From positions 38,953 to 102,952 of the forward strand of contig JAFRLH010000071.1 in the NCBI GenBank assembly GCA_017431345.1: a stretch of 64,000 bases of DNA. Direction: 5' to 3'. Below the pieces are notes generated by a model, which saw only the letters and a program-made list of their open reading frames with translations, was not told where the DNA came from and did not search any database. Below, piece by piece: positions 1 to 64,000 of this stretch. The DNA is from Lachnospiraceae bacterium. GTDB lineage: Bacteria > Bacillota > Clostridia > Lachnospirales > Lachnospiraceae. Position numbers and translations under genes: made by a program. The first letter of the stretch is position 1, and each line of letters opens with the position of its first letter.

Positions 1-411
1 GCAGAGTTCGCAGGATATGAGACGCGGCTGAAAAGAAATGCCGGGGCTGCTGCGGCCAGGGAACGGCTGAAGCTGTCTGCGTACAGGGCGGCTCTGCAGA
101 GACAGCACCCGCGGATGAAGCTGGAACAGTATAAGAAAGGTGCCGGTGACAGACACAGGGATCTTTCGGATCTCATGCACAGGAAACTGACGGAGGAGAA
201 GAACCGCACCGCACTGCTGGCGCACAGGCTGGAGGCACTGTCACCGCTCGCCCGGCTTTCCGGCGGATATGCGTTCGTGACGGATGCGGAGGGGAAGAAT
301 CTTGCGTCCGTGAAGCAGGTGAAGGAATCCGACGAAATCACGGTCACGGTGAGGGACGGCAGTATTCATGCCAGGGTCGGTGAGGTGTCGATGCGGGATG
401 TGCAGAAGTGA
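1..411 (+). CDS. xseA: Exodeoxyribonuclease VII large subunit, C-terminal part (truncated by window edge)
   Basis: The frame is open from base 1, so only the C-terminal ~136 residues are present and the gene starts outside the window. The visible part is rich in Arg, Lys, Glu and Ala, as in the helical region of XseA. It ends with the family's typical tail: LSPLARLSGGYAFV followed by a short beta-rich stretch. XseA with XseB forms exonuclease VII, which degrades single-stranded DNA to oligonucleotides in mismatch and recombination repair. The small-subunit gene follows, but 175 bases away, a wider gap than is usual for this pair. Confidence 0.9.
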   Translation, partial: AEFAGYETRLKRNAGAAAARERLKLSAYRAALQRQHPRMKLEQYKKGAGDRHRDLSDLMHRKLTEEKNRTALLAHRLEALSPLARLSGGYAFVTDAEGKNLASVKQVKESDEITVTVRDGSIHARVGEVSMRDVQK

Positions 412-471
412 CGCGCTGCCGGCAGAAGGAGGATCTGAGAAAATCTGATTGCTCTGAAGGGTCATTCAAGA

Positions 472-507
472 GTGTGTCACCCTGAGGAGCAGCGCGGCGA
501 AGGATCC
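472..507. repeat. Dispersed-repeat-like segment in the xseA-xseB gap
   Basis: The gap between xseA and xseB contains a stretch with the core CCTGAGGAGC...GCGAAGGATCC. It resembles a short intergenic repeat motif (CCTGAG...GCGAAGGATC) that I recall from many gut bacterial genomes. Only one copy is seen in this window, so calling it a repeat rests on memory, not on a count here. It may explain why this normally compact operon has a 175-base gap. Confidence 0.35.
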
Positions 508-586
508 ACCGCGGAAATATATCGGTTTTTCTGCAGCTGCCTGCACCGCTTTACAGATATCAGATGAAAGGATAAGCACTATCATC

Positions 587-790
587 ATGGAAGAAAAAAA
601 AGAAAAATTCAGCATGGAGCAGGCCTATGAGCAGCTTGACGCACTTCTCGCCGACATGGAGGAAAACGAGCATTCTCTTTCCGAAACATTTTCCATGTAC
701 GAGAAAGGCCTGAAGCTTATTAAGCGGTGCAATGATGAGATAGACCATATCGAGAAACAGCTCGTTATACTGGAAGAAGGCGCGGAGTGA
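587..790 (+). CDS. xseB: Exodeoxyribonuclease VII small subunit
   Basis: This 67-residue protein has the usual XseB length. It shows the family pattern FSMEQAYEQLDALLADME, a central SLSETFSMYEKGLKLIKRC helix and a C-terminal helix with an acidic end. It is the small partner of XseA in exonuclease VII. The ispA start lies 24 bases past its stop and the order xseA-xseB-ispA-dxs is standard in Firmicutes, which supports the call. The start is the only ATG near the family's conserved N-terminus; its upstream ribosome binding site (AAAGGA) is modest. Confidence 0.93.
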   Translation: MEEKKEKFSMEQAYEQLDALLADMEENEHSLSETFSMYEKGLKLIKRCNDEIDHIEKQLVILEEGAE

Positions 791-813
791 ACCGCACTGG
801 TCTGGAGGAATCT

Positions 814-1662
814 ATGAATATTGAGGAGATCATTAAAAAATATCTTCCTGAAGAGGAAGGCCCTGCCGGCGTGCTCGCGGAATCCATGATCTATTCCCTG
901 ATGGCCGGCGGCAAGCGCATCCGTCCTTCCCTGATGTATGATGCCTATAAAATGTTCGGCGGGACAGAGGAAGTGATCGAGCCTTTTATGGCGGCACTGG
1001 AGATGATCCACACCTATTCGCTGGTGCATGATGACCTGCCGGCAATGGATAATGACACGCTGCGGCGCGGGAAACCGACCACCTGGTCGGTCTATGGCGA
1101 AGATGTGGGCATTCTCTGCGGCGATGCGCTGCTGACGTTTGCTTTTGAAACGGCTGCGAAAGGGTTCGCTATGACTGCTTATCCGGACAGAGCCGCGAAG
1201 GCGATCGGCATTCTGGCGCAGAAAGCGGGCATTTACGGCATGTGCGGCGGGCAGACCGTGGATGTGATCAATACCGGAAAACAACTGACAGAGGATCTTC
1301 TGGAGTATATCTACAGAGACAAGACGGGAGCGCTTCTGGCAGCCTCGCTGATGATCGGCGGCGCGCTTGCCGGCTCGGAGGATATCGATAAACTGGAAGA
1401 GACCGGCTATATCCTCGGAAGGGCTTTTCAGATCCAGGATGATATCCTCGATATTACGAGCACGGAAGAGGAACTCGGCAAACCGATCGGCAGCGACGAG
1501 AGGAACAACAAGGTGACCTACGTGACGCTTCATGGGCTTTCCGGCGCAAAGGAAGAAGTCCATGCGCTGACGGAACGGGTGAAGACATTGATCGGGCAGA
1601 TGCCCGGAGAGAAGGATACTCTCCTGGCGCTTGTTGACAAACTGGAAAAACGCACTTACTGA
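814..1662 (+). CDS. ispA: Polyprenyl (farnesyl/geranylgeranyl) diphosphate synthase
   Basis: A 282-residue trans-isoprenyl diphosphate synthase. The first Asp-rich motif is DDLPAMDND (near residue 80), followed by RRGKPT; the second is QDDILD (near residue 218). Both bind magnesium-diphosphate. GGKRIRP near residue 40 binds isopentenyl diphosphate. It condenses IPP with allylic diphosphates to supply undecaprenyl and quinone-type precursors. The ATG at 814 follows a GGAGG and is preferred over the GTG at 787, which overlaps the xseB stop. The downstream dxs gene supplies the MEP pathway feeding this enzyme. Confidence 0.95.
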   Translation: MNIEEIIKKYLPEEEGPAGVLAESMIYSLMAGGKRIRPSLMYDAYKMFGGTEEVIEPFMAALEMIHTYSLVHDDLPAMDNDTLRRGKPTTWSVYGEDVGILCGDALLTFAFETAAKGFAMTAYPDRAAKAIGILAQKAGIYGMCGGQTVDVINTGKQLTEDLLEYIYRDKTGALLAASLMIGGALAGSEDIDKLEETGYILGRAFQIQDDILDITSTEEELGKPIGSDERNNKVTYVTLHGLSGAKEEVHALTERVKTLIGQMPGEKDTLLALVDKLEKRTY

Positions 1663-1718
1663 ATCCCCTGCAGACAGCATTTCCCGAACTCTGTCCTGAG
1701 TTCAGATGAGGTTTTATT

Positions 1719-3602
1719 ATGGTACTTGAACGCATAAACAAAGCAGGAGATATCAAAGATATCGAACCGAAAGAATATGGCCTTCTGGCACAGGAGATCA
1801 GGGAGAAGATCCTTGACGTGGTCAGCAGGAACGGCGGACATCTGGCATCGAGTCTCGGCGTTGTGGAACTGACGATGGCGCTTCACCTGACCTTCGACAT
1901 CCCGACCGATAAGCTGATCTGGGACGTGGGACACCAGTCTTATACGCATAAGCTGCTGACCGGCCGTTCCGGTGAATTTGAGACGCTCCGGACATTCGGC
2001 GGCATAAGCGGTTTTCCGAGAACGAGTGAAAGCGACTGCGATCCTTTTGATACAGGACACAGTTCGACATCGATCTCTGCAGGACTGGGCTTTGCGTATG
2101 CCAGAGATGCAAAGGGAGAAGATTACAAAGTGATCTCTGTGATCGGAGACGGTGCACTTACGGGCGGCATGGCCATAGAAGCGCTGAACAACGCTTCGCG
2201 GCTGAAGAGCAATTTTATCATTGTCCTCAATGACAACAACATGTCGATCGCGGAAAATGTGGGAGGCATTTCCACGGCACTCGGGAAGCTTCGGACTGCC
2301 CCCCGGTACAATGCACTGAAAGAAAACGTGAAGGATTCGTTTTCCCAGATCCCGAAGATCGGAAACGGGCTTGTTTCCAGGATCAGCCGGACCAAGAACA
2401 GTATCAAGCAGCTGGTCATTCCGGGAATGATCTTTGAAGATATGGACATCACCTATCTGGGACCTGTCGACGGCTATGATATCGAGGCGATGCGCAGGAC
2501 GTTCGAGGAAGCCTCGCGGCTTAACCGCGCCGTTCTCGTTCATGTGATCACGAAGAAAGGCAAGGGTTATGAACCGGCGGAAAAGAATCCGGAGCGCTTC
2601 CACGGCGTCGGCGCGTTCGATCTGGCGACCGGGAACAGTCTGAAGAAGAAGGAAAAGCCTGACTGGACGGATGTTTTCTCGCATACCTTCCTGCAGATGA
2701 TGGATAAGGATCCGGCTGTCACTGCCATTACAGCAGCCATGCCGGAGGGGACCGGCCTCAGCAAGGTGAAAAACAAATATCCCGACCGCGTATTTGATGT
2801 CGGCATAGCGGAACAGCACGCAGTTACATTCGCCGCCGGTCTGGCTGCGGGCGGGCTGAAGCCTTATTTCTGCGTCTATTCCTCGTTCCTGCAGAGAGGT
2901 TTTGACCAGATCATTCATGATGTATGTCTTGCTTCGCTGGACGTGAAATTCTGTATTGACAGAGCCGGGCTCGTCGGCAATGACGGCGATACGCACCAGG
3001 GCATCTTCGATCTTTCCTTCCTGTCCATGATCCCGAACATGACGGTCATGGCGCCGAAGAACAGATGGGAGCTGGCAGACATGCTGAAATACAGCCGCAC
3101 GTTCGGAGGCCCGCTGGCGATCCGGTATGCAAGGGGACAGGCGTCGGAAGCTTTTCAGAATAATCGGGCGCCGATCGAATACGGCCGGGCGGAATGGCTG
3201 GTCAGAGGAGCGGATGTCGCGCTGCTTGCCGTCGGCACCATGGTGCCGGTCGCGGGCGAAGCCGCGGAACTTCTGAAAAAAGAAGGGATCCGGGCCTCTG
3301 TGATCAATGCCCGGTTCGTCTCGCCGGTCGATGCGGATGTCCTGCGGGAAGCCGCCCACAATCACAGGATCCTCTTTACGCTGGAAGAAAATGTAAAGAG
3401 CGGGGGATTCGGAGAACATGTGGCGAGGAAGATCGCCGAAGAGGGGATCGGACTGAAAGTGAAGATCCTGTCTGTGCCGGACGGTTTCGTCCAGCACGGC
3501 AGCGTGAACGAACTCAGGACCATGCTGGGACTGGATGCGGAGGGTGTCTGCAAAAGCGTGCTCTCCGTGATGAAAGGCGCGGGCTATGAAAGAAAGGCTT
3601 GA
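1719..3602 (+). CDS. dxs: 1-deoxy-D-xylulose-5-phosphate synthase
   Basis: At 627 residues this is full length for DXS. The ThDP motif is GDGALTGGMAIEALNN (near residue 145). An HSSTS motif near residue 115 and DRAGLVGNDGDTHQG near residue 410 are characteristic of DXS. It condenses pyruvate with glyceraldehyde 3-phosphate, giving 1-deoxy-D-xylulose 5-phosphate, the first step of the MEP isoprenoid pathway and a precursor of thiamine and pyridoxal. Its 3' end overlaps tlyA by 17 bases, so the two are probably translationally coupled. Its presence implies that isoprenoids are made by MEP, not mevalonate. Confidence 0.96.
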   Translation: MVLERINKAGDIKDIEPKEYGLLAQEIREKILDVVSRNGGHLASSLGVVELTMALHLTFDIPTDKLIWDVGHQSYTHKLLTGRSGEFETLRTFGGISGFPRTSESDCDPFDTGHSSTSISAGLGFAYARDAKGEDYKVISVIGDGALTGGMAIEALNNASRLKSNFIIVLNDNNMSIAENVGGISTALGKLRTAPRYNALKENVKDSFSQIPKIGNGLVSRISRTKNSIKQLVIPGMIFEDMDITYLGPVDGYDIEAMRRTFEEASRLNRAVLVHVITKKGKGYEPAEKNPERFHGVGAFDLATGNSLKKKEKPDWTDVFSHTFLQMMDKDPAVTAITAAMPEGTGLSKVKNKYPDRVFDVGIAEQHAVTFAAGLAAGGLKPYFCVYSSFLQRGFDQIIHDVCLASLDVKFCIDRAGLVGNDGDTHQGIFDLSFLSMIPNMTVMAPKNRWELADMLKYSRTFGGPLAIRYARGQASEAFQNNRAPIEYGRAEWLVRGADVALLAVGTMVPVAGEAAELLKKEGIRASVINARFVSPVDADVLREAAHNHRILFTLEENVKSGGFGEHVARKIAEEGIGLKVKILSVPDGFVQHGSVNELRTMLGLDAEGVCKSVLSVMKGAGYERKA

Positions 3603-4395
3603 TAAACTGGTCCTGGCTGCCGGGCTTGCCGATACCAGGGAGAAGGCCAGGACCATGATCATGGAAGGGCTGATCCTGGTCAACGGTCAGCGGGAAGACA
3701 AGCCGGGGAGCATGTTCAAAGAGGACGTGCTGATCACAGCGAAGGAAGGCGGCCTGAAATACGTGAGCCGCGGCGGCCTGAAGCTTGAAAAAGCGATGAA
3801 GGAATTCGGGCTCGACCTGACAGGAATGACATGCATGGATGTAGGCGCATCCACCGGCGGCTTTACGGACTGCATGCTGCAGAACGGCGCGCGGAAAGTC
3901 TACGCTGTGGATGTCGGATACGGTCAGTTCGCGTGGAAACTCCGGCAGGATGAACGGGTCGTATGTCTCGAAAAGACGAATATCCGTTACGCGGATAAAA
4001 CAATCATCCCGGAAGAAATTGATTTCACTTCGATCGATGTATCCTTCATTTCCCTGACGCTGGTCCTGACGCCGGTGAAGGCGCTGCTGGCGGATCAGGC
4101 TTCGCTGGTATGTCTGATCAAGCCGCAGTTCGAAGCCGGCAGGGAAAAAGTAGGAAAGAAAGGCGTCGTCAGGGATCCGGCTGTACATGAAGAAGTCATT
4201 CTGAAAGTCATCGAACATGCAAAAGAGCTCGGATTTTTTGTCCGGGGGCTGACTTTTTCTCCTGTCAAAGGGCCGGAAGGAAATATTGAATATCTGCTTT
4301 ATATCTCGAATCAGCCGGGAGAAGAAAGGGAGACAGATGCTTCCGCTGTCGTTGCGGCAGCCCATGAAGCGCTGGATCACGGGGGACAGAAATGA
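3586..4395 (+). CDS. tlyA: TlyA family rRNA (ribose-2'-O)-methyltransferase
   Basis: A 269-residue protein with an N-terminal S4 RNA-binding domain (residues 1-60, start MKERLDKLVLAAGLADTREK) and a FtsJ-like SAM-dependent methyltransferase domain. The SAM motif is DVGASTGGFTDCMLQ near residue 85. TlyA proteins 2'-O-methylate rRNA; many databases label them hemolysin A, which describes the family poorly. It overlaps dxs upstream and nadK downstream by 4 bases, as in other Clostridia. Confidence 0.92.
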   Translation: MKERLDKLVLAAGLADTREKARTMIMEGLILVNGQREDKPGSMFKEDVLITAKEGGLKYVSRGGLKLEKAMKEFGLDLTGMTCMDVGASTGGFTDCMLQNGARKVYAVDVGYGQFAWKLRQDERVVCLEKTNIRYADKTIIPEEIDFTSIDVSFISLTLVLTPVKALLADQASLVCLIKPQFEAGREKVGKKGVVRDPAVHEEVILKVIEHAKELGFFVRGLTFSPVKGPEGNIEYLLYISNQPGEERETDASAVVAAAHEALDHGGQK

Positions 4396-5228
4396 AGAAG
4401 TTTTATGTTATCAATAATGAAACAAAGGATCCGTGCCGGAGGACGGCCGGCAGAATAAGCGACTATCTTATGAAACGGCACGCATCCTGTATCGTGCAGG
4501 AAACGGTCGGGATCTATGACGATATCCCGGATGACGCGGACTGCGTGATCGTGCTCGGAGGCGATGGAACGCTTCTGCGCGCTTCCAGGAACCTGGTGGA
4601 CAAGAACATCCCTTTTATCGGCATCAATCTCGGGACGCTCGGTTATCTCACCGAGGGAGACAGGAATAATGTGCCGGAGATCCTTGAGCGTCTGCTTGCG
4701 GGCGAATACATTATCGAAGAACGGATGATGCTGAGAGGGCGTGTCTTCTCGCCGGACGGAACGCTCACCCATGAAGACGTGGCGCTTAACGACCTGACCG
4801 CGAACAGGAGCAGATCCCTGAGAGTATTCAGCTTCAAGCTTTATGTGAACGGTGAATTCCTTTATATGTATACTGCGGACGGCATCATTATCTCTACGCC
4901 GACCGGTTCAACGGCCTACAATCTTTCCTGCGGCGGCCCGATCGTGGAGCCGACAGCGAAGCTGTTCCTGGTGACGCCGATCGCCCCGCATTCGCTTAAC
5001 AACCGCAGCCTGATCCTGTCCTCCACGGATACCATTGAGCTGGAGATCCTCGGAAATGAGAAGGATGTGGGATCGGATACGAAGTATGTGGCGTATTTCG
5101 ACGGCGATTCAGAGGCTGAACTGGTGCCGGGGAGCCGGGTGGAGATCAGGCGCGCGGACCAGGTGACGAAGATCGTGAAACTCTCGACCCAGAGCTTCCT
5201 GGAGACGCTGAGAACAAAGATGTCATGA
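4392..5228 (+). CDS. nadK: NAD(+) kinase
   Basis: A 278-residue ATP-NAD kinase. The GGDGT motif is in VLGGDGTLLRASR near residue 55, and the conserved SPTGSTAYNLSCGGPIV near residue 170 builds the NAD site. It phosphorylates NAD to NADP and is the only source of NADP. It overlaps tlyA by 4 bases. In many Clostridia argR follows nadK; here recN follows directly after 28 bases. Confidence 0.95.
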   Translation: MKKFYVINNETKDPCRRTAGRISDYLMKRHASCIVQETVGIYDDIPDDADCVIVLGGDGTLLRASRNLVDKNIPFIGINLGTLGYLTEGDRNNVPEILERLLAGEYIIEERMMLRGRVFSPDGTLTHEDVALNDLTANRSRSLRVFSFKLYVNGEFLYMYTADGIIISTPTGSTAYNLSCGGPIVEPTAKLFLVTPIAPHSLNNRSLILSSTDTIELEILGNEKDVGSDTKYVAYFDGDSEAELVPGSRVEIRRADQVTKIVKLSTQSFLETLRTKMS

Positions 5229-5256
5229 TACAAGGGGATCGGAAGAAAGGAAGTCT

Positions 5257-6939
5257 ATGCTTCTTAATCTGCATGTAAAAAATTTTGCGCTGATCGAAGA
5301 GGCGGATCTGGATCTGGGATCCGGCCTGAATGTCCTGACCGGTGAGACCGGTGCCGGCAAGTCTCTTCTGATCGACGCGGTCGGCGCTGCCCTCGGCGGA
5401 CGATGCGGCAGCGACGTGATCAGACACGGAGCTCCCTTTGCCTATACGGAGCTCGTTTTTGAAGTGTCGGAAGAAGAGAAAAAGGAACAGCTCCATGCCA
5501 TGGATATCAGTACGGAATATGACTGCATCGTCATTTCCAGGAAGATCCTCCCCGGCAGGAGTGTGCATAAGATCAATGATGAGACAGTAACGTCGCAGAA
5601 GGTGCGGGCTGTAACAGCGCTCCTTCTCGACATGCACGGCCAGCATGAGCATCAGTCACTGATCAGAAAAGAAAAACAGCTGGATATCCTGGACCAGTTC
5701 GGCGGAGCGGAGATCGAGCGTGCGAAGGAACACATGGCAAAAGCATATTCCGCTTACATGAACGCCAGAAAATATCTCGAAAGCCTTACGATGGATCCGG
5801 AAGAACGCAGGCGCGAACTGGATTTCCTGTCGTATGAGATCTCGGAAATCGAAGAAGCCGGGATGAAGGAAGGAGAACTGGAGGAGCTTGAACGGAAGTT
5901 CCGCAGGATGAACAATGCCAGAAGGATCGGTGAAAGCCTGGCGGAAGCGGAGAACTGCCTGACGTCCGGGGAACCTTCCGCGGAAGAACTGCTTTCCCAT
6001 GCCTCCAAATGCATCGCCGGCATTGCTTCCATGGATGAAGGTGCGGAACCGCTTATGGAGATCCTGGCGCAGACAGAAGATCTGCTCTCGGAAGCGGTCC
6101 GGGAACTGTATTCCTATAAGGAAGAACTTACCTTTGATCCGGAGGAGTTCCGCGAGACGGAGGAACGCCTTGACGAACTGCACCGTATCCACAGCAAATA
6201 CGGCAGCAGTTATGAGGATGTCATGACTGCACTCGCAGACAGAAAACAGAGAGAAGAAGAGCTTCTTGCTGCGGAGGACAGGAAAAAGGAGGCAGAAACT
6301 GCGTTTGCAGAGCAGGAGAAGGTGCTTAAGCGCTGCGCGGAAGAACTCACCCTGCTGAGAAAACGGCAGATCCCGATGCTGTCGGAAAGACTTGCCTCCG
6401 CGATCCGGGAGCTCAATTTCCCTTATGTGGAGCTCTTTATCCGGCAGGAACTGAAGAATGCGCCGGCCCGCGACGGGCAGGATGCGGTCGAGTTCCTGAT
6501 CTCCTTAAATGAAGGCGAGGAGGAAAAACCGCTTGCGTCGGTGGCTTCCGGCGGTGAGCTGTCCCGGATCATGCTTGCGATCAAAGCGGTGCTGGCCGAT
6601 AAAGACGAGATCCCCACACTGATTTTCGATGAGATCGATACCGGGATCAGCGGGCGGACCGCCCAGAAAGTATCAGAAAAGCTGTCGGAGATCGGCAGAT
6701 TCAGGCAGGTCATCTGCATTTCCCATCTGCCGCAGATCGCCGCGATGGCAGACCATCACTATCTGATCGAGAAGCGCAGTGCTGCCGGCAGTACGAGCAC
6801 ACAGATCAGGGCGCTCAATGACAAGGAAACGGTTGAGGAACTGGCAAGGCTGCTTGGCGGATCAGAGATCACGGAGACGGTCTATCAGAACGCGCACGAG
6901 ATGAAACTGTTGGCAGGAAAGAAGAAACATTCCCGATGA
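5257..6939 (+). CDS. recN: DNA repair protein RecN
   Basis: A 560-residue SMC-like ATPase. Walker A is GETGAGKS near residue 30; the ABC signature ASGGELSRIMLAIK and Walker B LIFDEIDTGISG lie near residues 430-465. The middle is a long charged coiled coil, as in RecN. It acts in double-strand break repair. The ATG follows a GGAAGAAAGGAAG-type ribosome binding site. The gene ends the xseA-recN block; spoIVB and spo0A, which often follow recN in spore formers, are not next to it. Confidence 0.95.
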   Translation: MLLNLHVKNFALIEEADLDLGSGLNVLTGETGAGKSLLIDAVGAALGGRCGSDVIRHGAPFAYTELVFEVSEEEKKEQLHAMDISTEYDCIVISRKILPGRSVHKINDETVTSQKVRAVTALLLDMHGQHEHQSLIRKEKQLDILDQFGGAEIERAKEHMAKAYSAYMNARKYLESLTMDPEERRRELDFLSYEISEIEEAGMKEGELEELERKFRRMNNARRIGESLAEAENCLTSGEPSAEELLSHASKCIAGIASMDEGAEPLMEILAQTEDLLSEAVRELYSYKEELTFDPEEFRETEERLDELHRIHSKYGSSYEDVMTALADRKQREEELLAAEDRKKEAETAFAEQEKVLKRCAEELTLLRKRQIPMLSERLASAIRELNFPYVELFIRQELKNAPARDGQDAVEFLISLNEGEEEKPLASVASGGELSRIMLAIKAVLADKDEIPTLIFDEIDTGISGRTAQKVSEKLSEIGRFRQVICISHLPQIAAMADHHYLIEKRSAAGSTSTQIRALNDKETVEELARLLGGSEITETVYQNAHEMKLLAGKKKHSR

Positions 6940-6992
6940 TCCGGCAGGGAAAAACGGATGATAAGAGTATCCTATAAGTTCATCAGGATTCC

Positions 6993-7025
6993 TTGAATAA
7001 GCCCTCCTTTTGTGGTATCTTATTC
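6993..7025 (+). promoter_or_regulatory. Promoter with overlapping dyad upstream of uraA-upp
   Basis: A -35 TTGAAT (6993-6998) and a -10 TATCTT (7016-7021) are 17 bases apart. The inverted repeat GAATAAG (6995-7001) / CTTATTC (7019-7025) overlaps both boxes. It could be an operator or an RNA hairpin near the transcript start. No regulator is assigned. Confidence 0.5.
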
Positions 7026-7092
7026 AGGATGAAGTTAACAAATGCAATGGCGATGACGGATAATGTCATTGCCAAAAGAAGGAGAAAAGACA

Positions 7093-8484
7093 ATGAATGA
7101 AAACGGCAACATCAGGGATGCCAGGAGCCTGGGCATGCCAAAGATGCTTCTGCTGGGACTGCAGCATATGTTCGCCATGTTCGGCGCCACGATCCTTGTT
7201 CCGATCCTGGTAAACGGATATTTCCACGGAGAAGGACTTTCCATCCAGGTCACCCTGTTATTTGCCGGTTTGGGCACACTGTTCTTCCACCTTTGTTCGC
7301 GTTTTAAGGTTCCCGCGTTTTTGGGATCCTCCTTCGCGTTCCTCGGCGGATTCGCTACAGTCGCAGAGCTTAAGACCGGCATTTTTGCGGATATGACCTA
7401 TGGCGAGAAGCTTCCCTATGCCTGCGGCGGCATTGTTGTTGCCGGTCTGTCCTATCTGATCCTTGCGCTGCTGATCAAAGTGGTCGGCGTGCATAAAGTC
7501 ATGCGTTTCCTGCCGCCTGTCGTGACCGGCCCGATCATCATGTGCATCGGCCTGAGCCTGGCGCCTTCGGCGGTCTCGAACTGCGAGACCTGCTGGCCGC
7601 TGGCGCTGATCGCTCTTTGCACGGTCGTTATTTTCAATATCTGGGGCAAGGGAATGTGGAAGATCATCCCGATCCTGATGGGCGTGGTCATTTCCTATAT
7701 CTGTGCGATCGTTTTCAATGCCATGGGAATGACGGCTGCGGACGGAAGCCCGCTGCTTGATTTCGCAAGCGTTGCTTCCGCAAAGTTTGTCGGCCTGCCG
7801 CCGCTTCAGATCTGCAAATTCGATCTGACGGCCATCCTTGTTATGGCGCCGATCGCACTTGCCACCATGATGGAGCATATCGGAGACGTTTCCGCAATTT
7901 CCGCGACAGTCGGAGAGAACTTCCTGGAAGATCCCGGACTCCACAGGACCATCATCGGCGACGGCCTTGCGACCGCCATGTCCGCTTTCTTCGGCGGCCC
8001 TGCGAATACGACTTACGGGGAGAACACCGGCGTTCTGGAACTCTCCCATGTACATGATCCCAGGGTCATCCGCATTGCAGCCTACTTTGCCATCTTCTTC
8101 AGTTTTATTCCGAAGATGGCCGGCATCATCGGCACCCTGCCTTCCGCGATCATCGGCGGTATCAGCTTTGTTCTGTACGGCATGATCTCCGCGATCGGCG
8201 TGAGAAACGTTGTTGAGAACCAGGTAGACTTCAAGAAGTCCAGGAACCTGATCATCGCAGCTGTCATCCTGGTCTGCGGACTCGGGTTCGCGAACGGCCT
8301 TACGTTCACCATCGGCGGAGCGAATATCACCCTGACCGGTCTGGCGCTGGCCGCGATCTTCGGCATCCTGATGAATGCGGTCCTGCCCGGCAATGATTAT
8401 GAATTCGGAAAGAATCCTATAGGCGATATCCACCGCGGTATCGGCATCAATACATATCCTGAGAAGAAAGAAGGTAAAGAATAA
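7093..8484 (+). CDS. uraA: Uracil permease / nucleobase:cation symporter-2 family
   Basis: A 463-residue, very hydrophobic protein of the NCS2 (UraA/PurP) family with many predicted membrane helices. It shows [18 protein letters not shown] at the N-terminus and the conserved [11 protein letters not shown] segment that binds substrate. It imports uracil with protons across the cytoplasmic membrane. The ATG at 7093 follows AAGGAG; the ATG ten codons upstream lacks a good site. The stop overlaps the start of upp by one base (TAATG), so uptake and salvage are co-expressed. Confidence 0.9.
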
Positions 8485-9119
8485 TGTATCTTGACAATGT
8501 AAGTATCCTTGATCATCCGCTTCTTCAGCACAAGATCTCCCTCTTAAGAGACAAGAACACCGGTACGAATGAATTCCGCGCCATGGTCAGCGAGATCGCA
8601 ATGCTCATGGGATTTGTAGCCTTAAGTGATCTTCCGACAAAGGAAGTTGAGATCGAAACACCGATCGAGAAATGCATGACGCCTGTTATCGCAGGAAGAA
8701 AGCTTGCCGTGGTGCCGATCCTGCGTGCGGGTCTCGGCATGGTGGACGGTATCCTGAAGCTCGTTCCTTCGGCAAAAGTCGGTCATATCGGTCTTTACAG
8801 GGATGAAGAGACCCATGAGCCGCATGAATATTACTGCAAACTGCCGAACCCGATCGAAGAGAGAACGATCGTGGTAACGGACCCCATGCTTGCTACAGGC
8901 GGATCCGCTGTATCCGCTGTGGATTTCATCAAGCAGCACGGCGGAAAGAAGATCAAATTCCTGTGCATCATTGCCGCGCCGGAAGGCCTGAAGAGACTTC
9001 ACGAGGCGCATCCGGATGTGCAGATCTACGTCGGTCATCTGGACCGCGAACTGAACGAGAACGCCTACATCTGCCCCGGACTGGGAGATGCGGGAGACAG
9101 GATCTTCGGAACAAAATAA
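8484..9119 (+). CDS. upp: Uracil phosphoribosyltransferase
   Basis: A 211-residue enzyme of normal length. The PRPP-binding loop is [10 protein letters not shown] near residue 133, and the C-terminal [15 protein letters not shown] is the uracil-binding end conserved in Upp. It makes UMP from uracil and PRPP. The one-base overlap with the uracil permease gene indicates a salvage operon, closed by the strong terminator at 9122-9161. Confidence 0.97.
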
Positions 9120-9121
9120 AA

Positions 9122-9161
9122 GGAATCAAAAAAGCCGCCGCTTGGCGGCTTTTTTGATTCC
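9122..9161. terminator. Bidirectional rho-independent terminator (upp / trpS)
   Basis: A perfect 18-bp stem runs from 9122-9139 to 9144-9161 with a GCTT loop. It has A-runs on one side and T-runs on the other, so it can stop both upp and the convergent trpS. Confidence 0.92.
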
Positions 9162-9206
9162 TTTTTTCAGAGCCGGGAACAGGAGAATCATCCCCAAGCT
9201 TCTTTT

Positions 9207-10289
9207 TTATCTGTACTTTTCCTCGGCTTCCTTCAGCCAGTCGGGATCGGTAAAGTAGTTGATCTTCATCGCATTCCTGACATTGTTCAGTGTCTCTGCA
9301 GCAGTGCGTTCCGCTGTTTCCGTACCGGCCTGCAGGATGTCGCGCACCTCGGACAGCCTGTTTTCCCAGTAATGTCTTCTTTCCCGGATCGGCGCCAGAT
9401 GCTCGTTCATGACTTTGTTCAGGAATTTCTTTACCTTCACATCTCCGAGGCCTCCGCGCTGGTAATGCGCTTTCAGCTCCTCCAGATTTGCGTACTCCGG
9501 CAGATATTCCGCAAAATACTCATCCAGACAGCAGGCGTCCAGATAGGTGAATACAGTATTTCCTTCGAGCTTTCCGGGATCGCTGACTTTCAGATGGTCA
9601 GGATCCGTGAACATGCTCATGACTTTCTTCCTGACATCCTCTTCGGAATCGGAGAGATAGATGCAGTTCCCGAGGGATTTGCTCATCTTGGCCTTTCCGT
9701 CGGTTCCGGGAAGCCGCATGCAGGCTTCATTGTCGGGCAGGAGGATATCCGGCATGGTAAGTACTTCGCCGTAGGTCGTGTTGAATTTATGGACGATCTC
9801 CCTGCACTGTTCCAGCATCGGCGCCTGATCTTCCCCGACAGGGACAGTCGTTGCATTGAAAGCGGTAATGTCGGCTGCCTGTGAGATCGGATAGGTGAAG
9901 AAACCGACCGGAATGGAAGCATTGAAGCCTCTCATCTGGATTTCGCTCTTGACAGTAGGATTGCGCTGCAGTCTGGATACAGTCACCAGATTCGCATAAT
10001 AGAATGTAAGCTCGGTGAGCTGCGGGATCATGGACTGGATGAACAGGTTAGACTTTGCGGGATCAAGTCCCACGGAAAGATAGTCAAGGGCTACCTCCAT
10101 GATATTCTGGCGCACTTTTTCAGGATGCTCTGCGTTGTCCGTGAGTGCCTGTGCGTCTGCGATCATGATGAAGATCTTATCATATTCGCCGCTGTTCTGC
10201 AGTTCGACTCTTCTTTTTAATGAACCCACATAATGTCCGAGGTGAAGGCGTCCGGTAGGACGGTCGCCGGTAAGGATGATTTTAGCCAT
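9207..10289 (-). CDS. trpS: Tryptophan--tRNA ligase
   Basis: A 360-residue class I aminoacyl-tRNA synthetase. The HIGH motif appears as LHLGHY near residue 18 and KMSKS as AKMSKSLGN near residue 200. DRPTGRLHLGHY at the N-terminus is typical of TrpRS. It is slightly longer than many bacterial TrpRS (about 330-340 residues). It charges tRNA-Trp. No T-box leader is visible upstream on its strand. Confidence 0.95.
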   Translation of the reverse strand: MAKIILTGDRPTGRLHLGHYVGSLKRRVELQNSGEYDKIFIMIADAQALTDNAEHPEKVRQNIMEVALDYLSVGLDPAKSNLFIQSMIPQLTELTFYYANLVTVSRLQRNPTVKSEIQMRGFNASIPVGFFTYPISQAADITAFNATTVPVGEDQAPMLEQCREIVHKFNTTYGEVLTMPDILLPDNEACMRLPGTDGKAKMSKSLGNCIYLSDSEEDVRKKVMSMFTDPDHLKVSDPGKLEGNTVFTYLDACCLDEYFAEYLPEYANLEELKAHYQRGGLGDVKVKKFLNKVMNEHLAPIRERRHYWENRLSEVRDILQAGTETAERTAAETLNNVRNAMKINYFTDPDWLKEAEEKYR

Positions 10290-10456
10290 GTTGTCTGCTC
10301 CTTAAATGGATCGGCCTGTTCGCCGATATCCTGAATATCATAAATGAAATCAGGAAAAAGGTCAAGGAGGCCGGGAAGATCCGTGAAATACAGAAAACAG
10401 GGGATTGAAATATTTTTTTTGATGAAAACAAAACGGGATTTTCATGCCGGATGCCC

Positions 10457-10485
10457 TTGCCCGATAATTATTTCTATGGTATAGT
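10457..10485 (+). promoter_or_regulatory. Sigma-A promoter for the sodium symporter gene
   Basis: TTGCCC (10457-10462) and TATAGT (10480-10485) are separated by 17 bases, 84 bases before the symporter start. The remaining sequence between the divergent trpS and symporter genes (10290-10568) shows nothing else I can name. Confidence 0.6.
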
Positions 10486-10568
10486 TTCACTTTGATGCGG
10501 CTGCCGCGGCCCGGCGCATCGGAATGAGAAAAAGCAGGCCGTACGGTAAAACAAGCAGGAGTTTCGTT

Positions 10569-11957
10569 ATGAACAAAAAAAGAGAATCATTTTCCGGATC
10601 GATCGGTTTTGTCCTTGCTGCAGCCGGAAGCGCTGTCGGCCTCGGAAATATCTGGAGATTTCCGTTCCTGGCAGCAAGAGACGGCGGCGGACTGTTCCTT
10701 GTCGTCTATCTGGTGCTGGCACTGACATTCGGATTTACGCTGCTGACCGCAGAGGTGGTCATAGGAAGAAATACAAAGAGCAGTCCGCTGACTGCTTACG
10801 GAAAACTGAGCAAGCGGTTCGGCTGGGTCGGCGCGATCGCCAGCATCGTTCCGTTCATGATCCTTCCGTATTACTGCGTGATCGGCGGCTGGGTGCTGAA
10901 ATATTTCATCGTTTTTCTGGCCGGTTACGGCCTTGACACCGCCGCGGACGGATATTTCGGCGGCTTCATCACCGCCCAGTACGAACCGATCATCATGCTG
11001 GTGATCTTCCTGGGAATCTGCGCTTTTATCATTTATAAAGGCGTCGCGTCCGGTATCGAGCAGTATTCCAAGATCCTTATGCCGGTCCTGATCCTGCTCG
11101 TGATCGGGATCTCGGTCTTTGCGATGACGCTGAAATCGACCGATGCATCCGGCAATACTGTTACCGCACTGCAGGGAATGAAGGTGTATCTGATCCCTTC
11201 CTTTGAAGGTGTCACATTCAAGAAATTCCTGCTGATCGTCATGGATGCCGCAGGACAGCTGTTCTACAGTCTGTCGATCGCCATGGGTATCATGATCGCT
11301 TACGGATCCTATGTGCCGGATGAAGCCAATCTGGTACAGTCCATCAACCGCATTGAGATCTTCGATACTGCCGTAGCATTTCTGGCAGGCGTTATGATCA
11401 TTCCCGCAGTATTCGTATTCATGGGACCCGACGGCATGGCAGCCGGCCCTTCCCTGATGTTCGTATCCCTGCCGAAGGTGTTTGCCGCCATGGGCCCTGC
11501 CGGACGTGTTGTAGGAACGCTGTTCTTCGCCATGGTCCTTTTTGCGGCCGTTACAAGCGCCATGTCCGTGCTGGAAGCAGTTGTATCCGGCCTGATCGAT
11601 CACTTCAAGCTGTCCCGTACGAAAGGTACGGTCCTGGAGTCCGTGATCGCGCTGGCACTGGGCATCCTGGTATGCCTGGGCTACAATGTGTTCTACTTCG
11701 AACTGCCGCTTCCCAACGGAGCAGTCGCGCAGATCCTGGATATTATGGATTACATCTCCAACTACGTGCTGATGCCGGTCGTAGCCATTGCGACCTGTAT
11801 CCTGATCGGCTGGGTGATGAAACCGGAATTCGTCTTTAAGGAGGCAGGAAAGAACGGGGAAGAACTCGGAAGGAAGGGTCTGTTCACCCTGATGATCAAG
11901 TTCGTTGCACCGGTCATCCTTTCCATCCTTCTTCTGATGTCCCTTGGAATTCTGTAA
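10569..11957 (+). CDS. Sodium:neurotransmitter symporter family (NSS) amino acid transporter
   Basis: A 462-residue integral membrane protein with about 11-12 predicted helices. The first helix carries GSAVGLGNIWRFPFLA, the NSS signature that forms the sodium and substrate site in LeuT-like proteins. Bacterial members (TnaT, MhsT) take up tryptophan and other hydrophobic amino acids with sodium. The ATG at 10569 follows CAGGAG and the protein then begins directly before the signature helix; the ATG 15 codons upstream lacks a site. Its location beside trpS makes tryptophan a reasonable guess, not a proof. Confidence 0.88.
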   Translation: MNKKRESFSGSIGFVLAAAGSAVGLGNIWRFPFLAARDGGGLFLVVYLVLALTFGFTLLTAEVVIGRNTKSSPLTAYGKLSKRFGWVGAIASIVPFMILPYYCVIGGWVLKYFIVFLAGYGLDTAADGYFGGFITAQYEPIIMLVIFLGICAFIIYKGVASGIEQYSKILMPVLILLVIGISVFAMTLKSTDASGNTVTALQGMKVYLIPSFEGVTFKKFLLIVMDAAGQLFYSLSIAMGIMIAYGSYVPDEANLVQSINRIEIFDTAVAFLAGVMIIPAVFVFMGPDGMAAGPSLMFVSLPKVFAAMGPAGRVVGTLFFAMVLFAAVTSAMSVLEAVVSGLIDHFKLSRTKGTVLESVIALALGILVCLGYNVFYFELPLPNGAVAQILDIMDYISNYVLMPVVAIATCILIGWVMKPEFVFKEAGKNGEELGRKGLFTLMIKFVAPVILSILLLMSLGIL

Positions 11958-12022
11958 GAACAGCACCGGGAACCTGACCGGATTTCATGCCTGTTTGAAA
12001 AGCAGGCACAGGAAACAGAATA

Positions 12023-12051
12023 AAAACGGCTCTTGATAAAAGAGCCGTTTT
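12023..12051 (+). terminator. Rho-independent terminator after the symporter
   Basis: A 12-bp stem (AAAACGGCTCTT, 12023-12034, with 12040-12051) closes on a short loop and runs into T-rich sequence. Confidence 0.88.
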
Positions 12052-12075
12052 GTTTTATCATGATTCACAAGCCAA

Positions 12076-12124
12076 AAGTACAATTTTCGAAACTGTGCCT
12101 GCACGAGCGGAGAAAATTGCACTT
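12076..12124. repeat. Long imperfect inverted repeat in a non-coding gap
   Basis: AAGTACAATTTTC (12076-12088) pairs with GAAAATTGCACTT (12112-12124), 12 of 13 positions. The loop holds a smaller GTGC/GCAC dyad. The unit lies in the 271-base gap 12052-12322, where no convincing gene is seen. It could be a small dispersed element, a regulatory RNA or a structured leader. Confidence 0.4.
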
Positions 12125-12322
12125 AGGGCACTCCTTCATGAGCAGGAAACAGGGCAGGGCCCCTGTGAACTGCGAATGGAGGGAGGATTGTGGAAGCTCG
12201 AAGAGCGAAACAATCCGGGTGAATCATGAATTTACTTTTTGTAATGCAATCCAATTATGGTAAGACCTGAAGAAGACTTCAGGATCAGAAAGAATATTGA
12301 TTTCCTTATCAGGAGAATATAA

Positions 12323-12466
12323 ATGGTCATTAATTTTGAAGAGGAACTGGCAAAGTTCCGTCCCAGCAAGGAAGTGGAAGAGGCAGAGGACGCCATCGTA
12401 AATATGAATCTGAAGGATATGACAGATATTATGCTGGAGATCCTTAAGGAAAAGGAGAGGCAGTAA
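12323..12466 (+). CDS. Small conserved-looking protein of unknown function (47 aa)
   Basis: A 47-residue acidic ORF (MVINFEEELAKFRPSKEVEE..., ending KEKERQ) starts at an ATG nine bases after AGGAGA. Its stop lies two bases before the next start, so it is cotranscribed with the zinc-ribbon/TPR gene. It has charged helical composition, no signal peptide and no membrane segment. Good ribosome binding site, tight spacing and codon use like its neighbours support a real gene. I do not recognise the family. Confidence 0.65.
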   Translation: MVINFEEELAKFRPSKEVEEAEDAIVNMNLKDMTDIMLEILKEKERQ

Positions 12467-12468
12467 GC

Positions 12469-13983
12469 ATGTATTGCTATAAATGCGGGAGCCGTCTGGG
12501 CTCCGGCCGCTTCTGCCTGCAATGCGGGACAGATGTCGGCGAATATAAAAAGATCATCCGCCTGTCCAACAGCTATTACAATGCGGGCCTTGAAAAAGCC
12601 CGCCTGAGGGATCTGACCGGCGCCGCGCAGATGCTCGGCTTCTGTCTTAAGCTGAATAAAAAACATACGGAAGCCAGGAATCTCCTGGGACTCATCTATT
12701 ATGAGACGGGCGAAGTGACGGAAGCGCTCTGCCAGTGGGTCATCAGCAAGAACCTGAAAATGAGCGACAACCCGGCGGATAAATGGCTGTCCGCGCTCCG
12801 CGATGACAAGAATCATCTGGATGATATGAACCAGGCGGTCAAGAAATACAATCAGGCGCTGGTAAATACAAAGAGCGGGGGCTCCGATCTTGCGGTGGTC
12901 TCCCTGAAGAGGCTGGTAAGGCAGTACCCGAATTTTATCCGTGCGCATCAGCTCCTGGCCCTGATCTACATTCATGAACATTCCTATTCAAAGGCGGGAA
13001 AGGTGCTGCGGGCTGCGCTGAAGGTCGATGCCGGCAATCCGCTCTGCCTGAAATACCAGAATGCGATCAAGGGAAAGCTCGGCAAGAGCGGACCGGAGGC
13101 CAGGGAGCGCATCCAGAATGAGATCGCGAGAAAAGCGGCGATCGGAAATACGGATCCGGAAGATGACGTTATCGTTCCGGAATACAATGCGCGGGATGCC
13201 AGGATGCGGACCATGTGGGCGGTCCTTGCGGGCGCGGCAGCGGCACTGTGCATGTATCAGTTCGTGATCATGCCCGCGATGAACAGGAACAGCAATGTAC
13301 GCTCCAATCAGGAAATTGCCGTGTATGACAGCAAACTTTCCGATAAATCTCTTGAAGTTACGAACCTGGAGAACCAGATCTCCGATATGCAGGTGGAGCA
13401 GCAGAATATGGAAGCCAGGATCGCGCAGCTTACGGGTGACGACGGTCTTTCACAGCAGTATGACTCCATGCTTTACCTCCTGAAAATGTATATGAACCGT
13501 GAGAACGGAAATGTAGATGATCTCGTGGAGGCGTATCAGCGCATCGATGAGGATCTGGTCGATTCGGAAATTTATCAGGAGATGTACGACGTCGTCAAAC
13601 AGTATGTGACTGTGGACCGTATCTCGGGCGTCTATAAGGAAGCCAAACAGCTCTATGATGATAATTACTACAAAAAGGCGATCCCGGAGTTTGAACGGGT
13701 CCTGGCACTGAACCCTGACTATGTGGATGCGATCTATTATCTGGCAAGATGCTATGAAAAACGTGACGACGCATCCTCTGCCCTGAAATACTATCAGCAG
13801 ATCGTCGACCGGTTCCCTGCGAGCGATTATGCCGATGAAGCCACAAAGAAGGTGGATGCAGTGCAGGCGCAGCAGCGGGAAGAAGAGTTGGAAGCTGCCG
13901 AAGCTGCTGCTGCCGGTGAAGACGGTGCAGAGGGAGAGGCAGAGGACGACGATGAGGATCAGAATGAAGATGACGGAGACTGA
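12469..13983 (+). CDS. Zinc-ribbon and TPR membrane protein
   Basis: A 504-residue protein. A zinc ribbon with Cys3, Cys6, Cys16 and Cys19 opens it. Helical TPR-like repeats cover about residues 25-200. One membrane helix lies at about 246-266 and a coiled coil at about 280-330. A second TPR pair is at about 395-460 and a Glu/Asp/Ala-rich tail closes it. Tandem TPRs usually hold protein partners; the single helix would place the two TPR regions on opposite sides of the membrane. No enzyme motif is visible. It follows the 47-residue ORF and precedes rsmF by two bases. Confidence 0.75.
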   Translation: MYCYKCGSRLGSGRFCLQCGTDVGEYKKIIRLSNSYYNAGLEKARLRDLTGAAQMLGFCLKLNKKHTEARNLLGLIYYETGEVTEALCQWVISKNLKMSDNPADKWLSALRDDKNHLDDMNQAVKKYNQALVNTKSGGSDLAVVSLKRLVRQYPNFIRAHQLLALIYIHEHSYSKAGKVLRAALKVDAGNPLCLKYQNAIKGKLGKSGPEARERIQNEIARKAAIGNTDPEDDVIVPEYNARDARMRTMWAVLAGAAAALCMYQFVIMPAMNRNSNVRSNQEIAVYDSKLSDKSLEVTNLENQISDMQVEQQNMEARIAQLTGDDGLSQQYDSMLYLLKMYMNRENGNVDDLVEAYQRIDEDLVDSEIYQEMYDVVKQYVTVDRISGVYKEAKQLYDDNYYKKAIPEFERVLALNPDYVDAIYYLARCYEKRDDASSALKYYQQIVDRFPASDYADEATKKVDAVQAQQREEELEAAEAAAAGEDGAEGEAEDDDEDQNEDDGD

Positions 13984-13985
13984 TC

Positions 13986-15425
13986 ATGTCTGAAACAAAG
14001 GTGCATTTCGGCTGGCCGGCAGAACTTCTTGAGAGGATGGAGGATCTGCTGGGAGAGGAATTCCGTGATTACAGAGAGAGTCTGTCAGAGGAAGGCTGGC
14101 AGGCTCTCCGTTTTAATATGCAAAAGACCGGCGGCAGGGAAGAGATTATCGAAGCACTGCGGACTGCAGTGATTCCGGGAAGCAGTGAAAAAGTGCCCTG
14201 GGAGAAGAATGCCTGGTATTATGACCGGCCGGATACGCCGGGAAAATCGGTCTGGCACGATATCGGTCTGTACTATATTCAGGAACCGTCTGCCATGATC
14301 CCCGTACCGCAGATGGGGATCAGACCCGGAGAACGTGTGCTGGATCTGTGTGCGGCACCGGGCGGGAAAACAGCCCAGATCGCCCAGCGGCTGCAGGGAA
14401 AGGGACTGCTGGTCTCCAACGAACCCTACCCGGATCGCGCGGCGGTGCTTTCCCAGAATATGGAAAGACTCGGTATACGAAATACGGTCGTGACAAATGA
14501 AATGCCCGGGCGTCTGCTGGCGCATTTCGGATCCTTCTTTGACCGGATCCTGGCTGATGCGCCGTGCTCGGGAGAAGGCATGATGCGAAGACATCCGGAA
14601 GTCAGGGCGGAATGGAACCCCGGGATCAACACCATGTGTGCGGCAAGACAGCAGGAGATCCTTGCCTGTGCGGCAGGGATGCTGAAGCCCGGCGGTACGA
14701 TCGTTTACTCTACCTGCACCTTTGCACCGGAAGAGAATGAGAGAACGATCGCGCAGTTCCTGAAGCTGCATCCGGATTTTACGCTTGGAGAAATGGAAAT
14801 TCCCGGGGGATCGCCGGGGATCGGAAGCGCAGACTTTCCGCTGGAACGGACAGTCCGCATCTGGCCGCACCGCACCCGGGGAGAAGGGCATTTTATCGCG
14901 CTGCTGAAAAAAGCCTGTTCTGCAGAAGTAGAACAGGAGGATAAGCGGAACAGAAAGAAGGACCGCAGAAAAACGCCGGACAGGGAATCTTATAAGCTGC
15001 TGTGTGCTTCCTGGGAGGCGCTTTTTGATACCGAGAAGATGCCTGTACCCGAACGGGACAGCCTGGTCTGCTTCGGAGACAATATCTGGCTTCCGCCGGA
15101 AGGGACCGGGAGCCCGGACGGCCTGAAAATAAAGAGATGCGGCCTGGAGATCGCATCTGTTAAGAAGGGACGGATCAGCTTTTCCCATGCGCTCGCCATG
15201 GCGGTATCCGCGGACGAAGTCCGGAACACTTACGCCATGTCCGCAGAGGAAGTGCTGAAATGGATGAACGGGGAGACGATCCCTCACACAGGACAGAAAG
15301 GATACGTCCTGATGACGGCCTCCGGCTTCCCGGCGGGATTTGGGACATGTGACGGAAGGCAGATCAAGAACCATTATCCGAAAGGACTCCGGAAACGTTA
15401 TGATCCTTCCTTCAGACTGCTTTGA
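13986..15425 (+). CDS. rsmF: RsmF-type rRNA (cytosine-5)-methyltransferase
   Basis: A 479-residue NOL1/NOP2/Sun family methyltransferase. The SAM motif is DLCAAPGGKTAQIAQ near residue 120. The catalytic-type DAPCSGEGMMRRHPE is near residue 190 and the second cysteine is in STCTFAPEENE. The C-terminal third, after a Lys/Arg linker, fits the RsmF-type PUA-like domain. These enzymes methylate cytosines in 16S rRNA. The exact target base cannot be fixed by sequence alone. The 3' end overlaps the convergent XRE gene by 28 bases. Confidence 0.85.
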   Translation: MSETKVHFGWPAELLERMEDLLGEEFRDYRESLSEEGWQALRFNMQKTGGREEIIEALRTAVIPGSSEKVPWEKNAWYYDRPDTPGKSVWHDIGLYYIQEPSAMIPVPQMGIRPGERVLDLCAAPGGKTAQIAQRLQGKGLLVSNEPYPDRAAVLSQNMERLGIRNTVVTNEMPGRLLAHFGSFFDRILADAPCSGEGMMRRHPEVRAEWNPGINTMCAARQQEILACAAGMLKPGGTIVYSTCTFAPEENERTIAQFLKLHPDFTLGEMEIPGGSPGIGSADFPLERTVRIWPHRTRGEGHFIALLKKACSAEVEQEDKRNRKKDRRKTPDRESYKLLCASWEALFDTEKMPVPERDSLVCFGDNIWLPPEGTGSPDGLKIKRCGLEIASVKKGRISFSHALAMAVSADEVRNTYAMSAEEVLKWMNGETIPHTGQKGYVLMTASGFPAGFGTCDGRQIKNHYPKGLRKRYDPSFRLL

Positions 15426-15736
15426 GCGCTGATGGCGCTCTCTGTGAGGAGTTCCCGGTAGATATAGTCGCGGCCTGAACGGTCAAGCATCCGGTAGAGC
15501 GACAGGATCGTTTCTTCAGCGGAAGAATACACCGGGACAGAACGGGTCGGGCCGGCGGAAAGGATCTCGTCGATCCCTACGTTCATGGCTTTTGAAAATC
15601 TTAAAAGGAAACGGGAAGAGGGCATGAGTTCGCCTCTTTCCACCCTTCCGTAGTTCTTCCTGGAGATATGCATCAGATCTGCGGCCTGCTGCTGGGAGAG
15701 GCCGTTCCTTTTCCTGATCTGCAGTATTCGGTTCAT
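15398..15736 (-). CDS. XRE family transcriptional regulator
   Basis: A 112-residue protein. Residues 5-60 form a Cro/C1-type helix-turn-helix: RKRNGLSQQQAADLMHISRK then NYGRVERGE. The C-terminal half carries no recognised domain. It is transcribed away from purA and its 3' end overlaps rsmF by 28 bases. Three TGxGACAAA-like direct repeats upstream (15848-15882) may be its own operators. Regulation of purA from the shared region is possible but unproven. Confidence 0.82.
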   Translation of the reverse strand: MNRILQIRKRNGLSQQQAADLMHISRKNYGRVERGELMPSSRFLLRFSKAMNVGIDEILSAGPTRSVPVYSSAEETILSLYRMLDRSGRDYIYRELLTESAISAQSSLKEGS

Positions 15737-15847
15737 AGTGTATGTCCTGCGGTATTTCTGGTCTTTCTGTCTGACCGGACAGAAGCGGTTCTGTCCGGGT
15801 GACGGGAATTATTATAGCAGACCGCCCGAAAATGAACAGAAACTATT

Positions 15848-15882
15848 TGCGACAAATTTTGTGACAAAAAGTGATTGACAAA
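15848..15882. promoter_or_regulatory. Direct repeats between the XRE regulator and purA
   Basis: Three related nonamers, TGCGACAAA (15848), TGTGACAAA (15860) and ATTGACAAA (15874), occur at 12- and 14-base steps in the 267-base divergent region. They are placed as regulator binding sites would be. Confidence 0.35.
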
Positions 15883-15916
15883 TCGCGTCGCTGCCGCGGA
15901 CATGCGCAGACGGTAC

Positions 15917-15945
15917 TTGATTTTGACACGGTGATAGGGTATATT
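15917..15945 (+). promoter_or_regulatory. Promoter for purA
   Basis: TTGATT (15917-15922) and TATATT (15940-15945) are 17 bases apart, about 60 bases before the purA start. A TTGACA at 15923-15928 lies too close to that -10 box to serve it. Confidence 0.5.
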
Positions 15946-16003
15946 GTAGCAGGATAAACGGAAGGAAGACCGTTCCTGCGGGGAATCATGTAAGGAGGTT
16001 TTT

Positions 16004-17278
16004 ATGGTTCGTGCTATTGTAGGTGCAAACTGGGGAGATGAAGGAAAAGGCAAGATCACGGATATGCTCGCGGAGAGATCCGATATCGTCATCCGTTTTC
16101 AGGGCGGCAGCAATGCCGGACATACGATCATCAACGATTACGGCCGTTTTGCGCTTCATCTGCTTCCTTCAGGCGTATTTTACGGACATATCACAAATAT
16201 CATCGGAAACGGCGTTGCACTGAACGTTCCTTATCTTATAAAAGAACTGAAAGCGCTGACGGATGCGGGTGTACCGGCGCCGAAGATCATGGTCTCAGAC
16301 AGGGCGCAGCTTCTGATGCCGTATCACATCCTGTTCGACGTATGTGAAGAGGAACGGCTTGCAGGAAAGGCTTTCGGATCCACCCATTCCGGGATGGCGC
16401 CTTTCTATTCCGACAAATTTGCCAAGATCGGTATTCAGGTGAACGAGCTTTTTGATGACGAGATCCTTTCCGACAGAGTGGACAAGATCATTACGCTCAA
16501 GAATGTCATGCTGGAGAACCTGTATCATAAAGAGCCGCTGAAAAAAGAGGAGATCATGGAGGAACTGCACAGTTACCGTGATATGATCGCTCCTTACGCG
16601 GCGGACGTCTCTGCATACCTTTCCCAGGCAATAAAAGACGGGAAGAATATTCTCCTGGAGGGCCAGCTGGGCTCGATGAAGGATCCGGACCACGGTATCT
16701 ATCCGATGGTCACTTCTTCCTCTACGCTGGCAGCGTACGGCGCGATCGGCGCAGGCATCCCTCCCTATGAGATAAAGAACATTACTGCAGTCGTGAAAGC
16801 GTATTCGAGCGCGGTAGGCGGCGGTGCTTTCGTTTCCGAGATCTTCGGAGAAGAGGCGGAAGAACTCCGGAAACGCGGCGGCGACAAGGGTGAGTACGGC
16901 GCTACGACCGGAAGGCCCCGAAGAGTCGGCTGGTTCGATGCGGTCGCGAGCCGCTACGGATGCCGTATCCAGGGAGCTACGGAAGCGGTCCTTACGATCG
17001 TGGACGCGCTCGGCTATCTGGATGAGATCCCGATCTGCACCGGCTATGAGATCGACGGAGAAGTGACGAAAGACTTCCCGGCCGCTTCAAAGCTGGAAAA
17101 GGCAAAGCCCGTATGGGAAGTGATGCCCGGATGGAAATGCAATATCAGGGGCATAAAGGAATACGGTCAGCTTCCGGAGAACTGCAGAAAGTACATCGAG
17201 AGGATCGAAGAGGAACTGCAGGTGCCGCTGAAAATGATCAGCAACGGACCGGGAAGGGATGAAATAATCATAAGATGA
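16004..17278 (+). CDS. purA: Adenylosuccinate synthetase
   Basis: A 424-residue enzyme with GANWGDEGKGKITDML at the N-terminus, where Asp13 is the catalytic base, and the IMP-site stretch GRPRRVGWFD near residue 305. It joins IMP and aspartate with GTP, the first committed step to AMP. AAGGAGG precedes the ATG by seven bases. The gene stands alone between its own promoter and the terminator at 17286-17309; no other pur gene is nearby. Confidence 0.97.
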   Translation: MVRAIVGANWGDEGKGKITDMLAERSDIVIRFQGGSNAGHTIINDYGRFALHLLPSGVFYGHITNIIGNGVALNVPYLIKELKALTDAGVPAPKIMVSDRAQLLMPYHILFDVCEEERLAGKAFGSTHSGMAPFYSDKFAKIGIQVNELFDDEILSDRVDKIITLKNVMLENLYHKEPLKKEEIMEELHSYRDMIAPYAADVSAYLSQAIKDGKNILLEGQLGSMKDPDHGIYPMVTSSSTLAAYGAIGAGIPPYEIKNITAVVKAYSSAVGGGAFVSEIFGEEAEELRKRGGDKGEYGATTGRPRRVGWFDAVASRYGCRIQGATEAVLTIVDALGYLDEIPICTGYEIDGEVTKDFPAASKLEKAKPVWEVMPGWKCNIRGIKEYGQLPENCRKYIERIEEELQVPLKMISNGPGRDEIIIR

Positions 17279-17285
17279 TCGGATG

Positions 17286-17309
17286 AAAGGGAACCTGCGG
17301 TTCCCTTTT
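17286..17309 (+). terminator. Terminator after purA
   Basis: AAAGGGAACC (17286-17295) pairs with GGTTCCCTTT, followed by a T, around a TGC loop. Confidence 0.8.
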
Positions 17310-17418
17310 ACAATGCCGTCATTTACGAATTCGTTAAAGTTGTGTGAATTCTATAGAAGAATCCGGTGCTTTAGGATATACTTGTAATAACCGGAACGGA
17401 ACATCGAAAGGAGACTGT

Positions 17419-18339
17419 ATGAGAGCTGTATTTATGGGGACGCCGGATTTTTCCGTGCCTGTACTGAGAGCAATGAAGGAAGGCGGCATTGATATTGCTG
17501 CGGTATATACGCAGCCCGACCGCCCGAAGGGCAGGAAAAAAACCCCTGTGATGTCTCCGGTAAAGGAGGCGGCCCTTTCATACGGGCTGAAAGTCATTCA
17601 GCCTGAAAAACTAAGAGAAGAAGCGGTCATCCGTACGCTTGCGGAACTCGCTCCGGATGTGATCGTCGTGGTCGCTTTCGGGCAGATCCTGCCGAAGGCA
17701 GTCCTGGAGATCCCCCCTATGGGGTGTGTGAATGTGCATGCGTCGCTTCTTCCGGAATACCGGGGGGCAGCCCCTATCCAGCAGTCGATCCTGGACGGGA
17801 AAAAAGAGACCGGCGTCACCACGATGCTCATGGATGAAGGCCTGGACACGGGCGATATCCTGCTGCAGAAAAAGATAATGATCGCAGAGGATGAGACTGG
17901 CGGCAGCCTGTTCGATAAACTGTCTGTACTCGGCGCAGAGCTGCTGATGGAGACGCTTGGCGGGCTGGAAGCCGGAACCATCGTTCCGGTCCCGCAGCCG
18001 GAAAGCGGATCCTATGTCGGGATGCTGAAGAAGGAGATGGGCCGGATGGACTTTTCCCAGCCTGCTGCAGTGCTTGAGAGAAGAGTGAGAGGTCTGTATC
18101 CCTGGCCCGGCGCCTATACGGAACGAAACGGAAAGAGACTGAAGATCACGGGTGCTTCCGTATCTGATGGAAAGGCCGCGCCCGGCAGCATTGCCTGCAT
18201 GACAAAGGAAGGCTTCGGCATCGGAACGGGAGAAGGGATCCTGATGGTCAGACAGCTTCAGCCGGAAGGGAAGAAGGAAATGACCGCAGCGGAATATCTG
18301 CACGGCTATCCTGTTTCCGAAGGCGAACTGCTTGGCTGA
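17419..18339 (+). CDS. fmt: Methionyl-tRNA formyltransferase
   Basis: A 306-residue protein beginning MRAVFMGTPDFSVPVL. The formyltransferase signature HASLLPEYRGAAPIQ near residue 110 carries the catalytic His, and SYVGMLKKEMGRMDF is typical of the linker to the C-terminal tRNA-binding domain. It formylates initiator Met-tRNA. The ATG follows GAAAGGAG and fits the family N-terminus. In related genomes def and often priA precede fmt; neither is here. It opens the long fmt-to-rpe gene run. Confidence 0.95.
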   Translation: MRAVFMGTPDFSVPVLRAMKEGGIDIAAVYTQPDRPKGRKKTPVMSPVKEAALSYGLKVIQPEKLREEAVIRTLAELAPDVIVVVAFGQILPKAVLEIPPMGCVNVHASLLPEYRGAAPIQQSILDGKKETGVTTMLMDEGLDTGDILLQKKIMIAEDETGGSLFDKLSVLGAELLMETLGGLEAGTIVPVPQPESGSYVGMLKKEMGRMDFSQPAAVLERRVRGLYPWPGAYTERNGKRLKITGASVSDGKAAPGSIACMTKEGFGIGTGEGILMVRQLQPEGKKEMTAAEYLHGYPVSEGELLG

Positions 18340-18375
18340 CAATGCTTGTCAGTATATTAAGGAAAGGAGCGTTTT

Positions 18376-19080
18376 ATGGGTTACTATTACGGGTACGGTA
18401 TTGACTGGACATATATCCTGGTGATCATCGGCGCGGTAATATCAATGATCGCGTCCTCCAGGGTAAATTCGGAATTCAGAAAGTATTCGCGTGTCGCAAG
18501 CCGGAGCGGACTTACAGGCGCACAGGCTGCGATGGAGCTCCTTCATTCGCAGGGGATCTATGATGTGAGCGTGCAGCACATTGCAGGAAATCTGACGGAT
18601 CATTTTGACCCGCGGAACAAGACGGTCAGTCTCTCGGATCTGGTCTATAATTCGACGAGCCTTGCTGCGATCGGTGTTGCAGCGCATGAATGCGGACACG
18701 CCATGCAGCACGCGAAAGGCTATGCGCCGCTCGCGATCAGAAGCGCGCTGGTGCCGGTCGCAAATATCGGTTCAACGCTTTCCTGGCCGCTCATCATTAT
18801 CGGACTGCTGATCGGAGGATCTCCCAGTACCTTCTTTATTAAGCTGGGAATCATTTTCTTCATGGGCGCTCTTTTGTTCCAGATCGTTACGCTGCCGGTC
18901 GAGTTCAACGCTTCCGCCCGTGCACTCCGCCTTCTGCAGTCCACAGGCCTGATGGCACAGGATGAAGTGACGGGTTCCAGAAAAGTCCTGAAGGCGGCGG
19001 CGCTCACTTATGTGGCTGCGGTTGCCGCTTCGATCCTGCAGCTGATAAGACTGCTTGCCATTGCGAACCGCAGGAGATAG
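18376..19080 (+). CDS. YugP-type zinc-dependent membrane metallopeptidase
   Basis: A 234-residue membrane protein. The zinc-binding motif is AAHECGHAMQH (HExxH, near residue 105), flanked by hydrophobic segments at the N-terminus and after residue 130. It matches the neutral zinc metallopeptidase family represented by B. subtilis YugP, found between fmt and rsmB in many Clostridia. The substrate is unknown. The next gene begins two bases after its stop. Confidence 0.85.
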   Translation: MGYYYGYGIDWTYILVIIGAVISMIASSRVNSEFRKYSRVASRSGLTGAQAAMELLHSQGIYDVSVQHIAGNLTDHFDPRNKTVSLSDLVYNSTSLAAIGVAAHECGHAMQHAKGYAPLAIRSALVPVANIGSTLSWPLIIIGLLIGGSPSTFFIKLGIIFFMGALLFQIVTLPVEFNASARALRLLQSTGLMAQDEVTGSRKVLKAAALTYVAAVAASILQLIRLLAIANRRR

Positions 19081-19082
19081 CT

Positions 19083-20399
19083 ATGATTACTGCCAGAGAT
19101 GCAGCGCTTTCGATCCTTGTGAAAATGGAGGAGGGAGAGAAGATCGGAGATCTTCTGAACGCCCTCCCGGATGCGCATCCCGCTTTTAAAAACGAAGACA
19201 TCAGGCTTGTCAGAAGGCTGGTCAAAGGGACAAAAGAGGAACAGCTTTATCTGGACTATCTGATCGATCAGGTCTCAAAGCTTCCGGCAGAACGCATGAA
19301 ACCCGTGATCCGGAATGCCCTGCGCATGGGCTTTTACCAGAAAGCGTTCATGGACCGGGTCCCTCCCCGCGCGGCCATTTATGAAACCGTAGCATCCGTC
19401 AAAAAGACCAGGCAGAAAAGCCTGGCGGGTTTTGTCAACGGTGTGCTGCGTTCCGCTTACAGAAAGACCGACTGGGCACCGGTTCCGGAATATATTAAGC
19501 TCGGCCTTCCCGAATGGATGATGAAGCTGTTCGTGAAGGAGTTCGGAGAAGAGAATACTGCGAAGATGGCAGCCGCTTTTAAAGGCCCTCAGAAAGTGTA
19601 TATCCGTTTCAGGGGAGATGCTTCGCTTGACGGAAAACGCATTGAGATCCTGAAAGCCTGCGGGGTGGATGCGGAGAAAGCTTCCTTCCCGGAAAGAGCC
19701 TGGTCTATTTCGGGAAGTGACGATATCCGGCGTATCCCCCTGTTTGCCGCGGGAGAGATGACGGTGCAGGACATTTCTTCCATGCTGGTCGGCTATCTTG
19801 CCGGAAAGCTGGGCGGAGAGACCGTGCTGGATGTATGCGCGGCACCGGGCGGCAAAAGCCTTTTTGCAGCGGATGTCCTGCCGGATGCGATGGTGCTGTC
19901 CTGCGATAAATCTGACAGAAAGTGCGCGCTGATTTCGGAAAATACGGCGCGCGCCGGGGCGCCGAATATCAAAGTCATCTGCCAGGACGCGGCTGCTTTC
20001 GTCCCGGAATGGGAGGAAGCCATGGATATCGTGATCGCAGATCTTCCCTGCTCCGGCCTTGGCGTGCTCGGCAGGAAACCGGATATCAAATATAATGCTT
20101 CCCCCTCGGAGATCGCACAGCTGGCAAAGCTGCAGCGGGAGATCCTGGATAATGTCAGGAAATATGTCAGGCCGGGCGGGGTGCTGATCTACAGTACATG
20201 CACCGTAACGAAGGAAGAGAACGAAGGAGGAAGGGACTATATCCTGTCGCATTCTTCTCTCGTTCCCGAAGATATCACACCGCTTCTTCCGGAGGTGCTG
20301 CAGTCCCGGGAGACCGCCCGCGAGGGATATATCAGGACGCTGCCGGGGATCGATCCCTGCGACGGATTTTTTATTTCGGTATTCAGAAAGAAGATATGA
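19083..20399 (+). CDS. rsmB: 16S rRNA (cytosine(967)-C(5))-methyltransferase
   Basis: A 438-residue protein with an N-terminal NusB-like helical domain (residues 1-140) and a Sun-family methyltransferase domain. The SAM motif is DVCAAPGGKSL near residue 250, the DLPCSGLGVLGRKPDIK motif near 318 and the second catalytic-type Cys in YSTCTVTKEEN near 370. It methylates C967 (E. coli numbering) of 16S rRNA. It overlaps rlmN by four bases. Confidence 0.94.
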   Translation: MITARDAALSILVKMEEGEKIGDLLNALPDAHPAFKNEDIRLVRRLVKGTKEEQLYLDYLIDQVSKLPAERMKPVIRNALRMGFYQKAFMDRVPPRAAIYETVASVKKTRQKSLAGFVNGVLRSAYRKTDWAPVPEYIKLGLPEWMMKLFVKEFGEENTAKMAAAFKGPQKVYIRFRGDASLDGKRIEILKACGVDAEKASFPERAWSISGSDDIRRIPLFAAGEMTVQDISSMLVGYLAGKLGGETVLDVCAAPGGKSLFAADVLPDAMVLSCDKSDRKCALISENTARAGAPNIKVICQDAAAFVPEWEEAMDIVIADLPCSGLGVLGRKPDIKYNASPSEIAQLAKLQREILDNVRKYVRPGGVLIYSTCTVTKEENEGGRDYILSHSSLVPEDITPLLPEVLQSRETAREGYIRTLPGIDPCDGFFISVFRKKI

Positions 20400-21463
20400 T
20401 GGAGAAGGACAGGATTACCCCGGCAGAGGGGAAAACGGATATTGCGTCGCTTTATGAACCGGAGATCAGGGACCTGCTCTCCGAGGCAGGTGAGCCTGCC
20501 TACAGAGCGGGACAGATCTATAAGTGGATCCACGAAAAAAGAGCGGTCTCGTTTGATGAGATGACAAATATACCGGCATCCCTGCGCGGGAAACTGAAGG
20601 CGACCGCATGGCTTCCGGATCCTGCCGCGGCGGCCCGCCAGATCTCGAAAACGGACGGTACACAGAAATTCGCGTTCAGGATGCGGGACGGACAGATCAT
20701 TGAAAGCGTATTCATGCCGTATAAACACGGCAATTCCGTATGTGTTTCCTCCCAGGCCGGCTGCCGGATGGGCTGCCATTTCTGCGCTTCGACGATCGGC
20801 GGACTGATCAGGAACCTGACCGCTTCGGAGATCCTGGCCCAGGTATACAGCATTGAACGGATCACCGAAGAAAGAGTGAGCAATGTTGTGGTCATGGGGA
20901 CCGGAGAACCGCTCGACAACTATGAGCAGGTCGTCCGTTTTATCAGGATCATGTCCGATGAAGCGGCAGGGGGGATCAGTCAGCGGGCGATTACCGTATC
21001 GACATGCGGGCTCGTACCGATGATCGACCGTCTTGCGGAGGAAAAACTGCAGATCACACTTGCGCTTTCGCTGCATGCGCCGGAGGATGCACTGCGGCGT
21101 ACCATGATGCCGGTCGCGCACAGATATACCATAGCAGAGACGATCGCGGCTTGTGACAGATACTTTGATGCTACGGGGAGAAGAGTCAGCTATGAATATG
21201 CGCTGATAGCCGGTGTCAATGATACGCCGGAGAGCGCAGACCGGCTGATCAGGCTTTTAGCCGGGAAAAACTGTCATGTCAATCTGATCCCTGTGAACCC
21301 TGTCAGGGAAAGAAATTACCGAAGAAGCAGCCGGGCGCACGCGGAGGATTTTAAAATTCGACTTGAAAAGTCCGGAATTAATGCTACTATTAGGAGAGGT
21401 ATGGGCGCTGATATTGACAGCGCCTGCGGCCAGTTAAGAAGAAGATTTCAGGAAAAAGCATAG
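20396..21463 (+). CDS. rlmN: Dual-specificity RNA methyltransferase RlmN
   Basis: A 355-residue radical-SAM enzyme. The cluster motif is GCRMGCHFCAST (CxxxCxxC near residue 120) and MGTGEPLDNYEQV is near residue 165. It methylates C2 of A2503 in 23S rRNA and A37 in some tRNAs. The ATG at 20396 overlaps the rsmB stop (ATGA) and another ATG follows at once; either may be used. The open frame extends further upstream inside rsmB but lacks homologous sequence there. Confidence 0.94.
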   Translation: MMEKDRITPAEGKTDIASLYEPEIRDLLSEAGEPAYRAGQIYKWIHEKRAVSFDEMTNIPASLRGKLKATAWLPDPAAAARQISKTDGTQKFAFRMRDGQIIESVFMPYKHGNSVCVSSQAGCRMGCHFCASTIGGLIRNLTASEILAQVYSIERITEERVSNVVVMGTGEPLDNYEQVVRFIRIMSDEAAGGISQRAITVSTCGLVPMIDRLAEEKLQITLALSLHAPEDALRRTMMPVAHRYTIAETIAACDRYFDATGRRVSYEYALIAGVNDTPESADRLIRLLAGKNCHVNLIPVNPVRERNYRRSSRAHAEDFKIRLEKSGINATIRRGMGADIDSACGQLRRRFQEKA

Positions 21464-21479
21464 GAAGGGAGGGAGAACT

Positions 21480-22223
21480 GTGAAGAGCTGTGCACTGACC
21501 GATGTCGGTCAGATCAGAAAGAATAATCAGGATTTTGTATTCGCACAGGATACACCGCTCGGCAGTCTCCCGAATTTCTATATGGTCGCCGACGGGATGG
21601 GCGGACACCAGGGCGGCGGATTCGCCTCGCGCTATACAGTGGAGCGGATGGTCGAACTGATCAGGGCTGACGACGGAGGCGATCCGATCCCTGCATTCAG
21701 CAAAGCGATCCAGGAAGTCAACAGGGAACTCTATCAGAAAGCCTGCGCCTTCGATGATCTTCACGGCATGGGCACGACGCTTGTCTGTGCGGTCATCGAT
21801 GACGGGATCCTATATGTGGCAAATATCGGCGACAGCCGCCTGTATATGATCGGCGGGGAGATCAGACAGATCACCAAAGATCATTCCTGGGTCGAGGAAA
21901 TGGTCGCAAAGGGAAGGATAGAGCGGGACAGTGAACTGTTCATCCAGAATAAGAATGTGATTACCAGGGCAGTAGGGGTAAGAAATTCCGTAACCGCTGA
22001 TTTTTTTGAAATAACCCTTACGCCCGGGAGCAGGATCCTGCTGTGTTCCGACGGACTGTCGAACATGGTGGATGACGAAGAGATCAGGCAGATCGTTAAT
22101 GAGAGCGGCACATGTCAGGAAGCAGTCCTGATGCTTCTGCAGGAGGGTAATCGCCGCGGGGGACAGGATAATATTTCCATAGTGGTGGTAGACCCTGAAA
22201 CGGGAGATGAAAAAACATGCTGA
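21480..22223 (+). CDS. stp: PP2C-type serine/threonine phosphatase (Stp/PrpC)
   Basis: A 247-residue PPM phosphatase with the metal-binding motifs VADGMGGHQGG (near residue 37), NIGDSRLYMI (near 118), LCSDGLSNMV (near 183) and GGQDNISIVVV at the end. It removes phosphates placed by the PASTA kinase encoded next. The start is a GTG preceded by GGGAGGGAG. It overlaps prkC by seven bases; the phosphatase-kinase-rsgA order is standard. Confidence 0.94.
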   Translation: MKSCALTDVGQIRKNNQDFVFAQDTPLGSLPNFYMVADGMGGHQGGGFASRYTVERMVELIRADDGGDPIPAFSKAIQEVNRELYQKACAFDDLHGMGTTLVCAVIDDGILYVANIGDSRLYMIGGEIRQITKDHSWVEEMVAKGRIERDSELFIQNKNVITRAVGVRNSVTADFFEITLTPGSRILLCSDGLSNMVDDEEIRQIVNESGTCQEAVLMLLQEGNRRGGQDNISIVVVDPETGDEKTC

Positions 22224-24436
22224 GAGCCGGAACATTTTTAGGAAACAGATATGAGATCATAAGCCGCATAGGCTCGGGCGGAATGTCTGATGTATACAAG
22301 GCAACGGACTTGAAGCTCAACCGTGCGGTCGCGATAAAAGTACTGAAGTCGGAATACTCCAACGAGAAGAATTTCGTAAGCAAGTTCCGCATGGAAGCCC
22401 AGTCCGCTGCAGGACTCGCGCATCCGAACATCGTCAATGTCTACGATGTCGGCGAGGACAGAGGCGTTCATTATATTGTAATGGAACTGGTGGAAGGGAT
22501 CACCCTGAAAAAATACATTGAACGCAAGAAAAAACTCGAGATCAGGGAATCCATTGAAGTAGCCATGCAGGTCGCAAGAGGAATCGAGGCGGCGCACAAG
22601 CAGCACATTATTCACAGAGATATCAAGCCGCAGAACATCATGATTTCCAGAGACGGCAAGGTGAAAGTCACCGACTTTGGTATTGCAAGGGCTTCTTCCT
22701 CGCAGACCATCAGCTCCAACACGATGGGCAGCGTCCATTATATTTCCCCGGAACAGGCAAGAGGCGGATACTGCGACGAGCGGAGCGACATTTACTCGCT
22801 GGGCATCACGCTTTATGAGATGCTTACCGGCAGAGTGCCGTTTGAAGGAGAGTCCACGGTCTCGGTTGCACTCCTGCATATCCAGGGAGAAATGGTGCCG
22901 CCGAGGGAATACGAGCCGCTGATCCCCGTGAGCCTTGAAAAGATCATCCTGAAATGCACCCAGAAAAAGCCGGAACTCAGGTATTCTTCAGCTACGGAAC
23001 TGATCAGCGACCTTAAGAAATCCCTGACCATGCCGAATGAAGACTTTGTGCGCATCGCATCGCTCACCAGTTCTTCTCCGACCATGGTCTTCTCGGGAGA
23101 CGACAAGGAAGAGATCGAAAGGCAGAGGAACGTCCGTGCCGGCGCCTATAAAAAAGATTACGGCATGGATGATACTGCCGATTATGACAACGATGACCGC
23201 ATGCCCAGACGCGAAAGGACCTATGTATCCGACCGCGACAGGACGCACAGACGTTATAATGATTATGACGACGATGAGTATTCCTACAGCGGATATACCG
23301 GCAGGGATTCGGGAATGGAGAGAGTCATTACCGGCATTTCGATCGTTGTCGCGCTTATTATTGTGATCATCGTGGCGGTATTTGCCCTGCGGGGATGCGG
23401 ATCGGATATGGCGTTCCTTCCGGATGATACCTCTGCTGCTGAAAGCACAGGAACGGAAGTGTCGACCCAGGGGGATGAGGACGCGCAGCAGGTCGCCATG
23501 AAGAATCTTCTGGGCATGACGCAGCGGAATGCGGTGAAGACGCTCGAGGATATGGGACTGGAAGCAAATGTGGAGACCGGACCGTCGGATGATTACAAAG
23601 AGGGGCAGGTCTTTGAGCAGGAATACAGGGAAGGTGAGATGATCGATCCCGGCACTGTCGTTACGATCAAGGTCAGCACGGGTGTGGAGGCCATTACGAT
23701 TCCCACGAATATCCTGGGCTCGAGCGAAGCCAATGCAAGATCCATCCTGGAAAGCCTCGGGTTCCGGGTGGCCGGTAAGACACGGAGCGAGAACAGTGAT
23801 TCGATCGAGGAAGGCATGGTGATCAATACGGATCCTTCCGCCGGATCTGCAGCTTCAAAGGGCGCCTCTGTTACCCTGATCATTTCGGAAGGACCTGCAG
23901 TCAAGGAAGTAAAAGTGCCCGATATTACCGGACTTTCGGAATCAAAAGCAGTTGAACGGCTGGAGGACAATGATCTGAAGGCCGGCAAGATCAGCTATGA
24001 AGCCAGTGACAGCGTTTCCAAGGGAATGGTCATCAGACAGGATCCGGAAGCGGGCGAAAAGGTCGAAGAGAACACATCGGTTTCGTTCACGGTCAGCAGC
24101 GGTTCTGAGCAGGTCGAGGTTCCGAATCTGATTTACATGAGCCTTTCCGAAGCGAAGTCCGCGCTTTCAGAAGCAGGCCTTGATGTCGGTGATGTAGACG
24201 AGGACTACAGTGAAGAAAGCGACAGGGATGTCGTGATCAGCCAGAGCAAAAAGGGCGGATCCAAAGTCAAAAAGGGAAGCAGCATCGATATTGTGATCGG
24301 AAAGGGACCGAAACCGACCACGGCGGCAGCGACGGAGGAGCCGGAAACGCCGGAAATGTTCGAAGACGGCGGCGATCCGGATGAATATGAGAATGAACCC
24401 GAACCGCAGCCCGCAGATGACGAAGTCATATCATGA
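22217..24436 (+). CDS. prkC: PASTA-domain serine/threonine protein kinase
   Basis: A 739-residue Hanks-type kinase. The catalytic domain (residues 1-275) has the glycine loop GSGGMSDVY, HRDIKPQNIM and DFGIARA. A charged juxtamembrane region precedes one membrane helix at about 371-393. Four extracellular PASTA repeats follow (about 425-700), then an acidic Pro/Glu tail. The PASTA part senses muropeptides or lipid II; the kinase controls cell wall growth and dormancy in Firmicutes. It overlaps stp and rsgA. Confidence 0.95.
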   Translation: MLRAGTFLGNRYEIISRIGSGGMSDVYKATDLKLNRAVAIKVLKSEYSNEKNFVSKFRMEAQSAAGLAHPNIVNVYDVGEDRGVHYIVMELVEGITLKKYIERKKKLEIRESIEVAMQVARGIEAAHKQHIIHRDIKPQNIMISRDGKVKVTDFGIARASSSQTISSNTMGSVHYISPEQARGGYCDERSDIYSLGITLYEMLTGRVPFEGESTVSVALLHIQGEMVPPREYEPLIPVSLEKIILKCTQKKPELRYSSATELISDLKKSLTMPNEDFVRIASLTSSSPTMVFSGDDKEEIERQRNVRAGAYKKDYGMDDTADYDNDDRMPRRERTYVSDRDRTHRRYNDYDDDEYSYSGYTGRDSGMERVITGISIVVALIIVIIVAVFALRGCGSDMAFLPDDTSAAESTGTEVSTQGDEDAQQVAMKNLLGMTQRNAVKTLEDMGLEANVETGPSDDYKEGQVFEQEYREGEMIDPGTVVTIKVSTGVEAITIPTNILGSSEANARSILESLGFRVAGKTRSENSDSIEEGMVINTDPSAGSAASKGASVTLIISEGPAVKEVKVPDITGLSESKAVERLEDNDLKAGKISYEASDSVSKGMVIRQDPEAGEKVEENTSVSFTVSSGSEQVEVPNLIYMSLSEAKSALSEAGLDVGDVDEDYSEESDRDVVISQSKKGGSKVKKGSSIDIVIGKGPKPTTAAATEEPETPEMFEDGGDPDEYENEPEPQPADDEVIS

Positions 24437-25317
24437 CGGGCGAAGGAACGATCATCCGCGGCGTCGGCGGATTCTATTATATCCATGACGGAAAAGATGT
24501 ATATGAATGCAGGGCCAGAGGCATTTTCAGGAACAGGAATGAAAAGCCTCTGGTAGGCGATAAAGTTGTATTTGATATCACTGATGCAGCGGATCTTAAA
24601 GGGAATGTGGTCAGTATCGCAGACAGAAAGAACTCCCTGATAAGACCCGCTGTTGCAAATGTAGACCGGGTGATGGTGGTCTTCGCGGTATCCGCGCCGG
24701 CGCCGAATCTGAACCTGCTGGACCGTTTTCTCATCATGATGAAAAAGCGGGGGATCCCGGTCGTGATCCTGTGGAACAAATGCGATCTTCTCCCGGACGA
24801 AAAAAGTGCTGTCTTTGAAGAGATCTACAGGAACAGCGGACATGACATGTACCGGATCTCTGCAGGAAGCGGGAACGGTGTTGAGAAAGTCCGGGAACTG
24901 CTGAAGGATTCCGTGACCGTCCTGGCCGGTCCTTCCGGCGTAGGAAAGAGCACACTGATCAACCGGATCTGTCCGGAAGCGGAGATGATGACAGGAGGCC
25001 TCAGCCGCAAAAATATGCGGGGGAGGCATACGACAAGACATACCGAGCTTTTTGCAGTACAGGGAGGCGGGTATATCCTTGATACGCCGGGCTTTTCCGC
25101 GCTGGATATCTTTGCGGAAGATCTGCGGGATCTGGAAGACTGTTACGCGGAATTTGCCGAATACAGGAAGACATGCAGATTCATGGACTGCGCGCATATC
25201 AATGAGCCGGACTGCGGCGTGAAAGCCGCAGTCGCAGAGGGCGCGGTCCACAGAATACGGTATGAGAATTATGTCCAGCTCTCTAAAGAGCTTGCGGACA
25301 GGAAAAAGTACAGGTGA
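24433..25317 (+). CDS. rsgA: Ribosome small-subunit-dependent GTPase A
   Basis: A 294-residue circularly permuted GTPase. An N-terminal OB fold is followed by NKCD near residue 115, then GPSGVGKSTLINR near 167 and DTPGFS near 217. A C-terminal zinc region contains CRFMDCAHINEPDCGV. It matures the 30S subunit. It overlaps prkC by four bases, and the rpe start lies five bases after its stop. Confidence 0.96.
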   Translation: MTGEGTIIRGVGGFYYIHDGKDVYECRARGIFRNRNEKPLVGDKVVFDITDAADLKGNVVSIADRKNSLIRPAVANVDRVMVVFAVSAPAPNLNLLDRFLIMMKKRGIPVVILWNKCDLLPDEKSAVFEEIYRNSGHDMYRISAGSGNGVEKVRELLKDSVTVLAGPSGVGKSTLINRICPEAEMMTGGLSRKNMRGRHTTRHTELFAVQGGGYILDTPGFSALDIFAEDLRDLEDCYAEFAEYRKTCRFMDCAHINEPDCGVKAAVAEGAVHRIRYENYVQLSKELADRKKYR

Positions 25318-25322
25318 ACAGT

Positions 25323-25997
25323 ATGAAAGAACAACTGCAGTACCATCTTGCGCCTTCGATCTTATCCGCCGATTTTACACAGCTGGGCAGCCAGATCAGC
25401 GCAGTACAGGCAGCCGGAGCGGATTATCTGCATATCGATGTCATGGACGGGCATTTTGTCCCGAGCATCTCTTACGGGATGCCGGTGATCAAAAGCATCC
25501 GGAAAGCGACAGACATGGTCTTTGATGTACACCTTATGATCGAAGAGCCGGACAGATATCTGGACGATTTCAGGGCTGCGGGAGCAGACCTCATTACCGT
25601 GCATGCCGAGGCGTGCAGACATCTTGACAGGACGCTTCATCATATTAAGGAGATGGGGCTTATGGCAGGAGCTGCCGTCAACCCGGCAACACCGGTATCC
25701 GTGCTCACCCATGTTCTTCCTCTTTGCGACATGGTGCTTATCATGTCCGTGAACCCCGGATTCGGCGGGCAGGATTACATTCCTTATTCGACCGATAAAA
25801 TTAAGGAACTCAGGGGAATGCTGGATGCCCGGGGGCTGCGGACTGATATAGAAGTGGACGGCGGCGTGAATGCATCGCGCATTCCGATGCTGATCTCAGC
25901 CGGTGCAAATGTTCTGGTCGCCGGTTCGGCGGTATTCAAAGGTGATGCGGAAAAGAATGCGCGTGAACTGCTGAGAGCAATGGAAGAGTGCATTTGA
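25323..25997 (+). CDS. rpe: Ribulose-phosphate 3-epimerase
   Basis: A 224-residue TIM barrel beginning with HLAPSILSADF. HIDVMDGHFVP (near residue 36) and EVDGGVNA (near 178) carry the metal and catalytic residues. It interconverts ribulose 5-phosphate and xylulose 5-phosphate in the pentose phosphate pathway. The ATG lies five bases after AGGTGA; a GTG nine bases earlier overlaps the rsgA stop and is the alternative. It ends the fmt-rpe run. Confidence 0.95.
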   Translation: MKEQLQYHLAPSILSADFTQLGSQISAVQAAGADYLHIDVMDGHFVPSISYGMPVIKSIRKATDMVFDVHLMIEEPDRYLDDFRAAGADLITVHAEACRHLDRTLHHIKEMGLMAGAAVNPATPVSVLTHVLPLCDMVLIMSVNPGFGGQDYIPYSTDKIKELRGMLDARGLRTDIEVDGGVNASRIPMLISAGANVLVAGSAVFKGDAEKNARELLRAMEECI

Positions 25998-26014
25998 CAG
26001 ATCTGTGAAACATA

Positions 26015-26049
26015 AAAAAACTGACGTGCAGGTGCACGTCAGCTTTTTT
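26015..26049. terminator. Bidirectional terminator between rpe and tRNA-Leu
   Basis: CTGACGTGCA (26021-26030) pairs with TGCACGTCAG (26033-26042), flanked by A-runs and T-runs, so it can end both rpe and the minus-strand tRNA transcript. Confidence 0.9.
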
Positions 26050-26053
26050 ATGA

Positions 26054-26139
26054 TGCCGGCTACCGGAATCGAACCGGTACGAGTGTCACCACCCGCGGGA
26101 TTTTAAGTCCCGTGCGTCTGCCAGTTCCGCCAAGCCGGC
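26054..26139 (-). tRNA. tRNA-Leu (anticodon UAA)
   Basis: On the - strand, 86 bases begin GCCGGCTTGGCGGAACTGGC and end with GGTTCGATTCC, GCCGGC and discriminator A. The acceptor stem pairs perfectly, the anticodon loop reads CTTAAAA (anticodon TAA), and there is a long variable arm as in class II tRNAs. CCA is not encoded. Confidence 0.96.
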
Positions 26140-26225
26140 TTCGGATTCTATTTATATCATATCCTGCCCTGATTTGCAAGCAGGTCTTGTACTCCCGGGA
26201 GATAGCCTCTCCCGGCAACTCGTTC

Positions 26226-26255
26226 TTGACAAAGGTTCTCCGGCAGGAGTAATCT
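26226..26255 (+). promoter_or_regulatory. Promoter for the ABC exporter pair
   Basis: TTGACA (26226-26231) and TAATCT (26250-26255) are 18 bases apart. Just upstream lies the dyad CGGGAGA...TCTCCCG (about 26197-26215). No MarR-type regulator gene precedes the exporter. Confidence 0.55.
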
Positions 26256-26329
26256 AACCACTAACAGATGTATGAAAGAAGTTTGTCCTTTTACGGGCGT
26301 TCCTGAAAAGACAGCGGGCAGGTAATCAA

Positions 26330-28132
26330 ATGATAAAAACACTGGCATCCTATATCAGGGAGTTCAGGCTCCCATCCATCCTTACGCCGGTCATGATGGT
26401 GGCGGAAGTCATCATGGAGATGGTGATCCCGCTTCTCATGGCTTCGATCATTGACAACGGCGTGGAAAAAGGCGATCTGCAGCATATCATGAAAGTCGGC
26501 ATGATCATGGTCATTGCCGCCGGCTTCGGACTGCTGTTCGGCATCCTCGGCGGCGTTTTCGCGGCAAAAGCTTCTACCGGCTTCGCGCGGAATCTGCGGA
26601 AAGCGATGTTCGACCATATCCAGACCTTTTCCTTTGCCAATATTGACCGGTTCAGCACAGCCGGCCTGATCACCAGGCTGACGACCGATGTCACGAATAT
26701 CCAGATGGCGTACCAGATGCTCCTCCGGATGTTCGTCCGCGCACCTATTACGCTGATCGTGGCGATGTGCATGGCCTTCTACATCAATCACAGTCTGGCC
26801 AGGATCTATCTTCTCGCAGTCCTGATCCTCGCTGTTTTCCTCGGACTGATCATATCGAATGTCACGAAGCATTTCCGTGAAGTGTTCAAAAAATATGACG
26901 ATCTGAATGCAAGCGTCCAGGAGAATGTTTCCGCGATCCGTGTCGTGAAAGCATACGTGCGGGAAGAATACGAAAAGAGCAAGTTTTTCCGGGCAAGCGA
27001 AAATGTTTACAGGCTGTTCGTAAAGGCTGAGAAGATCCTTACGCTGAATATGCCGATCATGATGACGACGATCTATACCTGCATCCTGCTGATCAGCTGG
27101 CTCGGCGCAAAGATGATCGTCAGCAGTACGCTCACGACCGGCGAACTGATGAGCCTGCTTGCCTACTGCATGAATATCCTGATGAGTCTGATGATGCTTT
27201 CCATGGTATTCGTCATGATCACGATGAGTTCTGCGAGCGGCCAGCGTATTGCCGAGGTGCTGAACGAAGAAAGTTCACTGACGAATCCGGAAGATCCGGT
27301 CTGTACGATCCCGGACGGCAGTGTGTCCTTTTCGCATGTTGATTTCAGATACAACAGGGACAGTGACGTCAATGTACTGAAGGATATCAGCCTTAAGATC
27401 GCTTCGGGCGAGACGGTCGGGATCATCGGCGCGACGGGAAGCGCGAAGACGACGCTGGTCAGCCTGATCAGCAGGCTTTACGATGTGAGCGGCGGAAGCG
27501 TGAAGGTGGGCGGCATCGATGTCAGGGCGTACGACCTGGATACGCTCCGGAACAATGTCGCGGTGGTCCTGCAGAAAAACGTGCTCTTTTCCGGTACGAT
27601 CCTGGACAACCTTCGCTGGGGAAACGAAAACGCTTCGGAAGAGGAGTGCGTAAGAGCCGCAAAGCTTGCCTGCGCCGATGAATTCATACGGAAATTCCCG
27701 GATGGCTACAACACGTATATCGAACAGGGCGGCAGCAATGTTTCCGGCGGACAGAAACAGCGGCTCTGCATCGCCAGGGCACTGTTAAAGGACCCGAAGG
27801 TCCTGATTCTTGACGACAGCACGAGTGCTGTCGATACAGCTACCGACGCCAGGATCAGAAAAGCCTTCCGGGAGGAGATCCCGGGCGTAACAAAGATCAT
27901 CATCGCCCAGCGCATTTCTTCGGTCATGGACGCAGACAGGATCCTTGTCCTGGAGAACGGGACCGTGCACGGTTTCGGCACGCATGAAGAGCTTCTCGGA
28001 AAGGATGAGATCTATACCGAGATCTACGAGACGCAGACAAGCGGAGGCGGAGATTTCGATGAAGCTGCCCGCGCTGCCGATGCGGACTACCGGGATGAGG
28101 AGTTTGACAGGAGAGGAGGCGAGAACGGATGA
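26330..28132 (+). CDS. ABC exporter half, multidrug type, degenerate-site subunit
   Basis: A 600-residue half transporter with an N-terminal six-helix exporter domain (about 1-310) and a C-terminal ATPase. Walker A reads GATGSAKTT near residue 367. The signature is VSGGQKQR. Walker B is VLILDDSTSAVD near 490, with Asp where the catalytic Glu normally stands. This is the pattern of the non-catalytic-site partner in BmrC/BmrD-like heterodimers. It overlaps the next half transporter by four bases. Substrate is unknown; drugs or lipids are typical. Confidence 0.9.
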   Translation: MIKTLASYIREFRLPSILTPVMMVAEVIMEMVIPLLMASIIDNGVEKGDLQHIMKVGMIMVIAAGFGLLFGILGGVFAAKASTGFARNLRKAMFDHIQTFSFANIDRFSTAGLITRLTTDVTNIQMAYQMLLRMFVRAPITLIVAMCMAFYINHSLARIYLLAVLILAVFLGLIISNVTKHFREVFKKYDDLNASVQENVSAIRVVKAYVREEYEKSKFFRASENVYRLFVKAEKILTLNMPIMMTTIYTCILLISWLGAKMIVSSTLTTGELMSLLAYCMNILMSLMMLSMVFVMITMSSASGQRIAEVLNEESSLTNPEDPVCTIPDGSVSFSHVDFRYNRDSDVNVLKDISLKIASGETVGIIGATGSAKTTLVSLISRLYDVSGGSVKVGGIDVRAYDLDTLRNNVAVVLQKNVLFSGTILDNLRWGNENASEEECVRAAKLACADEFIRKFPDGYNTYIEQGGSNVSGGQKQRLCIARALLKDPKVLILDDSTSAVDTATDARIRKAFREEIPGVTKIIIAQRISSVMDADRILVLENGTVHGFGTHEELLGKDEIYTEIYETQTSGGGDFDEAARAADADYRDEEFDRRGGENG

Positions 28133-30051
28133 GCGAACAGAACAGGAAGCCCGTCTCCGGACCCGGAAGAAGAGGAATGCGGGGACCCCGTCCGAAACTG
28201 AAAGATCCTGTCGGTCTCTTCAAACGGGTAATGTCCTATGTCATGAAGTATTACGGCATCCAGATCGCGGTCGTGGCCGTCTGTATCGTCATTTCGGTGC
28301 TTTGCAACGCCCGGGGCACGATGTTCATGCAAACTCTGATCGACGGCTATATCGGTCCGCTGGTATCCTCGCCCGATCCGGATTTTTCCGGGCTGCTGCA
28401 CGCCATCCTGGTAATGGCGGGGATCTACGCTGTGGGCATCCTCGCAAGCTTTACCTACAACAGGATCATGATCTATGTATCGCAGGGGACGATCAAGCGC
28501 ATCAGGGATGATATGTTTGAGCATATGGAGAGCCTGCCGATCCGGTATTTTGACACACATCCCCACGGGGACATCATGTCGAATTATACGAACGATGTGG
28601 ACACGCTGCGGCAGCTGGTCAGCCAGAGTATTCCGCAGTTCATCAACAGCGGCCTGACTGTCGTGACCGTTGTAGCCTGCATGCTGATGCTGAGCCCGGT
28701 GCTTACCCTGCTGACGCTGGCCATGGCCGGGCTGATGCTTTTTCTCTCCGGAAAGCTGGCCGGCATTTCCGGAAGATCGTTCCTGGCGCAGCAGAAGGAT
28801 CTGGCTGCCGTGAACGGAAATATCGAGGAAATGATGGAAGGGCAGAAGGTCGTAAAGGTATTCTGCCGCGAGAACATTGCAATGGAGCATTTCGGGACTT
28901 TGAACCAGTCCCTTTACGAGAGTGCAGATTCCGCCAACAGAACCGCAAATATCATGGGACCTGTAAATGCCCAGCTCGGCAACATCAGCTATGTGCTCTG
29001 CGCCATAGCCGGCGGCGTGCTGGCGCTGAAAGGCTTTATGGGCTTTACGCTCGGAGGGCTTGCGAGCTTCCTCACCTTTAACAGGAACTTTTCGATGCCG
29101 GTCAACCAGATCACGACGCAGATGAATTCCATTGTCATGGCACTGGCCGGTGCGGAGAGGATCTTTACGCTGCTGGACGAAAAGCCGGAAGAGGACAACG
29201 GATGCATCTCACTGGTCAGATGCCGGATGGAGGACGGAAAGATCATCCCCGTAAAGGAACGCACCGGGATGTGGGCCTGGGAGCATCCGTATCCGTCAAA
29301 GGGTACGGTGGAATATATCCCCATGAAAGGAAAAGTCGTCTTCGATCATGTGGATTTCGGCTATACGGAGGATCATATCGTCCTGCATGATATCTCACTC
29401 TATGCGGAAGCCGGACAGAAGATCGCCTTTGTGGGATCCACCGGCGCCGGAAAGACGACGATCACCAACCTGATCAACCGTTTTTATGACGTCAATACCG
29501 GGTCGGTCACCTATGACGGCCAGGATATCATGAAGATCAAAAAGCCGGATCTGCGGCGGAGTCTCGGGATCGTCCTGCAGGAGACCCAGCTCTTTACGGG
29601 CACGGTGGAAGAAAATATCCGGTACGGAAAGCTGGATGCGACGAGAGAGGAAGTGATCGCCGCTGCGAAACTGGCGAACGCCGACGGATTCATCAGACGC
29701 CTGCCGCAGGGATATGACACGATGCTCAAAGGCAGCGGATCGAATCTTTCCCAGGGCCAGCGGCAGCTGCTCGCGATCGCCAGGGCAGCCATCGCCGATC
29801 CTCCGGTCCTCATCCTGGATGAAGCCACAAGCTCCATCGATACAAGGACGGAACGGCTGGTGCAGGAAGGCATGGACGCGCTGATGAAAGGCCGTACGAC
29901 TTTCGTGATCGCCCACAGGCTTTCGACCGTAAGGAACAGCGACTGCATCATGGTGCTTGAAGCAGGGCGGATCATTGAAAGAGGACCGCACGACGAGCTG
30001 ATCGGGAAAAAAGGAAAATATTATCAGCTTTATACAGGCAATCTGGAATAA
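28129..30051 (+). CDS. ABC exporter half, multidrug type, canonical-site subunit
   Basis: A 640-residue partner of the preceding protein. Helices cover about residues 40-330. A 40-residue insert (ERTGMWAWEHPYPSKGTV) between the membrane and ATPase parts is typical of BmrD/LmrD-like halves. Walker A is GSTGAGKTT near 438, the signature LSQGQRQ, and Walker B LILDEATSSID with the catalytic Glu. Together the two halves would give one active and one degenerate ATP site. Confidence 0.9.
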   Translation: MSEQNRKPVSGPGRRGMRGPRPKLKDPVGLFKRVMSYVMKYYGIQIAVVAVCIVISVLCNARGTMFMQTLIDGYIGPLVSSPDPDFSGLLHAILVMAGIYAVGILASFTYNRIMIYVSQGTIKRIRDDMFEHMESLPIRYFDTHPHGDIMSNYTNDVDTLRQLVSQSIPQFINSGLTVVTVVACMLMLSPVLTLLTLAMAGLMLFLSGKLAGISGRSFLAQQKDLAAVNGNIEEMMEGQKVVKVFCRENIAMEHFGTLNQSLYESADSANRTANIMGPVNAQLGNISYVLCAIAGGVLALKGFMGFTLGGLASFLTFNRNFSMPVNQITTQMNSIVMALAGAERIFTLLDEKPEEDNGCISLVRCRMEDGKIIPVKERTGMWAWEHPYPSKGTVEYIPMKGKVVFDHVDFGYTEDHIVLHDISLYAEAGQKIAFVGSTGAGKTTITNLINRFYDVNTGSVTYDGQDIMKIKKPDLRRSLGIVLQETQLFTGTVEENIRYGKLDATREEVIAAAKLANADGFIRRLPQGYDTMLKGSGSNLSQGQRQLLAIARAAIADPPVLILDEATSSIDTRTERLVQEGMDALMKGRTTFVIAHRLSTVRNSDCIMVLEAGRIIERGPHDELIGKKGKYYQLYTGNLE

Positions 30052-30086
30052 GCGTAAAAAAGCAATACATCCCGAAAGGAAAAATC

Positions 30087-30728
30087 ATGAGTAAAAAAGG
30101 ATTGTTCATCGTATTTGAAGGCATTGACGGCAGCGGAAAAAGCACGCAGCTGCAGATGCTGAAAGACAGGATCGAAACGGCAGGGATCCCCTGCGTCGAG
30201 ACCAGGGAGCCTACGGATTCCGTTTTCGGAAAACTCCTGCGAGACGTGCTGACAAAGAAGGTAAAAGCGGACAACCGCGTGCTTGCACCGCTGTTCGCGG
30301 CGGACCGGATGGATCATATCCTCCGGGAGGAGGACGGGCTTCTTGCGGTCAGGGAGAAGGGAAATGTGATCCTCTGCGACAGATATTATTTCTCCAATTA
30401 TGCCTATCAGAGCACTTCGCTTCCGCTGCAGTATGTGATCTCGGTCAATGAACCCTGTGCTGCGCTGATGCGCCCCGATATCACCTTCTTTATCGATGTG
30501 TCCCCGAAGACAGCGATGGTGAGGATCAACACGAACAGGGGGCAGACGGAACTGTTCGAGAAAGAAGAGATCCTGGAGAAGACCAGGAATCAGTATCTCA
30601 GAGCCTTCGAGGCAGTGCAGGACACTGAAAATGTGAAGATCATTGACGGAAGCCGTTCGCCGCAGGAAATCGCGGACGAGATCTATGCGATAATCGTAGA
30701 CGAAATGCCGGATCTTGTGGTAAAATGA
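30087..30728 (+). CDS. tmk: Thymidylate kinase
   Basis: A 213-residue nucleoside-monophosphate kinase with P-loop FEGIDGSGKSTQLQML at residue 8, ETREPTDS near 38 and CDRYYFSNYAYQS near 95 (DRY motif). It makes dTDP from dTMP. It lies 35 bases after the ABC pair and 28 bases before glnN. It is not beside holB, the usual context, but its motifs are intact. Confidence 0.9.
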   Translation: MSKKGLFIVFEGIDGSGKSTQLQMLKDRIETAGIPCVETREPTDSVFGKLLRDVLTKKVKADNRVLAPLFAADRMDHILREEDGLLAVREKGNVILCDRYYFSNYAYQSTSLPLQYVISVNEPCAALMRPDITFFIDVSPKTAMVRINTNRGQTELFEKEEILEKTRNQYLRAFEAVQDTENVKIIDGSRSPQEIADEIYAIIVDEMPDLVVK

Positions 30729-30756
30729 GCGGAAATAAAAAGAGCAGGAGACCCCT

Positions 30757-32883
30757 ATGGAAGTCAGATGCACGATAGATGAGATATTCGGCGAAGATGT
30801 ATTCAATGACAAAGTGATGCGTGAACGCCTGCCCGGGAAGATCTACAAGGATCTGAAGAAGACGATTGAAGAAGGAAGCGAGCTCAGTCCGGCTACGGCT
30901 GAGGTGGTCGCAAACGCCATGAAAGACTGGGCGATCGAAAAAGGCGCCACCCATTATACGCACTGGTTCCAGCCGATGACAGGCGTTACGGCGGAGAAGC
31001 ACGACTCCTTTATTTCCGCTCCCACGCCCGACGGAAGAACGATCATGGAGTTCTCCGGAAAAGAGCTTATAAAGGGCGAACCGGATGCCTCCTCTTTTCC
31101 CTCCGGCGGCTTAAGGGCCACCTTTGAAGCCAGAGGCTATACGACATGGGACTGCACTTCGCCGGCTTTCCTCAAACATGACGCGGTCGGCACGATCCTT
31201 TGTATCCCGACAGCGTTCTGCTCCTATACCGGGGACGCACTCGACAATAAGACGCCGCTGCTGCGGTCGATGCAGGCGCTCAGTGAACAGTCGGTGCGCA
31301 TACTCAGGGCGCTTGGTAATACAACGGCCAAAAAAGTGACGCCCATGGTAGGGGCGGAGCAGGAGTATTTCCTGATCAACAGGGACATCTATCTGAAACG
31401 GAAGGATCTCATATATACGGGAAGGACGCTTTTCGGCGCCATGCCTTCCAAAGGACAGGAGATGGAGGATCATTATTTCGGGAGCATTCCCGAAGCCATC
31501 GGCGGTTTCATGAGCGATCTGAACGAACGTCTCTGGAAGCTGGGTATCCCGGCAAAAACACAGCATAACGAAGTCGCGCCCGCGCAGCACGAGCTTGCGT
31601 CGATCTATCAGGAGTGCAATCTCGCCACAGATCAGAATCAGCTGGTCATGGAATCCATGAAGAAGATCGCATGCAAGCATAATCTGACATGCCTGCTGCA
31701 TGAGAAGCCCTTCAACGGGGTCAACGGATCAGGAAAACACAACAACTGGTCCCTGACAGCGGATGACGGCACGCAGTTCCTGAAGCCCGGGAAAAACCCG
31801 CATGAGAACTTACTTTTCCTGCTCACGCTGTCCTGCGTGATCGCTGCTGCTGACAGCCACGCCGATCTTTTAAGATTCTCGGCGGCCGATGTCGGGAACG
31901 ACCACCGTCTCGGCCTGCAGGAGGCGCCGCCCGCGATCATCTCGATCTTCCTCGGCGAACAGCTGGAAGATATTATAAAGCAGATCATAGAAACAGGAGA
32001 AGCTACCAGCAGCAAACGCGGGGACATGCTTCATACCGGCGTCAGCACGCTGCCGGATTTCATGAAAGATGCGACGGACAGGAACCGCACTTCGCCGTTT
32101 GCCTTTACGGGAAACAAGTTTGAATTCCGTATGGTGGGCTCCTCCGCTTCGATCTCCACCTGCAACGTGATCCTGAACGCAATCGTTGCAGACGCCTTCC
32201 GGAAAGCGGCGGACAGGCTGGAAGCGGCGGAAGATAAGAAGGCGTGCGCCATGCAGGTCATCCGGGAAAATCTGACGGAGCACGAGAGGATCATCTTCAA
32301 CGGAGACGGCTATGCGGCAGAGTGGGTCGAGGAAGCGGAACGAAGAGGGCTTCCGAATCTTCCCGGCATGGTAGACGCGATCCCTGCACTGCGGCGGAAG
32401 GAAAATGTAGAGCTTCTGGAAGGGCTCGGCATCATGAGCCGTACCGAACTTGAAGCCAGGGAAGAGATCAGCTATGAGATCTATGTAAAGACCGTTAACA
32501 TCGAAGCCCATACGATGATCAATATGGCCGGGAAGAGATACATCCCTGCCGTGATCAGGTATGTCGGGGAGCTTGCACGGTCGCTCAGTTCCGTACGGGA
32601 AGCCTGTCCGGAAGCAGATGTGAGCGCCCAGACAGAGCTGCTCTGCGAATGCAGCAGCCTGCTGGCGGAGGCGAAGAAAGCACTGACGGCGCTTGAAAAG
32701 ACAGTGGCTTCCGCTGCGGCTGAAAAAGATATGGTAAAAACGGCGCTGCGCTTCAACAGGGAGGTCGTTCCCGCAATGAACGCGCTGAGAACCCCGATCG
32801 ACAAGCTGGAGTTTATGGTGGACAAGAAGATGTGGCCGTATCCGAGCTACGGCGATATGATGTTCCAGGTAAGCGACATTTAA
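30757..32883 (+). CDS. glnN: Glutamine synthetase type III
   Basis: A 708-residue enzyme, about twice the size of type I subunits, as expected for GSIII. Conserved segments include [12 protein letters not shown] near residue 67, MVGAEQEYF near 198, [12 protein letters not shown] near 270 and GSGKHNNWS near 326. It makes glutamine from glutamate, ammonium and ATP. GSIII is common in Bacteroides, cyanobacteria and gut Clostridia. A good AGGAG precedes the start. Two hairpins follow the gene. Confidence 0.95.
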
Positions 32884-32895
32884 CGGCAGCCACGA

Positions 32896-32935
32896 AAAAG
32901 CACGGCATTCTGCGGAAGCGGAACACCGTGCTTTT
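32896..32935 (+). terminator. Terminator after glnN
   Basis: AAAAGCACGG (32896-32905) pairs with CCGTGCTTTT (32926-32935). Confidence 0.8.
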
Positions 32936-32962
32936 ATCTGAATAGAGTTTCTGTTCAAAGGA

Positions 32963-32993
32963 TGAAGCTCCCGCACCACCTGCGGGAGCTTCA
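32963..32993. other. Perfect 13-bp hairpin without T-run
   Basis: TGAAGCTCCCGCA (32963-32975) pairs with TGCGGGAGCTTCA (32981-32993) over a CCACC loop. It lies between the glnN terminator and the small ORF at 33019 and lacks a T-tract. It may be an RNA structure upstream of that ORF. Confidence 0.6.
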
Positions 32994-33018
32994 CATTATG
33001 AAAGGGAGGAAGTCGCAA

Positions 33019-33078
33019 ATGCGACTGTTTATGAAAAAAATGATCGGTTGGCTTGCTTTCTTTATGCTTATATACTAA
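33019..33078 (+). CDS. Candidate 19-residue hydrophobic peptide
   Basis: An ATG eight bases after GGGAGGA opens a 19-codon frame, MRLFMKKMIGWLAFFMLIY, ending in TAA. The peptide has a basic start and a hydrophobic, aromatic core of about 12 residues, enough to insert partly in a membrane. The strong ribosome binding site in a 392-base gap (32884-33275) argues against chance. It could be a small membrane peptide or a leader. Nothing else in this gap is convincing apart from the two hairpins. Confidence 0.4.
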   Translation: MRLFMKKMIGWLAFFMLIY

Positions 33079-33275
33079 AAGGCAGAAATGTCAAACCCGT
33101 GATTTCGGTGTAAACGATTTGATAATTAAATATGAACAGATTATGAACGCAAACGGATGGAGGCATTCTTGACAGGCGTCCGAAAATGAAATACTATATA
33201 CTGACGGCGCTTTGCACGGCAGGCGCACAGGAATCCTCGTCCGCAGGACGGATGAGGCAAGAAGGAGGAAGAATC

Positions 33276-33794
33276 ATGGCGAATCCGGTAGTAACGATCA
33301 CGATGCAGAACGGGGATGTGATGAAGGCGGAGCTCTATCCTGAAATTGCGCCCAATACAGTCAATAATTTTATCAGCCTGGTGAAGAAAGGCTTCTACGA
33401 CGGCCTGATCTTTCACAGAGTCATTGCCGGTTTCATGATCCAGGGCGGAGATCCTGAAGGAACGGGAATGGGCGGCCCCGGCTATTCCATCAGAGGGGAA
33501 TTCAACAGGAATGGATTCCGGAATGATCTGAAGCATACCAAGGGCGTCCTCTCCATGGCCAGAGCCATGCATCCGGACTCGGCAGGATCGCAGTTCTTCA
33601 TCATGCACCAGACATCTCCTCATCTCGACGGACAGTATGCGGCTTTTGGTGCTGTGACAGAGGGACTGGACGTGATCGATAAGATCGCCATGTGCGCGAC
33701 AGATTACAATGACCGCCCCAGGGAACCGCAGGTCATAGAGAAGATGACAGTGGAAACGTTCGGAACAGAGTATCCCGAACCTGAAAAATACTAA
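33276..33794 (+). CDS. ppiB: Peptidyl-prolyl cis-trans isomerase, cyclophilin type
   Basis: A 172-residue cyclophilin. FHRVIAGFMIQGGD near residue 46 and SAGSQFFIM near 102 contain the active-site Arg and Gln/Phe residues. It has no signal peptide with this start, so it is cytosolic. The ATG at 33276 follows AAGGAGGAAG; an in-frame ATG 30 codons upstream would add an unrelated extension and lacks a good site. Confidence 0.94.
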   Translation: MANPVVTITMQNGDVMKAELYPEIAPNTVNNFISLVKKGFYDGLIFHRVIAGFMIQGGDPEGTGMGGPGYSIRGEFNRNGFRNDLKHTKGVLSMARAMHPDSAGSQFFIMHQTSPHLDGQYAAFGAVTEGLDVIDKIAMCATDYNDRPREPQVIEKMTVETFGTEYPEPEKY

Positions 33795-33812
33795 TTAAAA
33801 GGGAGATCTTGG

Positions 33813-34871
33813 ATGGATAAGATAGTCCTTGCACTGATCTATGGCGGACAGTCTTCGGAACACGAAGTGTCCTGCATGTCGGCAGCTACCGTGATCGGTG
33901 CAATTAATACGGAAAAATACGAACTCGTAAAGATCGGCATCACAAAGGACGGCAGGTGGATCCTGAACGAAGGGGACAGCGTTGCGCCCGGAAGCTGGGA
34001 AAACGGAAGCACCCGTGCGATCCTTTCCCCGGATGCAGAAATTCACGGCCTGATCCTGCTGAAAGACGGAAAGGTGGAGACGAAACGGGTGGATGTGGTT
34101 GGCCCGGTCCTTCACGGCCTGTATGGTGAGGACGGCACCATCCAGGGGCTCTGCGAGCTTGCGAAGATCCCTTACATAGGCTGCGGTGTTCTTTCTTCCG
34201 CAGTGTCCATGGACAAGGTGTTTACAAAAGAAGTGATCGAAAGATATCCTGCAGCGCAGGCGAACTATGTCGCGGTGCGCAAAAAGGAACTGGCAGACCA
34301 GGACGCTGTCATCCGGAAAGTCGAAGAAAAAATTCCCTATCCTGTATTTGTGAAGCCCGCGAATGCCGGATCGTCAAGAGGCGTATCCAAAGCAAGGGAC
34401 AGAAAAGAGCTTGCTGCAGCACTTGCGTTTGCCGCCGCTGAGGATTCCAAGATCCTTGTTGAGGAAACGATCGTCGGCAGGGAACTGGAATGCGCTGTCC
34501 TGCAGGACGGAGAAAAGATCCTCGTTTCCGGCGTCGGAGAGATCCTTGCGGCCGCCGAGTTCTATGACTATGACGCAAAATACAACAACAGCGATTCAAG
34601 AACTTTAACGGATCCTGTGCTGCCGGAAGGAAAGGAAGAGGAGATCAGGCGTACTGCCAGGACCGTGTTCGACGCGGTCGACGGCAGAGGTCTTGCCAGA
34701 GTTGATTTCTTCCTGGAGAACGGCACCGACAGGGTTATCTTCAACGAGATCAATACACTCCCCGGATTTACGTCCATCAGCATGTACCCGATGCTCTTCG
34801 GCAAACGGGGGATAGAACTGGAGGAACTTGTGGAGCGTATCATCTGCTCCGCTTTTGAAAGACAATTATGA
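33813..34871 (+). CDS. ddl: D-alanine--D-alanine ligase
   Basis: A 352-residue ATP-grasp ligase. GGQSSEHEVS near residue 10, KPANAGSSRGVSK near 180, YDYDAKYNN near 250 and NEINTLPGFTSISMYP near 310 are the Ddl motifs. It makes D-Ala-D-Ala for peptidoglycan. It overlaps murI by four bases, so both D-amino-acid steps of wall synthesis are coupled. Sequence alone does not indicate a D-Lac or D-Ser ligase. Confidence 0.94.
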   Translation: MDKIVLALIYGGQSSEHEVSCMSAATVIGAINTEKYELVKIGITKDGRWILNEGDSVAPGSWENGSTRAILSPDAEIHGLILLKDGKVETKRVDVVGPVLHGLYGEDGTIQGLCELAKIPYIGCGVLSSAVSMDKVFTKEVIERYPAAQANYVAVRKKELADQDAVIRKVEEKIPYPVFVKPANAGSSRGVSKARDRKELAAALAFAAAEDSKILVEETIVGRELECAVLQDGEKILVSGVGEILAAAEFYDYDAKYNNSDSRTLTDPVLPEGKEEEIRRTARTVFDAVDGRGLARVDFFLENGTDRVIFNEINTLPGFTSISMYPMLFGKRGIELEELVERIICSAFERQL

Positions 34872-35686
34872 GCAATAACCAGCCTGTTGGCGTATTTGAT
34901 TCCGGCGTCGGCGGCCTGACCGTCGCCAGAGAGATCATGAGACAGATGCCGGATGAGCGGATCGTCTATTTCGGAGATACCGCGAGGGTGCCTTACGGTA
35001 CGAAATCGCAGGGTACCGTATTGCGGTTCGTACGCCAGATCGTATCATTTCTTGAAACCCATGATGTAAAAGCCATTGTTGTGGCGTGCAATACCGCCAG
35101 CGCCTATGCGCTGGAGACGATCGAAAGAGAGATCGATCTTCCGATCATCGGTGTTGTAAAACCCGGCGCAAGAACGGCCGTAAAAACGACCAGGAACCGC
35201 AGGGTCGGCGTCATTGCGACGGACGCCACGATCAACAGCGGCATGTATACCAGGTTCATTCAGAGCATCGATCCCGACGTCGCCGTGTTCGGCAAAGCCT
35301 GTCCGCTGTTCGTGCCGCTGGTCGAAGAGGGCATGCTCCATGACTTCGTTACGGAGGAGATCGCAAACCGGTATCTCAAGGATCTGAAGAACCAGAATAT
35401 CGATACGCTGATCCTCGGGTGTACGCATTACCCGCTGCTGCGTTCGCTGATCGGCAGATGTATGGGCGATTCCGTGGCGCTGGTCAATCCCGCCTATGAG
35501 ACGGCGATCGGACTGAAGGCGATGTTAGCCGAACATGATCTTCTGGCTTCGCCCGCAGGGAACAAACTGCCGCCCAGACACCGGTTCTATGTAAGCGACG
35601 GCGCGGAAAAGTTCGAAATCTTTGCGAACTCGATCCTGCCGTATGATATCAGAAAGACACAGGTGGTCGACATCGAAGGGTATTGA
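34868..35686 (+). CDS. murI: Glutamate racemase
   Basis: A 272-residue racemase with GVFDSGVGGLTV near residue 8, VACNTASAYAL near 72 (first catalytic Cys) and LGCTHYPLL near 182 (second catalytic Cys). It provides D-glutamate for peptidoglycan. It overlaps ddl upstream, and the DUF1934 gene begins ten bases downstream. Confidence 0.96.
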   Translation: MSNNQPVGVFDSGVGGLTVAREIMRQMPDERIVYFGDTARVPYGTKSQGTVLRFVRQIVSFLETHDVKAIVVACNTASAYALETIEREIDLPIIGVVKPGARTAVKTTRNRRVGVIATDATINSGMYTRFIQSIDPDVAVFGKACPLFVPLVEEGMLHDFVTEEIANRYLKDLKNQNIDTLILGCTHYPLLRSLIGRCMGDSVALVNPAYETAIGLKAMLAEHDLLASPAGNKLPPRHRFYVSDGAEKFEIFANSILPYDIRKTQVVDIEGY

Positions 35687-35696
35687 TGGAGGACGC

Positions 35697-36161
35697 ATGA
35701 AAAAAGATGTCCTGATCACCGTGACCGGGCTGATCTATACCGGAGACGGTGAAGACGAAAAAGATTATATTGATGTCATTACGCCCGGAAAGTATTACCT
35801 GAAGGACGGCAGGCATGTTCTGGTCTATGAGGAGATGCTTGAAGGGTGCGATGAACCGATCAGGAATTTTGTGACTGCTGCGCCTGATTACGTAAAGATC
35901 CGGAAGACCGGCGTCGTCTGTTCAGAGATGGAGTTCCGTACCGGCGAGACGCGGGAAGCCTTTTACAGTACGCCTTTCGGAGAGCTGCAGATGTCCACGG
36001 ATACGACGTCGGTCACGCTCACGGTGGAGAAAGAGCAGATCCTGGCTGATATCCGGTATACAATGACAGTGAACGGCGTGCAGAGGAACAGATGCTTCGT
36101 CAAGATACTGATCCAGTCCAAGGATGAAGAGAGCGGTTTTTCCATAACGGGACAGAAATAA
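35697..36161 (+). CDS. DUF1934 (YwiB-like) beta-barrel protein
   Basis: A 154-residue protein of the DUF1934 family, which forms a lipocalin-like barrel. It starts MKKDVLITVTGLIYTGD and contains the beta-rich pattern with TPFGELQMSTDT that I associate with the family. Function is unknown. The ATG follows TGGAGGA. It ends at the terminator at 36164-36190 and travels with ddl-murI. Confidence 0.75.
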   Translation: MKKDVLITVTGLIYTGDGEDEKDYIDVITPGKYYLKDGRHVLVYEEMLEGCDEPIRNFVTAAPDYVKIRKTGVVCSEMEFRTGETREAFYSTPFGELQMSTDTTSVTLTVEKEQILADIRYTMTVNGVQRNRCFVKILIQSKDEESGFSITGQK

Positions 36162-36163
36162 AA

Positions 36164-36190
36164 AACCGGACGGCTTCCTGCCGTCCGGTT
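36164..36190. terminator. Terminator after the DUF1934 gene
   Basis: AACCGGACGGC (36164-36174) pairs with GCCGTCCGGTT (36180-36190), flanked by A- and T-rich ends. It can also serve the convergent minus-strand gene. Confidence 0.85.
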
Positions 36191-36203
36191 TCATGATGTC
36201 TGC

Positions 36204-36659
36204 TTATTTGTCGGGATTTGCGGAAACTCTGTTGCGGAGCCTTGCAAGAAAGCCCTTTTTCTCGGGCGCTTTGATGCTGCCGCCGCGCACGCTCTTGATC
36301 CCGGTGATGTAAATGCCGGAGATCTCGACCTTGACTTCAGCCTTTACGGGAAGAAGATCGAAGACCTGCTGGTCGGCAACGAGATTCATGATCCTGGGAC
36401 CGACCTTCGCTTTCACGATGGGCATCTTGCCGCGTCTTGCATACCAGGGAGTCTGGTCGATCACCTGCTGCGGGAGCCCGGATTGTTTCAGGGGCAGCTT
36501 CTTCTTGTCGATGATCAGCATGGAAACCGTCTGCTTCATGGCTTCGATCTGTTCGTTGACAGCTTCCTGCTTCTGCTGGGTGCGCCGGCCGAGGAAGTAA
36601 AGGATCGCCAGAACGGCGGCTACTACTATAAGTACGATTAACAGAACTTTCCAGACCAT
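36204..36659 (-). CDS. Single-pass membrane protein of unknown function
   Basis: A 151-residue protein on the - strand. One N-terminal membrane helix (residues 4-22, KVLLIVLIVVAAVLAILYF) is followed by a coiled-coil-like stretch with QQKQEAVNEQIEAMKQTV. A soluble beta-rich domain with a Lys/Arg-rich end follows. The start at 36659 has AGGAGG eight bases upstream; the frame extends further upstream without a good site. I do not recognise the family. Confidence 0.7.
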   Translation of the reverse strand: MVWKVLLIVLIVVAAVLAILYFLGRRTQQKQEAVNEQIEAMKQTVSMLIIDKKKLPLKQSGLPQQVIDQTPWYARRGKMPIVKAKVGPRIMNLVADQQVFDLLPVKAEVKVEISGIYITGIKSVRGGSIKAPEKKGFLARLRNRVSANPDK

Positions 36660-36784
36660 ATTGTTCCTCCGTTTTCCGCGTCCGATCAGGGGACGGCGGC
36701 TCAAATGCCAAAATATTATAACACTATCCGTGTGCTGATGCAAGCGAAACATCAAAAAAAGTCCTGAAAAATCATTTTTTTTGA

Positions 36785-36813
36785 TTGACAGGGGGTATTG
36801 TTTTTGCTAATAT
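36785..36813 (+). promoter_or_regulatory. Strong sigma-A promoter for rpoBC
   Basis: TTGACA (36785-36790) and TAATAT (36808-36813) are 17 bases apart, in an AT-rich stretch 85 bases before rpoB. Confidence 0.75.
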
Positions 36814-36897
36814 AAAGTTTACTTCTATTGTGGTGTGTTATGCCCTAAATATAGGACAAAATACTGAAAATCGAATAAAACAGGGGTGTGTGCGTCT

Positions 36898-40815
<3,918 letters not shown>

Positions 40816-40830
40816 GAAAGGAGATCTTTT

Positions 40831-43800
40831 ATGCCCGCATTAAACGATGAAACTTATCAGCCGCTGGCATTTGACGCAATAAGGATCGGCCTGGCTTCTC
40901 CCGAAAAGATCATCAGCTGGTCAAGAGGGGAAGTGAAAAAACCTGAAACGATCAATTACAGGACACTGAAGCCTGAGCGTGACGGCCTTTTCTGCGAAAA
41001 GATCTTCGGACCCAGCAAGGACTGGGAGTGCCACTGCGGAAAATACAAGAAGATCCGCTATAAAGGCGTGATCTGCGACCGCTGCGGCGTCGAAGTCACA
41101 AAGGCAAGCGTAAGAAGAGAGAGAATGGGACATATCGCCCTGGCGGCGCCTGTCTCTCATATTTGGTATTTCAAGGGCATCCCGAGCCGTATGGGACTGA
41201 TCCTTGACATGTCTCCCCGTGTGCTGGAGAAAGTGCTTTATTTCGCATCCTATGTCGTACTTGATGCGAAGGATACTTCGCTCGAAGTAAAGCAGGTCCT
41301 TTCCGAGAAGGAATACCGGGAGGCGATCGAAAAGTTCGGCATGGGCAATTTCAGAGTCGGCATGGGCGCCGAGGCAGTGCAGGAGCTGCTTGCCGCCATC
41401 GATCTGGACAAGGATTCCGCAGAACTGCGCGATCAGCTTGAAAAGTCGACCGGACAGAAGCGTGCCCGCATCATCAAACGGCTGGAAGTAGTGGAAGCGT
41501 TCAAGGCTTCCGGAAACCGTCCGGAATGGATGGTCATGAACGTGATTCCCGTGCTGCCGCCGGATCTGCGCCCGATGGTGCAGCTGGACGGCGGACGTTT
41601 CGCGACATCGGATCTGAATGATCTGTACCGCCGTATCATCAACAGGAACAACCGTCTTGCAAGACTGCTCGAGCTCGGCGCGCCGGACATCATTGTCCGC
41701 AACGAGAAGAGAATGCTGCAGGAAGCGGTGGATGCGCTGATCGACAACGGCAGAAGAGGCCGTCCTGTCGTCGGCCCCGGAAACCGTCCGCTCAAATCCC
41801 TTTCCGATATGCTGAAAGGAAAACAGGGACGTTTCCGTCAGAACCTTCTGGGAAAACGTGTCGACTATTCAGGCCGTTCCGTTATCGTCGTGGGACCCGA
41901 ACTGAAGATCTATCAGTGCGGCCTCCCGAAGGAGATGGCGATCGAGCTGTTCAAGCCCTTCGTCATGAAGGAGCTTGTCGGACATAATATCGCGCACAAC
42001 ATCAAGAGTGCCAAGAAGATGGTCGAGCGCATGCAGCCCGAGGTGTTCGACATTCTGGAAGATGTCATCAAGGAACATCCCGTTATGCTGAACCGTGCGC
42101 CTACGCTGCACCGTCTCGGCATCCAGGCATTCGAGCCGATCCTGGTAGAGGGTAAAGCGATCAAGCTTCACCCCCTGGTCTGCATGGCATACAATGCCGA
42201 CTTTGACGGCGACCAGATGGCTGTCCATCTTCCGCTTTCCGTGGAAGCGCAGGCAGAGTGCAGATTCCTTCTGCTCTCCCCGAACAACCTTCTGAAGCCT
42301 TCGGACGGCGGCCCTGTAGCTGTTCCGTCCCAGGATATGGTTCTGGGTATCTACTATCTGACCCAGGAAAGAGCCGGCGCAAAGGGCGAAGGACATTACT
42401 TCAAGGATCTCAATGAAGCCAGGATGGCTTACGAGAACAAGGAACTGGAGCTCCATGCAAGGATCCATGTCAGAAGGACCTTTACGAATGAGGACGGAAG
42501 CGTTTCCCATGCACTGGTCGAATCCACTTACGGCAGATTCCTGTTCAATGAGATCATCGATCAGGATCTCGGATTTGTGGACCGTTCCATACCGGAAAAC
42601 AAGTATAAGCTTGAGGTGGACTTCCACGTAAAGAAGAAACAGCTCAAGAAGATCCTTGAAAAGATCATCAATACGCACGGCGTTATTGCTACTGCTGAAG
42701 CGCTCGACCGCATCAAGGCGATCGGATATCATTATTCCACCCAGGCAGCCATGACGGTCTCTATTTCCGATATGACCGTTCCTGCCAGCAAGCAGGAGAT
42801 CCTGGATACCGCGCAGGAAGCGGTCGATCAGATCAACAGGAACCACCGTTTCGGTATGCTGACGGAAGAAGAGCGTTACAAGGAAGTTATCGAGATCTGG
42901 CAGAGCGCCGATGACAAACTGACCAAAGACCTGATTTCCGGCCTTGACCAGTACAACAACATCTTTATGATGGCGGATTCCGGCGCCCGCGGTTCCCAGC
43001 AGCAGATCAAGCAGCTGGCCGGCATGCGCGGACTGATGGCGAATACGACCGGACGTACCATCGAGCTGCCCATCAAGTCCAACTTCCGTGAAGGTCTTGA
43101 TGTTCTGGAATACTTCGTTTCCGCACACGGTGCCAGAAAGGGTATGTCGGATACCGCTCTTCGTACGGCTGACTCCGGTTACCTGACCAGACGTCTTGTC
43201 GATGTATCGCAGGATCTGATCATCCGGGAGGAAGACTGCGCAGTCGGCAGGGAGATCCCCTATCTGGAAGTACGTGCCTTTACGGACGGCAAGGAAGTCA
43301 TCGAAAGCCTGGAGGAGAGAATCACCGGACGTACGCTGGCGCAGGATATTGTTGATCCCGAGACCGGCGAAGTGGTCGCCGAAGTCAACCAGCTGATCAC
43401 ACCGATCCTGGCTCCGAAGATCATGGCTTCTGTTGAGAAGATGGAAGAACAGGCTGTGAAGATCCGTACCGTGCTGACCTGCCGCTCCCATGTCGGCGTC
43501 TGCGCGAAGTGCTACGGCGCGAACATGGCTACACAGGGACAGGTGCAGGTCGGAGAAGCGGTCGGTATTATCGCCGCACAGTCGATCGGCGAGCCCGGCA
43601 CCCAGCTGACCATGAGAACCTTCCACTCCGGCGGTGTTGCCGGCGGCGATATCACACAGGGTCTTCCCCGTGTCGAGGAGCTGTTTGAAGCCAGAAAGCC
43701 CAAGGGACTTGCGATCATCTCCGAGATCGGCGGACAGGCTGTCCTGAAAGATACAAAGAAGAAGAGAGAGATCGTCGTCACGGATCCGGAGACCGGAAGC

Positions 43801-44511
43801 ACCAAGACATACCTGATCCCTTACGGGTCCAGGATCAAGGTCGAAGACGGTGCCATGATCGAAGCAGGCGATGCGCTTACCGAAGGTTCGGTCAACCCGC
43901 ATGATCTCCTGAAGATCAAGGGCGTACGCGAAGTGCAGGATTACATGATCCGCGAAGTGCAGCGTGTATACCGTCTGCAGGGTGTTGAGATCGATGACAA
44001 GCATATTGAAGTCATCGTCCGTCAGATGCTTAAGAAAGTCCGCATCGAGGAAAGCGGAGATTCCGATATTCTTCCCGGGACTTCCATGGATGTCCTGGAT
44101 TATGAGGATATGAACGAAGCGCTCATTGCAGAAGGCAAGGAGCCGGCAGAGGGCAAGCAGATCATGCTTGGTATCACGAAAGCCTCCCTGGCTACGGATT
44201 CCTTCCTTTCCGCAGCATCCTTCCAGGAAACGACGAAGGTGCTTACCGAAGCTGCGATCAACGGCAAGGTCGATCATCTGATCGGATTGAAGGAGAACGT
44301 TATCATCGGAAAGCTGATCCCCGCCGGAACCGGCATGAAGCGTTACCGCGACGTGAATCTGGATACGGACGGAAGCGATCTTTATGAAGACGCAGAGGCT
44401 GCGCCGGAAGAAGACGATACTGCAGCGTTTGACGAATTTGATGAAAGTCCGGAAGCGGAAGCCGAGGCAGCAGAACCGGAGGCAGAAGCGGAAGAACAGG
44501 AGAATGAATAA
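40831..44511 (+). CDS. rpoC: DNA-directed RNA polymerase beta' subunit
   Basis: A 1226-residue beta' subunit. The N-terminal zinc ribbon is [20 protein letters not shown] near residue 68. The catalytic [12 protein letters not shown] is near 455, and the second zinc site [13 protein letters not shown] is near 885. As in RpoB, the C-terminus ends in a Glu/Ala-rich acidic tail (about 35 residues). AAAGGAG precedes the start. Codon use is strongly biased, as expected for a highly expressed gene. Confidence 0.98.
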
Positions 44512-44523
44512 GACAGCAGGAGA

Positions 44524-44553
44524 AGAAGCCGCCCGGCAGGGCGGCTTCTTTTT
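44524..44553 (+). terminator. Terminator after rpoC
   Basis: AGAAGCCGCCC (44524-44534) pairs with GGGCGGCTTCT (44539-44549), followed by a T-run. Confidence 0.92.
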
Positions 44554-44623
44554 GATAAGCACTGACCTTCTCCGTGCTGAAAATCGTTACAAAAATGTAA
44601 GAAATTGAAAACAAAATGATTAT

Positions 44624-44652
44624 TGTAAACAGCCCTCTTTTCCTTTATACTA
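44624..44652 (+). promoter_or_regulatory. Promoter for hisH-hisF
   Basis: TTGTAA (44624-44629) and TATACT (44647-44652) are 17 bases apart, 27 bases before hisH. Confidence 0.6.
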
Positions 44653-44679
44653 TTATCCGTATGTGTCGGAGGACGGGTT

Positions 44680-45285
44680 ATGATCGCGATCATTGACTAT
44701 GACGCCGGAAATCTCAACAGCGCCTATAAAGCGCTCGTTCATCTTGGGAAAGAGCCGGTGATAACAAGAGAAAAGGACAGTATCCTTGCTGCAGATCATA
44801 TTATTCTGCCCGGCGTGGGCGCTTTCGGAGAAGCCATGAAGCAGCTCCGCGCTTTTGGTATCCCCGAAGTTCTGCGGGAAGCCGTCGGCAGAGGCATTCC
44901 CCTGATGGGGATCTGCCTGGGGATGCAGCTCCTTTTTGATGACAGCGAGGAAAGCCCCGGTGCTTCCGGCCTGGGGATCGTGCAGGGCAGTATCGTAAAG
45001 ATCCCTGCGGCAGACGGTCTGAAGATCCCGCATATGGGCTGGAATTCCCTCGAAAAACAGAAGGAATCCAGACTTCTTGACGGTCTTGCGGACGGCACGG
45101 AAGTATACTTTGTCCATTCCTATTATCTGGAACCCGGGAAGGAAGAGATCGTTGCCGCGAGGACTGAATACGGGACGTCCATGGCTGTCGCGGTGGAATC
45201 CGGCAATGTGTTCGGCTGTCAGTTCCATCCGGAAAAGAGCGGCAGCAGGGGACTGAAGATACTGGAAAATTTTGTGAACGCGTAA
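44680..45285 (+). CDS. hisH: Imidazole glycerol phosphate synthase, glutamine amidotransferase subunit
   Basis: A 201-residue class I glutamine amidotransferase. The nucleophile is in [10 protein letters not shown] near residue 85, and the His/Glu pair in [14 protein letters not shown] near 180. With HisF it forms IGP synthase of histidine synthesis. hisF follows after 23 bases. No other his gene is in the window. Confidence 0.94.
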
Positions 45286-45308
45286 ATTTTCGCAGCGTGA
45301 GGTACAGC

Positions 45309-46070
45309 ATGCTGAAAAAACGGATCGTTCCCTGCCTTGATGTGAAAGACGGCAGGGTGGTAAAAGGTATAAATTTCGTGTCCCTGAAAGATGCGGGCGA
45401 CCCGGTGGAAACAGCTGCGGCTTATGACGCTGCCGGCGCGGACGAACTGGTCTTTCTGGATATTACGGCTTCTTATGAGAACAGGGACACCGTCGTCAAT
45501 ATGGTCAGCCGTGTGGCAGACCAGGTGTTCATCCCGTTCACGGTCGGCGGAGGCATCCGCACGGTGGATGATTTCAGAAAGATCCTGAGAGCCGGCGCGG
45601 ATAAGATCTCGGTCAATTCCGCGGCAGTCAGGGATCCGCATCTGATTTCCGAGGCAGCTGAGAAGTTCGGCGACCAGTGCGTCGTTGTCGCGATCGACGT
45701 GAAAAAGCATCCCGACGGGCGGTACACAGTGTTCGTAAAAGGCGGACGGGAAGACACCGGGCTGGACGCGCTTGCCTGGGCCCGGAAGGTCGAATCGCTC
45801 GGTGCCGGCGAGATCCTGCTGACCAGCATGGATAAGGACGGCACGAAGGACGGATATGATCTGGAGATCACAAAAGCGGTCGCGGATACGGTCGGGATCC
45901 CTGTGATCGCTTCCGGCGGGGCCGGATCAAAAGAGCATTTTTACGATGCTTTTGCAGCAGCCGGAGCCGATGCGGCGCTTGCGGCATCGCTGTTCCATTA
46001 TAAGGAGCTTGAGATCAGTAATCTGAAGGAATATCTGGACGGAAGGGGAATCCCGGTCAGGAAACTTTAG
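45309..46070 (+). CDS. hisF: Imidazole glycerol phosphate synthase, cyclase subunit
   Basis: A 253-residue TIM barrel starting [20 protein letters not shown], with catalytic Asp11 in CLDVKDG and Asp130 in VVAIDVKK. It closes the imidazole ring with ammonia from HisH and releases AICAR. The ATG at 45309 fits the family N-terminus; a GTG four codons earlier is possible. Confidence 0.95.
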
Positions 46071-46137
46071 TCAATGCATGAGGGAAAATCCTGCGGACAG
46101 CAGCCAGTGCTGCGCAGGACAGAATGGAAACCGGATT

Positions 46138-46821
46138 ATGGCAGCAATAGCAGGAGAATGGCTGAAGGTACTTTCGCCGGAATTTAAAAAGCCGTACTAC
46201 AGGCAGCTTTACAATACCGTGAAAGCCGCTTATGAAAGCGGCCCGGTCTATCCGCCGCCGCAGGATCTTTACAGCGCCTTTGAACTGACACCGTTTGATA
46301 AGGTGAAGGTCGTGATCCTCGGCCAGGATCCCTATCACGGGACGGGCCAGGCGCACGGGCTGTCCTTCTCCGTAAGACCGGGAGTGGCAGTTCCTCCGTC
46401 GCTGGCGAATATCTATAAAGAGATCCGCGACGATCTCGGCATAGATCCGCCGGATCACGGATGCCTGACTTCATGGGCGGAACAGGGCGTGCTGCTTCTG
46501 AATACTGTCCTCACGGTGCAGGCGCATAAGCCGAATTCCCATAAGGGGATCGGATGGGAGGAGTTCACCGATGCGGTGATCAGGGCGCTTAATAAAGAAG
46601 ACCGTCCGATCGTATTCATGCTGTGGGGGAGAAATGCCGGCGCAAAAAAGGATATGCTGGATAATCCGAAGCATCTTGTCCTTACAGCACCGCATCCGAG
46701 TCCGTACTCCGCGTATTCCGGATTTTTCGGCTGCAGGCATTTTTCAAAGGCAAATGCGTTCCTGAAGGAGAACGGATCGGAAGAAATAGACTGGCGGATC
46801 CCGCCTTATAACGGAGAATAA
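46138..46821 (+). CDS. ung: Uracil-DNA glycosylase
   Basis: A 227-residue family 1 UDG. The water-activating motif is [18 protein letters not shown] near residue 62 and the minor-groove loop [17 protein letters not shown] near 185. It removes uracil from DNA. I chose the ATG at 46138, just before the usual family start; an ATG 20 codons upstream is possible and neither has a strong site. uppP begins two bases after the stop. Confidence 0.94.
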
Positions 46822-46822
46822 C

Positions 46823-47656
46823 ATGAATTTTATTGAAGTCATCAAGGTCATTTTTTACGGAATTGTGGAAGGCATCACCGAGTGGCTTCCGGTCAGCAGT
46901 ACCGGACATCTGATTCTGTTTGAAAGTTTCTGGCCGATGGCTTTGTCCGATGAATTCATGGAAATGTTCCGTGTGGTGATCCAGCTCGGTGCGATCCTTG
47001 CCGTCTGCGTGCTGTACTTCAAACGGCTGAATCCTTTCATGCCTTCCCATACCGAAGAGGAGAAGAAAGAGATCTTCGGCATCTGGGCGAAAGTGATCGT
47101 CGGATGTATTCCCGCAGGCGTATGCGGCGTGCTCTTTGATGATTTCTTCGATGAGCATTTCTACAAATGGCCTGTCGTGGCTGCCATGCTGATCCTTTAC
47201 GGCGTGCTGTTCATTATCGTGGAGAGAAAGAACCGGGAGCGTGTGCCGAAGGTAAAGAGCTTCCGGAAAATGACATGGGGAATGGCTCTTCTGATCGGTG
47301 CGGCGCAGGTGCTGTCTCTTGTCCCGGGCACTTCCAGATCCGGCGTTACGATCCTTGCCGGTATCCTGTTCGGGGTAAAGAGATCTGTCGCAGCGGAGTT
47401 CTCGTTCTTCATGGCGATTCCGATCATGTTCGGCGCGAGCGCCCTGAAGCTTCTCCGTCATGGACTGGCTTTTTCCGGCGCGGAGCTTTTGTGCCTGCTG
47501 CTCGGGATGGCAGTAGCATTTGCGGTATCGGTCGCGGCAATCAGATTTTTAATGGAATATATCAGAAAAAGGGATTTTCAGGCGTTCGGTGTATACCGGA
47601 TCGTCCTCGGGATCCTGGTGATCCTGTATTTCGGGATCGGATCAGCGGTGGGATAA
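46823..47656 (+). CDS. uppP: Undecaprenyl-diphosphate phosphatase
   Basis: A 277-residue membrane protein of the BacA/UppP family. The conserved [17 protein letters not shown] near residue 14 and [14 protein letters not shown] near 168 form the phosphatase site. It recycles undecaprenyl diphosphate to the monophosphate for wall synthesis and often confers bacitracin tolerance. A short terminator follows. Confidence 0.95.
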
Positions 47657-47675
47657 AAGTTTTGGAAGAATGGTC

Positions 47676-47694
47676 AGGACATTTATGTCCTTTT
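47676..47694 (+). terminator. Short terminator after uppP
   Basis: AGGACAT (47676-47682) pairs with ATGTCCT (47685-47691), followed by TTT. Confidence 0.6.
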
Positions 47695-47713
47695 ATATAG
47701 ATTGGAGCTATCA

Positions 47714-48748
47714 ATGTCGGATAATAACAGATTTGAAGACGAACAGGTCAATTACAGTGATCTGATATTTGACTGGGGAAATCCGTCTGCGCCGGTAAAA
47801 AAGACTGTCAGAAAGACAGCGCAGCAGCAGAAGGAAGAACCGGCTGAAAAAGAGATAAAGAAAGAAGTAAAGAGAGAAATGCCGGAAGCGGAGCCTGAAG
47901 ACACTCTGTATGTATCCGGTTATGATAAAGACAGCAGGAACAAAGCAGAAGCGGGAACCGGAAAAGGCAGAAATGCAGGGGCGGCAGCTGCAGCCAGACT
48001 GATGGGAAGAAAAGCCGGCGTGCAGGAAAAGCCTGTACGTCCGCAGAAAAAGAAAGTCCGGACGGATTCTTCCGCAGACAGCGGTGCGGAGAAAAAAATG
48101 ACCAGAAGCGGCGAGCTGTTAAAGCGCAGCAAAAAACGTGCGCTCAGGAACCGCCTGATCGCCGCGGCGTGTTTTGTTGCAGTGCTTGCGGTCGTGATCT
48201 TTCTGATCCTGCAGATTACCGGCGCTGTGAAGAAAAGAATCGGGCGTTCAGTGCCGGAGGATCTTTCGGAACTGATGGAAGAGGATTATCTTACCGTCAA
48301 TTCCTATTCCAGACCGGGGATCTCCACGCATAAGCTGACCGGCATCGTTGTTCATTATACAGCCGAACCGGGTGTAACGGCCAAGGAGAGAAGAGATTAT
48401 TATGAAAGCCTTGCGGAGAGCCATGCCGCCAGGGCAAGTGTGAATTATATTGTCGGACTGGAAGGGGAAGTGGTCATCTGTGTTCCGCCGGGCGAAGTGG
48501 CCTATGCGTCCAATGACAGGAATCTGGATACCATCTCCGTGGAATACTGCCATGCGGATGAGAGCGGCGCTGTTTCGGAGGAGACTTACCGCTCGATGGT
48601 CGAACTGATCAAACAGCTGTGTGAAAAATACTCCATTTCTCCGGATGACGTGATCCGTCATTATGATGTTACCGGCAAACTTTGTCCGAAATATTATGTA
48701 GAGGATCAGGCGGCCTGGGATAAACTGATTTCCGATATAAAAAGCTGA
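47714..48748 (+). CDS. Membrane-anchored N-acetylmuramoyl-L-alanine amidase (amidase_2/PGRP fold)
   Basis: A 344-residue protein. Residues 1-145 are charged and probably cytoplasmic, and a membrane helix spans about 152-175. The C-terminal part is an amidase_2 domain: GIVVHYTA holds the first zinc His, VNYIVG follows, and IRHYDVTGKLCPKYY holds the second His and the zinc Cys. It would cut the muramic acid-L-alanine bond in peptidoglycan outside the membrane. The ATG at 47714 follows TTGGAG. It is the last gene before the catabolic region. Confidence 0.87.
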   Translation: MSDNNRFEDEQVNYSDLIFDWGNPSAPVKKTVRKTAQQQKEEPAEKEIKKEVKREMPEAEPEDTLYVSGYDKDSRNKAEAGTGKGRNAGAAAAARLMGRKAGVQEKPVRPQKKKVRTDSSADSGAEKKMTRSGELLKRSKKRALRNRLIAAACFVAVLAVVIFLILQITGAVKKRIGRSVPEDLSELMEEDYLTVNSYSRPGISTHKLTGIVVHYTAEPGVTAKERRDYYESLAESHAARASVNYIVGLEGEVVICVPPGEVAYASNDRNLDTISVEYCHADESGAVSEETYRSMVELIKQLCEKYSISPDDVIRHYDVTGKLCPKYYVEDQAAWDKLISDIKS

Positions 48749-48766
48749 TCTAAGATACAAGGAAAG

Positions 48767-48795
48767 AACGCTCCGGCAGCCCCGGAGCGTTTTTC
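48767..48795 (+). terminator. Terminator after the amidase gene
   Basis: AACGCTCCGG (48767-48776) pairs with CCGGAGCGTT (48782-48791) and is followed by TTTT. It isolates the catabolic unit downstream. Confidence 0.9.
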
Positions 48796-48807
48796 AGTCT
48801 GCGCAAC

Positions 48808-48826
48808 AATTCCACAGAGTGAAATT
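48808..48826. promoter_or_regulatory. Candidate operator 1 (related to operator 2)
   Basis: AATTCCACAGAGTGAAATT is an imperfect palindrome (6 of 7 arm positions). It matches 14 of 19 positions of the palindrome at 50017-50035. It lies 34 bases upstream of the -35 box of the first catabolic gene. An IclR regulator gene lies at 55770. Confidence 0.45.
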
Positions 48827-48859
48827 ATGACAATAGTCTTCAATTCATACAATTTTTAC

Positions 48860-48889
48860 TTGATTTATCATCGTTTTTTATTGTACAAT
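48860..48889 (+). promoter_or_regulatory. Promoter for the TIM-barrel gene
   Basis: TTGATT (48860-48865) and TACAAT (48884-48889) are 18 bases apart, in very AT-rich sequence 71 bases before the start. Confidence 0.65.
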
Positions 48890-48960
48890 ATAAGAGATGT
48901 AAAGATCCCCGGGGAAACTGAAGGATCTGTTACAAAATAAAAAGAAACAGGAGAGTCGCT

Positions 48961-49800
48961 ATGGCAAGAAAATTTTCACTCGCTTATCTGACACTTCCGG
49001 GCGTAGATCCGGTAACACAGTTCAAGATCGCAAAGGAAGTCGGCTATGACACGGTCAGCCTTCGTACGATCCCTATGCATCTTCCCGGAGAGCCGGAATT
49101 CCTTCCGCAGAAGGATGCAAAGCTTTTTGAAGATATCAAGAACGCAATGAAAGAATATGACCTGCCCATCATGGATATCGAGCTTGCCCGTATCCGCCCT
49201 GACCTGGACATCGAAGAGTATAAGCCCGCATTTGAATGCGCAGCCAAGCTCGGTGCTACGGATGTTCTCGGCAGTGTCTGGACAAGAGACAAAGCTTGGT
49301 ACACCGAGACAGCCGGCAAGGTAGCGGATATGGCTAAGGAATTCGGCCTCTGCTACAATATCGAGTTCCTGCCCTGGGCTGGTGTCAGGAATCTGCAGGA
49401 GGACATCACCCTTGTCGATGCCCTTCACAGAGACAACGTATTCGTAATGGTCGATACGCTTCATGCAGGCCGCGCAGGCGTAACTGCTGAAGAGCTTGCA
49501 CGTACCGGCAGCAAATATTTCCGTTTCATCCATCTGTGCGACGGCCCTGCAGGCCCCGGCGGAGATCCCGTCCTTGACAACATCAAGGATGACCTGATGC
49601 TCTTTACCGCCAGAGAAGGCCGTATGTATCCCGGAGACGGCGTCATGGATATCGCAGGTATGGTCAAGGCTATGCCCGGCATCCCGCTTTCCATCGAGCT
49701 TCCGAACCTCAAGGAGATCGAAGCACGCGGATGGGAAGGCCATGCGAGAATGTGCCTTGAGAAAGCAAAAGCATACTTTGCGGAGAACGGAGTGGAATAA
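48961..49800 (+). CDS. Xylose-isomerase-like TIM-barrel protein (IolE/dehydratase-like)
   Basis: A 279-residue TIM barrel of the sugar phosphate isomerase/epimerase superfamily, which includes IolE (2-keto-myo-inositol dehydratase) and 3-dehydroshikimate dehydratase. Four likely metal ligands are in place: Glu135 (NIEF), Asp165 (VMVDTLH), His191 (FIHLCD) and Glu246 (SIELPN). It opens the five-gene catabolic unit with its own promoter; codon use is like rpoBC. In context I infer that it removes water from a dehydrogenated cyclic polyol (3-dehydroquinate) to give a 1,2-dione. Isomerase or epimerase activity remains possible. Confidence 0.8.
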   Translation: MARKFSLAYLTLPGVDPVTQFKIAKEVGYDTVSLRTIPMHLPGEPEFLPQKDAKLFEDIKNAMKEYDLPIMDIELARIRPDLDIEEYKPAFECAAKLGATDVLGSVWTRDKAWYTETAGKVADMAKEFGLCYNIEFLPWAGVRNLQEDITLVDALHRDNVFVMVDTLHAGRAGVTAEELARTGSKYFRFIHLCDGPAGPGGDPVLDNIKDDLMLFTAREGRMYPGDGVMDIAGMVKAMPGIPLSIELPNLKEIEARGWEGHARMCLEKAKAYFAENGVE

Positions 49801-49827
49801 TAAAAAGCAGCGGACTGATCCCGCTTC

Positions 49828-49862
49828 ATGCCCTCCCGGATTTGTACCTGCCGGGAGGGCAT
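49828..49862 (+). terminator. Strong hairpin after the TIM-barrel gene (terminator or attenuator)
   Basis: ATGCCCTCCCGG (49828-49839) pairs perfectly with CCGGGAGGGCAT (49851-49862). The T-tract is weak, so partial read-through into the next gene is likely. Confidence 0.6.
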
Positions 49863-49968
49863 TTACGTTCATGCGGTCCATGCAGTAAATATATACAACA
49901 AAAATCTGTTATAGAATAAAGTTAATGATGACATATAAAAAGAGTATGCCAATTATAATAAAAACAGA

Positions 49969-49997
49969 TTGACCGCCTTATAAAATCAGTGTATAAT
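49969..49997 (+). promoter_or_regulatory. Near-consensus promoter for the aldehyde dehydrogenase gene
   Basis: TTGACC (49969-49974) and TATAAT (49992-49997) are 17 bases apart. The predicted start of transcription falls near 50004, just before the palindrome at 50016-50036. The rest of the 309-base gap (49801-50109) holds the hairpin at 49828 and AT-rich DNA. Confidence 0.8.
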
Positions 49998-50015
49998 TTC
50001 ATTGTACGAAAGATT

Positions 50016-50036
50016 TGATTTCACAGTATGAAATCA
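50016..50036. promoter_or_regulatory. Candidate operator 2: perfect palindrome at the start of transcription
   Basis: GATTTCACAGTATGAAATC (50017-50035) has perfect 7-bp arms around CAGTA, extended by one T/A pair. It lies just downstream of the -10 box, where a bound protein would block transcription. A related site lies at 48808-48826. Size and symmetry fit IclR-family operators; the regulator is inferred. Confidence 0.6.
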
Positions 50037-50109
50037 GTCACATGTTTTCAATATGAAAAAGGAGTCAGAACCCCTTTTTCCCCATTTATTTTTAAGGAGG
50101 AACCCCACT

Positions 50110-51621
50110 ATGAGCAGAATGAGTGACATGACAGTACCTTATTCCAAGCTGACCGAAGATCAGATCGCTGATATCGAAGCGTGTTTCGAGCGTGCCGACA
50201 AAGCACAGCTTGAGTTCGAGAAATGGAATCAGGAAGACATTGATCGCGCTATCCGTTCCATCGCACAGAAAGTTGCAAACTCCAAGACCTTCCATGAGCT
50301 GGTCGAGATGGGTATCGTAGAGAGCCGTTTCGGTGATCCGATCTCCCGTGAGAACAAGAGATTCAAAATCCGCGGTATCCTCCGTGACTGCCTGCGTGAG
50401 AAATCCGTCGGCAAGATCGGCGAGTATCCTGAAAGAAAGATCGAGCTGTATGCAAAGCCCGTCGGCATCATCGCCTGCGTTATCCCTGCTACCAACCCCG
50501 ATCTGACTCCTGCAGGAAACGCCATCTATGCTCTGAAGGCACGTAATGCCATCATCTTCAGCCCCCATCCCAGAACGGCCGGCACTTCCAAGAAGACCAT
50601 CGACCTGATGCGTGAAGGCCTTGCCCGTGTAGGCGCTCCCCTTGATCTGATCCAGATCCTCGGAACCAACGGCTGCAAGATCAACCGTCAGATCTCCGAA
50701 GCTCTTATGACCAAGTGCGATCTTGTTATCGCAACAGGCGGACAGGGCGTTGTACGCCGTTCCTACAGCTCCGGCACACCTGCATTCGGCGTAGGCGCCG
50801 GCAATGCTACCATGATCTGGGATGAGACCGCGATCAAGGATCTGCATCATGCAGCTGACAACACCATGCGTTCCAAGACTTCTGACTTCGGTTCCGGATG
50901 CTCCGCTGACGGAAACGTTATCATCCATGACAGCATCTGGGATGAGTCCATCAAGGCTCTGCAGGAAGTTGGCGGTTATGTAATGACAGAAGAAGAGCAG
51001 GACAAGATGCGTCGTGCAATGTGGGATGAAGAGATCCACAGACTGTCCGATACCGTTGCTCTTTCCGCACTGGATATGGCTAAGAAGGCCGGATTCGAAG
51101 TTCCTGAGACCACCCGTTTCCTGATCGCTTCCCATAACACCGGCGTATACGAGAGCGGAGAAGCCGGAATCTGGGCAAGAGAGAAACTTTCCACAGTCCT
51201 GGCTGTACACAAATATTCAGGTGAGTTCCAGAACGCGATCGACGCGATCATGGAGATCCATGACAAGTGCGGCGGCAAGGGCCATTCCGTAGGTATCTTC
51301 TCCTTCGACGATGATCATATCCACAGACTGGCTATGGTAGCCCGCGTCGGACGTATCATGGTCCGTCAGCCTCAGTCCAAGGCGAACTCCGGTTCCATGA
51401 ACAACGGTATGCCTATGACCTCCTCCATCGGCTGCGGCACATGGGGCGGCAATGCTACTTCCGAGAACGTGCATCTGCATCACTACATGAACGTCACATG
51501 GGTATCCCGTGAGTACGAGACTCCCGACTGGCAGACAGATGAAGAGCTCTTTGGTGAGTTCTATGATCCGGAGCTGGAGAAGGTTCAGTATTCTGCATAC
51601 AACTCCAACGACGCTATCTGA
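50110..51621 (+). CDS. CoA-acylating aldehyde dehydrogenase
   Basis: A 503-residue aldehyde dehydrogenase of the acylating branch (EutE, AdhE N-domain, sulfoacetaldehyde dehydrogenase type). KPVGIIACVIPATNP near residue 116 is the branch signature, and the catalytic Cys264 lies in FGSGCSADG. It should convert an aldehyde, CoA and NAD to an acyl-CoA. The ATG at 50110 follows AAGGAGGA. Codon use is highly biased, like rpoB, so the enzyme is abundant. In the proposed pathway it turns the ring-opened semialdehyde into homocitryl-CoA. Confidence 0.87.
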   Translation: MSRMSDMTVPYSKLTEDQIADIEACFERADKAQLEFEKWNQEDIDRAIRSIAQKVANSKTFHELVEMGIVESRFGDPISRENKRFKIRGILRDCLREKSVGKIGEYPERKIELYAKPVGIIACVIPATNPDLTPAGNAIYALKARNAIIFSPHPRTAGTSKKTIDLMREGLARVGAPLDLIQILGTNGCKINRQISEALMTKCDLVIATGGQGVVRRSYSSGTPAFGVGAGNATMIWDETAIKDLHHAADNTMRSKTSDFGSGCSADGNVIIHDSIWDESIKALQEVGGYVMTEEEQDKMRRAMWDEEIHRLSDTVALSALDMAKKAGFEVPETTRFLIASHNTGVYESGEAGIWAREKLSTVLAVHKYSGEFQNAIDAIMEIHDKCGGKGHSVGIFSFDDDHIHRLAMVARVGRIMVRQPQSKANSGSMNNGMPMTSSIGCGTWGGNATSENVHLHHYMNVTWVSREYETPDWQTDEELFGEFYDPELEKVQYSAYNSNDAI

Positions 51622-51641
51622 TCGAGAATGAATAAGGCCAA

Positions 51642-51662
51642 GGCTGTCCGATTCGGGCAGCC
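51642..51662 (+). other. Intercistronic hairpin
   Basis: GGCTGTCCG (51642-51650) pairs with CGGGCAGCC (51654-51662) with one G-U pair. It has no T-run. It probably stabilises or processes the mRNA between the two genes. Confidence 0.55.
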
Positions 51663-51720
51663 CGGCCCGTTTATAAAACAAATCAGAATCAATCAAACTA
51701 AAAAAGGAGATCTTTCGTCT

Positions 51721-53634
51721 ATGAAAAGATTAGTTTCCGACGGCATCGTCGACTATCTGGAGCGCAGAGGTGTTGAGTATGTATTTGGTCTTTGCGGTCA
51801 TACTGTTATCGCCATGCTGGATGCATTCAGCCGTTCCACGAAGCTGAGATATGTCAGTGTCCGCCATGAGCAGATCGCCGCTACAGCAGCTGACGGTTAT
51901 GCACGTATTGCCCATAAGGCGGGTGTCATGATCTGCCACCTTGGCCCGGGCCTTACCAATGCGACCACAGGTGTTGCCAATGCCGCATTTGACTCCATCC
52001 CCATGGTAGTCATCGCCGGTGATGTTCCCAGCTATTATTATGGAAAGCATCCCCATCAGGAAGTGAACATGCATTGCGACGGTTCCCAGTATGATATCTA
52101 CAAGCCCTTCGTAAAGAGAGCCTGGAGAATTGACCGTCCCGAAGCATTCCCGGAAGTACTGGACAAGGCATTCCGTCTTGCAGAGTCCGGCCGTCCCGGC
52201 CCGGTCCTGATCTCTGTTCCCATGGATATGTTCTCCCGTGAGATCGAGAACGATGTATGGGAGAGGACCTATATGGATTCTCATGAGACCATCAAGCCCG
52301 CCCTTGATCCTGCAACTGCAAAGAAGATCGCGCAGACCCTGATCGAGGCAAAGAACCCGCTGATCCATGCCGGCGGCGGCGTCCTGCTTGCACAGGCCAG
52401 CAAAGAGCTGGAAGCACTGGTAGACTTCCTTGACATTCCGGTATCCCGTACGCTTATGGGCCAGGGCTGCATCCCGGATACGCATCCGCTGCTCCTTGGA
52501 CAGACCGGTTTCTGGGGATTTGAGCTTACCCATCAGAAGACGCTTACAGCCGACCATATCCTGATCCTCGGATCCCGTATGGCAGAGGCTGACAGCTCCT
52601 CCTGGTACAAGGGCGTAACATTCGATCAGAGCGTGACCAAGTTCATGCAGATCGATATCGATCCTACCGAGATCGGCCGCAACTATCCTGTAGAGATCGG
52701 TGCGATCGCTGACCTGAAACATGCCCTTGCACAGATCCTTGAAGCTGCGAAGGAAATCTGCCCGAATGGTATTGATCGTCCCGAGCTTCGCAAGGAGATC
52801 ACTGAGTACAAGGCCAACTTCAAGAAGCAGAATCAGCCGATCTGCGACGATGACCGCTTCCCGATGACCCCTCAGCGCATCCTTCGCGACTGCAAGGCCA
52901 TCCTTCCGGAAGATGCCCTGATCTTCACCGATGTAGGCTGGAACAAGAACGGTATGGCGCAGCAGTATGATATCACCATCCCCGGAACCATCAACCATCC
53001 TTCAGGACTGGCTACCATGGGATTCGGCGCCGGTGCTATCCTCGGTGCAAAGCTTGCGGCTCCTGACAAGGTCGTTATCACCCTTACCGGCGACGGCGGC
53101 TTCGGTGCTGCGAACCCCTGCGTCATGGCTACCGCTGTTGAAGCAGGCATCCCTGTCATCTGGGTCGTCATGAACAACTCCGCATTCGGAACGATCGCAG
53201 GTCTTGAAGGACTGCATTACAAGAATGAGAGAGAGAACTGCCGTCTGCATCTTGGAACCGAGTTCAAGATCCGTCCTGCCGAGATGGGCAATACCATGGG
53301 CGGCGAAGGAACCTTCCAGCAGGCATGGGAATCCTATTCACCCGACTGGGCAGCAGTTGCACGTGCTTACGGCGTAGACGCTGTCAAGATCCAGAGCGCT
53401 GCCGAGTTCGAAGATGCTCTGAAGCAGGCTGTGGAAGCCGTACAGAACGGCAAGCCTTTCCTGATCGACGCTCCGATGGAGAACATCGCTGTTCCTACCC
53501 CCGGCGTATGGAATATCAACGATATCTACACGCATAAGGAGAACGTCAGCATCGAGAACGGCCGTCTGAAATTCGCGGATGAAATGGGCGGAAAGACTGT
53601 TGAAGTCGTTCGTTCACAGGCTGCTGATGCCTGA
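51721..53634 (+). CDS. Thiamine-diphosphate-dependent enzyme (IolD / acetolactate synthase superfamily)
   Basis: A 637-residue ThDP enzyme with three domains. The activating Glu50 lies in VRHEQIAA, and the ThDP motif runs from GDGG (457) to NN (485-486). The length is near that of IolD, the ring-opening cyclohexane-dione hydrolase of inositol breakdown (about 640), and longer than acetolactate synthases (about 560). The ATG at 51721 follows AAAGGAG; a start 31 codons earlier overlaps the hairpin. I infer that it hydrolyses a C-C bond of a cyclic 1,2-dione, giving a semialdehyde acid. A decarboxylase or carboligase role cannot be excluded. Confidence 0.83.
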   Translation: MKRLVSDGIVDYLERRGVEYVFGLCGHTVIAMLDAFSRSTKLRYVSVRHEQIAATAADGYARIAHKAGVMICHLGPGLTNATTGVANAAFDSIPMVVIAGDVPSYYYGKHPHQEVNMHCDGSQYDIYKPFVKRAWRIDRPEAFPEVLDKAFRLAESGRPGPVLISVPMDMFSREIENDVWERTYMDSHETIKPALDPATAKKIAQTLIEAKNPLIHAGGGVLLAQASKELEALVDFLDIPVSRTLMGQGCIPDTHPLLLGQTGFWGFELTHQKTLTADHILILGSRMAEADSSSWYKGVTFDQSVTKFMQIDIDPTEIGRNYPVEIGAIADLKHALAQILEAAKEICPNGIDRPELRKEITEYKANFKKQNQPICDDDRFPMTPQRILRDCKAILPEDALIFTDVGWNKNGMAQQYDITIPGTINHPSGLATMGFGAGAILGAKLAAPDKVVITLTGDGGFGAANPCVMATAVEAGIPVIWVVMNNSAFGTIAGLEGLHYKNERENCRLHLGTEFKIRPAEMGNTMGGEGTFQQAWESYSPDWAAVARAYGVDAVKIQSAAEFEDALKQAVEAVQNGKPFLIDAPMENIAVPTPGVWNINDIYTHKENVSIENGRLKFADEMGGKTVEVVRSQAADA

Positions 53635-53666
53635 TCGCATGATCCTAAATCAATAAGTTAATCGAG

Positions 53667-53706
53667 GCGCATGCCGGATGTTCCTGTTCGGGCATTCGGC
53701 ATGCGC
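53667..53706 (+). other. Intercistronic hairpin next to a ribosome binding site
   Basis: Fourteen base pairs (53667-53680 with 53693-53706, one G-U) close a 12-base loop. The stem ends seven bases before the AGGAG of the next gene. It is likely to protect or separate mRNA segments. Confidence 0.65.
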
Positions 53707-53724
53707 ATTTACAGGAGAATTAGA

Positions 53725-54681
53725 ATGGCATTTGATTATGTTAAGAAAGTCCGTATCTGCGAAGTAGGTCTTCGTGACGGTATCCAGAATGAAAAAGGCG
53801 CTATCCTTACCGTAGAGGATAAGGTAGAACTGTTAAGAGGAATGATCGATGCAGGATACAAGGTAATCGAAGTCGGTTCCTTCATGCATCCCGTAAAGGT
53901 CCCTCAGATGGCAAATACTGACGAAGTCTACAAGGCAATGCAGGCTTATGATATCCCCGATGATGTCGAGCTTCGCGCACTGATCCCCAACAAGCGCGGT
54001 GTAGACCGTGCGGTAGCCTGCGGCTGCAAGAAGGTCAAGCTGAATGTTTCCGCTTCCCTGGGACATAACCTTGCCAACCTGAACCGCACTCCCGCAGAAT
54101 CCGTTGCCGGATTTGCTGAGGCAGTGGATGCTGCCAAGTCCAATGGCCTTGAGATCTCCGGATCTATTTCCATGGCTTACGGTTCACCCTGGGATGACGA
54201 TATCCCGATCGATGAAGTCAAGAAGATCATCGAAGCTTACATGGCAGTAGGCATCACCGAGATCTCCCTGTCGGATGCTTCCGGTATGGCGTATCCTTCC
54301 CAGGTCTACAATATCTGCACGGAAGTCCGCAAAGCTTATCCCGACAATACATGGTGGCTGCACTTCCATAACACCAGAGGACTTGCGATCGCCAACATTA
54401 TCGCCGGTATGCAGGCAGGCATGAATCAGTTTGACGGTTCCCTGTCAGGCGTAGGCGGATGCCCGTTCGTTCCCGGCGCAGCCGGAAACGTGGCTACCGA
54501 AGATGTTATCCACTGCCTGGATGAAATGGGTGTAGAGACCGGCATCGACAATGACAAGGTCATCGCTCTTTCCCGCCGTATGGTCGAGATGATCGGACAT
54601 GCAGCAGACGGTTATGTACTGAAAGCCGGCCAGTCCAAGGATCTGAAACTGCCGCTGCCTGTACGTCAGCCGAAGAAATAA
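53725..54681 (+). CDS. HMG-CoA-lyase-family (DRE-TIM) C-C lyase
   Basis: A 318-residue DRE-TIM metallolyase. Arg17-Asp18 are in LRDGIQ and the metal ligands His213 and His215 in WLHFHNT. The loop Cys246 is in GGCPF and Asn255 in GAAGNVATED; all match the catalytic set of HMG-CoA lyase. The family cleaves 3-hydroxy-3-substituted acyl-CoA to acetyl-CoA plus a carbonyl acid. Leucine-breakdown genes are absent. Homocitryl-CoA, made by the neighbouring enzymes in my model, has the same 3-hydroxy-3-carboxyl arrangement and would yield acetyl-CoA and 2-oxoglutarate. Confidence 0.88.
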   Translation: MAFDYVKKVRICEVGLRDGIQNEKGAILTVEDKVELLRGMIDAGYKVIEVGSFMHPVKVPQMANTDEVYKAMQAYDIPDDVELRALIPNKRGVDRAVACGCKKVKLNVSASLGHNLANLNRTPAESVAGFAEAVDAAKSNGLEISGSISMAYGSPWDDDIPIDEVKKIIEAYMAVGITEISLSDASGMAYPSQVYNICTEVRKAYPDNTWWLHFHNTRGLAIANIIAGMQAGMNQFDGSLSGVGGCPFVPGAAGNVATEDVIHCLDEMGVETGIDNDKVIALSRRMVEMIGHAADGYVLKAGQSKDLKLPLPVRQPKK

Positions 54682-54709
54682 GCGTATAAGCTCCGGTGAT
54701 GCGGACACA

Positions 54710-54826
54710 CAGAGGGGAGTGCCTGCACTCACCTCTGCGTGGACATAGCGCCGGGCAGATATCATACATACAATTCAATCTCTACCGGGTCGTCCCGGTA
54801 AAAATAAAGTGCACGGTAAACCGTGC
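54710..54826 (+). other. Three tandem hairpins in the 161-base gap before the dehydrogenase gene
   Basis: Stems are 54710-54721/54726-54737 (12 bp, one mismatch), 54783-54789/54794-54800 (TACCGGG/CCCGGTA) and 54811-54817/54820-54826 (GCACGGT/ACCGTGC). The last abuts the GGAAAGAGG ribosome binding site. No long T-run follows any of them. The gap holds no other feature I can identify. Confidence 0.55.
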
Positions 54827-54842
54827 GGAAAGAGGTATCATT

Positions 54843-55709
54843 ATGGGATCCAAACTTATTGCTCTTCTTGGCACTCCTCTGGGACAGTCTTTCTCTCCCC
54901 GTATGCAGAACGAAGCTTATGCTTCCATGGGATTTGACGCTCATTATTTCCCGCTGGAGACCAACAATGAGCTGATCGGCAACAATATTGCCAACATCAA
55001 GAAAGATAACAGCTATGCCGGTTTTGCAGTAACCAAGCCCAATAAGGAATTCGCTGTTCAGTTCATGGATGAGATGGACGGACTTGCAGAGAAGATGGGA
55101 ACCATCAACACTGTCGTACGCAGCGCTGACGGCACACTGAAGGGCTACAACACCGACGGTTTCGGAGCGACCAAGTCTCTGGAGCTGGAAGGCGTAAAGT
55201 TCGATGAGACCACTTTCTTCGTCTGGGGCGCAGGCGGCACCGGAAAATCCGTTTGCTTCACCATGGCTGATCTCGGCGCAAAGAAGATGTTCATCAGCTC
55301 CCGTTCCGAGAAGTGCGAGACCCTGGCAAAGGATCTGAACGAGAAGTTCGGAAGAGAAGTTGCTGTAGCGATCCGTACTGCTGATGAAGAGGCTGTAAAG
55401 GCTGCTGTTGCAGAGTCTGATGTTCTGATGAACCTGTCCGGTCTTGGCATGAGAGGCCATGAGGGCGAGACCCCCATCGCCAAAGAGTGCATCAAGCCCG
55501 AGCATGTCTGCTTCGATGCTACCTACAATCCCCTGAAGACCCAGTTCCTGCTGGATGCTGAGGAGAAGGGCTGCAAGATCATCAACGGCCTTGGAATGGT
55601 CATTTATCAGGGCGCACGCCAGATCGAACTGTGGGCCGGCGTTGACGAAGCTCCCGTAGAGCAGATGTTCAAGACCATCGATCAGATCGTCGCTGAAATG
55701 AACAAATAA
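54843..55709 (+). CDS. Shikimate/quinate dehydrogenase family protein
   Basis: A 288-residue AroE/YdiB family enzyme. The carboxylate-binding serines Ser16 and Ser18 are in GQSFSP, catalytic Lys68 in VTKPNKE and Asp105 in GYNTDGFG; the nucleotide loop is GAGGTGKS near 130. The family oxidises shikimate or quinate at C3 with NAD(P). No other aromatic-synthesis gene is near, and it lies in a highly expressed catabolic unit, so I read it as the catabolic entry enzyme (quinate to 3-dehydroquinate), not AroE of biosynthesis. Cofactor preference is not clear. Confidence 0.85.
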   Translation: MGSKLIALLGTPLGQSFSPRMQNEAYASMGFDAHYFPLETNNELIGNNIANIKKDNSYAGFAVTKPNKEFAVQFMDEMDGLAEKMGTINTVVRSADGTLKGYNTDGFGATKSLELEGVKFDETTFFVWGAGGTGKSVCFTMADLGAKKMFISSRSEKCETLAKDLNEKFGREVAVAIRTADEEAVKAAVAESDVLMNLSGLGMRGHEGETPIAKECIKPEHVCFDATYNPLKTQFLLDAEEKGCKIINGLGMVIYQGARQIELWAGVDEAPVEQMFKTIDQIVAEMNK

Positions 55710-55724
55710 TTGATTCTCTTACCG

Positions 55725-55751
55725 CCCCCGCGGTTCTCCGCGGGGGTTTTT
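55725..55751 (+). terminator. Terminator closing the five-gene unit
   Basis: CCCCCGCGG (55725-55733) pairs with CCGCGGGGG (55738-55746) over TTCT, followed by five T. Confidence 0.93.
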
Positions 55752-55769
55752 CATGAACAGGAGGCCGGC

Positions 55770-56525
55770 ATGGAAAGACAGAATTCACCGACAAGATCCG
55801 TAGAAAGAGCACTTGATATCCTGGAGTGCTTTATGGATAAAGATGTGATGATACTTCTTGAGATCGCGGAAAAGACCGGTCTTTCATCGAGCACCGCACT
55901 GAGGATCCTGCAGGCTCTTGCGGAGCATGATTTTATTGTAAAGAATACGCAGGATAAGACATACCGTCTCGGAAACAAGATCCTCTGGCTTGCAGAACGC
56001 ATGTCCAGGGAATCGCATGAGGAATTGAGAAAGACGGCATATATGTATATGCTGGCAATGAATGAGAAATATAACGAGGATGTCCGCCTGTTCGTTCCGG
56101 ACGGACACTCCAAGCTTTGCATAGAATCGATTGAATCCAGAAGAGAACTGCGGCAGGTCGTACTGGTCGGCACCAGGCATGATCTGATCCGCGGCGCTGC
56201 AGGCAAGATCATGATCGCGTATATGAACGACAGTGACAGACGCAGGCTGATCGAAGATGAATCCTTATTCAAAATGTATGATTCGGTAAAGGAAGCCGGA
56301 TATGCAATAAGCAACGGAGAAAGAGAGCAGGGCCTGTTCGGGATTGCTGTGCCTGTTACCGATGCGGAAGGCCGGCTGGTCGCAGCGGTGTCCCTGTCGG
56401 GGCCCTCTGTAAGATTCAGCAGTGATGATCTTAAGGAACGCATCAATGCCATGACAGAGATGGGAAAGAAGATCTCCGCTGCCTGGCAGAGGAGAAATCA
56501 GGAAGTACAGGAGATGGGAGCATGA
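55770..56525 (+). CDS. IclR family transcriptional regulator
   Basis: A 251-residue regulator. Residues 5-70 form the winged helix: SVERALDILECFM, TGLSSSTALRILQAL, then YRLG. The C-terminal effector domain contains GAAGKIMIAYM and a hydrophobic end with AVSLSGPS. IclR proteins typically control breakdown of aromatic and hydroaromatic acids. Its ATG follows AGGAGG and comes 19 bases after the terminator of the five-gene unit, so it depends on read-through or a promoter inside the preceding gene. The palindromes at 48808 and 50016 are its likely targets. Confidence 0.9.
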   Translation: MERQNSPTRSVERALDILECFMDKDVMILLEIAEKTGLSSSTALRILQALAEHDFIVKNTQDKTYRLGNKILWLAERMSRESHEELRKTAYMYMLAMNEKYNEDVRLFVPDGHSKLCIESIESRRELRQVVLVGTRHDLIRGAAGKIMIAYMNDSDRRRLIEDESLFKMYDSVKEAGYAISNGEREQGLFGIAVPVTDAEGRLVAAVSLSGPSVRFSSDDLKERINAMTEMGKKISAAWQRRNQEVQEMGA

Positions 56526-56731
56526 GTGAAGTATTTATGGATTTTGCGGATCTGAAACGATGGCTTAAGGAGAGGGGACTTACTTTTAAGCTGGAGGGAT
56601 GGTCCTGCTGTATACCTGATACGATCCTGATCTTTGATCAGGACCACAAACTTCTTTATGAAGGAGAGTATCATCATGAAGTAAACTATCTGGATGCAGT
56701 AAAGCATATCGAAGCGCAGGGCGTGGTCTGA
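56522..56731 (+). CDS. Small protein of unknown function (69 aa) coupled to iclR
   Basis: A 69-residue ORF beginning MSEVFMDFADLKRWLKERG whose ATG overlaps the iclR stop (ATGA). It has mixed helix/strand composition, two adjacent Cys (Cys29-Cys30) and several His near the C-terminus (EYHHEVNY). No signal peptide or membrane segment. Overlap and the terminator right after it support a real gene cotranscribed with iclR. I do not recognise the family. Confidence 0.7.
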   Translation: MSEVFMDFADLKRWLKERGLTFKLEGWSCCIPDTILIFDQDHKLLYEGEYHHEVNYLDAVKHIEAQGVV

Positions 56732-56766
56732 AAACGCGGTCGCGTCGGTATAGATCCCTATAAAAT

Positions 56767-56792
56767 AGTCCGGGAAATGTCCGGACTTTTTT
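56767..56792 (+). terminator. Terminator after the iclR unit
   Basis: AGTCCGG (56767-56773) pairs with CCGGACT (56781-56787), then six T. It separates unit B as its own transcript. Confidence 0.9.
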
Positions 56793-56859
56793 GCTTTACA
56801 GTGACAGATTAAGACGGAAAATGGACGTAAGCATAGTATGATGATTTTGTTCATTTGGT

Positions 56860-56865
56860 TATAAT
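56860..56865 (+). promoter_or_regulatory. Candidate -10 box for unit B
   Basis: A consensus TATAAT lies 27 bases before the first start of unit B. No good -35 box is at 17 bases, so an activator may be needed. Confidence 0.4.
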
Positions 56866-56892
56866 GCCCAAATAGTCCCGGAGGTTGTGAAG

Positions 56893-57816
56893 ATGAATGC
56901 AGAGGACAGAATCAGGAAAGTAGCGATCATAGGAATCGGTATTCAGGGGTCGATGCTGGCGTTTCGGAATTCGTACCACGGAAAACTGGTGTGCGGATAC
57001 AGCAGGACAGAAAAATCCGGAGAGATCTGCCGGCAGAAGATCCTTCAGTGGGCAGATTATTATATGGAACAGGGGAAACTCACGGCAGCCGGAAAAGAAG
57101 AACTGCTCGGAAGAATAACCTATGCGTCTTCCCTGGAAAAGTGCGCAGAGGATGCGGATCTGGTCATTGAGTGTGTTCCCGAAAAACTGGCCCTGAAGCA
57201 GGAACTCTTCGGACAGCTTGATAAAGTATGCCCCGAAAAAACACTGTTCAGCTCCAATACCTCTTCCCTGCTGATGAGCGAGATCTGCGTTCACTGCAGT
57301 GAAGCCAGAAAGAAAAAGTCTTTCCAGAGCGATCATGATGATCCGGTCAGGAACAGCCATGTCGAACTGATGTGGAATGCGTATACGGCGGAAGAGACAA
57401 AAGCGGCTGCGATGGCCCATTATCACACGCTGGGATTTGATCCCATCGTCACGGAGAAAGAAGTTAAAGGATATTCCATAAACCGTGTATGGAGAGCGGT
57501 GAAGCGAGAATGTCTGTGGCTGTGGGCGAACGGCTACTGTACGCCGGGGGATTTCGACCGCGGCTGGAAGGAAGAATGGGAAAGCAAAGTCGGGCCGTTC
57601 GAACTGATGGATCTGATCGGGCTGGATACGATCTATAATATTGAGATGTCCTATTTTGAAGCCAGCGGAGAGGAAAGGGACAGACCGCCGAAGGCGCTTA
57701 AAGAGATGGTGGATAAAGGCATTCTCGGCATGAAATCGGGAAGCGGATTCTATAAAGGCTATAATACGTTGGCTGGAAATCTTGATGCCGGGGAAAAGAA
57801 ACATGAAGCTGACTGA
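56893..57816 (+). CDS. Divergent 3-hydroxyacyl-CoA dehydrogenase-like oxidoreductase
   Basis: A 307-residue two-domain dehydrogenase. The dinucleotide loop reads GIGIQG near residue 14. VIECVPEKLALKQELF and SSNTSSLLMSEI match the 3HCDH family. His148 aligns with the catalytic His, but the usual HFFNP motif is replaced by HDDPV. The C-terminal part ends with the family's GSGFYKGY. Relatives include L-carnitine and L-gulonate 3-dehydrogenases, which oxidise free 3-hydroxy acids, so a non-CoA substrate is plausible. GGAGG precedes the ATG at 56893. It overlaps the aconitase X gene by 14 bases. Confidence 0.78.
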   Translation: MNAEDRIRKVAIIGIGIQGSMLAFRNSYHGKLVCGYSRTEKSGEICRQKILQWADYYMEQGKLTAAGKEELLGRITYASSLEKCAEDADLVIECVPEKLALKQELFGQLDKVCPEKTLFSSNTSSLLMSEICVHCSEARKKKSFQSDHDDPVRNSHVELMWNAYTAEETKAAAMAHYHTLGFDPIVTEKEVKGYSINRVWRAVKRECLWLWANGYCTPGDFDRGWKEEWESKVGPFELMDLIGLDTIYNIEMSYFEASGEERDRPPKALKEMVDKGILGMKSGSGFYKGYNTLAGNLDAGEKKHEAD

Positions 57817-59035
57817 AGAACAGCGGGAAATGCTTGCGGGAAAATACGGAAAAGGCGCGGCGATGGCCATGCGTATTCAGTGCGCGGTAGGAGAAGGCTT
57901 TGAAGCGGAGCGGATGGTACCCGTAAGCCGTGTCCATATTTCACTCAGCGCCCAGAACGCGGATATCTGGTTTACTGAAAAGATGACGGAAGCCGGTGCC
58001 GCAGCAAGAGTCATTCCTACTGTCAATCCCGGATACTGTGTGAAGTATTTTCGGGAAAAAGGGTGGCTTGCGGAAGAGGATTCCATAAATATGCGCCGCA
58101 CCGAAGCCGCCTACACGAAGCTTGGCGCGAATATGACGCTCAGCTGTACGCCATATCTTTCCGACAACAGACCCGGGTTCGGAGAGATCTGCGCTTTTTC
58201 GGAGACCAGCGTGACTGTGTTCGCGAATTCCGTCCTGGGGGCAAGAACGAACAGGGAGAGCGCCATGAGCGCAGCGTGCGCGGCCATTACAGGCTTTGTT
58301 CCGGAATACGGTATGCTTCTTCCGGAGAACAGGCTGGGAACGGTCCTGGTAAAAGTGTCCGCAAGGGTCGACAGCGCAATCAGGTTTGCCATGCTGGGAC
58401 TCTGCGGGAAAAAGATCGGACGCGGTATACCTGTCTTTACGGGGCTTCCGGATGAGATCGATACCGAGTCGCTCATAGCGCTCGGAGCATCCCTGAATAT
58501 ATCCGGTTCTTATGATATGTTCCATATACCCGGAGTAACGCCCGAAGCGCCGGATGAGAAGGCTGCTTTCGGAGGAAGAGCACCGGTCAGAACGGTAGAA
58601 CTGACCGAACAGGATATGAATGAAGCGTTTGCATTGTATTCCCATGAGCCCGGTGATTCCGTCGATTATGTGATCCTGGGATGTCCGCATTATACCTGTG
58701 AGCAGGTCAGAACAGCGGCAGAATTTCTGCGGGGGAAAAAGGCGCGCGTTCCTGTAATGATCCTGACCTCGCGTACTGTGATTGCCGAAGCGGAAAAGAG
58801 CGGGATCAAAGAGATGCTGGAGGAAGCGGGGGCAGATCTGATCCCGGATACATGCGTTGATGAAAAGTACTGTTTTCAATGCCTGAAAGGAAAGAACGGC
58901 GCCACTGATTCTCCGAAGGCGATCTATTATATGGAAAACTTCGGGATGAGCATGGCAGTTCGGGATATGAAGACCTGCCTTTCGTGGGCAGTCTCCGGAA
59001 AGCCTGACAGCAGCACGCCGATGGCGGCTATGTAA
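57803..59035 (+). CDS. Aconitase X catalytic (large) subunit
   Basis: A 410-residue protein of the AcnX family (formerly DUF521). Conserved elements are SCTPY near residue 115, ANSVLGARTNRES near 141, LGCPHYTCEQ near 292 and DTCVDEKYCF near 350; Cys115, Cys294 and Cys351 are the likely iron-sulfur ligands. Known AcnX enzymes dehydrate cis-3-hydroxyproline or mevalonate 5-phosphate. The latter is unlikely because the cell carries dxs. The ATG at 57803 follows GGGGAAAAG. Its small subunit is fused to the next protein. Confidence 0.9.
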   Translation: MKLTEEQREMLAGKYGKGAAMAMRIQCAVGEGFEAERMVPVSRVHISLSAQNADIWFTEKMTEAGAAARVIPTVNPGYCVKYFREKGWLAEEDSINMRRTEAAYTKLGANMTLSCTPYLSDNRPGFGEICAFSETSVTVFANSVLGARTNRESAMSAACAAITGFVPEYGMLLPENRLGTVLVKVSARVDSAIRFAMLGLCGKKIGRGIPVFTGLPDEIDTESLIALGASLNISGSYDMFHIPGVTPEAPDEKAAFGGRAPVRTVELTEQDMNEAFALYSHEPGDSVDYVILGCPHYTCEQVRTAAEFLRGKKARVPVMILTSRTVIAEAEKSGIKEMLEEAGADLIPDTCVDEKYCFQCLKGKNGATDSPKAIYYMENFGMSMAVRDMKTCLSWAVSGKPDSSTPMAAM

Positions 59036-59048
59036 AAGGAGGAACATC

Positions 59049-60980
59049 ATGAGGGAGCTCGTTTTTGGCTGCAGGAAGATATCTCCCGGCCATGTAACGG
59101 CAGAGGCCGTGTGTTCCAAAGAGGAGATCCTGTTCTATCATGCGGATTTCGAAGCAGGGATCATTACCGAAAAAGGACATGATCTGGAAGGGAAGAGCAT
59201 ATCCGGAAAGATCGTAGTATTTCCCGGAGGCAAAGGCAGTTCAGTGGTACAGGCAGACGGTCTGTACAATCTGGTGCAGAACAGCAAAGCGCCTGTCGGA
59301 TTTATCGTCCGGTTCCTGGACACCGTGCTTGTGTCTACAGCTGTTGTCATGGAAATACCGATGGTATGGAAAGTGGACGACAGTTTCTGGTCAGAGATAC
59401 AGGACGGTGATCTTGTAAAGCTTGACGCTGATCATGAATGCGTGACCATCATCAGACAGCAGGAGGAAAAAATGAAAGACTTGATACTTACCGGAAGCGG
59501 TCTTACGGTGGAAGACGTATACCAGGTCGCCTATGAGGGAAGAAAGGTAAAGATCGATGAAGCTGCCTATGCCAGGCTGGCAAGGGGAAGGGCGGTCATG
59601 ACAGGACTTGCGGAAGGCGGCAAAGCGATTTACGGCCTTAACCGCGGCGTAGGCTGGAACAAAGACAGGGGAATGGAAGAAAGCGCGCTTGCCGCGTATA
59701 ACAGGAACCTGATCAGAACACACTGCCTGGGAGCAGGACCCTGGCATGAAGACGCCGAGGTAAGGGCTATGATGTGCATCCGGCTTAACCAGATCCTGCT
59801 GGGGGCCTGCTGCGCGACGGATGAACTGGCGGATCTGTACAGGGATTTCCTGAATCACGGCATTACTCCGCAGGTGCCTTCAAGAGGCTCCATGGGAGAT
59901 GATGATATCGCGACGCTGTCCCATATCGGGATGGCTTTTATCGGGGAAGCCAATGTGAGTTATCAGGGGAAGATCGTCAGCAGCAAAGAAGCCATGGAAG
60001 CGGAAGGGATCGGGCGTTACGTCATGGAACTGAAGGACGCGCATACAGTGATCCTTTCAAACGCCCAGGGAGAAGCCATGACAGCGCTTCTTGTGAAAGA
60101 GACCGAAAAGCTTCTCGATATGTCTCAGCTGATCTACTGCCTGGACTATGAAGGACTTAACGGAAATGTGGAACAGATGCGGGAAGAAGTCAACGCCTTA
60201 AGAGGTCTTCCCGGGCAGATCAAATGTGCCGCACAGTGCAGAAAGTTCCTTGCCGGCAGCTATCTGTATGAGCCGGATGAGGACCGCGCGCTGCAGGATG
60301 CACTGTCCTTCCGGGACGGTTTCTGCGTAACGGGAGCAGTATGGGATACGCTGGGGTTTGTCCGCAGATTCCTTGACATCCAGCTTAATTCGACATCAGA
60401 CAATCCCTGTGTCCTTCCGGATTCCGAGGAGACTTCGGTCACTGCTAATTTTGAGACACCGACGCTTGCTTTCGGTGTGGAGATGCTTGCATGCGCGCTC
60501 GCGACCTGGTCAAAGACGATCGTTCACAGAATGCTGCGCATGACAGATCCGGCGTTCACGCATCTCACAAGATATCTGGCGCCGTGGGATAACGCAAGCC
60601 TCGGATTTGCCACGATCATGAATACTTATGCCAACCTGGATGCCGAGAATCGCCATCTGGCCATGCCTTCTTCGATGGATTTCTATTCTCTCGAAGGCGG
60701 GATAGAAGACAGGGGTACAAATCTTCCCTATGCCGCGCAGAAAGCCATGCGTATTCTTGATAATATAAGGCGGCTGACGGGCATTGAAGCGCTTTATGCT
60801 GCACAGGCTGTGGATCTGCGCAGACAGAAAAAGGATATCCGTCTGGGCGAATATACGGAAAAAGTGTATAACACTATCCGTGATTCCATTCCCTTTTTCG
60901 GGGAAGACCGGAATATGTATCTTGAAATGGAAGCAGCTTATGCGCTGATCCGCTCGGAGAAACTCCTGGAGATCATTTGA
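59049..60980 (+). CDS. Fusion of aconitase X swivel subunit with an ammonia-lyase-like domain lacking the MIO triad
   Basis: A 643-residue two-part protein. Residues 1-135 form the AcnX small-subunit swivel domain (DUF126): GHDLEGKSISGKIVVFPGGK then GSS. Residues about 143-643 form a HAL/PAL-like fold with YGLNRGVG (195-202), NRNLIRTH (218-225), NSTSDNP (447-453) and an all-helical remainder. The MIO-forming Ala-Ser-Gly is missing: GSxGASGDLAPL becomes GSMGDDDIATL at 280-290, one residue shorter. So classical MIO-dependent deamination is not expected. No hutU or hutI is near. AAGGAGG precedes the ATG. Confidence 0.85.
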   Translation: MRELVFGCRKISPGHVTAEAVCSKEEILFYHADFEAGIITEKGHDLEGKSISGKIVVFPGGKGSSVVQADGLYNLVQNSKAPVGFIVRFLDTVLVSTAVVMEIPMVWKVDDSFWSEIQDGDLVKLDADHECVTIIRQQEEKMKDLILTGSGLTVEDVYQVAYEGRKVKIDEAAYARLARGRAVMTGLAEGGKAIYGLNRGVGWNKDRGMEESALAAYNRNLIRTHCLGAGPWHEDAEVRAMMCIRLNQILLGACCATDELADLYRDFLNHGITPQVPSRGSMGDDDIATLSHIGMAFIGEANVSYQGKIVSSKEAMEAEGIGRYVMELKDAHTVILSNAQGEAMTALLVKETEKLLDMSQLIYCLDYEGLNGNVEQMREEVNALRGLPGQIKCAAQCRKFLAGSYLYEPDEDRALQDALSFRDGFCVTGAVWDTLGFVRRFLDIQLNSTSDNPCVLPDSEETSVTANFETPTLAFGVEMLACALATWSKTIVHRMLRMTDPAFTHLTRYLAPWDNASLGFATIMNTYANLDAENRHLAMPSSMDFYSLEGGIEDRGTNLPYAAQKAMRILDNIRRLTGIEALYAAQAVDLRRQKKDIRLGEYTEKVYNTIRDSIPFFGEDRNMYLEMEAAYALIRSEKLLEII

Positions 60981-60992
60981 CCATTTGCCGAC

Positions 60993-61020
60993 AAAAAAAG
61001 AGCCATAAGGCTCTTTTTTA
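60993..61020. terminator. Bidirectional terminator between unit B and aminopeptidase P
   Basis: AAAAAAGAGCC pairs with GGCTCTTTTTT over ATAA. It ends both convergent transcripts and overlaps the aminopeptidase stop. Confidence 0.9.
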
Positions 61021-62805
61021 TTTCACTTCCCTGGTCGCGTGCTTCAGCCATGCTGCTTCCTCAGGTCTGAGATGGTCTTTCAGTGTTTCATATACCAGCT
61101 TGTGATAGTCGTTCAGAAGCCGGATCTCTTTCGCCGACATATAAGAAGTATCGATTGCCCTCAAGTCGATCGGGCAGTAAGTGATATGCTCGAATTTGAG
61201 GAACTGGCCGTATTTATTTGCTTCATCAGCGACTACCAGCAGTTCATTCTCCGTCCTGATGCCGTATCTGTAATCCAGATAGATGCCGGGTTCGTCCGTG
61301 ATCACCATGCCGGGTTCGAGTTCGGTGGAATCGTAAGGCCTGCGCGGCTTAAAGTAAAAACTGTGAGGGCCTTCGTGGACGTTCAGCAGATACCCGACAC
61401 CGTGACCGGTGCCGCAGCGGTAATCGATGCCAAGATCCCACATAGGCTGTCTGGCAAGGATGTCAAGGGTGTAGCCGGGGCATCCGGCAAGGAATTTTGC
61501 GGAAGCGAGATTCAGCATGCCGCGGACAACGGCAGTAAAGTACTGCTTCATTTCCTGTGTGATCTCACCCAGCACGAAAGTCCTGGTGATGTCCGTGGTG
61601 CCTGCCATATAGTGTCCGCCGGAATCGACCAGCAGGAATCCTTTCGGGTCAAGGCGGACATTCGTCTCCGGCGTTGCCATATAATGCATCATGGCGCCAT
61701 GAGGACCATGGGCGGAGATCGTATCGAAGGAAAGTGCCAGGAAACCATCCTGCTCGCGGCGGAATCCTTCCAGGACATCGCTTGCCGATATTTCAGTGAT
61801 CTCTACTTTCCCGATATGCTCTTCGAGCCATTTCATGAAGCGTACCATCGCAACGCCGTCTTTAATGTGCGTCTTTCGGTTGTTCTCAATCTCCACCGGA
61901 TTTTTGACCGCTTTCATTATGGTCGAAGGATTCAGCGCGTCAATAACGGTGCATCCTTCGGGAAGCGCAGAAGTGACAGCCATGCTGACCGTTCTTTCAT
62001 CCAGCAGCACCCTGGATCCGGCCGGTATTGCCGCTGCGGAATCGAGGATCGCATCATAAGGCCGGATCACAGTTCCGCAGTTATCCATGGCTTTCCGGAT
62101 ATCGTCATTTACCGCTTCGTCATTCAGAAAGATGGCAGAGGAATCCTGTGTGATCACAGCATAGGCAAAAGCGACCGGAGTGATCGGGATGTCGCCGCCG
62201 CGGATATTGAAGAGCCAGGCGATATCATCCAGGGAAGCGATGATATGCGCATCTGCCTTCTGCTTTTTCATTGCAGCGCGTACATCCGACAGTTTCTCTG
62301 CTGCCGTTTTTCCTGTGTATTCCGTTCCGAGCAGCCATGCCGGTGCAGGAGCAATGGGAGGACGGTCAGGCCATATAAGACCGACCAGATCTTCATCATA
62401 ACAGAAGCAGACATTTTTTCCGGAAAGTTTTTCCCGGTATTCTTTGATCATTTTTGTGCTGATCAGCCTTCCGTCAAAGCCGAGCTTTCCGCCTTCCGGC
62501 AGCTGATCGGAAAGATACTGGATAACGGTGGGAACGCCTTTTACGCCCAGCCGGCAGAGTGTAAATTCCGGATCCATCTGCGCTTCCGCCTGGACATAAT
62601 ACCGCCCGTCTGTCCAGAGCATGGCTTCTTCCCGTGTGATCACCAACGTACAGGATTCCCCTGTAAATCCGGAAAGAAAACGGGTGCATTCAAAATGCGG
62701 GATGAAATATTCCGACTGGTGAAAATCACAGGCAGGGACAAGATAGGCATCCATGCCGCGTTCCTGCATCAGTTTCCTGAGATCGTTCAGTGCTTTGTTC
62801 ATCAT
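61018..62805 (-). CDS. Xaa-Pro aminopeptidase (M24B family)
   Basis: A 595-residue protein on the - strand with two creatinase-like N-terminal domains and a C-terminal pita-bread peptidase. Metal ligands are visible: two Asp in VDSGGHYMAGTTDITRT, His in GTGHGVGYLLNVHEGPH, Glu in TDEPGIY and Glu in RTENELLVV. It is the long three-domain form, like eukaryotic cytosolic aminopeptidase P. It removes N-terminal residues before proline in the cytosol. It is divergent from the sortase gene. Confidence 0.93.
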   Translation of the reverse strand: MMNKALNDLRKLMQERGMDAYLVPACDFHQSEYFIPHFECTRFLSGFTGESCTLVITREEAMLWTDGRYYVQAEAQMDPEFTLCRLGVKGVPTVIQYLSDQLPEGGKLGFDGRLISTKMIKEYREKLSGKNVCFCYDEDLVGLIWPDRPPIAPAPAWLLGTEYTGKTAAEKLSDVRAAMKKQKADAHIIASLDDIAWLFNIRGGDIPITPVAFAYAVITQDSSAIFLNDEAVNDDIRKAMDNCGTVIRPYDAILDSAAAIPAGSRVLLDERTVSMAVTSALPEGCTVIDALNPSTIMKAVKNPVEIENNRKTHIKDGVAMVRFMKWLEEHIGKVEITEISASDVLEGFRREQDGFLALSFDTISAHGPHGAMMHYMATPETNVRLDPKGFLLVDSGGHYMAGTTDITRTFVLGEITQEMKQYFTAVVRGMLNLASAKFLAGCPGYTLDILARQPMWDLGIDYRCGTGHGVGYLLNVHEGPHSFYFKPRRPYDSTELEPGMVITDEPGIYLDYRYGIRTENELLVVADEANKYGQFLKFEHITYCPIDLRAIDTSYMSAKEIRLLNDYHKLVYETLKDHLRPEEAAWLKHATREVK

Positions 62806-62898
62806 GAATAATGACTCCTTTTGTCACGGTAGTACTTTCGATCCGCGGCCTGTGCATCCCCGCAGAACAGCACGCCGGTTTGGGACCTCTAACCCGGA

Positions 62899-62927
62899 AT
62901 GATAGCACTAAATCGTCGAATATACAA
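62899..62927 (-). promoter_or_regulatory. Promoter for aminopeptidase P
   Basis: On the - strand TTGTAT (62927-62922) and TATCAT (62904-62899) are 17 bases apart. Confidence 0.55.
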
Positions 62928-62937
62928 TGCCTATTTT

Positions 62938-62966
62938 TTGACGCCTGCAGACAGCTGTGCTATACT
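62938..62966 (+). promoter_or_regulatory. Promoter for the sortase gene
   Basis: TTGACG (62938-62943) and TATACT (62961-62966) are 17 bases apart, with a TG near the extended -10 position. Confidence 0.75.
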
Positions 62967-63014
62967 GCAATATATCATGAACGGAAACAGGGCCGTTCGG
63001 AACGGGAGCATCGG

Positions 63015-63806
63015 ATGAAAAGAGGAAAAAGGATCATACTTGATATTATTATCGTCGCGCTTCTCTGTGTGATGGGATATTCCGGATACAGGATCTTTAC
63101 CCAGATGATGGAATATCATAAAAATGAAGTGGAATACGAGGGTCTGCGTGACTATACCGATCACTCCGGCGAAGAGGAGGATTTTGCGCCGCACACGGAG
63201 GAGCCCGGCATCTGGTGGAATGTGTCGTTCCCGGACGTGGATTTTGAAGGGCTGCTGAAGAAAAATCCGGATACCATCGGCTGGATCTATTGTCCGGAGA
63301 CACACATCGATTATCCTGTAGTACAGGGGAAAAATAACGATGAGTATCTCCACAAATCCTTTGAAGGCATCCATAACGTGGCAGGCAGCATTTTCCTGGA
63401 TGCGGAGAACAAAGCGGATCTTTCGGATTTTAATTCCATTCTTTACGGGCATCATATGAAGAACGGAAGCATGTTCCGGGATCTGGACCATTACAAGGAA
63501 GAAGGATATTACGAGGAGCATCCGTATATGCTCTTCATGACGCCGGAAAAGAATTATGTCGTGGAACTGTTCGCGGGATATGTTTCTTCCGTAAAAGAAG
63601 ATTCGTGGGATGTTGTTTTTCCGACAGTGGAAGACCGGCAGAAATGGATCGACAAAAGGCTGGAGAACTCCGCGTTCAAGGGGATCGTCGTACCGCATGT
63701 CAACAGTCATATCCTTACGCTTTCGACATGCAGTTACGAATTTTCCAATGCCAGATTCGTGCTGTACGGCATACTTACAGAAGTACCGAAGAAGAATAAA
63801 AAATGA
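63015..63806 (+). CDS. srtB: Class B sortase
   Basis: A 263-residue membrane-anchored transpeptidase. A signal-anchor helix spans residues 7-27. The catalytic residues are visible: His146 in LYGHHMKNGSMF, Cys239 in TLSTCSYEF and Arg247 in NARFVLYG. Spacing and the helix-containing insert (HYKEEGYYEEHPY) fit class B. It joins surface proteins or pilin-like substrates to peptidoglycan. No substrate with a sorting signal is in the window. The ATG at 63015 follows GGGAG; the longer upstream frame is not supported. Confidence 0.9.
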   Translation: MKRGKRIILDIIIVALLCVMGYSGYRIFTQMMEYHKNEVEYEGLRDYTDHSGEEEDFAPHTEEPGIWWNVSFPDVDFEGLLKKNPDTIGWIYCPETHIDYPVVQGKNNDEYLHKSFEGIHNVAGSIFLDAENKADLSDFNSILYGHHMKNGSMFRDLDHYKEEGYYEEHPYMLFMTPEKNYVVELFAGYVSSVKEDSWDVVFPTVEDRQKWIDKRLENSAFKGIVVPHVNSHILTLSTCSYEFSNARFVLYGILTEVPKKNKK

Positions 63807-63811
63807 CAGTC

Positions 63812-63844
63812 AAAGGGGAACAGATTCCGGTCTGATCCCCTTTT
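63812..63844 (+). terminator. Terminator after the sortase gene
   Basis: AAAGGGGA...CAGA (63812-63824) pairs with TCTGATCCCCTTTT (63831-63844), ending in T-rich sequence. Confidence 0.75.
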
Positions 63845-63884
63845 CAGCTGTTTGACAAACCCGGCTTTGACACTTGGAAAAATT

Positions 63885-63930
63885 AAAAACAGCTGTAAAC
63901 CACGGTTTTATGCGGTGTGCAGCTGTTTTT
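63885..63930. terminator. Second hairpin terminator, probably for a convergent gene outside the window
   Basis: AAAAACAGCTG (63885-63895) pairs with CAGCTGTTTTT (63920-63930); the A- and T-rich flanks make it bidirectional. The remaining bases to 64000 show no supported gene. Confidence 0.6.
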
Positions 63931-64000
63931 GCTTTGTTTGTCGATGTGCGTATTGTGCGCCGGTCCGGCTCCTTCGCCCGCCCCTTTAGTTTTTTCAAAA

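Follow-up and report, generated by a model that had tools for sequence, protein, structure and literature searches.

The known systems closest to the locus analysed here include pathways for the catabolism of cyclitols and hydroaromatic acids. In the myo-inositol route, the dehydratase IolE acts first and is followed by IolD, a ThDP-dependent ring hydrolase. In the classical catabolism of quinate and shikimate, quinate dehydrogenase, 3-dehydroquinate dehydratase, and 3-dehydroshikimate dehydratase lead to protocatechuate, and the known genetic route for quinate continues with an oxygen-dependent cleavage of the ring. Quinate itself is an acid abundant in plants used as food (coffee, fruit) and fodder, both in free form and as part of chlorogenic acid. 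A further point of reference is HMG-CoA lyase, whose Arg-Asp motif, His-x-His motif, and loop Cys are catalytic.

A stretch of 64,000 nucleotides from a member of Lachnospiraceae (the window) contains five genes that had been predicted from their sequence to form a terminator-bounded unit for the fermentation of quinate. All five open frames are present on the plus strand at the predicted positions, and their Pfam families bear out this part of the original prediction. The unit and its flanks comprise the following features:

48767..48791, no strand assigned: terminator-like stem upstream of the unit, 10 pairs (hairpin scan)
48961..49800, plus strand: candidate TIM-barrel dehydratase (xylose-isomerase-like; related to IolI and 3-dehydroshikimate dehydratases), Pfam AP_endonuc_2
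49969..49997, plus strand: promoter-like site between the genes of the TIM-barrel enzyme and the aldehyde dehydrogenase, 11/12, consensus match only
50053..51621 (start at 50053 or 50110), plus strand: aldehyde dehydrogenase, predicted to be of the acylating (CoA-dependent) type, Pfam Aldedh
51721..53634, plus strand: ThDP enzyme, proposed 3,4-dione ring hydrolase, three Pfam ThDP domains
53725..54681, plus strand: acyl-CoA lyase of the HMG-CoA lyase family, proposed homocitryl-CoA lyase, Pfam HMGL-like and NCBIfam PRK05692
54843..55709, plus strand: enzyme of the shikimate/quinate dehydrogenase family, proposed quinate 3-dehydrogenase, Pfam Shikimate_dh_N and SDH_C
55724..55747, plus strand: terminator-like stem with a T run 3' of the dehydrogenase gene, 10 pairs, 9 of them G-C
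55770..56525, plus strand: IclR-type regulator, perhaps of the unit, Pfam IclR_C and HTH_IclR

Gene starts were set by alignment with relatives and differ slightly from those of the longest frames; the ThDP gene probably starts at 51721 (51628 in the longest frame) and the lyase gene at about 53725. Terminator-like hairpins are indeed present on both flanks of the unit (the upstream stem was scored on the minus strand, but by eye also enters a T run on the plus strand), whereas the number of such sites in the whole scan is near chance (15 vs. 11.7 ± 3.0 in shuffles). The same is true of promoter-like sites (14 vs. 11.8 ± 3.4), the top-scoring of which (11 of 12) lies behind the gene of the TIM-barrel enzyme, so that the unit may give rise to two transcripts.

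We consider it moderately probable that the five genes form a catabolic unit for quinate in which the hydroaromatic ring would be opened by hydrolysis, without an aromatic intermediate; all substrates and intermediates are inferred. The dehydrogenase would convert quinate to 3-dehydroquinate, from which the metal-dependent TIM-barrel enzyme would remove the hydrogen at C4 and the hydroxyl at C5 to give the 3,4-dione of the deoxy ring. The ThDP enzyme would then cut the C3–C4 bond with water, leaving an aldehyde at the old C3 and a carboxylate at the old C4. The acylating aldehyde dehydrogenase would form homocitryl-CoA, which the lyase would cleave to acetyl-CoA and 2-oxoglutarate. The net reaction, balanced by hand, would be quinate + CoA + 2 NAD+ → acetyl-CoA + 2-oxoglutarate + 2 NADH + 2 H+. 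Shikimate might also be used via a 3-dehydroquinate dehydratase, encoded elsewhere in the genome or, in other species, in the cluster. As in the catabolism of myo-inositol, a TIM-barrel enzyme would dehydrate the ring beside a ketone before a ThDP enzyme hydrolyses a cyclic 1,2-dione, but the ring is a different one and the proposed end products are acetyl-CoA and 2-oxoglutarate. With the classical pathway, the unit would have the entry chemistry and part of the enzyme families in common but would avoid aromatic intermediates and open the ring without oxygen. No assignment of such a gene set was found in the open literature searched.

The association of the five genes extends well beyond the window, as the original prediction would lead one to expect. 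A scan of named genomes yielded 191 confirmed relatives of the ThDP enzyme, of which the best 80 (64–91% identical) were examined as loci. All four partners are located beside the ThDP gene in 25 of these 80 loci and at least three in 39, with none in view in 10; the TIM-barrel enzyme is present in 47, the aldehyde dehydrogenase in 59, the lyase in 42, and the dehydrogenase in 38. For 34 loci, 7 kb of sequence is available on either side; 17 of these have all four partners and 31 at least one. Many loci of Synergistaceae have only the ThDP enzyme and the aldehyde dehydrogenase. The neighbourhood also includes the large subunit of a TRAP transporter (28/80 loci; checked against Pfam in L053 and the extra locus L011) and relatives of the IclR regulator (6/80 loci overall; close to the unit in L016, L019, L020, L021, and L025). 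Among 64 genomes of one genus other than that of the window, 19 encode the ThDP enzyme, which is shared by 13 of the 15 genomes with the TIM-barrel enzyme (Fisher p 1.7e-7), 16 of the 17 with the lyase (>500 bits; p 3.2e-11), and 14 of the 16 with the dehydrogenase (>500 bits; p 2.4e-8). Together, conservation and co-occurrence indicate that the grouping of the five genes exceeds chance.

The ThDP enzyme resembles IolD in length and in a histidine (H27) that follows a GxxG motif in the N-terminal domain, but not in family score (209.6 bits vs. a cut-off of 715 for the IolD model TIGR04377), and another ThDP paralog of the same genome scores higher (254.3 bits). H27 is conserved in 79 of the 80 loci (L026 is cut before the residue) and also occurs in three distant and five alphaproteobacterial homologs and in both IolD proteins compared, although the GxxGH histidine as a trait of IolD is a feature noted in the present analysis, not a published definition. 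The corresponding residues of ALS, AlsS, Xsc, POX, Gcl, and MdlC (one protein each) are G, A, S, D, A, and S. Residues 6–40 of the ThDP enzyme align without gaps with residues 7–41 of cyclohexane-1,2-dione hydrolase (CDH; PDB 2pgn), which places H27 opposite its residue 28, a histidine that is important in CDH. Both enzymes would hydrolyse a cyclic dione, but the one proposed here bears a carboxylate and a tertiary alcohol. The ThDP enzyme is a putative ring hydrolase.

CDH is not the closest solved relative of the ThDP enzyme: BbmA and acetolactate synthase are the nearest matches, and CDH is outscored by glyoxylate carboligase and pyruvate oxidase as well. Since acetolactate synthase outranks both IolD and CDH by family score, and the lyase passes the cut-off of its HMGL model, one might regard the ThDP enzyme as a decarboxylase or carboligase of the acetolactate synthase type and the lyase as acting on substrates like HMG-CoA, in the metabolism of branched-chain compounds or amino acids. 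This seems very improbable, because H27 stands against a glycine in the alignments with acetolactate synthase and pyruvate oxidase, the same genome encodes two further long ThDP paralogs, and the dehydrogenase and 3-dehydroquinate dehydratase partners would be left unexplained.

The TIM-barrel enzyme had been predicted to catalyse an IolE-like loss of water. Its fold and metal site agree with a xylose-isomerase-like TIM barrel, but it matches no NCBIfam family at E ≤ 0.001, including IolE and also QuiC, for which the library holds a model. The copy of the window has E135, D165, H191, and E246, as do all but one of the 46 locus copies, the exception being cut short; the four residues align with identical residues of IolI, where they bind the metal, whereas Lmo2234 differs at the histidine. 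Because the cluster homologs are only 36–85% identical to the copy of the window, a single shared reaction is an assumption; the enzyme is a candidate dehydratase. The profile of the 46 copies matches not only IolI and Lmo2234 but also 5hmq and AsbF (3dx5), and QuiC-like proteins, which could have a role in the classical pathway, occur in the clusters of Azoarcus and Nonomuraea. A TIM barrel that forms protocatechuate as a 3-dehydroshikimate dehydratase, with the other enzymes engaged otherwise, is nevertheless the least probable of the alternatives: no gene for the handling of protocatechuate was recognized by inspection among the recurrent neighbours examined, and the ThDP enzyme, the aldehyde dehydrogenase, and the lyase would have no role, yet the ThDP enzyme and the lyase co-occur with the TIM barrel.

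The aldehyde dehydrogenase has an Aldedh domain, and Cys264 is conserved in all 57 locus copies; its best NCBIfam matches are SauS (386.7 bits, cut-off 600) and AdhE-type enzymes (311.2 bits, cut-off 951), and it remains below the curated equivalog cut-offs of the SauS, AdhE, and EutE types. It is a relative of SauS, likely with another substrate, and would be CoA-dependent, of the acylating type. The lyase belongs to the HMG-CoA lyase family by both model score (PRK05692, 294.1 bits, cut-off 246) and catalytic residues, with R17, D18, H213, and H215 present in all 42 locus copies and C246 in 41; the doubtful copy in L050 is 23% identical and lacks the loop Cys. These motifs are the same as in HMG-CoA lyase (PDB 1ydo, 6nds), but the lyase of the unit would act on homocitryl-CoA.

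The dehydrogenase is a member of the shikimate/quinate dehydrogenase family, as predicted: Shikimate_dh_N is above its cut-off, SDH_C is present, the binding residues T64, K68, N89, D105, and Q256 occur in 40 of 40 locus copies, and the MQN and PNK motifs are shared with the quinate/shikimate dehydrogenase 3t4e. The two best biosynthetic AroE equivalogs are missed (198.4 bits vs. 252; 194.9 vs. 200.2). In the genus of the window, however, it is the sole Shikimate_dh_N protein found in six of seven cluster-bearing genomes (G000 and five others; in G002, where none was found, the cluster is cut at a contig end). Five of these six, all except G008, encode chorismate synthase, the source genome among them, and in G001, where no close ThDP ortholog was found, the dehydrogenase stands alone at the same place with the same upstream neighbours. 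The dehydrogenase may therefore also serve biosynthesis and be an exception to the original notion of exactly one step per enzyme. That it is simply a biosynthetic AroE adjoining an unrelated four-gene catabolic unit by chance appears improbable: of the 16 genomes of the other genus that encode it, 14 also encode the ThDP enzyme, five of these (G061, G071, G101, G121, and G122) have weaker extra homologs, and a family member is present in almost half of the loci; dual use is possible, and a biosynthetic role itself implies activity on shikimate.

The best clue to the substrate comes from a gene for type I 3-dehydroquinate dehydratase, which occurs in 10 of the 80 loci (three checked against Pfam) and lies within 400 bases of a partner gene in eight of them (Poisson p ~7e-7 or less under random placement). 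None is present in the unit of the window, and none is in view in the other 70 loci, many of which are short. Type I copies are also present in members of the window's genus without the ThDP gene (G001 and G005), meaning that the enzyme is at least partly biosynthetic.

Related clusters in other phyla support the proposed end of the pathway. Azoarcus sp. KH32C has a single run of genes for an orthologous ThDP enzyme (57%), a dehydrogenase, 3-dehydroquinate dehydratase, a QuiC-like TIM barrel, a class III CoA-transferase, and citryl-CoA lyase (460.7 bits, cut-off 261), flanked by an IclR regulator. Cleavage of homocitryl-CoA to acetyl-CoA and 2-oxoglutarate would account for the presence of the last two enzymes with the ThDP ortholog, but this ending, with a lyase of the citrate synthase type and a class III CoA-transferase in place of HMGL and aldehyde dehydrogenase, would need a free acid intermediate. 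Homologs of both enzymes (52–58%) are also located near the ThDP gene in Streptomyces and Nonomuraea, together with an aldehyde dehydrogenase and PQQ-type dehydrogenases that pass no specific model. The lyase is not cleanly replaced: Streptomyces also has an HMGL-like gene (36% to that of the window) and a second CoA-transferase 6–9 kb from the ThDP gene, and the gene table of the Azoarcus run, which is incomplete, lists no aldehyde dehydrogenase.

The same enzyme logic might also serve another cyclitol or hydroaromatic carboxylate, with quinate not the main substrate. Alphaproteobacterial clusters with a GxxGH ThDP enzyme contain an aldehyde dehydrogenase (3/3), a TIM barrel (L145 and L146), and a Gfo/Idh-type oxidoreductase (L145 and L147), which suggests that the scheme is used on more than one kind of ring, and a Gfo/Idh/MocA oxidoreductase occurs in 7 of the 80 loci, in some clostridial clusters. 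This alternative is unlikely, though less so than the others, given the 3-dehydroquinate dehydratase of the loci and the Azoarcus run, the several dehydrogenase subfamilies accompanying the ThDP gene (a second, AroE-like one in L032, L053, and L063, and alongside the first in L036 and L046), and the fact that HMGL or citryl-CoA lyase suits a 3-hydroxy-3-carboxyacyl-CoA. The predicted five-step route from quinate remains the best single explanation, if unproven.

The odds are about even that the unit belongs to a widespread route by which quinate and shikimate are degraded without aromatic intermediates and whose core is a new clade of ThDP-dependent ring hydrolases; this route would end with acylating aldehyde dehydrogenase and HMGL in gut Clostridia, Synergistota, and Acidaminococcus, and with CoA-transferase and citryl-CoA lyase in Azoarcus and actinomycetes. 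If so, it would explain the fermentation of quinate by bacteria that form no aromatic intermediates, and the exchange of one ending for the other would clearly exemplify the convergent assembly of a pathway. The loci include those of Acidaminococcus (L080) and [Clostridium] symbiosum (L071; both by record title), which are glutamate fermenters, and a direct output of 2-oxoglutarate and acetyl-CoA would fit such organisms. A reported association of coffee drinking and quinic acid with Lawsonibacter asaccharolyticus (PMC11602726) might also be due in part to this pathway. A gene set for oxygen-independent ring opening would allow metagenomes to be screened for the use of quinate, and an old question of physiology could be tested with five proteins.

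The five genes in the window likely form a conserved unit for a hydroaromatic acid. Both the open reading frames of the original prediction, which share one strand, and the families assigned to their products are borne out, the former by the sequence and the latter by Pfam and NCBIfam:

48961–49800, + strand, TIM-barrel protein
up to 51621, + strand, aldehyde dehydrogenase
51721 (probable start)–53634, + strand, ThDP enzyme
about 53725–54681, + strand, HMGL-type protein
54843–55709, + strand, dehydrogenase of the shikimate/quinate family
downstream of the five-gene unit, behind the flanking hairpin, IclR-type regulator gene

Among the best 25 NCBIfam models for each protein, no cut-off was reached by the aldehyde dehydrogenase, the ThDP enzyme, or the dehydrogenase; the HMGL-type protein passed one, that of a subfamily model. 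The TIM barrel had no NCBIfam match, the IolE and QuiC models included, so its predicted likeness to IolE was not supported by a family model. The terminators proposed to bound the unit have a counterpart in hairpins on both flanks, although terminator-like sites are near chance overall; promoter-like sites in the window, taken together, were also near chance in a site scan. A separate row of genes at 56887–60980 encodes a 3-hydroxyacyl-CoA-dehydrogenase-like protein, the large subunit of aconitase X, and an aconitase X swivel domain fused to a histidine/aromatic ammonia-lyase domain (Pfam), a fusion that is, to our knowledge, unusual. L016, one of the loci around relatives of the ThDP enzyme (L numbers), retains the first two genes; of the fusion gene, the swivel part (137 residues) alone aligns and is directly followed by the end of a pepP-like gene, so the ammonia-lyase part seems to be absent.

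ThDP homologs with at least 74% identity occur in 8 of 61 genomes (the window's genome and its relatives), namely in 7 of 11 members of the window's genus, 3 of which are truncated at contig ends, and in one further genome from its order. A single scan of named genomes confirmed 191 relatives, of which the best 80 loci (64–91% identical) were analyzed. They are interrelated, some stem from one genome (e.g., L024/L025 and L045/L048), and they represent Lachnospiraceae, Oscillospiraceae, other Clostridia, Acidaminococcus, Synergistaceae, and one MAG named Spirochaetes. Sequenced isolates with the cluster include Acidaminococcus intestini DSM 21505, [Clostridium] aminophilum DSM 10710, and Anaerosphaera aminiphila DSM 21120. 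Neighbors were counted by tblastn, as long antisense frames limited the recovery of the ThDP family by automatic gene picking to 59 of 83 sequences. The ThDP gene is accompanied by the TIM barrel in 47, the aldehyde dehydrogenase in 59, the HMGL in 42 (the match in L050, with 23% identity, is doubtful), and the dehydrogenase in 38 of the 80 loci. All four partners are present in 25 loci, three or more in 39, and none in 10, with missing partners in some loci partly due to contig ends; where 7 kb is available on each side (34 loci), the counts are 17 for all four, 23 for at least three, and 31 for at least one. Several Synergistaceae loci with long flanks hold only the ThDP enzyme and the aldehyde dehydrogenase. 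Other neighbors are LysR (41 loci), the large subunit of a TRAP transporter (28), Gfo/Idh (7), and IclR (6); the TRAP annotation was confirmed by Pfam in L011 (three subunits) and L053 (large subunit). Recurrence of the cluster with a transporter in other genomes, one of the checks originally proposed, speaks for the prediction. Two ThDP copies per genome are seen in L024/L025 and L045/L048, one with partners and the other with fewer or none in view. The best phage-collection matches had at most about 33% identity among the five matches listed and were uninformative.

Co-occurrence was evaluated in 64 genomes (G numbers) of the genus that includes a MAG titled Lawsonibacter sp. (L077/G061), 19 of which possess a ThDP ortholog (E at most 1e-150). 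The TIM barrel is present in 15 genomes (13 shared with ThDP; p = 1.7e-7), the HMGL in 17 (16 shared; p = 3.2e-11), and the dehydrogenase in 16 (14 shared; p = 2.4e-8), by Fisher tests that ignore relatedness; all four genes occur together in 12. The threshold of >500 bits for HMGL and dehydrogenase was chosen after the score gap was visible and excluded all dehydrogenase matches below it, together with the HMGL matches of G105 (269 bits), G075 (253 bits), and G129 (139 bits; an 85-residue fragment). By these thresholds, the ThDP-bearing genomes G093, G099, and G129 encode none of the three other proteins, G129 having the HMGL fragment. Several genomes carry the genes on separate contigs (e.g., G062, G101, and G106), so clustering there may be looser or assembly-broken.

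The strongest two arguments, a 3-dehydroquinate dehydratase at the ThDP loci and an alternative lyase ending, both come from outside the window. A type I 3-dehydroquinate dehydratase is present in 10 of the 80 loci (tblastn; three checked with Pfam), compared with 0.4 to 1.2 expected in a Poisson test that assumes 3-Mb genomes and random placement. It lies <400 bases from a partner gene in L032, L036, L040, L043 (on the opposite strand), L049, L059, L066, and L087; the neighbor in L036 is a second, AroE-like dehydrogenase. As a marker inside the window's genus, the dehydratase was rejected as not discriminating. The core dehydrogenase retains the shikimate/quinate site motifs, with MQN and PNK the same as in quinate/shikimate dehydrogenase 3t4e. 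The AroE-like subfamily replaces it in L032, L053, and L063, and both are present in L036 and L046; the occurrence of different branches of this family at one place in the cluster argues for a hydroaromatic acid.

The cluster dehydrogenase is the sole Shikimate_dh_N protein in 6 of 7 cluster-bearing genomes of the window's genus (none was found in G002), and 5 of these 6 encode chorismate synthase. It may thus serve both biosynthesis and the unit, which qualifies the original assignment of one step to each enzyme. Genome G005 lacks the ThDP ortholog and has a dehydrogenase–shikimate kinase fusion instead. The corresponding chromosomal place in G001 (L137) holds the cluster-type dehydrogenase gene alone, after uppP and an amidase-like gene; no TIM-barrel, aldehyde dehydrogenase, ThDP, or HMGL gene was seen there.

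The 20 profile matches of the TIM barrel include IolI, Lmo2234, 5hmq, and AsbF; its four metal-site residues align with those of IolI and are conserved in the locus copies. The file name of 5hmq is 4-hydroxyphenylpyruvate dioxygenase; its N-terminal half, which is the matched part, we take to be a QuiC-type 3-dehydroshikimate dehydratase. Such enzymes remove the C5 hydroxyl beside the C3 ketone of their own substrate. The TIM barrel would catalyze the same loss on 3-dehydroquinate, halting at the dione because C1 is saturated. The TIM barrels of L019, L021, L023, and L025 are 37–38% identical to that of the window (75% in L022) at the same position and with conserved neighbors; with 64–91% identity for the other core proteins, this suggests a replacement of the dehydratase gene.

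The ThDP enzyme, originally described as IolD-like in length, is not an IolD by family score; among solved structures, it stands closest to BbmA and acetolactate synthases. GxxG is followed by His (H27) in 79 of 80 loci, the remaining one ending short of that site, and also in the Azoarcus, Streptomyces, and Nonomuraea homologs, five alphaproteobacterial homologs, and both IolD compared. In single representatives of other enzymes, the position is occupied by G (ALS), A (AlsS and Gcl), S (Xsc and MdlC), or D (POX). A gap-free alignment with cyclohexane-1,2-dione hydrolase (CDH; 2pgn), query 6–40 versus chain 7–41, places CDH residue 28 opposite H27, by position only. We take His28 to be an active-site residue of CDH and 4d5g to be its His28 variant; 4d5g scores 4.6 bits below 2pgn over the aligned stretch, as if one matching residue were lost. 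H73, H112, W265, N408, and K409 are invariant among those of the 80 loci that reach them and also occur in the three distant homologs; the comparison proteins share only H112 (AlsS), N408 (Xsc), and H73 (MdlC). Residue counts were made on all retained locus copies; alignments A2–A6 were subsets of 46, 39, 39, 35, and 33 rows, with the second dehydrogenase subfamily excluded from A5.

A single run of genes on a plasmid of Azoarcus sp. KH32C combines a ThDP ortholog (57%), a dehydrogenase, and 3-dehydroquinate dehydratase with a citryl-CoA lyase (over cut-off) and a class III CoA-transferase; separate genes in the run encode a QuiC-like TIM barrel and the corresponding dioxygenase-like half. About 13 kb away from the ThDP gene is a closer TIM-barrel relative (46% to that of L066). 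The run has no annotated aldehyde dehydrogenase. Homologs of the ThDP enzyme (47%), the CoA-transferase (57–58%), and the citryl-CoA lyase (52–55%) are also present in Streptomyces sp. NBC_01450 and Nonomuraea gerenzanensis, near an IclR-type regulator (tblastn) and an aldehyde dehydrogenase (of the ordinary, not acylating, type by best models in Nonomuraea; by Pfam only in Streptomyces). Their clusters further contain branched-chain-type ABC permeases (Pfam for one), PQQ-type dehydrogenases, and shikimate-dehydrogenase-family genes, with a QuiC-like protein close by in Nonomuraea. The acylating dehydrogenase and HMGL seem to have been exchanged for a dehydrogenase, CoA-transferase, and citryl-CoA lyase. 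A citrate-like 3-hydroxy-3-carboxyacyl-CoA would be a sensible substrate for either module, and homocitryl-CoA is the product expected from the proposed ring opening. The exchange is not clean in Streptomyces, where an HMGL-like gene (36%) and a second CoA-transferase lie 6–9 kb from the ThDP gene. This HMGL-like gene and the run without an annotated aldehyde dehydrogenase in Azoarcus slightly lower the probability of the exact route from quinate via 3-dehydroquinate, the 3,4-dione, the semialdehyde, and homocitryl-CoA to acetyl-CoA and 2-oxoglutarate, which is still fairly probable and the best single explanation, and slightly raise that of a ring acid other than quinate, which is unlikely.

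Plasmids of Aminobacter, Methylobacterium, and Antarctobacter (L145, L146, and L147) encode a GxxGH ThDP enzyme (34–35% identical) with an aldehyde dehydrogenase, a cupin, and oxidoreductases, joined by a TIM barrel in L145 and L146 and a type II 3-dehydroquinate dehydratase in L147; these clusters resemble a sister ring-opening system that would act on another cyclic acid. 2-Hydroxyglutaryl-CoA dehydratase (PF06050), found in 8 of 10 genomes of hand-picked loci and absent from both Lawsonibacter MAGs, was rejected as too weak a marker of 2-oxoglutarate fermentation, since it also matches 2 of 14 controls, including E. coli.

In agreement with the original prediction, the titles and abstract openings of the open-licence quinate literature contain no assignment of the five-gene set, and no paper among the five matches listed for Azoarcus KH32C with quinate or shikimate names the strain. 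Excerpts of one study link coffee, plasma quinic acid, and Lawsonibacter asaccharolyticus, with transcripts too low in resolution to confirm single genes and quinic acid higher, not lower, in carriers (PMC11602726), which, as far as these excerpts go, a simple degrader would not predict. The unit of the window is similar in its logic to inositol ring opening but has new members and a new ending.
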